Shown in pieces: positions 1 through 32,587 of a DNA stretch of 32,587 bases. The stretch's first letter is position 1; the number at the start of each line of letters is the position of its first letter. Both the position numbers and the translations under genes were made by a program. The stretch is from Acidobacteriota bacterium (GTDB lineage: Bacteria > Acidobacteriota > Terriglobia > Acidiferrales > UBA7541): the NCBI GenBank assembly GCA_003223215.1, contig QHYH01000151.1, positions 1-32,587 on the forward strand, read 5' to 3'. The notes beneath the pieces were generated by a model. That model was not told where the DNA came from. It made no database searches and was given only the letters and a program-made list of their open reading frames with translations.

Positions 1-49
1 CTCCTGTGCTTATCGGGAAACGGGATGTGGCTTCACGGGGCAGGGAATA

Positions 50-375
50 ATGATCTACTCCGACGAACTTCTGGCTGTTGCGAAACGCATCTTCTGTTTT
101 GGCACTCCGGAAGAAGCGCTGGAATTCCCAATACGCTTCTGACCTATGCGATGACCTACGCCTCGGATGAGGACATTGAGACCCTCAAGAAGTATTTCAG
201 TGACGACGAATTCAAAGCTGCGCTCGATGACCCGGCACCTGGGATTTTTGACCAAAGCTCCTGGACGAAATGGAATCAACGCTACGGCCGTACCCCCATT
301 CCGCCGCTTCCGAAGCGACGCATTCCGGGCGTAGACCAGGCCACAGTTCCTGATTTCTTTCCTCCCAAATCCTGA
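50..375 (+). pseudogene. Small hypothetical protein gene broken by one frameshift
   Basis: An ATG at 50 opens a frame (MIYSDELLAVAKRIF...) that stops at about 140. The next frame then continues smoothly from LTYAMTYASDEDIETLKK to the stop at 375. Joined, they make one protein of about 108 residues, helical in the first two thirds, with a Trp/Tyr/Pro-rich tail (SSWTKWNQRYGRTPIPPLP). The acidic helical part followed by a W..W..Y-Pro tail recalls the short partner protein found before AbiEii-type nucleotidyltransferase toxins (DUF6922-like). That is a loose resemblance, not an identification, and no toxin gene follows. One base change near 140 separates it from an intact frame, so it is either a recent pseudogene or a sequencing indel. 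Confidence 0.45.
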
Positions 376-610
376 GGCAGTGATATATCCCCAATCAACT
401 GGCCGCGGGACAACTTCTTCCAGGCTGCCAAGCCAAAGGGGTGACAGGAAGGACAGAATGCCTTCTTGGGCTAATCGCGCGCTTCCGCTTTGCCTTTTGT
501 GGCTTTCAGTCTCCCAGCGTTGCCGAGCCATCTGCCCACCCTTTCCTCTTTGTCTGAGCTTGGTCCCCTCGTTCGCATCCGCTGCATTTCTCGTTTACAT
601 GTGATGTCTA

Positions 611-629
611 TGGTGCTATATATACACCA
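611..629. promoter_or_regulatory. Palindromic operator/promoter candidate upstream of excisionase and integrase
   Basis: TGGTGCTATATATACACCA is a 19-bp near-perfect palindrome with TGGTG/CACCA arms around an alternating AT core that could also serve as a -10 box. It is the only clear dyad between the broken gene ending at 375 and the excisionase gene. A likely role is autoregulation of the excisionase/integrase operon. The same TGGTG/CACCA arm motif recurs at the RHH operator at 28266. Confidence 0.4.
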
Positions 630-690
630 TGCTGAAACGCACTGCCCGTGCGAAAAACGCTAAACCGCCACCTGGCGGAGAGGGAAAGCG

Positions 691-864
691 ATGACCTGGA
701 GGGCTTGCTTGGCGCCACGAATTGACGCAGATTCTCATTGGCCAGCGGCAGGTGGAAACCAGAGTTTTGTGGACAGAGGCAGGAAGAAGTGGTTTCGGCG
801 AAGGCCAAGCTGGCTTCTGCAAAATCCGCAGCCACAAATTGGGGAGGAAGAACAACAACCATGA
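691..864 (+). CDS. Possible 57-residue leader protein in a chain of ATGA overlaps
   Basis: This Arg/Trp/Pro-rich frame (MTWRACLAPRIDADSH...) starts in an ATGA overlap with the stop of an upstream 21-codon frame (629-694). It ends in an ATGA overlap with the excisionase ATG at 861. Two consecutive ATGA overlaps suggest translational coupling, as in compact phage or island operons. I recognise no family, and the composition could equally be chance. It is listed because of the overlap architecture. Confidence 0.22.
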   Translation: MTWRACLAPRIDADSHWPAAGGNQSFVDRGRKKWFRRRPSWLLQNPQPQIGEEEQQP

Positions 865-1076
865 CATCTTCTGCAAAGGAAAGCGCTCCCATGAGAGAGA
901 CAATCGCACTAAGCAAGCGGGAAGCCGCGGAGATTCTCGGAATCAGTGTGCGAACGATTGAGAGGCTGATCGCGTTGAAACATCTAGAGGTGCACCGTCT
1001 GGGCCGCAGAGTGCTGATTCGACGGGTAGCTCTAGAAGGCTTGTTGCGCCGAGATCATCCGACGCGAGCTGCTTGA
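861..1076 (+). CDS. Excisionase-like helix-turn-helix protein
   Basis: This 71-residue protein carries one winged-HTH/MerR-like segment (LSKREAAEILGISVRTIERL, then a basic wing, HRLGRRVLIRR). That is the usual form of excisionase-family (HTH_17) DNA-binding proteins. The start at 861 is preceded by GGGGAGG at 841-847. An alternative ATG at 891, with AAGGAAA upstream, would remove ten non-conserved residues. It lies 154 bp before the integrase start on the same strand, so it probably sets the direction of recombination or represses the operon. The family assignment is firm at the fold level. The excisionase role is inferred from position. Confidence 0.75.
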   Translation: MTSSAKESAPMRETIALSKREAAEILGISVRTIERLIALKHLEVHRLGRRVLIRRVALEGLLRRDHPTRAA

Positions 1077-1230
1077 TTCAAGGAACTGCTCGATGGCGGC
1101 GTGGCCCCGACAATGACAGATGGTTAGCCACCGCTCTATGATAGTAACGATGGTCAACACATTAAATGTTCTGGCAAATGCGCGAAAGAGTCGAGGAGAT
1201 AGACGCCCCAAAGTGTCAAGAGGAGTACAA

Positions 1231-2322
1231 ATGAAGCAACGCGGAGTTTTCGAAAAGGTTCCAGGGTCCGGAATCTGGTGGATACGCTATTTCGATCAGT
1301 TTGGCAAGAAGCGCCGGGAGAAAGCCGGGTCGAAGAGCGTTGCGATCAAACTCTACGGTAAGCGGAAACAGCAAGTGTTGGAGGGCAAGAAGCTTCCTGA
1401 GCTTTTTCGCAAACCCTCAGTGAATTTCACCCAACTCGTTGACGACGCACTCGCGTACTCCAAGAGAAACAAGCGGTCCTACAAGACGGATGTACCTCGC
1501 TTTGCCAGTCTTAAGGAGTGGTTCGGCGCTCATCCTGCCGAGGAACTTACACCCAGAGAGATCGAAAACAAGCTCACAAAGGCGGCCGAGAAAGAGAAGT
1601 GGGCGCCCTCGACATTCAATCACTATCGGTCCCTCATGTCACTGAGTTATCGGCTAGGAATTTTGAATCGCAGGGTGACGTCTAATCCAGCACGGTCCGT
1701 GACGCATCGGCGCGAGGACAACAATCGCGTTCGATTCCTGACCGAAGAAGAGGAAAAGAATCCTCGGAAGGTCGTGCGGGACAAGTGGCTAGCGCACCTG
1801 CCGGAGCTGGATCTGGCGATCAATACCGGCCTTCGCAAGGGGAGCCAATACGGATTAACGTGGGACATGGTAGACTGGAAGTCCCGAGAGCTTCACATTC
1901 CACGTACCAAGAATGAGGAGCCGTTGCACGTACCGCTAAACAACGCGGCTATCAGTGCGCTCAAGGCGGTATTCGAGAGCGGGGATGGAAAAGGGCGCGT
2001 GTTTACGTCTGCAAAAACGGGCGAGCCTCTTGAAAACGGCCGCCACTGGTTTGATGACGCAGTAGTAGAAGCGAAGCTCAAGAACTCTCATGGGCACGAC
2101 TTGCGTCATACGTTTGCGAGCCGATTGCGAACGAAGGGAGCGGCGCTCGAAGATATCGCGGATTTGCTAGGGCACAAGAGTTTGACGATGACCAGGCGTT
2201 ACGCACATCTCGGTCCGAACAAGTTGCATGCCGTGGTGTCACTGCTTGGACCAAGTGACCCCACAAGTGACACCGGCCAAACCGGTCAAGCAGCGACTAC
2301 ATCGCAAGTTGCTGTGCAATAA
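1231..2322 (+). CDS. Tyrosine recombinase / site-specific integrase
   Basis: This 363-residue tyrosine recombinase has an N-terminal arm-binding segment (about 1-55), a SAM-like core-binding domain (about 62-150) and a C-terminal catalytic domain. The catalytic set is complete: Arg202 in NTGLRKGSQ, Lys227 in the beta-hairpin, His289 and Arg292 in HDLRHTFASRL, His315 in LGHKSL, and nucleophile Tyr324 in TRRYAHL. The ATG at 1231 is preferred over the upstream in-frame ATG at 1120 because AGGAG at 1221-1225 precedes it and the family fold begins there. The stop codon lies only 7 nt before the tRNA-Lys gene, which is the probable attachment target. It is likely active, since no lesion is visible. 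Confidence 0.93.
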   Translation: MKQRGVFEKVPGSGIWWIRYFDQFGKKRREKAGSKSVAIKLYGKRKQQVLEGKKLPELFRKPSVNFTQLVDDALAYSKRNKRSYKTDVPRFASLKEWFGAHPAEELTPREIENKLTKAAEKEKWAPSTFNHYRSLMSLSYRLGILNRRVTSNPARSVTHRREDNNRVRFLTEEEEKNPRKVVRDKWLAHLPELDLAINTGLRKGSQYGLTWDMVDWKSRELHIPRTKNEEPLHVPLNNAAISALKAVFESGDGKGRVFTSAKTGEPLENGRHWFDDAVVEAKLKNSHGHDLRHTFASRLRTKGAALEDIADLLGHKSLTMTRRYAHLGPNKLHAVVSLLGPSDPTSDTGQTGQAATTSQVAVQ

Positions 2323-2329
2323 AGAGTTT

Positions 2330-2404
2330 AGGGGCGTAGCTCAGTGGTAGAGCAGCGGCCTTTTAAGCCGAAGGTCGTGGGTTCGATCCCCACCGCCCCT
2401 ACCA
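2330..2404 (+). tRNA. tRNA-Lys (anticodon UUU), CCA encoded
   Basis: A full cloverleaf can be drawn. The acceptor AGGGGCG (2330-2336) pairs perfectly with CGCCCCT (2394-2400). The D stem is GCTC/GAGC, and the anticodon stem-loop centres on TTT at 2362-2364 in loop CTTTTAA. The T arm is GTGGG-TTCGATC-CCCAC. A2401 is the discriminator and CCA follows at 2402-2404. The outermost anticodon pair is G-A. I see no convincing promoter in the 7-nt gap or the end of the integrase gene, so it may be transcribed through the integrase gene. Its 3' end is the core of the attachment-site repeats listed below. Confidence 0.95.
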
Positions 2405-2497
2405 ACCATCCCATTTGCTGAGAATGACTTAGCGATTTCGCGCGGCGGCAAAAGGCGGCAATAAGAAAAAAACGAGCCTCGAGGGTGGCGCCTATGG
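2379..2497 (+). repeat. Attachment-type repeat A: tRNA 3' end plus ~85-bp arm
   Basis: The tRNA 3' end together with the DNA to about 2497 is repeated at 13762-13867 with roughly 90% identity, judged by eye. The arm holds CGCGGCGGCAAAAGGCGGCA, which is GGCGGCA in tandem and suits integrase arm sites. The 3' 27 bp of the tRNA (2379-2405) are also found at 4806-4832, and a slightly shorter part at 19036-19058. This is the left-type end (followed by ACCAACCATCCC) of an integrated element that used tRNA-Lys. Confidence 0.8.
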
Positions 2498-2534
2498 CTC
2501 TCGCGAACAAGAAATCAGAAGCACTGGCCAATTC

Positions 2535-2789
2535 TTAGAGGCTAAGGATTCTGTGACCATCAGCGACTTCGCGGCGGGCATCCGTGAGGCAGCCGGAACG
2601 TAGCCGATCGATCTCCGCAGGGCTCAGTTTTCAATTTTTTGCATGTGCAAGTGCGGAGGCAAGCGCCTGCTCCAATTGGGCTGCCTGCTGAACTGGATTT
2701 GAGCCCGCGCTGAAGTTCATTGGAGCAACTTGCAATTCAGATGCACAATCGTGCCAGGCAGTCCACAAAGACTCGAGGCGTTGAGCCAT
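2535..2789 (-). pseudogene. Degraded small ORF with one in-frame stop
   Basis: On the minus strand an ATG at 2789 opens MAQRLESLWTAWHDCASELQ... and runs to a TGA at 2631-2633. The same frame then continues (KLSPAEIDRLRSGCLTDARR...) to a TAA at 2535-2537, about 84 codons in all. The composition is protein-like on both sides of the TGA. I do not recognise the family. It may be cargo of the first tRNA-Lys insertion that has decayed. The rest of 2498-2940 shows nothing further. Confidence 0.3.
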
Positions 2790-2947
2790 GCTCGTCCAGA
2801 AACAGTGCCGCCTGTGTGACGCTGATTGGATTTGGTGAGGGCACCTTAGCTCGGAGCTGTGGGATAGGAAGGACGATTGCGGCGGTCAAGTTCTTCGGTC
2901 ACTACATGTAAATGAAGGTTTGGCGACAAGCCTGGCCATAGTCCATG

Positions 2948-2995
2948 TTGCGTTCCTCTTAAGTCTTGGCTACAATGTAGGTACGTTTCTACATT
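2948..2995 (+). promoter_or_regulatory. Promoter and operator of the phd-vapC operon
   Basis: A -35-like TTGCGT (2948-2953) and a -10 TACAAT (2971-2976) are 17 bp apart. A perfect inverted repeat, AATGTAG-8 bp-CTACATT (2974-2995), overlaps the -10 and the start region. That is the expected place for autorepression by the Phd-type antitoxin alone or with VapC. The antitoxin ATG follows at 3009. Confidence 0.7.
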
Positions 2996-3008
2996 AAGGA
3001 CGGCTTTC

Positions 3009-3266
3009 ATGGCCACTACCAAACTATCCAGCCGGGAGTTTAACCAGGACACAAGCAGGGCGAAGAGAGCGGCCAAACGCGGTCCTGTCTTCATCACTGA
3101 CCGAGGACGCCCGTCTCACGTGCTACTTACTGTTGAGGAATACCAGAAGCTTACCGAGGGGCAGAAGAGCATTGTGGACCTGTTGGGAATGCCACAGGCC
3201 GCTGAAATTGAATTTGAGCCGCCTCGCATGAAAGGCAATCTCCACCAGCCGGCAGATTTGTCCTGA
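3009..3266 (+). CDS. Phd/YefM-type antitoxin
   Basis: This 85-residue antitoxin has the Phd/YefM N-terminal DNA-binding fold: KLSSREFNQDTSRAKRAA, then GPVFITDRGRPSHVLLTVEEY, the conserved strand-turn-strand with an RG turn. Its C-terminal tail (about 50-85) would wrap the toxin. Its stop overlaps the toxin start as TGATG, the usual coupled arrangement. It should bind the AATGTAG/CTACATT dyad 14 bp upstream and neutralise the PIN-domain RNase encoded next. No lesion is visible, so the module is probably functional and may stabilise the surrounding island. Confidence 0.88.
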   Translation: MATTKLSSREFNQDTSRAKRAAKRGPVFITDRGRPSHVLLTVEEYQKLTEGQKSIVDLLGMPQAAEIEFEPPRMKGNLHQPADLS

Positions 3267-3679
3267 TGTATCTCCTCGATACCAATGTAGTTTCCGAGTT
3301 AAGAAAAGCTAAGAAGGCGGATCGCGGCGTCAGAATGTGGGCCCAGGCGCTTCCGGCTGCGAGCCTTTATCTATGTGCGATCTCAATATTGGAACTGGAG
3401 CTAGGAATCCTCCTCATCGAACGGCGTGACCGGAAACAGGGAGCGGTTCTTCGAGCCTGGATGGACGGCCATGTTTTGCCCGCGTTCGACGGTCGCATCC
3501 TTGCGATTGATACTGCTGTTGCCCAGCGGTGCGCGGCGCTCCACGTGCCCAGTCCTCGCTCCGATCGTGACGCTCTCATCGCGGCCACTGCCCTTGTTCA
3601 CGGCATGACGGTTGTGACCCGCAACGTGGATCACTTTCAGCCCACAGGTGTGGCCGTAGTTAACCCCTGGCAATCCTGA
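3266..3679 (+). CDS. vapC: VapC/FitB-like PIN-domain ribonuclease toxin
   Basis: This 137-residue PIN-domain protein has the acidic metal-binding set in order: Asp5 in YLLDTNVVSE, Glu43 in ISILELELG, Asp100/Asp102 in SDRDALIAATA, and Asp122 near TRNVDHF. Proteins of this family cut tRNA or rRNA in a Mg2+-dependent way. FitB-like members pair with Phd- or AbrB-type antitoxins, as here. The start overlaps the antitoxin stop (TGATG at 3264-3268). Length is normal for the family. The symbol names the family; the exact subtype is not determined. Confidence 0.9.
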   Translation: MYLLDTNVVSELRKAKKADRGVRMWAQALPAASLYLCAISILELELGILLIERRDRKQGAVLRAWMDGHVLPAFDGRILAIDTAVAQRCAALHVPSPRSDRDALIAATALVHGMTVVTRNVDHFQPTGVAVVNPWQS

Positions 3680-3830
3680 ACGCATTTATTCAGGGCTTCG
3701 GCTGATTGATCCTCTGACTGTACTACCCCGGGATAGAGAGCAGTATGAGAAAACCCGGCTTCGTTAGCTGCCCCACCAGAGAATGTCTGTTAGGACTTGT
3801 ATGCGGGAATAGCAACAATGGAGGAGTGAA

Positions 3831-4511
3831 ATGCCAACAAAAAAATTCGTACAGTCATTTATCCTACTGACCATGATGCCATCTGCGATTCTCTGGCTGC
3901 ACGCCCAATCGAGCCAAAATGTCCCGGGAATAGCTCTTGACCAACTGGAGTTGCACAATGTGAAAGCTGAGGCCGCTAACTATAGCGGGAAGCCGGCGGT
4001 TCGCGTGGACGCGCTGCCTGATGCTGCGAATGGCGCGTCTTACGCGATCTTGAAGGGCAGCCGCCTTCACAATGGAACTATTGAGGTCGAATTGGCGGGA
4101 AAACCGGGCGCCAATGCAGGGCCCGGGGCTCGCGGCTTCATCGGAATCGCGTTCCGGGTCCAGGGCAACCGCTTCGAATACATCTACCTCCGGCCGACGA
4201 ATGGGCGGGCGGATGACCAGATTCGCCGGAACCACACGACCCAGTACGCCGCGCACCCGGAATTCGATTTCGACCGGCTGCGGAAGGAATCGCCGGAGAA
4301 ATATGAATCGTACGTGGACCTGGAGCCGGGGGTATGGACCAAGTACCGGATCGTGATTGACGGGACAAAGGCCCGGCTGTTCGTCCATGGGGCAGCGCAA
4401 CCTTGTCTGATCGTCAACGATATGAAGTTTGGCGATTCGGAGGGCGCGGTGGCCCTGTTTGTAGGGCCCGGCACGGAAGTCTACTTCGCCAATCTTAAAA
4501 TTACGCAGTGA
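3831..4511 (+). CDS. Secreted DUF1080 / concanavalin-like beta-sandwich protein
   Basis: This 226-residue protein starts with a signal peptide (basic MPTKKF, hydrophobic to about 25, cleavage near LHAQS). The mature part reads as a jelly-roll beta-sandwich: NGTIEVELAGKPG, then GFIGIAFRVQGNRFEYIYLRP, then VWTKYRIVIDGTKARLFV, ending VYFANLKITQ. These are features of the DUF1080 (3-keto-disaccharide hydrolase-like) and LamG-type groups, which act on or bind glycans outside the cell. Catalytic residues cannot be assigned by eye. GGAGG at about 3820 gives a good ribosome site for the ATG at 3831. It stands alone between the toxin operon and the 4.6-kb repeat. The function is a family-level inference. 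Confidence 0.6.
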   Translation: MPTKKFVQSFILLTMMPSAILWLHAQSSQNVPGIALDQLELHNVKAEAANYSGKPAVRVDALPDAANGASYAILKGSRLHNGTIEVELAGKPGANAGPGARGFIGIAFRVQGNRFEYIYLRPTNGRADDQIRRNHTTQYAAHPEFDFDRLRKESPEKYESYVDLEPGVWTKYRIVIDGTKARLFVHGAAQPCLIVNDMKFGDSEGAVALFVGPGTEVYFANLKITQ

Positions 4512-4566
4512 CCCTCCTTGGTTCTCCTTCGTGTGCGAGCGTGCGCACGGCTTATTGGCAATTCGC

Positions 4567-4740
4567 GGGCAAATCGGAAGTAGTCCGCTTTGACGAAAAA
4601 CGCGCAGCTTGAATGGAGGTCGTAGGTTTCTACCCCACGTCCCATAGAATTGATCTCGTTGGTGGACATGAACTTAGTGAATTGTCGAGGCGGCAGACGG
4701 CGGCGGCTGGATCTCGATTACGCCAAGTCATTTGCTAGCA
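4567..4740 (+). repeat. Repeat R2, copy 1
   Basis: This ~170-bp stretch matches 13293-13500. Both share the block TTTGACGAAAAACGCG, the block GTAGGTTTCT.CCCCACGTCCC, and the run from GAATTGTC to a CTCGAT-containing end. Copy 2 contains about 35 extra bp. Each copy comes shortly before a tRNA-Lys 3'-end repeat (66 bp here). It looks like an end sequence of related integrated elements. It has no long coding frame. Confidence 0.7.
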
Positions 4741-4805
4741 GCAAGATGCCGATATCCATATTGCGGCCTGTCCGCCGTAAATCACCGCGAATTCGAAGGG
4801 TGTCC

Positions 4806-4835
4806 GGGTTCGATCCCCACCGCCCCTACCAAAAC
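4806..4835 (+). repeat. Attachment-type repeat B: tRNA-Lys 3' end
   Basis: Positions 4806-4832 match the last 27 bp of the tRNA-Lys region (2379-2405). Upstream bases (TTCGAAGGGTGTCC) still resemble the tRNA anticodon-stem/variable region but cannot form the tRNA. It is followed by AAAAC, as is copy D at 19036, rather than by ACCATCCC as in copies A and C. It is probably the far end left by an integration between A and B. Confidence 0.75.
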
Positions 4836-4860
4836 CCAATAAAAACGGCCCTTTTACGGT

Positions 4861-4898
4861 GCCGAATCAGCAATTCGAGGCCGAGTCAGCAATTGGAG
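4861..4898 (+). repeat. Tandem 19-bp repeat, two units
   Basis: GCCGAATCAGCAATTCGAG (4861-4879) is followed directly by GCCGAGTCAGCAATTGGAG (4880-4898), with two differences. It lies 29 bp after attachment repeat B, so it could be an integrase arm-site pair or slippage. Nothing else is seen between 4899 and 5010. Confidence 0.6.
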
Positions 4899-5010
4899 GC
4901 CCGTCGTTCGCCTCGTATTTGCCAGGCGCGCGGCCAAGCTTCCCAAGGCGTCGCGCTGGGATTGTGGGATTACATGCCCGTACACAAGTAACGAGGAGGA
5001 ACAGAGATAA

Positions 5011-5106
5011 ATGCCGAGCCTGGCCAAAGCCTACATCGCGATGATCGTCGCCGGGGCTGCCGCCGTATTAGATCCTGGCATCTCGTCTCAATTGCTTTCG
5101 GCTTGA
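5011..5106 (+). pseudogene. 31-codon membrane-leader fragment with a strong ribosome site
   Basis: ACGAGGAGGAACAG ends 8 nt before the ATG at 5011 and is one of the best ribosome sites in the window. The frame encodes MPSLAKAYIAMIVAGAAAVL, then ends after 31 codons at TGA 5104-5106. It resembles the first membrane segment of larger Acidobacterial signalling proteins (membrane-anchored GGDEF or HD-domain types), so I read it as a truncated N-terminus. A genuine 31-residue membrane peptide is the alternative. The PilZ gene begins 7 nt after its stop. Confidence 0.35.
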
Positions 5107-5113
5107 GTCAAAC

Positions 5114-5485
5114 ATGAAACCTGCATCGAATCTGAAGCTCGCTTCCATGAACGCGGTGCGTCCAGCCTTGACGCGCCAGCCCACGGTCGAAAAACGCCGC
5201 AGCTCGCAGCGCGTTCTGCTGCGCATGCCGGTTACCGTTCACGTCGCGGGGAGGCAGGCTGCCATTTCGGGCTTCACGCAGGCCGTCAGCGCCAATGGCG
5301 CCGTCGTCATTCTTCCTGAGGGCCTCGCCGCCGGCAGCAAGATGATCCTTGAAAACCCCAGTACAAAGCACCGCGTTGAAGCGCACGTTGTTCGCCCGCC
5401 ACAGTTCAGTCCCGAAGGCTCCCTGGTTCCGATCGAGTTCCTGTCTCCCGCTTCTCAGTTCTGGAATGTCGTCTTTCCACCTTAA
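5114..5485 (+). CDS. PilZ-domain c-di-GMP-binding protein
   Basis: This 123-residue, single-domain PilZ protein has the RxxxR arginine motif at Arg29-Arg33 (EKRRSSQRVLLRMPV) and, about 25 residues on, AVSANGAVV, a relaxed version of the D/NxSxxG motif. Beta strands follow to the end. PilZ proteins bind cyclic-di-GMP and relay it to motility or exopolysaccharide machinery. An ATG at 5147 could also be the start, and neither has a strong ribosome site. If the 31-codon frame just upstream is the remnant of a diguanylate-cyclase-like gene, the two once formed a signalling operon; that is speculation. The domain call is firm. Confidence 0.82.
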   Translation: MKPASNLKLASMNAVRPALTRQPTVEKRRSSQRVLLRMPVTVHVAGRQAAISGFTQAVSANGAVVILPEGLAAGSKMILENPSTKHRVEAHVVRPPQFSPEGSLVPIEFLSPASQFWNVVFPP

Positions 5486-5633
5486 GCGGCGAACGGCCTA
5501 TACCAAGCCAGTTCGCCCTTACTGCGCTAGTCCGCTTGTGCCCGAGAGTGACGTGGAACTCGTTCCGAAAATCATCCCCGCCTTCTTTCTTTTGAAATAT
5601 CGCCTAGTGAAAAGCGTTGGCACAAAGTGAGGA

Positions 5634-6006
5634 ATGGCGCCTTCGCTTCAAGCAACCATTTTGCGCAGGTTCCTAAATCTTCTCGGATATCACGAGGCTC
5701 AGGGCAGTCTGCTCGGAATCGCAATCCTGTTAGCCGCAGCAGTCGTGATGCCTTGGCTGACCAGCCAGAAACGGAATCTGGCAGTCGTTACGGCGAGCGC
5801 CGCCCCAAGAGCGGATGCTGCTGAATCTGCTCCGTGGTTACATGGCGTGGATTGCTCTTGCGGGACTCGCGGCGAACCCCATTTGCAGTAAACCGTGGGC
5901 TGACCCTATCGCTGCTCTTGCTCTGATTCCCGTCATCTTGCGCGAAGGATGGGAAGCCGTACATTCATCTATATTGGGATGTCAGTGTTCTCCAAACTCC
6001 GTTTGA
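5634..6006 (+). pseudogene. C-terminal part of a cation diffusion facilitator (CDF) transporter, frameshifted
   Basis: Two frames join into one CDF-like half-protein. The first runs YHEAQGSLLGIAILLAAAV to SAAPRADAAESA. The second, from about 5825, runs GYMAWIALAGLAANPI then WADPIAALALIPVILREGW and ends near LGCQC. The RADAAES segment is a conserved metal-site region of CDF efflux pumps. The first membrane helices are missing, and the frame shifts at about 5820-5830. It is a dead Zn/Co/Cd-type efflux gene and not two genes. Nothing is seen between 6007 and 6182. Confidence 0.65.
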
Positions 6007-6182
6007 GAACAGCTCTCTACCATTTGGTCCCGTGTACCCGCCGTGTACCTCAGTTGCGCGAATCCGGTGTTTTTGGCGTTTTTCGCGTTTAATAGAATCA
6101 ATAACTTACCCAGGATCAATGGGGCTCCGAATTCCGACTCCCCCGCCGCCCTCGCATCAGAAAACAGAGACAGTTCAGGCTT

Positions 6183-6579
6183 GGCAACATCGTCTCAAGC
6201 ATGTTCACGCCCGTACTTGCTAAGCACACCAAGCACTTGAGCCTTGTGGACATCCTCTCGGTTGGCGTAGACCGTATGCAGCGGAACTTCGAGCCGATGA
6301 GGAAACAGGTCGAGGTCTGGAAGGGGACACGTCTTCCAGACGATGCCGCGAAGCTCGTCGTATACCGGGCCTTTGTGGAAGGCGAGTTGGATGTTCCCCA
6401 GCATCTCGCCCGCCGGGTCCATGATCTGTACTTCAATCCGCAGGTCGAGGAATTCGGTCCGAGGACAACGTGGAGTCTCTCCAACGCGTTCACGAGTGCA
6501 TTCAAAGAATCTCGACCCGATTCCGCAGTTCAAGGCAACCGCGAAGCTGGCATCGTTCCTAGAACCGGTGACCACCTGA
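6183..6579 (+). pseudogene. DUF932 protein C-terminal fragment, copy 1
   Basis: The frame reads NIVSSMFTPVLAKHTKHLSL, then VDRMQRNFEPMRKQVEVWKG, VVYRAFVEGELDVPQHLARR, and LYFNPQVEEFGPRTTWSLSN. A frameshift near 6510 moves the ending (LDPIPQFKATAKLASFLE) into the next frame. This is the C-terminal third of DUF932 proteins, which are common on plasmids, phages and islands and are of uncertain role, often encoded near recombination or anti-restriction genes. The N-terminal two thirds are absent. A second fragment at 11441-11844 begins at the same residue. DNA from 6580 to 6740 shows nothing. Confidence 0.7.
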
Positions 6580-6746
6580 CCGAACTAAGTTGGTTGTTGT
6601 GGACAGGCTGTGAAGGAACGTCAATAGCCGCGATTTGGTGTGCTGAGGTAGCTTGCGCCCCCAAACCATAAACGCGATCCCAGAAATGATCTACCGACAA
6701 ACACTTCGTTGAGCCCCGCCAAAAACGTACTTTTGACAATTTCCGT

Positions 6747-6775
6747 TTGACATGAGCGCAGTTAGGGCTTAAATA
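6747..6775 (+). promoter_or_regulatory. Sigma-70-type promoter candidate
   Basis: TTGACA (6747-6752) and TAAATA (6770-6775) are separated by exactly 17 bp. This is the best consensus promoter in the window. It points to the large exported-protein gene at 6998, leaving a leader of about 215 nt in which I see no other gene. Confidence 0.5.
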
Positions 6776-6997
6776 GTTCGAGTAAGGAGGAGGTTGCTCG
6801 GTGAGTGCTTGATGTCGAGGAATGCCCCCCCGGTGCATGGCTCGCATGGATTCACTCAGTTCGTTGTGAACTTCGTCCTGAGAAGCGATTAGTCGTCGCG
6901 GGTTCGCTTTTTAGATTTGGTTTCGTCAGGGTCCAAATCTTCTTTTTCGCAGCTCAACCACGTTGTTTAGGCTCGATCCCGCTTCGGGGAGGAAATC

Positions 6998-9900
6998 TTG
7001 AGGGCCTGCACACTCCTCTTAACCCATTTACCGGCAAAGCGATGCGCTCTCTTCTGCCTTGCCAACATTCTGGCCGCTACTCTTTCCGTTTGTTCGTGCC
7101 TCGCTCCTGCCGTTCGGTGTAGCGTTCCCTCTGATTCTTTGCCATCAGACGCCAAGGTCGGGTCACGCGAATCGGCGAGTGTTACGATTCCAGGCCCGTT
7201 GCGCTCCTTTCTACGCATGGCAGGGATCAGCCAGAAGGTCTCGCCTGAAGAAGTTATACCTTTGCTGGCTCACAACGTATTCGCATTGGGTTATAACAAC
7301 GGCCAGCGGTCGGAATTTCTTATTCTCTTGACCCGCTATGTGCGGCAGGCGCGAGAATTGGCGACTCTGGCAGGCCCCGCTGCCGTCATTCATGTTTCTA
7401 CCTGCGAGGAAGCGAAACCGCTGTTGAAAGTCCTGGGTTATCGAACGCGGGCCGATTGCGGGCAGCGTAGCACTTTTTTAGAGACCGCCGATCCACAAAG
7501 AGCCTTTCTCACCATCGACTCTGGATTCCCCCTGCCAGACCTTGAAAAGAGTCTCCAAGAGGGCCGGGCCTTCACGTACTCGTTCTCGATGTCGCGCGTA
7601 CCTGCGCCGCCCGTGGAGATCGACTGGACCAAGAAAGGAGAAAAAGTTGATCCACTGGACATGCTCTTGGACGACCCGGAGCTGGCCCGCTTCTACTGGG
7701 CGTTGGCGCGGATGGATGCCGAAACTTTATCCGCCTTGCGGCAATCGAACGCGCTGAAAAAAATGGTTCCGCAAGCCGCGGCATTGGATTTTTATGGCAG
7801 CCACATCTGTATTCGGTCTGGGCGAGTGGTCGTGCCTGGGGGATCCGCTGCGCGCCCCGCTTGGAAAGAACTGGTCGGAGCGAGCCCTGACTCTCCGGAA
7901 GATTTCATCCCTAAATTGTTCGCGAAGGACAGCGGCTGGCTTGCGGCGTATTTTGACGACCTGTCGAGTGTACGTCCATCACAGCAAACTCATTTCACCG
8001 AGCCTGGCCGGCTGCATCATTTTTATGAGATGTTCCGCGGAAAAGACTCTTCCGATGCCAGAACGGGCGTATTTCGGCGAGACGCAGGTCTGTTTCTTCT
8101 GCTAACCCGGCTTCGGTGGGGGCCGAACGGCGATCCATACGTTCCTGGAAATCTCGAGGTATGGAAGAAAGTCTTTCAACAAAAGACGGATTCGAAGATT
8201 ATCCGCGATTGGGGCCGCAGGGCGGCATACTGGAAACACCCAGGTCAATTGCTGGAAGCCCTGTGCGCGATTTCCCGCGAGCCCACTGACGCAGGCCCGT
8301 TGCAAAGCTATTTGATGCTTAGTGAACTCGACGGCAAGCGCTCACCGGAGGATCGCCTTAGGCCTGAGACGGTGGCCTTGCTAGCCAGCAAGTTCTCAGA
8401 GTTCAGCGACCAATATCTGGTCTTTTCAGAATTTCCAGATTTGGACGATGCTTCCATTGCTGCCTTCCTCCAGGTTGTAACTGGTCTTAACGGTATTTCC
8501 AAGAACACTTTACGGGGCAACGCTATCGGAACCTTTCAGGCTAGCGTCGGACTCTGGCAGATATTGGCGCGTCAAGGTGAAATACCTGGCGCCGCTTTGA
8601 ACGATTCTTGGCAAAAGTTGATGAGGCCCTTTGGCAAGATCGGCTCTTCAACGCAGCTTTTCGATGCAGGCCGCACTGCCCTGAAAGAGCTGGCGCTCGC
8701 CGCAACCGGTAAAGCCGATGCTTCTCAAGACAAAATCATCAATCTGCTTGCGGGTCCCCCCCAGTCAGCTCCGGAAGCCCAGCGCATCCATGAACTGATC
8801 GCCACCAGAATCCGATCCGTTTTGGATGGGCAGCGCTTGGTCTCTCTCGACACGCTCTTAGCCCTGGGCGAAGGCCTGCGTGAGGGCGCGCAGGGAACCA
8901 TCTCAAGCAATAACTTGCTTCCGTTGGCTGGGGAACTCAGGGAATTCGAGTTGCCCCAGCCAATTTTCCGAAATAGCGAGAGGGATCGGTGGGCCGCTGG
9001 AATTTACAATAACCGCCATACGGAATTGCAGATGCGCACCAACCTGGCGAAGATAATTAAGTCGCCGAGTTCTTCCGAACAACTGGTGGAAGCCCGTGGC
9101 CAACTCGCGCCCTTTTTGCGAGACACTCTAGTAGGCCTGAATTACGCCTACTATGAACCTCCCGGCGCCCAGATTCTCCACCATAATCCTCTTTTTGTTC
9201 GCTCGCATGATTTTGCGGGAGATACAGTCATCGGCCTGGGGCGACTTTGGCAAGCGCCCCAGTTGTTCGGAGCAGGCTCCCCGGCGGGCGGAGGCGCACA
9301 CTTGGTGGGATCTCTGGCCGATTTACCTTACGTGCTTGCCACCGCAGAGCAGGATTTCATCGCGCCGCAGAACGTGCAGGCCCTGATCTGGCGAGAGTTG
9401 GTACCGGGCCTTTTGACCAGCTCCGTCGTGCCTCGATGGTGGAACGTAAGCCAAAATGAGCTTCACGCTGTCAGGTTGTATCAACAGTGCGGCGAGGAAC
9501 TTTTGGCGGCTTCCGCTCAGAATGATGAAGTGCTGCATAAAGTCATGAATATCCTGTCCGATCGTATGATTCCGCAGCGCTCCGAAAGAGTGGAACAGGT
9601 TCTGAGTTCAGGACACTTGCCCGAAGTGCTTTCGGACCTGATGCCTGCGGACACTTTCTATCTGGCAGCTGAATATCAACGTAGATTTCCGCAACAGCCC
9701 GGCTCCTTCGGACCGTCCGGTAAAGAGCTTGCAACTCTCTCTGAGCGCTACCCCAACGAGGTGAACTGGGAACGTTTGTCGCGAGACTTTGGAGTGCCAC
9801 ATCGCATCTTGGCGCAGAGTTACGCGCGCGAGCTGCTGAATCTGCCGCCGCTCCCAGTTTTCATGGGCTACTCCAGCCGCTTGTTGGCTGAGACCTGGGA

Positions 9901-10126
9901 TTCCAACAACCTATACTGGGCCCGCCTGGCCGACGAAAAAGGTTATTCACCGGAGATGCTGAACCGCCTGGTTCCTGAACTCACGCGTCGCATGGTCGCG
10001 AAGATTTTTGCCACTGATTTCGAGGATTGGCCGGCGCTGCTGCGCGCCGCTCGGGAAACCGGTGAAGAGTTCCGGCAGGGCAAGATCGTTGCCTTGTCAG
10101 GAAATGACAGTTTTTCCGAGCCCTAG
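6998..10126 (+). CDS. Large exported protein of unknown family, paired with the VWFA-related protein
   Basis: This 1042-residue protein starts at TTG 6998, with GGGGAGG at 6986-6992. The N-terminus is a signal-like segment (basic PAKR, hydrophobic LFCLANILAATLSVCSCLAP). The rest is a long soluble, mostly helical-looking chain rich in aromatic and charged residues, such as YGSHICIRSGRVVVPGG near 265 and GLFLLLTRLRWGPNGDPYVP near 370. There are no later membrane helices and no catalytic signature I can name. It is followed after 79 bp by the VWFA-related gene on the same strand, with no strong terminator between, so the two probably form one unit. The frame is open for more than 3 kb and uses codons like its neighbours, so it is a real, intact gene. 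The function is unknown; a cell-surface or periplasmic role is inferred from the leader only. Confidence 0.8.
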   Translation: MRACTLLLTHLPAKRCALFCLANILAATLSVCSCLAPAVRCSVPSDSLPSDAKVGSRESASVTIPGPLRSFLRMAGISQKVSPEEVIPLLAHNVFALGYNNGQRSEFLILLTRYVRQARELATLAGPAAVIHVSTCEEAKPLLKVLGYRTRADCGQRSTFLETADPQRAFLTIDSGFPLPDLEKSLQEGRAFTYSFSMSRVPAPPVEIDWTKKGEKVDPLDMLLDDPELARFYWALARMDAETLSALRQSNALKKMVPQAAALDFYGSHICIRSGRVVVPGGSAARPAWKELVGASPDSPEDFIPKLFAKDSGWLAAYFDDLSSVRPSQQTHFTEPGRLHHFYEMFRGKDSSDARTGVFRRDAGLFLLLTRLRWGPNGDPYVPGNLEVWKKVFQQKTDSKIIRDWGRRAAYWKHPGQLLEALCAISREPTDAGPLQSYLMLSELDGKRSPEDRLRPETVALLASKFSEFSDQYLVFSEFPDLDDASIAAFLQVVTGLNGISKNTLRGNAIGTFQASVGLWQILARQGEIPGAALNDSWQKLMRPFGKIGSSTQLFDAGRTALKELALAATGKADASQDKIINLLAGPPQSAPEAQRIHELIATRIRSVLDGQRLVSLDTLLALGEGLREGAQGTISSNNLLPLAGELREFELPQPIFRNSERDRWAAGIYNNRHTELQMRTNLAKIIKSPSSSEQLVEARGQLAPFLRDTLVGLNYAYYEPPGAQILHHNPLFVRSHDFAGDTVIGLGRLWQAPQLFGAGSPAGGGAHLVGSLADLPYVLATAEQDFIAPQNVQALIWRELVPGLLTSSVVPRWWNVSQNELHAVRLYQQCGEELLAASAQNDEVLHKVMNILSDRMIPQRSERVEQVLSSGHLPEVLSDLMPADTFYLAAEYQRRFPQQPGSFGPSGKELATLSERYPNEVNWERLSRDFGVPHRILAQSYARELLNLPPLPVFMGYSSRLLAETWDSNNLYWARLADEKGYSPEMLNRLVPELTRRMVAKIFATDFEDWPALLRAARETGEEFRQGKIVALSGNDSFSEP

Positions 10127-10205
10127 ACCGTTCTGTTGGCTCAATTTTTGACCAGACCGTTACCGCCGAAAAAATACAATACGGCGCGATATGGGATGCA
10201 GACCT

Positions 10206-11306
10206 ATGGAAAAACGAAATCTCTTGATCGTGGCAGTTCTTTTGGGACTAGTGCCTCTTTGCATCTTTCCGACCAGTGCGCAGCAAGAAGCTACGCGCCT
10301 TCGCGTTGTCGTCAACTTGGTGCAGTTGAATGTGGCCGTGACCGACAATAAAGGCAACTATGTAACAGATCTTCAACCTCTGGATTTCGCGATAACCGAA
10401 GATGGCATTCCGGAGAATATTGCCACATTCGAAGAGGGAAATGGTCCGACAACCAGATTAGTAGACGTTACCGCGGGCGTTGGCAAGGACGGTCCGGACG
10501 AGCCTGCGTCAGCGCAGGGGCATAGTCGGATCCGGGATTCGGTGTCGGGCTCTTCTTTGGAGGACCCGCCCGAGACATTGGGTGCGACCCTTGCCGGCGC
10601 CAATGTTTTTATCTTGTTCGATACCAGCAATTACATGTACCGCGGCTTCGTTTTCGCGCAAGATGCCATCGCCGATTTCGTTCGCTCTCTACAAACTGCG
10701 GACAAAGTAGCTTTCTATTCGTATAGCCGCGACCTTTACCGGGCCGCGGCTTTGACCTCCGACCGGTCGGAAGTAGTGCGCGGCGTGCGCACGAGCGTGG
10801 CAGGGGACGATGCGGCGCTCTATAACTCGTTGTTGTTGACGGTTCAGGATGCCGGCCAGTATCCAGGAAGAAAGGTGATCGTAGTGTTCTCCAACGGCCC
10901 CGACAATTCCAGTGCGGTGCCCCCTGAGGATGTCGCCGAGTTGGCCCAATCGGCAGGCATACCTATCTACATGATAAGCACTACCGAGGCGCAGCTTGAG
11001 CCGGTTTCTACCGCTGTTTTTGAGCGTATGAGTGCGGCCACTGGCGGCAAGGCCTATTTTGCCAAGAGTTGGCGGGATGAAAAGAAAGCGTTTGCCTCTA
11101 TCCGGGACGATTTAGCACATCTTTATTCGTTCAGCTATTATCCCAAGACGAATCCCAATCGTGGATGGCGCTCTATCAAAGTACAACTGGTAGGCGAACG
11201 CTTGAAGAAATATCACGTGCGGACGCGGAACGGATATCGTCTCAGACCAAACCGGTTTTCAGTAGGCAATGTGCGAGCGTCCACTTCAGGGTCTGTTCCG
11301 AACTGA
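10206..11306 (+). CDS. VWFA-related Acidobacterial exported protein
   Basis: This protein has 366 residues from ATG 10206; an in-frame ATG at 10191 would add five. The signal peptide is MEKRNLLIVAVLLGLVPLCI, ending near PTSAQQ. A beta-rich pre-domain (VVVNLVQLNVAVTDNKGNYV, then LDFAITEDGIPENIATFEEG) precedes a von Willebrand A fold starting at VFILFDTSNYMY. This two-part form matches the VWFA-related family (TIGR03436), which is expanded in Acidobacteria. The metal site is altered: DTSNY where DxSxS is usual, so the last serine is Tyr. Later parts read RKVIVVFSNGPDNSS and IPIYMIST, as in A-domains. Proteins of this type are thought to mediate surface or protein contacts. It pairs with the 1042-residue gene upstream. 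Confidence 0.85.
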   Translation: MEKRNLLIVAVLLGLVPLCIFPTSAQQEATRLRVVVNLVQLNVAVTDNKGNYVTDLQPLDFAITEDGIPENIATFEEGNGPTTRLVDVTAGVGKDGPDEPASAQGHSRIRDSVSGSSLEDPPETLGATLAGANVFILFDTSNYMYRGFVFAQDAIADFVRSLQTADKVAFYSYSRDLYRAAALTSDRSEVVRGVRTSVAGDDAALYNSLLLTVQDAGQYPGRKVIVVFSNGPDNSSAVPPEDVAELAQSAGIPIYMISTTEAQLEPVSTAVFERMSAATGGKAYFAKSWRDEKKAFASIRDDLAHLYSFSYYPKTNPNRGWRSIKVQLVGERLKKYHVRTRNGYRLRPNRFSVGNVRASTSGSVPN

Positions 11307-11440
11307 TGCACAAGAGGATCACCCATCGTAGGCTTTGGAAATAGGCAACCAGCCTTGTGCTTCACTATGCTATCAAAGCGAATTTAATTGCACGGATTTC
11401 AACTCTCGCTCTGTTCGCGCCTTGTCCGTTCTATAGCTTA

Positions 11441-11844
11441 GCAACATTGTCCCAGGTGCTTTCACTCCGGTGCTAGCGAAGCACACAAAACACCTCAGTC
11501 TCGTTGACGTGCTCTCAATCGGAATCGATCGGATTCAGCGAAATTTCGAGCCCATGAAGAGACAGGTCGAGGTCTGGAAGGGCACGCGAGTTTGGGACGA
11601 ATCAGCAAAACTGGTCATCTACCGCGCGTTCGTGCGGGGTGAGTTGGATGTTCCCAAGCACCTGGCCCGGCGAGTTCACGGCCCTCTATTTCAATCCACA
11701 GGTCGAGGAATTCGCCCCACGGACGACATGGAGTCTCTCCAACGCGTTCACAAGTGCGTTCAAGGAACTTGACCCGATTCCCCAGTCAAGGCGACGGCAA
11801 GGCTTACATCCTTTCTGGAGCGGGCGGCAGTACCCTCAAATTAG
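11441..11844 (+). pseudogene. DUF932 protein C-terminal fragment, copy 2
   Basis: The encoded text is NIVPGAFTPVLAKHTKHLSL, then RIQRNFEPMKRQVEVWKGTR, and YFNPQVEEFAPRTTWSLSNA. It continues to LDPIPQ and, after another shift, KATARLTSFLERAAVPSN with a TAG at 11842-11844. At least two frameshifts (about 11680 and 11785) break it. Its 5' limit (GCAACATTGTC at 11441) is the same codon as in copy 1 at 6183, while the flanking DNA differs. Its 3' end overlaps by 9 bp the end of the truncated, convergent sigma-54 activator frame. Confidence 0.7.
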
Positions 11845-13158
11845 TCGTGCGAAGCCGTACAAGCACGCGCGCGGAAGCTCTCCAACCTCGTCCAGCAAGA
11901 TCGTTCCGCCATCGGAGGATTCGAAGCGACCGAGCCGTTTCTGTAATGCGCCCGTGAAAGCACCCTTTTCGTGTCCGAACAATTCAGACGCGATCAGCGA
12001 CGGCGGAATCGCGGCACAATTGACGCGAATGAAGGCACGATTCGCGCGCTTCGACCGATTGTGGATCGCGCGCGCGATCAATTCCTTACCGGTTCTCGTC
12101 TCGCCTTGTATCAGCACAGTGGAATCAGTCGGTGCCACCTTTGAGATTTGAGCCAGTATCTCCCGCAGCGCCTTCGACGTTCCAACAATTTCTTCGAACA
12201 TCGAGGAACGGACAATGTCTTCGCGCAATGCGACGGCTTCGTTTCGCATGCGATCTTCGCCACGCTTGCGGTCGTCGATGTCGGTAGCCGTTGCGAACCA
12301 ACGGACAATCTCCCCGTCATCACTAACTATCGACTTGTACCGAAAGAGGAACCACCGGAACTGGCCATCTTTACCTAGAAGTCGTTTTTCCGACTCGAAC
12401 GGAACTCCTCTTGAGAAACCGGCGCTTCGTTCGCTCTGAACTCTTTCCAAATCGTCCGGATGAACATCTCTTTTCATCCGCTGTTGATCTCCGCCACCCT
12501 TCATTTCTTCGAGCGTGAAGCCTTTATAGTCGAGCATCGTCTGGTTGGCCTGAAGCAGTTTTCCTTGCCTGTCCAGGACAAGAACGTGCTGAGGAAGGAA
12601 ATCTATGAGCTGCCGCAACTCACGCTCATCCCGCCGAAGTTTATTCTCGGCCTGCTTGCGATCCTCAATATCCGTGCCCGTCGCGTACCACCGAATGACG
12701 CTTCCTCTCTCATCGAGTAAAGGGTTGTACCGGATCAGAAACCACCGATATTTACCGTCTTTCCCCCGAGCGCGCTGCTCGTTTTCGAACGGAACCGAGC
12801 CAGAGAGACCTCTCAGCCGCTCTTCGCGAAGTCTCTGAGCGTCTTCTGGATGGAACAAGCGGTCCCGGGAGTTATCGGCGCGCACTTCGTCCAGAGACAG
12901 CCCCGTGTACTCAAGTGCCACGCGATTTGCATAAATGGCCTTGCCGTCGGGATTCAAAACCAAGATTGTTTGGGGAATAAGGTCAATCATTCGCCGCAGC
13001 TCTTCTTCGTCCGGTAGGAGTTTGGGCTCAGTGAGCTTTAGGTCACCAGCACCGGCAGCAGTTGCCAGTTCCTGAGGTGTGGCACCACGGGTAGGTGTGG
13101 GGTTCCTCCGCTCACCACGCTCTTGCTGCACGTCAACTTGTCGAGTCTCTGGCGGCAT
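11836..13158 (-). pseudogene. PAS-PAS sigma-54 activator truncated inside the AAA+ domain
   Basis: The 440-residue frame has two PAS domains (about 52-170 and 178-300), each ending in a WYATGTDIEDRKQAE-type segment. The start of a sigma-54 activator AAA+ domain follows: Walker A GETRTGKE (352-359), the GAFTGA sigma-54 contact loop (399-404) and Walker B ILLDE (420-424). It then leaves the family at GELPRACLYG and stops, so sensor motifs, the arginine finger and the DNA-binding HTH are missing. Walker A has Arg in place of the second Gly of GETGTGKE. It cannot activate transcription in the usual way. The break at about 11870 coincides with the DUF932 fragment, marking a recombination joint. 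A PAS-sensing remnant protein might still be made. Confidence 0.8.
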
Positions 13159-13292
13159 AGCGGGCCTACGTGCCTTGTAGTGAGATTTCTATAGAAGGCC
13201 AAAGGATTCGAACAGGGCGTCGTAGGCCGAGCAAATTCGTGCGAGCCGACCAACGATCCGAGGCGCAAATCCGCTCATGGTTCCTGAATCCC

Positions 13293-13500
13293 GGGCAACT
13301 CAGAAGCAATCCACTTTGACGAAAAACGCGATTTCTGTGGAAGGGGCGCTTCCCGACGGCGTCTTCCGGCTAAAGGGGAGGCGGTAGGTTTCTTCCCCAC
13401 GTCCCAGACGATGGATTTCGTTGCTGCAACTGCACTTGCTGAATTGTCTAGGCGGCAGAGGGCGACGAATGGACCTCGATAACGCTAAGCCATTTTCTAA
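13293..13500 (+). repeat. Repeat R2, copy 2
   Basis: Matches 4567-4740 in the same orientation, with about 35 extra bp near 13345. Like copy 1, it precedes a tRNA-Lys 3'-end repeat (at 13762, 260 bp further on). Between 13501 and 13761 I see no gene; the short frames there are not protein-like. Confidence 0.7.
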
Positions 13501-13761
13501 GAGTGCGGCGGCTACATCCCAATGCGATTTCGGGACTGCAGCTATTTCCTTATGTTCAGGCTCCTAGTTTGCTTGCCTCCCGGATCGCTCCTACCGCTGT
13601 CAGTTTCCCAACAGGGCAGCTGAGGCGTTTACATCCGAGCAGAACGTGCGTTGTTGCCTTCGCACGCATCGGATATGCTATCGGCCGACTACAGGCAATT
13701 AACCGAACGGGGACTCTCACCCAGCTAGATTCGCAGTTTTGTCGACTGCTCCCAATTCCCG

Positions 13762-13867
13762 CCGCCCCTACCAACCATCCCATTTGCTCACAATGACTTA
13801 GCGATTTCGCGCGGCGGCAAATGGCGGCAATCAGAAATAAACTGAGCCTCTTGGGTGGCGCCTAGGC
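13762..13867 (+). repeat. Attachment-type repeat C: tRNA-Lys end plus arm
   Basis: About 105 bp match 2393-2497. They start with CCGCCCCTACCAACCATCCC, the last bases of the tRNA and beyond, and include the GCGGCGGCAAATGGCGGCAA arm. Bases upstream of 13762 do not match the tRNA, so this is a partial copy only. It marks a second left-type element end. The following 13868-14042 contains no gene. Confidence 0.8.
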
Positions 13868-14042
13868 TCCGCTGAAAGCGAAGACAACCTCGATTTGCCG
13901 TCGCTGTGAACTGCCCAGATCGTCTCAATCGAGAGTCATCCCGGAATCATACAGCTAAGTCTTCGTCAACCATGCCCCTGGATTGCTCTCTCGTTAACTA
14001 ACAAGGCCGAATCCCAGTGAATATCCGGTTTGAACCTATATT

Positions 14043-16385
14043 ATGGGTGTATCCGATCACCGAAGTCGTTTCATTGCTCTCGGGCGGATCAGGAGACGAC
14101 GCGGATCTTCGATGGTAATGCCAAGCTTGAAGTCTGGAAGTGGTGCCGCTCGCCGTCGATTCTGGTTGGCGATGTCCGGGTTTGTCATGGCGCTGGCGCT
14201 AATGCCCTTTTCCTACAAAGTCGAACGTCGCCTGGAGACAGCTGCTCACATCAAGGGCGGAGAATCCGAAAAAGTTGACAAGGAACTGGCGCAGCGTTTC
14301 CAGTCTCCCTACGCCCACCGCCTGGTTGTGGCGATCAGTGGTATTCCCGATCCGGATTCTGCAGAAAGCGCAGATGCATTGAGCTTCTTAACCAGTTCAT
14401 TGCGTGGCGTGCCTGGAGTGTCGGGCGCGGTCTCGAGTCTGGATTGGCCAGATCCTCTGTTCACTGGGAACAATGGCGGGGCCTTGATCATCGTCGGGTT
14501 GGACCCGCACGATAAAGCTGTCGAGGCGTTGGTCCCGATACTGAGGGCAAAAGCAGACTGGATGGAAGGTCAGCTAAGGTCACAATACCCCAATATCAAA
14601 CTGGAGATTACGGGTGAAACACCACTGACCTTCGATCTTCGTAAGGTCAGCGCCGATGACGTCAAACATGCCGAAGAACGAGCGCTGCCGGTAACGCTCT
14701 TGCTGCTGTTGCTGGCTTTCGGAAGTCTTGTTGCCGCGCCATTGCCGCTGGGAATTGGAGTACTCTCCATCTCGATGGCGCTGGGTGCGGCTGCGCTGCT
14801 CGCGCACTATCTGCACCTGTCGATTCTGGTGCAGAATCTGGCGACGATGCTCGGCCTTGGCTTGGGCATCGACTATGCATTGCTGATAGTGAGCCGATTT
14901 CGCGAAGCATTGGCCGAGGGATATGATCCCGGCCAGGCTGCCGATACTGCTGCCGGGCAAGCGGGGAAGACACTGCTAATCTCGGCCACGACAGTGGCGA
15001 TCGGATTTTCAGCGCTGCTGACTGTGCCCATCAGCGAACTGCGCTCCATCGGAATAGCCGGCCTGCTGGTAACCGTTCTGAGCGTTGTACTGTGTACATT
15101 CATTCTGCCTTGGGTGCTTGGTCTGCTCGGGCATCGCATCAATGCCGCCAGAGTGCGTCTTCCCGGCAGACAATTCAAAACGCGCGAAAGCCTCTGCGCG
15201 GCGAGCGAGCGGTGGGTACGGTGGGGCAGCATCATAACGCGCTGGCCCTGGACAGCTCTGCTTGTCGCCGGGGTTCCGCTACTGATCCTCGCATTCCAGG
15301 CAAGGAGAATCTCTCCCGGGATTCCTGACCACGATTCGCTCCCGGCCGCAGCCGAGTCGGTGCGAGCGCTGCGCACACTGCAAGGCATGGGAAGGTCGGG
15401 TATTGTGCAGTCCCTCCGAGTGGTCCTGGAGTTGCCGCCGCAGTCTCCGCCGCTCTCACCGGCTGGCTGGCTGGCCGTCAGCCGCTTGACGAAACGCTTC
15501 CAGAGCGATCCTAGAGCGGAAGAAGTCTTATCTCTTCCAACCCTCGCGGGAATGTCTGACACTGCTGATGAAATCGACGATCTGCCCCAGCCAATCCGCG
15601 AAAGTTTTCTTAGTAGCGATGGCCAAGCTACGTTGATTGAGTTGCTGCCCACCGCCACTCTTCCGCCCAACGAACAGATACGATGGGTACGAGAGGTGCG
15701 TTCCTCTGATATCGCGGCGATAACCGGAGTGCCCGGCGCGGTGCTGCGCGTCGGCGGCATACCCGCACTCGACGCAGATTATGACTCGGTCGTAAAAGCG
15801 CGGTTGCCGAGTGTGGTCCTTGGCGTCGTATTGGGGAGCTTGCTGGCGCTCCTGATCGGGTTACGTTCCTTATTTGCGGCTCTCAAAGCAATTTTGCTTA
15901 ATCTGCTGTCCGTTGGCGCTTCTTTCGGCGCGTTAGTTGTCGTTTTTCAGGAAGGCCACGGTAGCAAACTCTTTGGGCTCGACGGACCGACCGGCACCGT
16001 ATACCCGATCGTGCCGATTCTCTCGTTTGCCATCGTCTTCGGATTGAGCATGGACTACGAGGTCTTCCTGGTCGCCCGAGTCCTGGAAGAACGGCGGTGC
16101 GGCCTATGCGAAAGATCAGCGGTGATCGAGGGCCTCGCGCGTACGGCCGGGCTCATCACGAGCGCCGCGGCAATTATGATTGCCGTGTTCACCGCATTCA
16201 CCGTGGGAGGCTTTCTGGTCGTCCAAATGCTCGGCTTTACGCTCGCCGTGGCGGTGTTCATTGATGCGACAGCGGTGCGGATGATTGTCGGGCCGGCACT
16301 ATTGAAACTTGCTGGCGACTGGAATTGGTGGCCCTTTGGCCTATATGGGGCTCCAGCAACGTCTGAAAAGAAACTTATGCCATGA
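14043..16385 (+). CDS. MMPL-family RND transporter
   Basis: This 780-residue inner-membrane protein has two MMPL repeats. A first membrane helix (FWLAMSGFVMALALMPF) leads into a periplasmic loop with IPDPDSAESADALSF. A block of helices contains GLGLGIDYALLIVSRFREAL. The second repeat carries FGLSMDYEVFLVARVLEE. The Asp-Tyr pairs in these helices are the proton-relay signature of MmpL/SSD-type transporters, which export lipids, hopanoids or hydrophobic compounds. An ATG at 14112 may be the true start, since the first 23 residues are Arg-rich and atypical and neither site has a strong Shine-Dalgarno sequence. It converges on a LolA-like gene 67 bp away. That pairing is seen with outer-membrane lipid trafficking RND proteins. 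The substrate is unknown. Confidence 0.85.
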   Translation: MGVSDHRSRFIALGRIRRRRGSSMVMPSLKSGSGAARRRFWLAMSGFVMALALMPFSYKVERRLETAAHIKGGESEKVDKELAQRFQSPYAHRLVVAISGIPDPDSAESADALSFLTSSLRGVPGVSGAVSSLDWPDPLFTGNNGGALIIVGLDPHDKAVEALVPILRAKADWMEGQLRSQYPNIKLEITGETPLTFDLRKVSADDVKHAEERALPVTLLLLLLAFGSLVAAPLPLGIGVLSISMALGAAALLAHYLHLSILVQNLATMLGLGLGIDYALLIVSRFREALAEGYDPGQAADTAAGQAGKTLLISATTVAIGFSALLTVPISELRSIGIAGLLVTVLSVVLCTFILPWVLGLLGHRINAARVRLPGRQFKTRESLCAASERWVRWGSIITRWPWTALLVAGVPLLILAFQARRISPGIPDHDSLPAAAESVRALRTLQGMGRSGIVQSLRVVLELPPQSPPLSPAGWLAVSRLTKRFQSDPRAEEVLSLPTLAGMSDTADEIDDLPQPIRESFLSSDGQATLIELLPTATLPPNEQIRWVREVRSSDIAAITGVPGAVLRVGGIPALDADYDSVVKARLPSVVLGVVLGSLLALLIGLRSLFAALKAILLNLLSVGASFGALVVVFQEGHGSKLFGLDGPTGTVYPIVPILSFAIVFGLSMDYEVFLVARVLEERRCGLCERSAVIEGLARTAGLITSAAAIMIAVFTAFTVGGFLVVQMLGFTLAVAVFIDATAVRMIVGPALLKLAGDWNWWPFGLYGAPATSEKKLMP

Positions 16386-16452
16386 CGGCGAACACCGGGG
16401 ATGCTCCAGTGACAGCACAGGGCCTTGCAACAGCCTAAGTAAGCGCTTCGAT

Positions 16453-17328
16453 TTATTTCACTTTCTTGCCTTGAGCGCTGAACTGGCTGAGATCAAAATC
16501 CTTGCGTCCAAGATTTGCCTTTCCCGAGCCCCCTTCGATTACAAGAATCGAGGAGCCGGGCTTGCCCTGCAGCTTTGCCTCCACTTGCGTCGCAGACCAA
16601 ACGCCGCCGATCTGCCGAAGCCCATAGTAAATGAATTCCTTCTGCTGTCCCGTCCCCCGAAGCGTCTTTACCACATGCACAGGATACAAAATGCCGCGGT
16701 CAATCCACGATGTTACCGAATCATAGTAAGTCCGGTCTTGAGAGCCGGACTTGCTCTTCAGGACAAAGCAATCCCGTGCGCCATATTTCTCCGCCGGCAG
16801 GGCTTCCTGATTCTTCCAGAAAAACTGGTTCTCGACCATGTCTTCATAGGAGAAGTCAGTTCCCACGAGTGGGTCGTTCCAACGTTCGAAGGGCAACACG
16901 CTAGCGGTCTTCTCGCCAGGAAGTACCGCCTCGATGGTCACGTGCCCGGTCACGCTCATATGCAAAAGAAGGCTCGTCTTCTCTGAGCCAGGCCCCGAGA
17001 TCTCGCATACCAGACGCAGACCATCGGGAAACCAGTGAGCTTTGCCGACAAACTTGTAGTTCGTGCGCTTGCCATTGCCTTCCACCCGTGTGACCCGCCC
17101 GGTCATGCGGTAGTCCAATTTCTCAATACGCTGGCGCGAGCCAGTCAGCGCCGTGTCCTGATCAGGATTCGCCGCAAAGGCCCGCGATGGATGCACCAGC
17201 GAGAACAGCACGAGCAAAGCGATGGACCCTTGAATCGTCCCAAAGATGCAGTTCGCCCATCTGGCCGCTGGATACCGGCCAAACTTGCGGCTGAGAGAGA
17301 GCACTACGACGCGGCGCAGGAAGGTCAT
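16453..17328 (-). CDS. LolA-like outer-membrane lipoprotein-sorting type protein
   Basis: This 291-residue protein has an N-terminal export segment (TIQGSIALLVLFSLVHPSRA, cleavage near AFAAN). The body is LolA-like beta structure: YRMTGRVTRVEGNGKRTNYK, then RWNDPLVGTDFSYEDM, DCFVLKSKSGSQDRTYYDSV, and GVWSATQVEAKLQGKPGS. The 'DPL.GTDFSYEDM' box is typical of the LolA-like family (PF17131), often encoded near MMPL/RND transporters. It probably carries a lipid or lipid-linked molecule across the periplasm in cooperation with the MMPL protein, whose gene converges on it. The start at 17328 has only a weak ribosome site, and the first 20 residues may not be translated. Confidence 0.72.
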   Translation of the reverse strand: MTFLRRVVVLSLSRKFGRYPAARWANCIFGTIQGSIALLVLFSLVHPSRAFAANPDQDTALTGSRQRIEKLDYRMTGRVTRVEGNGKRTNYKFVGKAHWFPDGLRLVCEISGPGSEKTSLLLHMSVTGHVTIEAVLPGEKTASVLPFERWNDPLVGTDFSYEDMVENQFFWKNQEALPAEKYGARDCFVLKSKSGSQDRTYYDSVTSWIDRGILYPVHVVKTLRGTGQQKEFIYYGLRQIGGVWSATQVEAKLQGKPGSSILVIEGGSGKANLGRKDFDLSQFSAQGKKVK

Positions 17329-17561
17329 ATCTCTATGTATACAGACAAAGTCCGTATAGCGCTATCCAGAGCGACGGGCCAAGCACCTTTCCGGCACAGA
17401 CGCCCTCATTTCGCGTTGCCAGAGATCACTCTCCCAGCGATAACGCGAACTTGCCGACACTAAGCAATTAGTCAGACCCGGGCAATGGACAGTGCCTGCG
17501 ATTTGCATGAAATTTAGGTGACCGTTCAAGCTTGTGATAGAAGAGAGGTTGTACCCATCCT

Positions 17562-17642
17562 GTCCCTGGCGAATTGGCACGGTGTCAAGGCTCAAAGCAA
17601 TGTCACATTGCACCGAAGCAAAACAACAATTCGCCAACCACA
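17562..17642 (-). repeat. Structured ~80-bp repeat, copy 1 (reverse orientation)
   Basis: Read on the minus strand, the ends are TGGCGAATTG and CAATTCGCCA, a perfect 10-bp inverted pair. Inside are a GCAATG-TGA-CATTGC hairpin and a CGGTG/CACCG pair. Two further copies lie at 28161 and 32241. It is likely a MITE- or REP-like non-autonomous element, or a structured RNA repeat. It sits upstream of the DinB-like gene. Confidence 0.7.
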
Positions 17643-17717
17643 CGTTCCAACCGTGACGGATGAGCAGAACGGAGGAAGGGCCTCGCGGAAGGTTTGAAGG
17701 CAGGAAACGAACGAGCG

Positions 17718-17745
17718 ATACCCTCTGCGATGCCCCCTGCGGTTC
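17718..17745 (+). repeat. 28-bp direct repeat flanking the dinB-like gene, left copy
   Basis: ATACCCTCTGCGATGCCCCC followed by TGCGGTTC recurs as 18522-18549 with four mismatches. The two copies bracket the DinB-like gene (17863-18450). Each contains CCCTCTGC or CCCCCTGC twice. They may be recombination or insertion scars, or a paired protein-binding site. Confidence 0.45.
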
Positions 17746-17862
17746 GCGTGAAATAAAATGCGCCCCGACAGCGTATATAGGAGCATCGCCCACGGGAACC
17801 ACTGCATGCGGATGGACCATGCATGTACGTGGCCCACATCTGCATATAAGGAGGGTGAAAAG

Positions 17863-18450
17863 ATGAAATTCCGCGTTATCGTTTCGGCGGTGGTTCTGAC
17901 CCTGCTCTCCACGGCGGCGTTCGCACAAGACGCGAAACGCCCGCCGGAGAGCAGGCCGGAGCAGACCCCACAAGCCAATCCGTTCAGCACGTTCAATAAA
18001 ATTGCGTACGCAAGGATAAAGACCATCCTTGTCAGTTCCGCTGAAAAAATGCCGGAGGAAAATTACAACTTCAAGCCGACGGACCCGGTTCGCAGCTATG
18101 GCCAAATTGTGGGGCATGTGGCCGACGCGCAATACAACTTTTGTTCGCTGGCACTCGGAGAGAAAAATCCTGGCCTGAAAATCGAACAAACCAAAACCAC
18201 GAAAGCCGATCTCGTCGCGGCCCTGAAAGACGCAGTTGCCTATTGCGACAAAGCGTATGACAGCATGACCGATGCATCCGGCAGCCAAACGGTCAAACTC
18301 TTCGACATGGATATGCCCAAATTCGGCGTGCTGAACATCAACAACATGCACGATATGGAGCACTACGGCAATTTGGTCACGTACATGCGGCTCAAGAACA
18401 TTGTGCCGCCAACGAGCGAACAGCCACCTGCCGCACCGCAGAAGAAATAA
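17863..18450 (+). CDS. Exported DinB-like protein
   Basis: This 195-residue protein starts at ATG 17863 with AAGGAGGG nine bases before. The signal peptide is MKFRVIVSAVVLTLLSTAAF with cleavage after AFAQD. The body is a DinB-type four-helix bundle with the metal histidines His85 (GQIVGHVADAQYNF), His163 and His167 (NNMHDMEHYGNLVTY). DinB-family proteins are metal-dependent thiol or damage-related enzymes, and exported ones are frequent in Acidobacteria with unknown substrates. Upstream lies a dyad-rich stretch (GTGGCCCAC at about 17830). The gene is flanked by 28-bp direct repeats. A 379-residue frame on the opposite strand is a shadow. Confidence 0.82.
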   Translation: MKFRVIVSAVVLTLLSTAAFAQDAKRPPESRPEQTPQANPFSTFNKIAYARIKTILVSSAEKMPEENYNFKPTDPVRSYGQIVGHVADAQYNFCSLALGEKNPGLKIEQTKTTKADLVAALKDAVAYCDKAYDSMTDASGSQTVKLFDMDMPKFGVLNINNMHDMEHYGNLVTYMRLKNIVPPTSEQPPAAPQKK

Positions 18451-18521
18451 TTCAATGTGACCAAGTTTTTGCGTCGGAAGCCGTTCTGGGGGGCGTTCCA
18501 TCCAGTGGAAGGGGAATAGTC

Positions 18522-18549
18522 ATACCCCCTGCAATGCCCCCTGCAGTTC
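18522..18549 (+). repeat. 28-bp direct repeat flanking the dinB-like gene, right copy
   Basis: This is the partner of 17718-17745, in the same orientation and about 800 bp away. It lies directly before the nuclease fragment. Confidence 0.45.
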
Positions 18550-18906
18550 TGCCGGCGGAGCAATGGAAAAAGCGATGAATTCGTCGCGCAGAGCAGCGAA
18601 AGCGAATTCATCACAGGGCACATTGATTTCCTACAAGTCCGCGACGGGTACCTGCAGATCCTCGACTACAAGCCCGACGCGCGGAAAGAGAGGCGCGCTC
18701 GTGTACAACCTACAATCTATGCGCTCGCGCTGGCCCGAAGGACGAATCTGCCCCTCAAGAGCTTCAAGTGTGCATGGTTCGACGCGAAGGATTATTTCGG
18801 ATTCCTTCCTATCAAAGGGGTCTATCGGCCAGAAGTGCAGCCTGCCATTCTGACGCCTCCTTCCTTTCGCGAGGTTGTCGAAGGTCATAACAATTCCTCT
18901 GCATGA
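18550..18906 (+). pseudogene. C-terminal fragment of a PD-(D/E)XK nuclease
   Basis: In the frame ending at TGA 18904-18906, the text SEFITGHIDFLQVRDGYLQI runs into LDYKPD, then YALALARRTNLPLKSFKCAW and FDAKDYFGFLP. The GxxDF...(I/L)LDYKP spacing is the catalytic core (Asp, then Asp-x-Lys) of the PD-(D/E)XK nuclease superfamily. No start codon with a ribosome site precedes it, and a stop lies at 18517, so the N-terminal half is missing. The frame MEKAMNSSRR... over the same DNA is a shadow. It could be the tail of a restriction-type or RecB-like nuclease from a defence island. Confidence 0.55.
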
Positions 18907-19035
18907 ATGCGAAGTGATTGACCGATTGGTTCATGGAACGCGGGCCTGTCCGACCTGGTTGCTCTGACTCTACGAAAAATTTAGGGGCAATAAGGGGGCG
19001 CCGCAAAACTCCTTTATTTCCAATAAAACAGTAGT

Positions 19036-19062
19036 TTCGATCCCCACCGCCCCTACCAAAAC
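19036..19062 (+). repeat. Attachment-type repeat D: tRNA-Lys 3' end
   Basis: TTCGATCCCCACCGCCCCTA and the following CCAAAAC match 4809-4835 exactly and the tRNA 3' end up to CCAA. Like copy B, it is followed by AAAAC. It is the last trace of the tRNA end in the window and lies 17 bp before the IS481-type remnant, closing the ladder of integrations. Confidence 0.75.
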
Positions 19063-19078
19063 TTCTTGGTCCGGCCCG

Positions 19079-19347
19079 GACACATGGGTGACACAACGTA
19101 CCTAAGACATGGGTAACACTTTTGGGCCGAACGGATTTTCGAGCGGTTCGAGCACTCGAGTCTCCAGATCGAAGTATCCCAGATCGTACTCCATAAAACT
19201 CACCAGCCAGATATCATCGTGAACTTCTTTGATGCCGACGGCTTGGCCGGCAAAGACCGTGCTGAAATTGATTTTTTTCTCGCCCAGACAGATGCGGCCA
19301 CAACGGGTTACCACGATGGTTTTGTCGTGGAGTGGATAGTCGATGTC
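19079..19347 (-). mobile_element. IS481-type remnant: transposase C-terminus and one end
   Basis: The minus-strand frame gives DYPLHDKTIVVTRCGRICLG, then FAGQAVGIKEVHDDIWLVSF and NPFGPKVLPMS. This is the standard C-terminus of IS481-like integrase-core transposases (after the DDE domain). A TAA at 19348-19350 and the absence of upstream catalytic sequence show that only the tail survives. Past the stop, ACATGGGTGACAC (19081) and ACATGGGTAACAC (19109) form a subterminal repeat as at IS481 ends. It is non-functional. Confidence 0.7.
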
Positions 19348-19401
19348 TTACGGGCAAACAAGTCGTGCGTAGGGCTGAAGTCAAAGGTCACCGTCATGGT
19401 T

Positions 19402-19562
19402 TCAGGTTTCAGGCGTGCTCTTGATTGAGGCCAGTAGTAGTTCCTGGTCTGCGGTTCCGGTGGTGCCGTTGGATTTGACCGCTTTGTACGCTTCGTACAC
19501 CAGCTTCTTATCGGATGTTGAACGGCGGGTCCGGTGCATGGAAGGACTTTTCCATGTCTCAA
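19402..19562 (-). pseudogene. Possible N-terminal fragment of a group II intron reverse transcriptase
   Basis: A minus-strand frame contains RSTSDKKLVYEAYKAVKSNG and then TTGTADQELLLASIKSTPET before a TGA at 19402-19404. The K(L)VYEAYKAV(K)SN(G) run followed by G.A/V.D closely resembles the beginning of group II intron-encoded RT/maturase proteins. The reading is lost after about 12 more residues. It is short, so the assignment is tentative. No ribozyme structure was recognised nearby. Confidence 0.35.
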
Positions 19563-19681
19563 TTCTGTAGGCCGTTCAAGTTAGAAAGGAGCGAGTTTTA
19601 AACTAAAATCCAATCCGCCAGATTCATGAATTTGTGATTTAATCTCCGGCGCACGCTTCCCGCAGAAGCCAGGAGAACCTC

Positions 19682-21265
19682 ATGAAGCTCAGCGTACGGT
19701 CGTGGTTGCTGATTTGGCTGTTGATCATCCTATGCGTCCAGCCTCTTTTGGCACAAAACGCGCCGCCTGCAGATTTGGACGCCTATGTGGCGCGAGTCTT
19801 GAAAACTTTTGAAGTGCCCGGTCTGTCCGTGGCGATCGTGAAAGATGGCAAGGTGGTGATGGCGAAGGGGTATGGCGTTCGCAAACTGAGAGAGCCAGCG
19901 CTCGTGGATGAAAACACGCTCTTTGGCATTGGCTCCAACACGAAAGCGTTCACAACCGCTGCGCTGGCAACGCTGGTCGACGAAGGCAAGATCTCCTGGG
20001 ACGACCCTGTCTATGAGCGCCTGCCAGGATTCCAGATGTACGACCCGTATGTCTCACATGAAATGACGATTCGGGATCTGTTGACTCACCGGAGCGGCAT
20101 GGGATTGGGCGAAGGCGACCTGCTCTTCTGGCCGCACACCACGTTCACGCGCGCGGAAGTCATCTACCGGCTGCGCTTCATGAAGCCGGCATCCAGCTTC
20201 CGCAGCCGATTTGCCTATGACAATTTGCTGTATATGACCGCGGGGCAGATCATTCCCGCTGTAACCGGAAAGTCCTGGGAAGACTACGTTCGCGAGAAGA
20301 TTCTGCGCCCGCTGGGAATGAACACCACGAACCTAAGCAATGCCGACTTCAAGGCCGGTGATGATTACGCCTGGCCGCACTCGAAAGTCGACGGAAAACT
20401 TCAGCCCATCGAATTCGTGAACCTGGACAATGCGGGTCCGGCGGGCTCGATCAATTCATCCGTCGCCGAAATGACCAAATGGGTGTTGCTGCAGTTGAAT
20501 CAAGGAAAGATGCCCGGACGCGACGAGCGCATTTTCAGCGAACGGCAATCGCGAGAAATGTGGAGCGCGCAGACGATTCTTCCCATTGGCGCTGGGGCCT
20601 CGCCACTTGCGACGAAGAGGCCGAAATTCGCCGCTTACGGACTTGGCTGGGGCCTAAGCGACTACCACGGGAGAAAAATGGTGGCCCACACTGGCGGCGT
20701 GGCCGGCATGGTGTCGCGTGTGATGCTGGTTCCCGAAGAAAGCTTGGGCGTCGTCATCCTAACCAACGCTGAACAAGGAGGGGCTTTCGACTCCATTCTT
20801 TACCATATCCTGGATTCTTACTTCGGGCTTGCGCCCACGGATTGGATTGCGGCGCACAAAGCTGCGGAAGAGCAAGGGGAGAAAGAGGCGGCCGAAATCA
20901 TGAAGCAGCAGGAGTCGGGCCGCGCCGCTGACTCAAAACCTTCTTTGCCATTGGAGAAGTACGCGGGAGTTTATACCGATCCGTGGTATGGCCCGGTTAC
21001 GATTCGAATGGAGGGTGGCAAACTCGTCTTTACGCTCGACCACACACCGCAAGCCGTTGCTGACCTTCAGCATTGGCAATACGACACTTTCAAAGCGCAT
21101 TGGCGCGACCGCACCATCGAGGATGCGTTCCTCACCTTTACGCTGAAACCGGACGGAGCCATTGACCACTTCACCGCGGTAGCGGTTTCACCGCTCGCCG
21201 ATTTCAGCTTTGACTATCAAGACCTGTACCTGACTCCGAAAAAAGAGGGAGCAGGAAGGAATTAG
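19682..21265 (+). CDS. Secreted serine beta-lactamase-like hydrolase (class C/esterase type) with C-terminal DUF3471-like domain
   Basis: This 527-residue protein starts at ATG 19682 after AGGAG. The signal peptide ends near LLAQNA (about 25). The beta-lactamase/PBP fold (about 30-400) has Ser85-x-x-Lys88 in GSNTKAFT, Tyr179-x-Asn181 in FAYDNLLYM, and His336-Thr-Gly338 in AHTGGVAG. All three active-site motifs are intact. From about 420 (LEKYAGVYTDPWYGPVTIRM) a lipocalin-like DUF3471 domain follows. Family members are D-aminopeptidases, esterases or carboxylesterases acting on peptidoglycan peptides or ester bonds. True beta-lactamase activity is not implied. It is intact, monocistronic and flanked by degraded DNA on both sides. 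Confidence 0.9.
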   Translation: MKLSVRSWLLIWLLIILCVQPLLAQNAPPADLDAYVARVLKTFEVPGLSVAIVKDGKVVMAKGYGVRKLREPALVDENTLFGIGSNTKAFTTAALATLVDEGKISWDDPVYERLPGFQMYDPYVSHEMTIRDLLTHRSGMGLGEGDLLFWPHTTFTRAEVIYRLRFMKPASSFRSRFAYDNLLYMTAGQIIPAVTGKSWEDYVREKILRPLGMNTTNLSNADFKAGDDYAWPHSKVDGKLQPIEFVNLDNAGPAGSINSSVAEMTKWVLLQLNQGKMPGRDERIFSERQSREMWSAQTILPIGAGASPLATKRPKFAAYGLGWGLSDYHGRKMVAHTGGVAGMVSRVMLVPEESLGVVILTNAEQGGAFDSILYHILDSYFGLAPTDWIAAHKAAEEQGEKEAAEIMKQQESGRAADSKPSLPLEKYAGVYTDPWYGPVTIRMEGGKLVFTLDHTPQAVADLQHWQYDTFKAHWRDRTIEDAFLTFTLKPDGAIDHFTAVAVSPLADFSFDYQDLYLTPKKEGAGRN

Positions 21266-21669
21266 CGTAGGCCGCTTATTCCTGTTCGTTGAGGAATTCG
21301 ACTGTCGGCGGTCCCGGGAGCAGTCCGGCTTGCGTGCCGCGTACGATCAACTCTCTCACGGCTTGCCTGCCTTTTTTCGCCTTAGCCGAGCGTCCACTTA
21401 TTCACTTACATGCCGATAAAAGTGTCGGCGAGTTCCATGTTCATCTCTCGCGCGAATTGCATCGCGTAATTCAGCGCTTCTACACGAAAGGCAACACTGT
21501 TGCAGATCGTTTTTCGGCCAGATCCATCCCCCGAGAACTGCGGTGGCCAAGTCACTGTCGATTTCGATTTGAATTTGTGGAAAAGCAGAATGGAAACGGA
21601 GGGTCGGTTAAACCTTCCGTTTGAACTGCTAAAGATTCGACCCGACGAGCGCCTGTGCTTTGAGTCAAG
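21266..21669. other. Gap of ~400 bp with coding debris only
   Basis: No intact gene is seen. On the minus strand, short stretches read like protein: EALNYAMQFAREMNMELADT ends near 21407, and RSAKAKKGRQAVRELIVRG sits over about 21310-21390. They lie in different frames with stops between. I read this as one or two old gene ends with several lesions. No family was recognised. Confidence 0.3.
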
Positions 21670-22434
21670 CTAGCGGCCCGCCGCTTTTGCTGCGGGCCGA
21701 GTGAGCCAAGTTTCGAAACGCGTTTCGCCAAGTCGGGCGTCTTTGCCGGGGACTAGTGTTCGCTCGCCGACCTCCGCGCCGGAGTAACGCGCGCGTGGGT
21801 CGGCAATGACTTCGCGGGGATCTTTGAGGGTGGCCAAGCGCCGCCGGACTAGTTCATCCAGGCGAAACTGTTCCGGCCCCCCTATTTCGACGATGCCATT
21901 TCCCGGCGGGCCGACAGCGATCCTGCCTACGCCACTCGCGACATCGTCGGCAGCCATCGGCTGGAAAAGCACAGGTGGCAAATGCACCTTGTCGCCGTCG
22001 AAGGAAATGTCGGCAAGCCCCTTGAGGAACTCGAAGAACTGCGTCGCGCGCACGATGGAGTAGGGGATTGAAGATTCTTTGATCAGTTTCTCCTGAGCGA
22101 TTTTAGCGCGGAAGTAACCGCTTTCGGACAGCCGGTCGGTTCCCACAACCGATAACGCAACGTGATGTCCTACCCCTGCGGCCGCTTCATAGGTGAGGAG
22201 GTTACGAGTTGATGTTTCGAAGAACGTCAGCACTGCTGCGTCCTCCCAGGCGGGAGAGTTTGATACGTCAACGACTACCGAGGCACCTTTCAGCACTTCG
22301 GCCAGTCCCTCGCCCGTGACAGTGTTGACCCCCGAATTGGGTGATGCCGCTGCCGCATCGTGCCCGTGCTCGCGCAACTTGGTAACCAGCTTTGACCCGA
22401 TGAGTCCACTGCCGCCGATCACTACGATTTCCAT
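21670..22434 (-). CDS. NAD(P)-binding NmrA-like / atypical SDR protein
   Basis: This protein has 254 residues from ATG 22434, preceded on its strand by GGGAAGG; an upstream in-frame start would only add MKSPGRREGEF. The Rossmann glycine motif GGSGLIGSKL is at about 7-16, the beta4 segment is VVVDVSNSP, then HHVALSVVGTDRLSESGYFR and YSIVRATQFFEF. The typical SDR Tyr-x-x-x-Lys is replaced by YFRAKIAQE, as in NmrA-like sensors and NAD(P)H-dependent quinone or redox proteins. It probably binds NADP(H) in the cytosol. It has no operon partner in view. Confidence 0.85.
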   Translation of the reverse strand: MEIVVIGGSGLIGSKLVTKLREHGHDAAAASPNSGVNTVTGEGLAEVLKGASVVVDVSNSPAWEDAAVLTFFETSTRNLLTYEAAAGVGHHVALSVVGTDRLSESGYFRAKIAQEKLIKESSIPYSIVRATQFFEFLKGLADISFDGDKVHLPPVLFQPMAADDVASGVGRIAVGPPGNGIVEIGGPEQFRLDELVRRRLATLKDPREVIADPRARYSGAEVGERTLVPGKDARLGETRFETWLTRPAAKAAGR

Positions 22435-22545
22435 GAATTCGCCTTCCCTTCGACCTGGGCTTTTCAAAACTGCCCGTCGTACTCGCTAAGACTAGCGACC
22501 CCATCGTAGGAAACCTGCGTGCGATTCTAACCTCCGACACAAACG

Positions 22546-22638
22546 CTACTCCACCGGGTCATACTCCGCAACCAAGAAAAAACCTGCCTCGCGAAAAATT
22601 TGAGCATCACGTGTCAACAATTCCGTTGGTAGTCGGTC
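22546..22638 (-). pseudogene. Possible PIN-domain C-terminal scrap
   Basis: The minus-strand frame LPTELLTRDAQIFREAGFFL continues VAEYDPVE and ends at TAG 22546-22548. ELLTRDAQIFREAGF resembles the last strand-helix of PIN domains (TRD...F...G). Only 30 residues survive between stops. It is a remnant of a toxin gene, if correct. Confidence 0.28.
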
Positions 22639-22667
22639 TTACTGCGAGCGCGGCAACGGTTCAAACC

Positions 22668-22769
22668 TCACTGCGACAGCACGGACACTACGTTGCTGAA
22701 ACGTGCGACGACAGCTAAATCCAGCCTGCCATTCCCGTTAAAGTCACCGACGGCAACGCATTGCGGAGC
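22668..22769 (-). pseudogene. FG-GAP/VCBS repeat gene end
   Basis: The minus-strand frame reads APQCVAVGDFNGNGRLDLAV then VARFSNVVSVLSQ and a TGA at 22668-22670. VAVGDFNGNGRLDLAV is the calcium-binding FG-GAP/VCBS repeat consensus of secreted integrin-like propellers. Only one blade remains, at the very C-terminus of a lost gene. Confidence 0.6.
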
Positions 22770-22859
22770 ACAGGAAACCCGGTGGCGCAAGCTAGTCCTC
22801 ATGCGACGCCTCCGCGCGCGGGGCGGCTACGTCCTAACGCACTTCGTTCTTGGCACGGT

Positions 22860-23042
22860 TTAATTTGCCGCAGTTTCGGCCACAACCGGAGCAATCTTAG
22901 AAAAATGGCAAAGCCAACCTTTTGGGCTTCGCGTAAAAACATCAGTAACATCTTGGTCAAAGAATTTTGTTGTATCCGGGGTTTGCCGATACTCCTCGAT
23001 GTAGGTCACGACGGCAGTGTCCGCAAATATAAATACTCTCAT
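22860..23042 (-). pseudogene. DUF4440/SnoaL-like protein C-terminal fragment
   Basis: The 60-residue frame includes FADTAVVTYIEEYRQTPDTT then QDVTDVFTRSPKGWLCHFSK and ends IAPVVAETAAN. This is how NTF2-like DUF4440 proteins end (DTAVVTY ... TDVF.R..GW....S..APV). The first half of the ~120-residue fold is missing, and no ribosome site precedes the ATG at 23042. Confidence 0.5.
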
Positions 23043-23125
23043 GTTCTTCTATTCGATTGTGTAGGGATTTTCGCCATTTCCGTGGTTTGCAAAATTGCTC
23101 TTCACGCTGTCCTCAAAATCTTTGG

Positions 23126-24241
23126 TTATGGTTTGTGGCCGATGCCGAACTGGTCGCCCGCGCGAACGGGTCGACCGTTGGCGAACACGACCTCCAGTAG
23201 TTTTTCGCTTTGTACGTGCTTTCCGGTTTCGTCTTCAAGCGTGGTAACAATACGCTTGGTGCTGGTGTCGATGACGTCGCCGGTGGAGGGATAAGCGCGG
23301 CGGCCGTCGATGCTGAAGGTGATCCAGCCGGGCTGGTCGCGCAGTTTGATGCTCGTCGTTTGCTTCGGCGGCATCACGGTGGCATCGAAGATATGAATGC
23401 TGCTGTTGGCGCTGTCGGCAAGCCACAGCTCTTTTTCGTCGGGCGTGAGCGCAATGCCGTGGCTGGGGCAGCCATGCCGCTTGGTCGGCCCTTTCTGATA
23501 GCCAGCAACCTCGACGCGATGCAACATTTGCCCGGTTTTGCAATCTCCTACTTCAAAGCCGAGCAACTCGTTGACGTTGACGAAGCAAAGGGTCTGGCTG
23601 CCATTGATTGTGAATGGGCGAATGGAATTGCTGAAGGGGCCGATCTGGTTCACAACCGTGTGGGTTTTCGTGTCCGCAACAGAAAGAATGGGCGACCGCA
23701 GGCCGGCAAGATAGACACGGGAGCCATCCGGTCCGTAGATCGTGTTATGCGCGCCGGAATCGAGCTTGATCTTCGCGATTACGTCTCCGGTTGCAGCGTC
23801 GACGACGTTCCAGTGCGGACCTTCGAGGGAAGGCACGTAGAGTATTTTTCCGTCAGATGAGATGGCTAGGCGATCCGAGCCGCCATCGTAGGTCTTCTCC
23901 CAGACCTTCTTTTCGGTGATGAGATCAAAACAGGCTACGCGCTTGATGGTGCTGACGTAGAGCTTGCCGGTCTTCGCGCTTGCGGCAGTACCCTTTACGT
24001 TTTCAGCGGCCTCGCCGGGAGGCACGTCCCAGGTCGGAATCCGCTTGATAAATTTGTAGCCGACATCAATGTCGTAGACCAGAATGCCGACTCCGCCGTA
24101 TTCCAGATCATTGCGAATGCCCGGAACCGCGACGTAGAGCCGATGCTGCTCTTTTTCCGGCGGTGGTGTGGCACGGAGCTGTAAAAAAATCACAGGAGCA
24201 AGCAGAAACAAGGACCAGATTAGGCTCTTATGCAGATTCAT
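23126..24241 (-). CDS. Secreted YVTN-type beta-propeller protein
   Basis: This 371-residue protein starts at ATG 24241, with GGAGTAG upstream on its strand. The signal peptide is MNLHKSLIWSLFLLAPVIFL, with cleavage near LRA. Repeating blades follow: TGKLYVSTIKRVACFDL, DRLAISSDGKILYVPSLEG, YGPDGSRVYLAGLRSPILSV, TPDEKELWLADSANSSIHIF, and GWITFSIDGRRAYPSTGDVI. The 'PDG...YV..' periodicity marks a seven-bladed YVTN/YncE-like propeller. Such exported proteins bind ligands or partner proteins, and no catalytic site is implied. It is intact and monocistronic; 24242-24472 upstream shows no other gene. Confidence 0.82.
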   Translation of the reverse strand: MNLHKSLIWSLFLLAPVIFLQLRATPPPEKEQHRLYVAVPGIRNDLEYGGVGILVYDIDVGYKFIKRIPTWDVPPGEAAENVKGTAASAKTGKLYVSTIKRVACFDLITEKKVWEKTYDGGSDRLAISSDGKILYVPSLEGPHWNVVDAATGDVIAKIKLDSGAHNTIYGPDGSRVYLAGLRSPILSVADTKTHTVVNQIGPFSNSIRPFTINGSQTLCFVNVNELLGFEVGDCKTGQMLHRVEVAGYQKGPTKRHGCPSHGIALTPDEKELWLADSANSSIHIFDATVMPPKQTTSIKLRDQPGWITFSIDGRRAYPSTGDVIDTSTKRIVTTLEDETGKHVQSEKLLEVVFANGRPVRAGDQFGIGHKP

Positions 24242-24472
24242 GGTCTCTACTCCAGCGACGCGAGATCAGGGCAGATATATCAGAGCATCGCAAGCGCGTC
24301 GAGAGCGCATTTGACGAGCGAACTGGGAGTGATACGAACCCAGACAAACAGCCAAGACTGGCGCCGCTGATCGTGGTCAGATCCTGCCCATAAAATTGTC
24401 TGAACTAGGGGTTCAGCCGCGCAGCCATCAGCCCATGGCTTTAATTTGTCTCGGAGTGAATGATTTCTAACC

Positions 24473-26803
24473 TCAGAACTCCTGACATGGTACCTCGGAA
24501 ACCTGTCCGCTTTTTGGTCTTGCTGGGCACGCTGCGATCGCGTAATGGATCTCGAGTTGAGTTCCTGGAAACCGCGTGTGGGTTTGATTCAGGGCCTGGC
24601 AGAGAGTCTCGAGAACTCGCGATCGATGAGGCGAACTGAGTGGGGCCAGCGTGATACGGAGCTGATCTTCGATGGGTTCGAGATCGGCGGCGTCTTGTAG
24701 GGCGGCCTGAATAAACGTGCGTCCTTCTTCCTCCACCCGTTTGTAGTGAGGCCGGATCAACTCCAGTAGATCACTCTCTATGTGGTAGGCAACCATCTTG
24801 AGCACGTTGGTGAGGTGCTTGCGCTCGGTGGATAGTTTTACCACCGCTTGTCCCTTTTGGGCCTCGGCCACGGGCACGCGCCGAGGAAGAGCGTGGTGCT
24901 GAGCCTGAAGTTTTTCGAGACGGGCTTTGGCCTGGGCGATCTCGGTGCGGAGTTTCTCCTTGGCCTTCTTGGCGGCAGTGCGGGGAAGTCGCCGAGGGCG
25001 CGCCTCGAGAGTGATGGCTGCATAGTTGGCGCGCAGCTTGGCGAGCTGGACCCGCATGCGGCGCAACTCCTTCTCGATCGCTTTGCGGGCGGGGTTCGGA
25101 ACGGAACGATTCGCATCGTCGGGTTCGATCTCATAATCGGCCAGGGCATCGATCAAATATTCCTCACGCACATACTTGAAGAAGTTTTCTTGTCGCCAAC
25201 GCTCGAACATGCGATAGGCCAAAACGATAGCCCGCAGGTCCCAGCGACTGGTGACGATGGGCGTTTGGTGCCCGCCCTCGGTCAGGCGAGTGATCTGGCG
25301 GAGGCGAAGTTTTCCTTTGAGGAAGCGCACGGGCTGCTCGTGGAGAAGGTAGCGCACGCGCCGTCCGTCCAACTTGGCTTTGTGCTGGGTGAAACGCGCT
25401 TCCGCAATCCTCCGGGTACGCCCCTTGCGATAGGTCAAAAGATCAAAGTCCAAGGCCAGCAACTCGCGAAACAGTTTGGGACTCCAGCCCCCACGGTCAA
25501 AGACCACCGTAGCACGTCGCTTCGGGCCCAACAGCTTTCGCACTTCACCCAGCACCGTGGGCAGCATGCGGGTGAGTGCGGCATTGGCCTCGGCCGTGAC
25601 CACAAACAAGGGATCCCCGCGCTTATCGTTCACCCAATAATCGGTGGTCGCCGGGGCGGCCAGTCGCACTCGAGTGACATAGGCTTTGGGAATCGTGTGT
25701 TTGCCATGATAGGCGCGAACATGACCATCGACGTAAAGGAAGCCGAACACGTGGCCATGTTCTCGGATACGCTGCTGCGCGATCTCCTGACCGAGTGCGT
25801 GGCTGCCTTTGCGTGCCGCCAGCTGGGACAGCTTGCGGCGCAAGATCTTGACTTCCGGCATGCGGTCCAGCCCTACAATGCGGCCCAGTTCCCCGGGGGA
25901 ATATTCCTTGAGCGCCTCCGGGCGTGGGATGCGGAGAAGAGCTAACAGAACATAGGCGACCAACGTTGTGCGCAGGCCATAGAAGGAGGGGTGGAGGCTT
26001 CCGTAAATCTTCTCCGCCGCCGACAGCAGCCCACTGGCGACCAGTGCCGGGATGGCCAATAAAACGCCGGCGCGCGGCAGGTTCTGTGCTGGAGCAAACA
26101 GGGGCAGCGCGTCGTCGAGCAGCCCCAGGGCCGCCCAGAGACGATCCATGGAGCGGTCCAACGGATTCTGATCGAAGCTCTGAGCCGCCGGTTTGACCCC
26201 TGGTTCTTGCCTCTGGGGAGGTGGCGGTAGTGGCGCGGGGAGTGAAATCTGGTCCGCTGAGCTATCGGAAATCGTGACGGGCTTAGCTGGCGCATCGGCC
26301 TGGGGCAAGAGAGGAAGAGTGGCTTCCGGAGCCGGTTGCCACCCCAGTCGACGGAGAATTTTCCGAATCATCATCTCGCTGAGTCCCAGCCGTCCAGCGA
26401 TTCCGCGATTGCTGATGCCCTGGGCCTTGAGGCGCAGAATCGTACGGTCGCGTGGGCTGGGCTTGGGTAGCGAACCATCTGCGGGTCGTCCCTCCGGGCG
26501 GACCAGGGCATTCAGTCCTCGCGAATGCAGGCGCTCTTGGAAGCGACGCAGGGTTCGTGTGGAGTAACCGAACAAGCGTGCCAAATCGTTCTGATCGGCG
26601 TATCCGGATTCGTACAGCGAAACCAGGGCATAGGTTTCGGCGGTGCGATCCTCCCGGGAGTAGTGAGAGTGGACGACGCCATGGACAAGAATGACGCGCT
26701 GGTTCCCTTCGGTCTGGAAGGAAACGCGTTCATTCACGAAGACCATCTGAGGAACCGGGGAGAAGTCGGGAAAGAGATCGCTTGTATGCGCATCCGGGTT
26801 CAT
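24473..26803 (-). CDS. DDE transposase with double N-terminal HTH
   Basis: This protein has 776 residues from ATG 26803; longer in-frame versions run into the terminal repeats. Two helix-turn-helix segments (about 67-90 and 116-155) are followed by a Pro-rich linker and an RNase H-like core. Candidate catalytic residues are Asp359 (FLYVDGHVRAYHG), Asp436 (ATVVFDRGGW) and Glu539 (ERWRQENFF); the last resembles the YREK region of IS4-like enzymes without matching it exactly. A coiled-coil-like insert (about 585-640) follows. I cannot assign the IS family. The frame continues through the left inverted repeat (codons ...ARPKSGQVSEV) and ends in flanking DNA, so the native C-terminus may be shorter or host-dependent. 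Confidence 0.8.
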   Translation of the reverse strand: MNPDAHTSDLFPDFSPVPQMVFVNERVSFQTEGNQRVILVHGVVHSHYSREDRTAETYALVSLYESGYADQNDLARLFGYSTRTLRRFQERLHSRGLNALVRPEGRPADGSLPKPSPRDRTILRLKAQGISNRGIAGRLGLSEMMIRKILRRLGWQPAPEATLPLLPQADAPAKPVTISDSSADQISLPAPLPPPPQRQEPGVKPAAQSFDQNPLDRSMDRLWAALGLLDDALPLFAPAQNLPRAGVLLAIPALVASGLLSAAEKIYGSLHPSFYGLRTTLVAYVLLALLRIPRPEALKEYSPGELGRIVGLDRMPEVKILRRKLSQLAARKGSHALGQEIAQQRIREHGHVFGFLYVDGHVRAYHGKHTIPKAYVTRVRLAAPATTDYWVNDKRGDPLFVVTAEANAALTRMLPTVLGEVRKLLGPKRRATVVFDRGGWSPKLFRELLALDFDLLTYRKGRTRRIAEARFTQHKAKLDGRRVRYLLHEQPVRFLKGKLRLRQITRLTEGGHQTPIVTSRWDLRAIVLAYRMFERWRQENFFKYVREEYLIDALADYEIEPDDANRSVPNPARKAIEKELRRMRVQLAKLRANYAAITLEARPRRLPRTAAKKAKEKLRTEIAQAKARLEKLQAQHHALPRRVPVAEAQKGQAVVKLSTERKHLTNVLKMVAYHIESDLLELIRPHYKRVEEEGRTFIQAALQDAADLEPIEDQLRITLAPLSSPHRSRVLETLCQALNQTHTRFPGTQLEIHYAIAACPARPKSGQVSEVPCQEF

Positions 26804-26988
26804 GGCCGGATAGGATGTCCCGGCTTTCCGGAGAAAAAAAGCGGACAGGTTTTGGTTCGCACCCTGGAGGGCGAAAAGCCAAGCCAGATGCGGTTGGGAT
26901 GCAAGTCGTGCACGGCGATTTCTCGCTGGGGTCGCGGGAGATGCGAGCGGCATCCAGACGACCGATTGAAAAAGCGGACAGGTTTCGG
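24496..26988 (-). mobile_element. Insertion sequence of unassigned family with ~20-bp inverted ends
   Basis: CGGAAACCTGTCCGCTTTTT at 24496-24515 is inverted relative to AAAAAGCGGACAGGTTTCGG at 26969-26988 (one mismatch). These enclose the transposase start and nearly all of its frame. A further copy of the right-end motif, AAAAAGCGGACAGGTTTTGG, lies at 26836-26855. The right boundary is therefore uncertain and could include the repeated tail up to 27036. No target-site duplication could be fixed by eye. Confidence 0.65.
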
Positions 26989-27036
26989 TTCGCACCCTGG
27001 AGAGCGAAAAACCCAAGCCAGATGCGGCTGGGACGT
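26836..27036. repeat. Two direct ~67-bp copies of the IS right end
   Basis: Positions 26836-26902 and 26969-27036 both run from AAAAAGCGGACAGGTTT through GGTTCGCACCCTGGAG, GCGAAAA and AAGCCAGATGCGG to GGGA. There are about eight differences, and the copies are 133 bp apart. The unit extends past the inverted repeat, so flanking or subterminal DNA was duplicated with the end. This may follow a nested insertion, or may be an intended double transposase-binding site. Confidence 0.7.
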
Positions 27037-27131
27037 GAGCTCTGCGAGTACCTTCCGCCGTCACGTACAGCTGCTTAAGCCTCAGGATACAGCTACAATA
27101 CAAAAGGAGATGGCATGGTCCGTTTCACCAT

Positions 27132-27499
27132 TCAGGTGATTTGTGCAGCTTTCCAAAGGGGGTATGTCAGGAGCTCTGAACCTACGGCCACTCGTTCCCA
27201 TCGTTCGAGAGTGCCAGGGTATTTGCGAACCAAAAGGACGAGCGCTGCGGCTTGCGGAGTAGACTTGGCGCGACCCTGTTCCCACTTTTCCAAGGTCCGT
27301 TCATTGATCCGAAGCTTGCGGGCGAAAACAGCTCGTGAACAGCGCAACCTCTTTCGCGTATCCCGAATCAACTTCGAGTCCACCTTGGGGAGCGGTGCCG
27401 CTTTGACCTATAGGTGCGGAGCGTGATTTTGCCCCCGCGATGACTCTTCACCGCTGCAACGCCTTCCATCAGTTCGTCGAAAATCTTTCTCTAGCTCAT
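27132..27499 (-). pseudogene. HigA/NadS-like HTH antitoxin gene with a nonsense codon and a frameshift
   Basis: From ATG 27499 the frame reads Met-Ser-stop-Arg-Lys-Ile-Phe, that is, a TAG where a Lys codon would make a good start (MS.RKIFDELMEGVAAVK). It continues SHRGGKITLRTYR, shifts frame near 27408, and goes on VKAAPLPKVDSKLIRDTRKR, then FARKLRINERTLEKWEQGRA. That second part is an XRE-type HTH of the antitoxins partnering RelE/HigB toxins. The C-terminus after LERWERV also departs from the family. No toxin gene is next to it. Two lesions make a true pseudogene more likely than a single read error. It sits just outside the IS, which may have removed its partner. Confidence 0.65.
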
Positions 27500-27535
27500 C
27501 GCTTTTCCAGGAGTCCTGCGCTTCGCTCTTCGTTC

Positions 27536-28029
27536 TCACCTCATCGCGCCATCCGACGCCGCACGCGAGAGGACCTTCTTGTCGGCTTCCTTGGTCGGAC
27601 TCCTGTCAATTTCGATCGAACCCTTGAAGTCCGCGCCGTCATCGATCATGACCTGTGCGGTCGCCAATCCCCGATCACCGATCCGCCCTTCTTGATCTCA
27701 ATCTTTCCCGTCGCGTGCACGTTGCCTTGCACACAGCCGTACACCACCACGTCGCGGGCGTCGATGTCAGCCTTTAGCTTCGCCGCTGTGTCTACCGTTA
27801 GCTTTCGTTCATGAAGGTGGAGCATTCCTTCGATCGAGCCGTCAATCAGCAGATCCACCGTGCCAGTGATGTCGCCCTTTACATGCAGGCTCGGCCCCAG
27901 GCACGCCGTAGACCGGCCCACCATGGAATCTACCGGACGCATCGTATCCGGGCCCTTCTTGTCAGTCTGGGAGTTTTTCGACTCCGGTGTCACGGCTTGC
28001 GGCTTATTCGGTTTCTTCGCATTCCACAT
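27536..28029 (-). pseudogene. Bactofilin gene with one frameshift
   Basis: From ATG 28029 (MWNAKKPNKPQ, AGGA upstream on its strand) the frame has a linker and then the bactofilin beta-helix: ACLGPSLHVKGDITGTVDLL, IDGSIEGMLHLHERKLTVDT, ARDVVVYGCVQGNVHATGKI, and IEIKKGGSVIGD. There the frame breaks at about 27667. The next frame carries on with LATAQVMIDDGADFKGSIEI, the conserved last rungs, and a short tail ending at TGA 27536-27538. Bactofilins polymerise into cytoskeletal filaments that place cell-wall or motility proteins. One missing T in GATTTG restores the frame, so this could be a sequencing indel. The intact product would be about 164 residues. Confidence 0.75.
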
Positions 28030-28160
28030 AAATCCTGTCTTGGTTTCACCTCTGCTTTTTATTGAGACGCGCACAAACTACAGAAGGGTTTACTCGCACG
28101 CCGAGCCAAAAATGTTCGCTAACTCCCGATAATTCTCTCTGGGTTCGAGCCTCCTGACCT

Positions 28161-28245
28161 GTGGCTAGCGAATTCTTGTTTTGCTTCGGTGTAACAATGA
28201 GACATTGCGTTGTACCTTGACGCCGTAGCAATTCGCCAGGGACAA
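28161..28245 (+). repeat. Structured ~80-bp repeat, copy 2
   Basis: GTGGCTAGCGAATTCTTGTT ... CTTGACGCCGTAGCAATTCG ... CAGGGAC matches copies at 17562 (reverse) and 32241. The GCGAATT/AATTCGC ends and a CAATG-AGA-CATTG hairpin are kept although the loop bases differ. It ends 14 bp before the -10 box of the RHH operon, so it could supply upstream promoter sequence. Confidence 0.7.
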
Positions 28246-28258
28246 GTAACTACCCGTG

Positions 28259-28290
28259 TACAATTGCACCATTGTGGTGCACACTGGTGC
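28259..28290 (+). promoter_or_regulatory. Promoter/operator of the RHH gene pair
   Basis: TACAAT (28259-28264) is a good -10 box, but no clear -35 is present. Directly after it lies GCACCATTGTGGTGC (28266-28280), a perfect dyad GCACCA-TTG-TGGTGC, followed by a third half-site TGGTGC at 28285-28290, one base before the ATG at 28292. Spaced half-sites of this kind suit cooperative binding by ribbon-helix-helix dimers, hence autorepression. No Shine-Dalgarno sequence is seen, so the transcript may be leaderless or short-leadered. Confidence 0.65.
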
Positions 28291-28291
28291 T

Positions 28292-28549
28292 ATGAAGCCA
28301 TTAAACAAGACAATACGCCAAAGCGTCAGCCTTCCAGCAAACGTCGCGGCACAGGTTCGCAGCCTGGCGAAAATCCGCAAGCTTAGCTCGAACCGAATGT
28401 TAGTGGAACTTATCGAAAACGGGATCGAGGCTGAGAAGCGTAAGCAGCAGGAGTTCTTCAAACTGGCAGAACGTTTTCGCAACGCCACGGACCCGGAGGA
28501 AGCGAAGCGCCTTGGCGATGAGTTGGGCCGAATGGTCTTTGGCGACTGA
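28292..28549 (+). CDS. Ribbon-helix-helix DNA-binding protein, likely antitoxin
   Basis: This 85-residue protein begins with an RHH fold: strand NKTIRQSVSLP (5-15), helix ANVAAQVRSLAKIRK (16-30), turn LSSN, helix RMLVELIENGIEAEKR (35-50). A charged helical tail follows (QQEFFKLAERFRNATDPEEA) that could bind a partner. The start at 28292 is chosen because the RHH begins there; an upstream frame start would lie across the operator. The stop overlaps the next gene's start as TGATG, as in toxin-antitoxin operons. The protein probably binds the GCACCA/TGGTGC sites. Fold call firm, antitoxin role inferred. Confidence 0.8.
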   Translation: MKPLNKTIRQSVSLPANVAAQVRSLAKIRKLSSNRMLVELIENGIEAEKRKQQEFFKLAERFRNATDPEEAKRLGDELGRMVFGD

Positions 28550-28794
28550 TGCCCAAGATTGAGAATTGGGACAATCTGCCGGAGGGCATCCGTTGCCATT
28601 TGATTGATCGGATGCGGGACCGGGCGATCACCATTGCCGACGTCAATCAGCTTCGTCTCTGGATTGAGTCAAACCCAGAGGTACCGGACGGTGACTGGTA
28701 CAGGGACTTCGGTTCGTTCAAGATCTGCGGACAGGGCTCATATCCCAAGACGTTCCTGCTTCGTGGCCAAGCTGCCAAAGGCGAATCCCTCTAA
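28549..28794 (+). CDS. 81-residue partner of the RHH protein, candidate toxin of an uncharacterised family
   Basis: The frame starts inside the RHH stop (TGATG). An N-terminal helical part (LPEGIRCHLIDRMRDRAITI then ADVNQLRLWIESNPEVPDGD) leads into a short beta part, DWYRDFGSFKICGQGSYPKT then FLLRGQAAKGESL. The helix followed by strands with basic and aromatic residues recalls small RelE/BrnT-like RNases, but the usual catalytic set cannot be assigned. I recall similar 80-90 residue hypothetical proteins ending in KTFLL.GQ.A.G, though no named function. Coupling to an autoregulated RHH gene makes a toxin role plausible. It could instead be a co-regulator or an inhibitor. Confidence 0.6.
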   Translation: MPKIENWDNLPEGIRCHLIDRMRDRAITIADVNQLRLWIESNPEVPDGDWYRDFGSFKICGQGSYPKTFLLRGQAAKGESL

Positions 28795-29226
28795 GCATCC
28801 CAAGGATCTGTTCGCGAATCGTGCGTGCCACTTACGTGGCGTTTGACGGGCCAGTCTTGTTCTGCGAAACGTCTAGATAGACCATCGTCGAGCGACAACG
28901 GTTCAATCAAGTCAGTGTAACGTCACGATTAGGGTGAAGAGCTCAACGCTGAGGAAGGTGAAGAAGGCAGTTCGGTTGCGGCCGGAGGCCGCCGCTCAAA
29001 TCGGATTCCTAGAGTGGAGCGAGGCGCGAGAGAGGGTGCTGCAAGCACTTAGCTTTCTCCCCGCGGTCGCTGGTTGGCCTACTCACCCGAGGCCACTTTT
29101 CGATATGCCAACTTGTATGAACTCTTCCCCGGCGGAGGAGAGAGACATTTCAAATCGCATCGACCAGACCAGGTGGCAAAGAGGGTAAGACTTTCCTAGA
29201 GTTTTCCACGAAATCGAACAGAATTC
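28795..29226. other. ~430-bp region between the RHH pair and the kinase
   Basis: One 84-codon frame from GTG 28934 to 29188 (KSSTLRKVKKAVRLRPEAAA, then FLEWSEARERVLQALSF) reads partly like a protein but has no ribosome site and no family I know. It may be a remnant, or the leader region of the kinase gene. No promoter or RNA structure stood out. Confidence 0.25.
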
Positions 29227-32136
29227 GTGCACATTTCAAGGCCACTTGACTTTGAGCGCGTAAAATCTCTTGCGTACCAACATCGCGCGTCAACAACGAC
29301 TACTGTCAGTTTTGTCAGTGTGGAAGGTTTACTTGCCTCTTTACCATGCGTTGTGCCTGAATCGCATTCCCTTACGGGGCAAACGATCTCCCACTATCGC
29401 GTTTTGGAGAAACTCGGCAGTGGAGGGATGGGGGTGGTCTATAAGGCAGAGGACCTTAACCTCTGCCGGTATGTGGCGCTGAAATTTCTCCCTGAGGATC
29501 TGGCTCAGGATCGTCAAATGCTGGAACGATTTCGACGCGAGGCACGGGCCGCGTCCGCTCTGAGCCATCCCAACATCTGCACGATCCATGACATTGCCGA
29601 GGAGAACCACCAGACCTATATCGTCATGGAGATGCTCGAGGGTATGACGCTAAAGGAGCGGACCACCGAGGGCAGCCTTGATCTCGGCACGCTGCTGGGG
29701 TTGGGCATCGAGATTGCGGACGCGCTCGATGCTGCACACATGGAAGGCATCATTCACCGCGATATCAAGCCCGGAAACATTTTTGTGACTAAGCGCGGCC
29801 ACGCGAAGATTCTGGACTTTGGATTGGCAAAGGTGGTGAAGGTGAGCGCTCGTCGAGCTGCCATGGTGGGAGTCATGGACGACGTGACACAGGGTGCGAC
29901 CGTTGACGCCCTGACCAGCGCTGGCACAACGATCGGTACCATGTATTACATGTCGCCAGAACAAGTAAGGGCCACCGAGTTGGATGCACGCACGGACTTG
30001 TTTTCGTTCGGTGTGGTGCTTTATGAGATGGCCACGGGGACTATGCCGTTCCGCGGGCAAAGCTCAGGCGTGATCGCAGAAGCAATCCTGAACCGGACTC
30101 CGGTGGCTCCGGTTCGCTTGAACCCCGATATTCCACCGGCGCTGGGGGAGATCATCCGCAGAGCGCTGGAGAAGGACCGCAATCTGCGTTACCAAAGCGC
30201 CGCTGACATGCGTGTTGAGTTGCAACGGCTGAGGCGGGACACCGCAACTCGACACGCTATAGAGGTCGACGAACCCGAATCCGTAGCGATACCGGGCGAG
30301 ATCCCTTCTGCGACTGGCAAACCGAGAGCGGCGGCTTCTTTCCAACCGAGCGGCGCGCTCGTTCATCCGCCAATCGCGTCGAAGTGGCACGCGATGCTCA
30401 AGTGGCTGCCCTGGGTGGTTATTGGCTTATTCGTGGCAGCGGTTGGAGGATGGGTGTTAACGCAACGGGTGAAACGCGTGGAAATCAACGCGGTGCCACT
30501 AACGGTGCGTCCACTCGCGAGCCTTCCGGGCCGCAAGCAGCTGCCGATTTTCTCAAGCGATGGCAACGCGGTCGCCTTTGCTTGGGATGGAGGACAACCC
30601 GGCCAAAACTCTGATGTCTACCTCATGCAGCTGGAAGGTGGCAAGCCCTTGCGCATTACGAATCATCCTGCGAGTGAATGGCCGGCCTGCTTCAGTGCGG
30701 ATGGGCGCCGCCTGTACTTCAACCGCCAATCGGAAAATGGGTTTACGTCGTATTGGGTTCCAACTCTGGGTGGCGACGAAACGCGGGTCGCAGACGGTGT
30801 AGTCACCGATATCTCTCCCGACGGGCGGTACGCCGCCCTTGTGCGACCTAGCGGATCGGGAGTCGAAGAACTGGGCACTTTCGTTCTGGACTTGGCAGCG
30901 GGCTCCGAGCGGAAACTGGAAGAAAATTTTGGCGCGATGAACCCCCAATTCAGCCCTGACGGCAAGTGGATATTCCTTCCCTATGGAGCGGACCGCGACC
31001 ACTTGAGCGTGCACCGTGTGCCGGTCGAAGGGGGAGAGTTGGAACCGGTGCAATTTCCCGATCTTGGGGCTGACGTCGACCGGGTAGAGGCCATCCAGTT
31101 CTCCCCTCGGCGCACACGGATGTGGATTGAGGCTCGGGAGCGTACCACCAATGCACTGGTCACCTTTATGGCCAATGCCGACGGGAGTGAGCCAAAGCGG
31201 CTCCCACGAAGTGTTGCTCCTGGGGCACTGGCCCCAGACGGTCGGCAGATGGTTAGCGTGCGCAATGCCTTTGCCGTGACGCTCTACCGTGTGGAAGCAT
31301 TTCCCGTTCCTGGCGGCCATCTAACTCCCCAAAAGATCTTGGAAACGCCGGGCGAGGCATACTCGCCCAGAATCTCGCCCGACGGCAGCCAAATCCTTGT
31401 CAGTTCCTTCCGGAAAGGTCGTTGGGAAATCTGGCTCTGGAACGCCGCGATGACCGATGGCCATCCCATTTTCAGTAAAGAGGGGGGCACTGCGGGCTCA
31501 CCGGCATGGTCGCCGGACGGCAAATGGATCGCCTTCGACGCGCGGACGAGGAGTGCCGCCGCCAATCTCTGGATGGTGGCGTCTGCCGGCGGTGAGGCCA
31601 AGGTCCTGGTAGACCGTCCGGGAGAAAACACGACGCCGTGTTTCGATCCTACGAGTCAGTGGGTCTACTTCACCTCAAGCCGGACTGGCTCCCTGCAACT
31701 ATTCCGCGTGCCCGTAACTGGTGGTCCGGCGGCCCAAGTGACGCAAGGCGGCGCGTTCACGTGTCAATTCTCCAAGGACGGGCGCTACATTTACTATCTG
31801 AAAGCGCGGAATGGCGGTGAGATCTGGCGCTTGGAGTTGGGCACGAATCGCGAGGAGCCCGTTGTACCGGAAATGAAGTCTCGGAACTGGAAGGTTCTTC
31901 GAGATGGTATCTATATGCTGGACTCCCAAACTAATTCGCAGATTGGGACTGCCGCCCGAGTGGCCGACGCGCGGTTCTACCGCTTCGCGACGAAGAAGAT
32001 TGAGGACTTAGGCTTTCACACCCCCAAGGCAATTGCTTATATCGGAATCGACCTTTCGCCAGATGCAAAGTGGGTCTACTACAGTCAGGTCGAATCGTCG
32101 ACGAGTGAGCTGTATCTCGTAGAGAATCTGCCCTGA
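29227..32136 (+). CDS. Membrane Ser/Thr protein kinase with C-terminal TolB-like beta-propeller
   Basis: The kinase domain spans about 58-338 (numbered from GTG 29227): glycine loop [13 protein letters not shown], Lys86 in VALKFLP, catalytic loop HRDIKPGN (177-184), DFG (197-199), and MSPEQ in place of APE. A 35-residue insert (about 205-238) lies between DFG and SPE. A single membrane helix follows at about 394-412 ([17 protein letters not shown]). An extracytoplasmic propeller carries PD40/TolB-type blades: [33 protein letters not shown], and [20 protein letters not shown]. This is the common Acidobacterial Pkn layout: a sensor outside and a kinase inside. No ribosome site supports the GTG at 29227. 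GTG 29353 ([17 protein letters not shown]) fits the usual start of this family better and gives 927 residues. Confidence 0.92.
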
Positions 32137-32240
32137 GACCGACTACTCTTGCGCGGGTTAGGGCTGGTCGTCGCCAAAGCCTTGACAGTGTAACACCCAA
32201 GTGAGCGAGAGGGTTGAAATCAGCTATAATAGTGTCAACT

Positions 32241-32322
32241 GTGGTTGGCGAATTGTTGTTTTGCTTCGGTGCAATGTGACTTTGCGCTGAACCTTGACAC
32301 CGTACCACTTCGCCAGGAACAC
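32241..32322 (+). repeat. Structured ~80-bp repeat, copy 3
   Basis: GTGGTTGGCGAATTGTTGTT starts this copy, which ends at CACTTCGCCAGGAACACG. It is closest in sequence to copy 1 and oriented as copy 2. The TGGCGAA/TTCGCCA ends remain paired. It lies 104 bp after the kinase stop codon. Confidence 0.7.
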
Positions 32323-32418
32323 GTGATTATAAGACGGCTACGAGCCCCCCCGATCATGCACTTCGATCACAAACGCGAATCGTCTTAAAGAATACCTTCA
32401 GGAGATTCAAAGAATGAA

Positions 32419-32550
32419 ATGAAATGGGTGTGGCTACTTTTTGGCAACGAGAAAACCGCGAAAAATCAGGTGATTTTGGGCGTTGCCGCCGCGGAGATGG
32501 CCGGAAACTCCCGGGTTATCGAGGTGAGGGAGGAATATCCCCTGGTTTAG
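32419..32550 (+). CDS. Possible small protein of 43 residues
   Basis: The frame runs MKWVWLLFGNEKTAKNQVIL, then GVAAAEMAGNSRVIEVREEY, and ends PLV at TAG 32548-32550. AGGAG (32399-32403) lies 10 nt before a two-codon frame ATG AAA TGA (32414), whose last bases overlap this ATG. The composition is protein-like but no family is recognised. It may continue a lost gene or be a genuine small ORF. Confidence 0.3.
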   Translation: MKWVWLLFGNEKTAKNQVILGVAAAEMAGNSRVIEVREEYPLV

Positions 32551-32587
32551 CACTGCCTTTTTTGGTTTTTTCAGCCGGCAGCAGGTG

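Follow-up and report, generated by a model that had tools for sequence, protein, structure and literature searches.

Why should an integrase gene stop a few nucleotides before the 5' end of an intact tRNA gene, when the classical island lies on the 3' side of its tRNA, and what then transcribes that tRNA? The question arises in a contig of an Acidobacteriota bacterium that we analysed over its 32 587 nucleotides (the window), in which an intact tyrosine integrase gene closes 7 nt before an intact tRNA-Lys(UUU) gene on the same strand (Table 1). An earlier note, made from the letters of this DNA, had offered two answers: the element carries a complete tRNA-Lys, or another copy lies further upstream. 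Comparison with related integrases, and with the same locus in other genomes of the genus, points to a third.

Results

The coordinates of the integrase stop and the tRNA in the earlier note proved exact, as did the shared strand and the 7-nt gap, when checked with ARAGORN, the open reading frames and Pfam. ARAGORN found a single tRNA in the window, tRNA-Lys(ttt), and the integrase frame, with its start at 1120 (or 1231), ends in a TAA at 2320-2322. The protein matches the Pfam family Phage_integrase (PF00589, E 3.6e-27) and is thus a tyrosine recombinase; it retains R, K, HxxR, H and Y, residues that do not vary across 12 relatives and that we take to be the catalytic ones. Its gene is one unbroken frame that closes before the tRNA, not one split by integration in the manner of pTN3. 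Codon positions 1, 2 and 3 differ by 13%, 9% and 50% between the integrases of the window and of genome G035 (dN 0.10; dS 3.2, saturated), a pattern showing that purifying selection acted on it for most of this divergence. The small HTH_17 protein encoded ahead of the integrase is present in the related element L213 too.

Just past the tRNA lies a pair of genes for a Phd/YefM antitoxin and a PIN-domain toxin (3009-3679), and two similar small open reading frames stand about 5.3 kb apart (6201-6671 and 11470-11772). The tRNA-Lys 3' end recurs in three direct copies downstream of the tRNA (4806-4832, 13762-13803 and 19036-19059), between which no relative of the window integrase was found; these copies are the putative remains of stacked 3'-side elements.

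Table 1. Features of the integrase-tRNA junction in the window, and upstream 5'-half tRNA copies in six related elements
Feature	Position	Strand	Basis or remark
Small HTH_17 protein, possible excisionase (putative role); end of an open reading frame opening at 738	891..1076	+	Pfam PF12728, E 6.7e-11
Promoter-like site ATGACA-18-TATGAT, from which a transcript through integrase and tRNA might start	1113..1142	+	Consensus scan; no more than expected by chance
Tyrosine integrase gene, last gene at the element's right end; frame open from 1120	1231..2322	+	PF00589, invariant columns, codon-position differences
Spacer AGAGTTT, 7 nt, integrase stop to tRNA	2323..2329	+	Sequence
Complete tRNA-Lys(UUU), CCA encoded; interpreted as a hybrid of an element 5' half and a host 3' half	2330..2404	+	ARAGORN; hybrid nature deduced from relatives
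tRNA 5' half, thought to be element-derived; crossover would lie in the anticodon loop, about 2360-2366	2330..2366	+	5'-half repeats in six related elements, broken-off flanks in G029 and G017, half in G021
L163, tRNA-Lys nt 1-40 copy	6.2 kb upstream		
L167, tRNA-Leu nt 1-41 copy	4.4 kb upstream		
L183, tRNA-Phe nt -3 to 39 copy	5.4 kb upstream		
L188, tRNA-Met nt 0-39 copy	9.4 kb upstream		
L213, tRNA-Leu nt -3 to 40 copy	5.5 kb upstream		
L237, tRNA-Leu nt -1 to 40 copy	1.0 kb upstream		Integrase truncated

The unusual 5'-side position of the integrase, to which the earlier note had drawn attention, recurs widely. A profile of 12 such integrases was run on genome contigs, and among the best 80 of 391 relatives 42 stand before a complete co-oriented tRNA, 14 are convergent (facing the tRNA 3' end) and 24 have none, a class that includes four loci (L166, L200, L219 and L229) whose co-oriented tRNA is truncated at the edge of the contig or contains Ns. 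The tRNAs used by the 42 (best 80 of 391) are those for Lys, Leu, Met, Arg, Phe, Ser and Asp. On viral contigs, the first 61 of 78 loci comprised 6 co-oriented, 1 convergent and 54 without a tRNA; the co-oriented set considered below is formed by the 42 genome loci and these 6 (n=48). The co-oriented arrangement is more than chance and no oddity of this contig.

As a comparison set we took, from the window's own genome, 19 integrase matches of lower similarity (27-47% identity), scoring a tRNA within 500 nt of the stop: three were co-oriented with a tRNA, one was convergent (L029) and 15 had none. Gaps at the three were about 316 nt (L021), 18 nt (L024) and 11 nt (L031), suggesting that 5'-side insertion may be common in this lineage; 3 of 19 against 42 of 80 (best 80 of 391) indicates that the arrangement is much commoner in the window family, and not confined to its clade. 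The tRNAs that follow L031 (G000:C271), L024 (G000:C100) and L021 (G000:C14) are those for Glu, Gln and Met, respectively. In a quick tree of 129 integrases, some of its branches long, the window falls within a 57-row set (SH-aLRT 96) of 35 co-oriented, 0 convergent and 22 undetermined members, and at least five changes of orientation are needed over the tree, three of them forced by well-supported branches. The window-type clade occurs mostly in acidobacterial records.

Such recurrence bears on the idea of an old remnant, or of a classical 3'-side island in which a rearrangement shifted or inverted the integrase end so that it came to lie on the 5' side. That idea would accommodate the tRNA-Lys 3' fragments downstream in the window, as well as the classical convergent integrases found after tRNA-Lys in several genomes of the genus, but we consider it very unlikely given a co-oriented layout at more than half of the 80 best relatives, at many different tRNAs, and given that the upstream repeats described next are 5' halves.

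A classical island, with the element on the 3' side of the tRNA and a 3' fragment at its far end, is not what the related elements resemble. In 6 of the 48 co-oriented loci a second copy, of the tRNA 5' half only, lies upstream on the same strand, 100% identical over 40-44 nt and 1-9 kb away. Three of 15 convergent loci carry a 3'-half copy instead, running from nt 29 or 32 to just beyond the 3' end (95% identity in L182, 100% in L230 and L236), and the two types of copy meet in the anticodon loop. Promoter-type DNA precedes some of the left copies (CATAAT in L213, TAGAAT in L237), and the end of the integrase precedes the right ones. In seven of the 48 loci (L169, L176, L204, L212, L215, L244 and L268) the match to the tRNA, or to its 3' flank, is on the far side and in some covers only 13-17 nt; the longer of these matches are read as separate 3'-side elements. 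The other 35 gave no repeat in the DNA compared, often a short stretch. Both the seven and the 35 count against entry from the 5' side.

At some tRNAs (L215, 11839-11854 onward; L204, 3742) a 5'-side integrase occurs together with a downstream 3'-half copy, so that one tRNA may be entered from both sides. The left arms of L163, L167, L188 and L213 share, by eye, short motifs of the type ACGCAGCA or ACGCAGTA, perhaps arm sites of the integrase. Ten open reading frames from the integrated elements L213, L163, L183 and L188 yielded seven Pfam matches, one under Pfam's own cut-off; the families include AAA_25 (two), a DnaG-type zinc ribbon, DUF3631, DUF3854 and HTH_17, and no capsid family was among them.

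Elsewhere the integrase is followed by a lone tRNA 5' half, namely in L240/L242 (one sequence type), L249, L258, L260 and L269. These halves would be attP sites or tandem junctions, and may be tandem junctions and not free attP. Phage-type genes lie near several of them: an exonuclease in L260, an endolysin in L249, and a terminase and second integrase in L258, the last of which fits a tandem junction.

If the element brought its own complete tRNA-Lys, as in tRNA-dependent lysogeny and as the earlier note had suggested, the host tRNA would lie upstream or have been lost. Whole-tRNA phages are known (PMC10865867), a complete tRNA does adjoin the integrase, and the left end is missing from the window's element. 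We nevertheless find this quite improbable, since the 5' half is alone at the far end of six relatives, lone 5' halves follow the integrase in the loci just named and in G021, and no second complete tRNA-Lys was found in the window's own assembly. What related elements bring is the 5' half only (nt 1 to about 40), and what sits upstream is not another copy but the host's own 5' half, left stranded there and sometimes still accompanied by its old promoter.

The upstream search for a second tRNA-Lys or its 5' half, which the earlier note had proposed, thus succeeded for 5' halves in relatives and not at the window's own left end. Matches in its assembly (97.65% complete) other than the window tRNA-Lys(TTT) are 3' fragments or other tRNAs. 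The ancestral flank of the tRNA is found apart from it, on contig C130 (14300-15990, minus strand); the 14.3 kb that follow contain no tRNA-Lys, and no 5' half or promoter block is recognisable after the flank (best 20/37; shuffles 19-22). Contig C47 begins at window position 1, and the element's own left end was not found, which counts against entry from the 5' side. If C130 and C47 join in this way, a distance of no less than about 16.6 kb would separate the tRNA from its ancestral neighbour. Another stretch of this genome, L154 (G000:C37, 7452-10446), is a diverged copy of window 2366-2906 and 4625-4834 that starts at tRNA-Lys nt 37 and on which no tRNA gene was found; further tRNA-Lys 3'-end fragments occur in L155 (G000:C140, 5286-5411), L156 (G000:C229, 7435-7457) and L157 (G000:C79, 747-770).

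The displacement is documented at the same locus within the genus. We compared 28 tRNA-Lys(TTT) sites, 27 from the window's genus (36 genomes searched, the rest having no full match or not being compared) and one from another genus of the family. An integrase or its remains directly precede the tRNA at 10 of the 28 sites (the window, G035, G001, G034, G030, G017, G016, G031, G006 and G025), the match in G006 being weak (31 residues) and the tRNA of G025 being cut by a contig end; the other 18 are without a window-type integrase. Only the window has a whole integrase frame: that of G001 is open over the part present and cut by a contig end, that of G035 has one stop, at residue 215, and the remaining copies are truncated or broken. 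In G034, G030, G017, G016, G031 and G006 the integrase match starts at residue 114-204, with no DNA match to window 1-1592 ahead of it, and the tRNA is intact; these six genomes keep their tRNA behind an incomplete integrase, so co-transcription is not a general requirement.

About 17-22 nt ahead of the tRNA, several genomes without the integrase (for example G028, G022, G008, G010, G007 and G004) carry a block of the TACAAT type. The flank adjoining the tRNA in such genomes continues, in G029 and G017, through this block into tRNA nt 36-37 and then breaks off, leaving the old promoter block stranded, intact in G029 and decayed in G017. The complete tRNA-Lys of G017 stands 39 kb beyond the broken flank, behind an integrase pseudogene: this is the displacement itself, caught at an orthologous site. 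In an eleventh genome, G021, integrase remains are followed by tRNA-Lys nt 1-41 and then by unrelated DNA, a half that its sequence marks as the predicted attP-type or tandem junction for tRNA-Lys itself. Living elements kept using the tRNA-Lys site, and most copies in the genus are dead remains, in which preferential conservation of the last 30 nt was not clear.

Among 26 tRNA-Lys loci searched upstream for a 5'-half remnant, G030 alone stood out (33/37, 7.3 kb upstream); we rejected this half as a left end, as the old promoter is not in front of it and a tandem junction may account for it. On another G035 contig, a half whose inner sequence is common to the G029 left end was set aside likewise, the old promoter being missing there too. 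No clean empty site was found for G045, the flanks being too diverged, and this also counts against 5'-side entry.

Classical convergent integrases stand after tRNA-Lys in several genomes of the genus. The integrase and tRNA might alternatively form a fixed, integron-like platform that gathers 3'-side units downstream, a notion prompted by the three direct-orientation 3' fragments in the window with no integrase relative found between them. It is exceedingly unlikely, because 3'-side insertions in the genus often carry their own convergent integrase, co-oriented relatives sit at the right edge of elements that extend leftward, and 18 of the 28 tRNA-Lys sites do without the window-type integrase.

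The earlier note had seen no separate promoter for the tRNA, and rightly so: a scan of window 600-2700 found neither a sigma-70-like nor a terminator-like site between integrase and tRNA, the sole promoter-like site lying ahead of the integrase (1 found against 0.8 expected). At -32 to -5 before the window tRNA the best -10-like hexamer has only 2/6 matches. Among its co-oriented relatives, -10-like hexamers (at least 5/6 matches, with A2 and T6) are enriched before the tRNA, occurring in 14 of 46 regions (two of the 48 loci were omitted for repeats or shortness) against a shuffle mean of 6.4 and maximum of 13, so that 0 of 500 shuffles reach 14; at 4/6 matches the enrichment is weak (28 of 46, shuffle mean 21.4, 9/500). 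Examples are TATAAT in L215 and TATAGT in L169, L184 and L186. Convergent loci have such sites in 1 of 15 cases on the integrase side; on the 5' side of the tRNA itself, they occur in 4 of 14. The integrase-end DNA common to the window and L213 (CAAGTYGCTGTGCAATA) was considered as a promoter and rejected, because CAATAA/CAATAG ends are also found in L122 and L124, which are convergent or have no tRNA found.

Read-through from the integrase is the simplest reading for the window, where no -10-like site is seen, as has been reported for pTN3. The window tRNA is probably transcribed in this way, or else from an unrecognised site. Co-transcription with release of the tRNA by RNase P, as the earlier note had imagined, is compatible with the window and may occur there.

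Discussion

Taken with the half-tRNA repeats of relatives and the displacement seen within the genus, the recurrent arrangement leads us to propose, with a probability of roughly 0.85, that recombination in the anticodon loop lets the element replace the tRNA 5' half together with its promoter, as the mirror image of the usual island. The integrase and the tRNA 5' half would mark the right end of an element that integrates into tRNA genes from their 5' side, with an attP just past the integrase stop holding about the first 37-41 nt of a tRNA. A crossover in the anticodon loop would join the element's 5' half to the host's 3' half and so place a complete hybrid tRNA directly behind the integrase, while the host's own promoter and 5' half would be stranded at the element's far end. 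We infer the position of strand exchange, the window's own left end and the route of transcription. After insertion, transcription of the tRNA would depend on element DNA: a -10-like site near the integrase end would serve some relatives, and read-through or an unrecognised site would serve the window.

The principle has an archaeal precedent. Integrases of the pTN3 type in Thermococcales use the tRNA 5' half, and expression of the tRNA is afterwards driven by the integrase promoter, a situation described as seldom met in bacteria (PMC8371274, citing Williams, 2002); the pTN3 core is 41 bp long and includes the anticodon, and the remade tRNA is separated from its original promoter (PMC5495485). 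The present system is similar in its 5'-half core reaching the anticodon loop, seen in relatives and in genomes of the genus though not at the window's own left end, and in the parting of tRNA and original promoter (G029, G017 and the window genome's own flank on C130). It differs in being bacterial and having many tRNA targets, and whereas integration disrupts the pTN3 integrase gene, the window integrase is whole beside its tRNA. Compared with the rare bacterial 5'-side cases of Williams (2002), as the citing review describes them (PMC8371274), we are dealing here with a clade of tens of members.

With classical tRNA islands and prophages the window system shares a tyrosine integrase, a crossover inside the tRNA gene and the restoration of a complete tRNA, and the convergent members of its integrase family restore the 3' half just as those islands do. 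In the window system, however, it is the 5' half that is exchanged; the integrase lies ahead of a tRNA on its own strand, and that tRNA loses the host promoter. In the tRNA-dependent lysogeny described for actinobacteriophages, the tRNA genes involved include tRNA-Lys-TTT and the element is responsible for the tRNA afterwards, but these phages are reported to share only about 10 bp with the host, bringing a whole tRNA with no rebuilding (PMC10865867); here, to judge from relatives, half a tRNA rebuilds the gene. Tycheposon-like islands, as portrayed in PMC10872708, also have a tyrosine recombinase and a tRNA at the element border. In the open-access literature searched, we found no title on a bacterial integrase clade of the 5'-half type. 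The 5'-half principle is already known, from archaeal pTN3 and as a reported rarity in bacteria (PMC8371274), and a bacterial clade that follows it looks new.

It is tempting, though doubtful, to see an addiction device in this promoter swap: acting on the only tRNA-Lys(UUU), it could make translation depend on integrase-end DNA, the tRNA being either cut from the integrase mRNA or transcribed from a site that overlaps the integrase end. If true, this would explain why integrase remains persist on tRNA-Lys at 10 of the 28 sites long after most of these integrase genes died.

The window belongs to a soil bacterium whose only tRNA-Lys(UUU) copy found now stands directly behind the integrase of an element. 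Related integrases use either half of a tRNA around one loop, and programs that look for islands past the 3' end of a tRNA presumably place elements of the 5'-half type on the wrong side. In usual islands the host tRNA stays under the control of its own promoter; in the window clade, transcription of an essential type of tRNA passes to DNA borne by the element, and whether such capture of a tRNA promoter stabilises mobile elements can now be tested.
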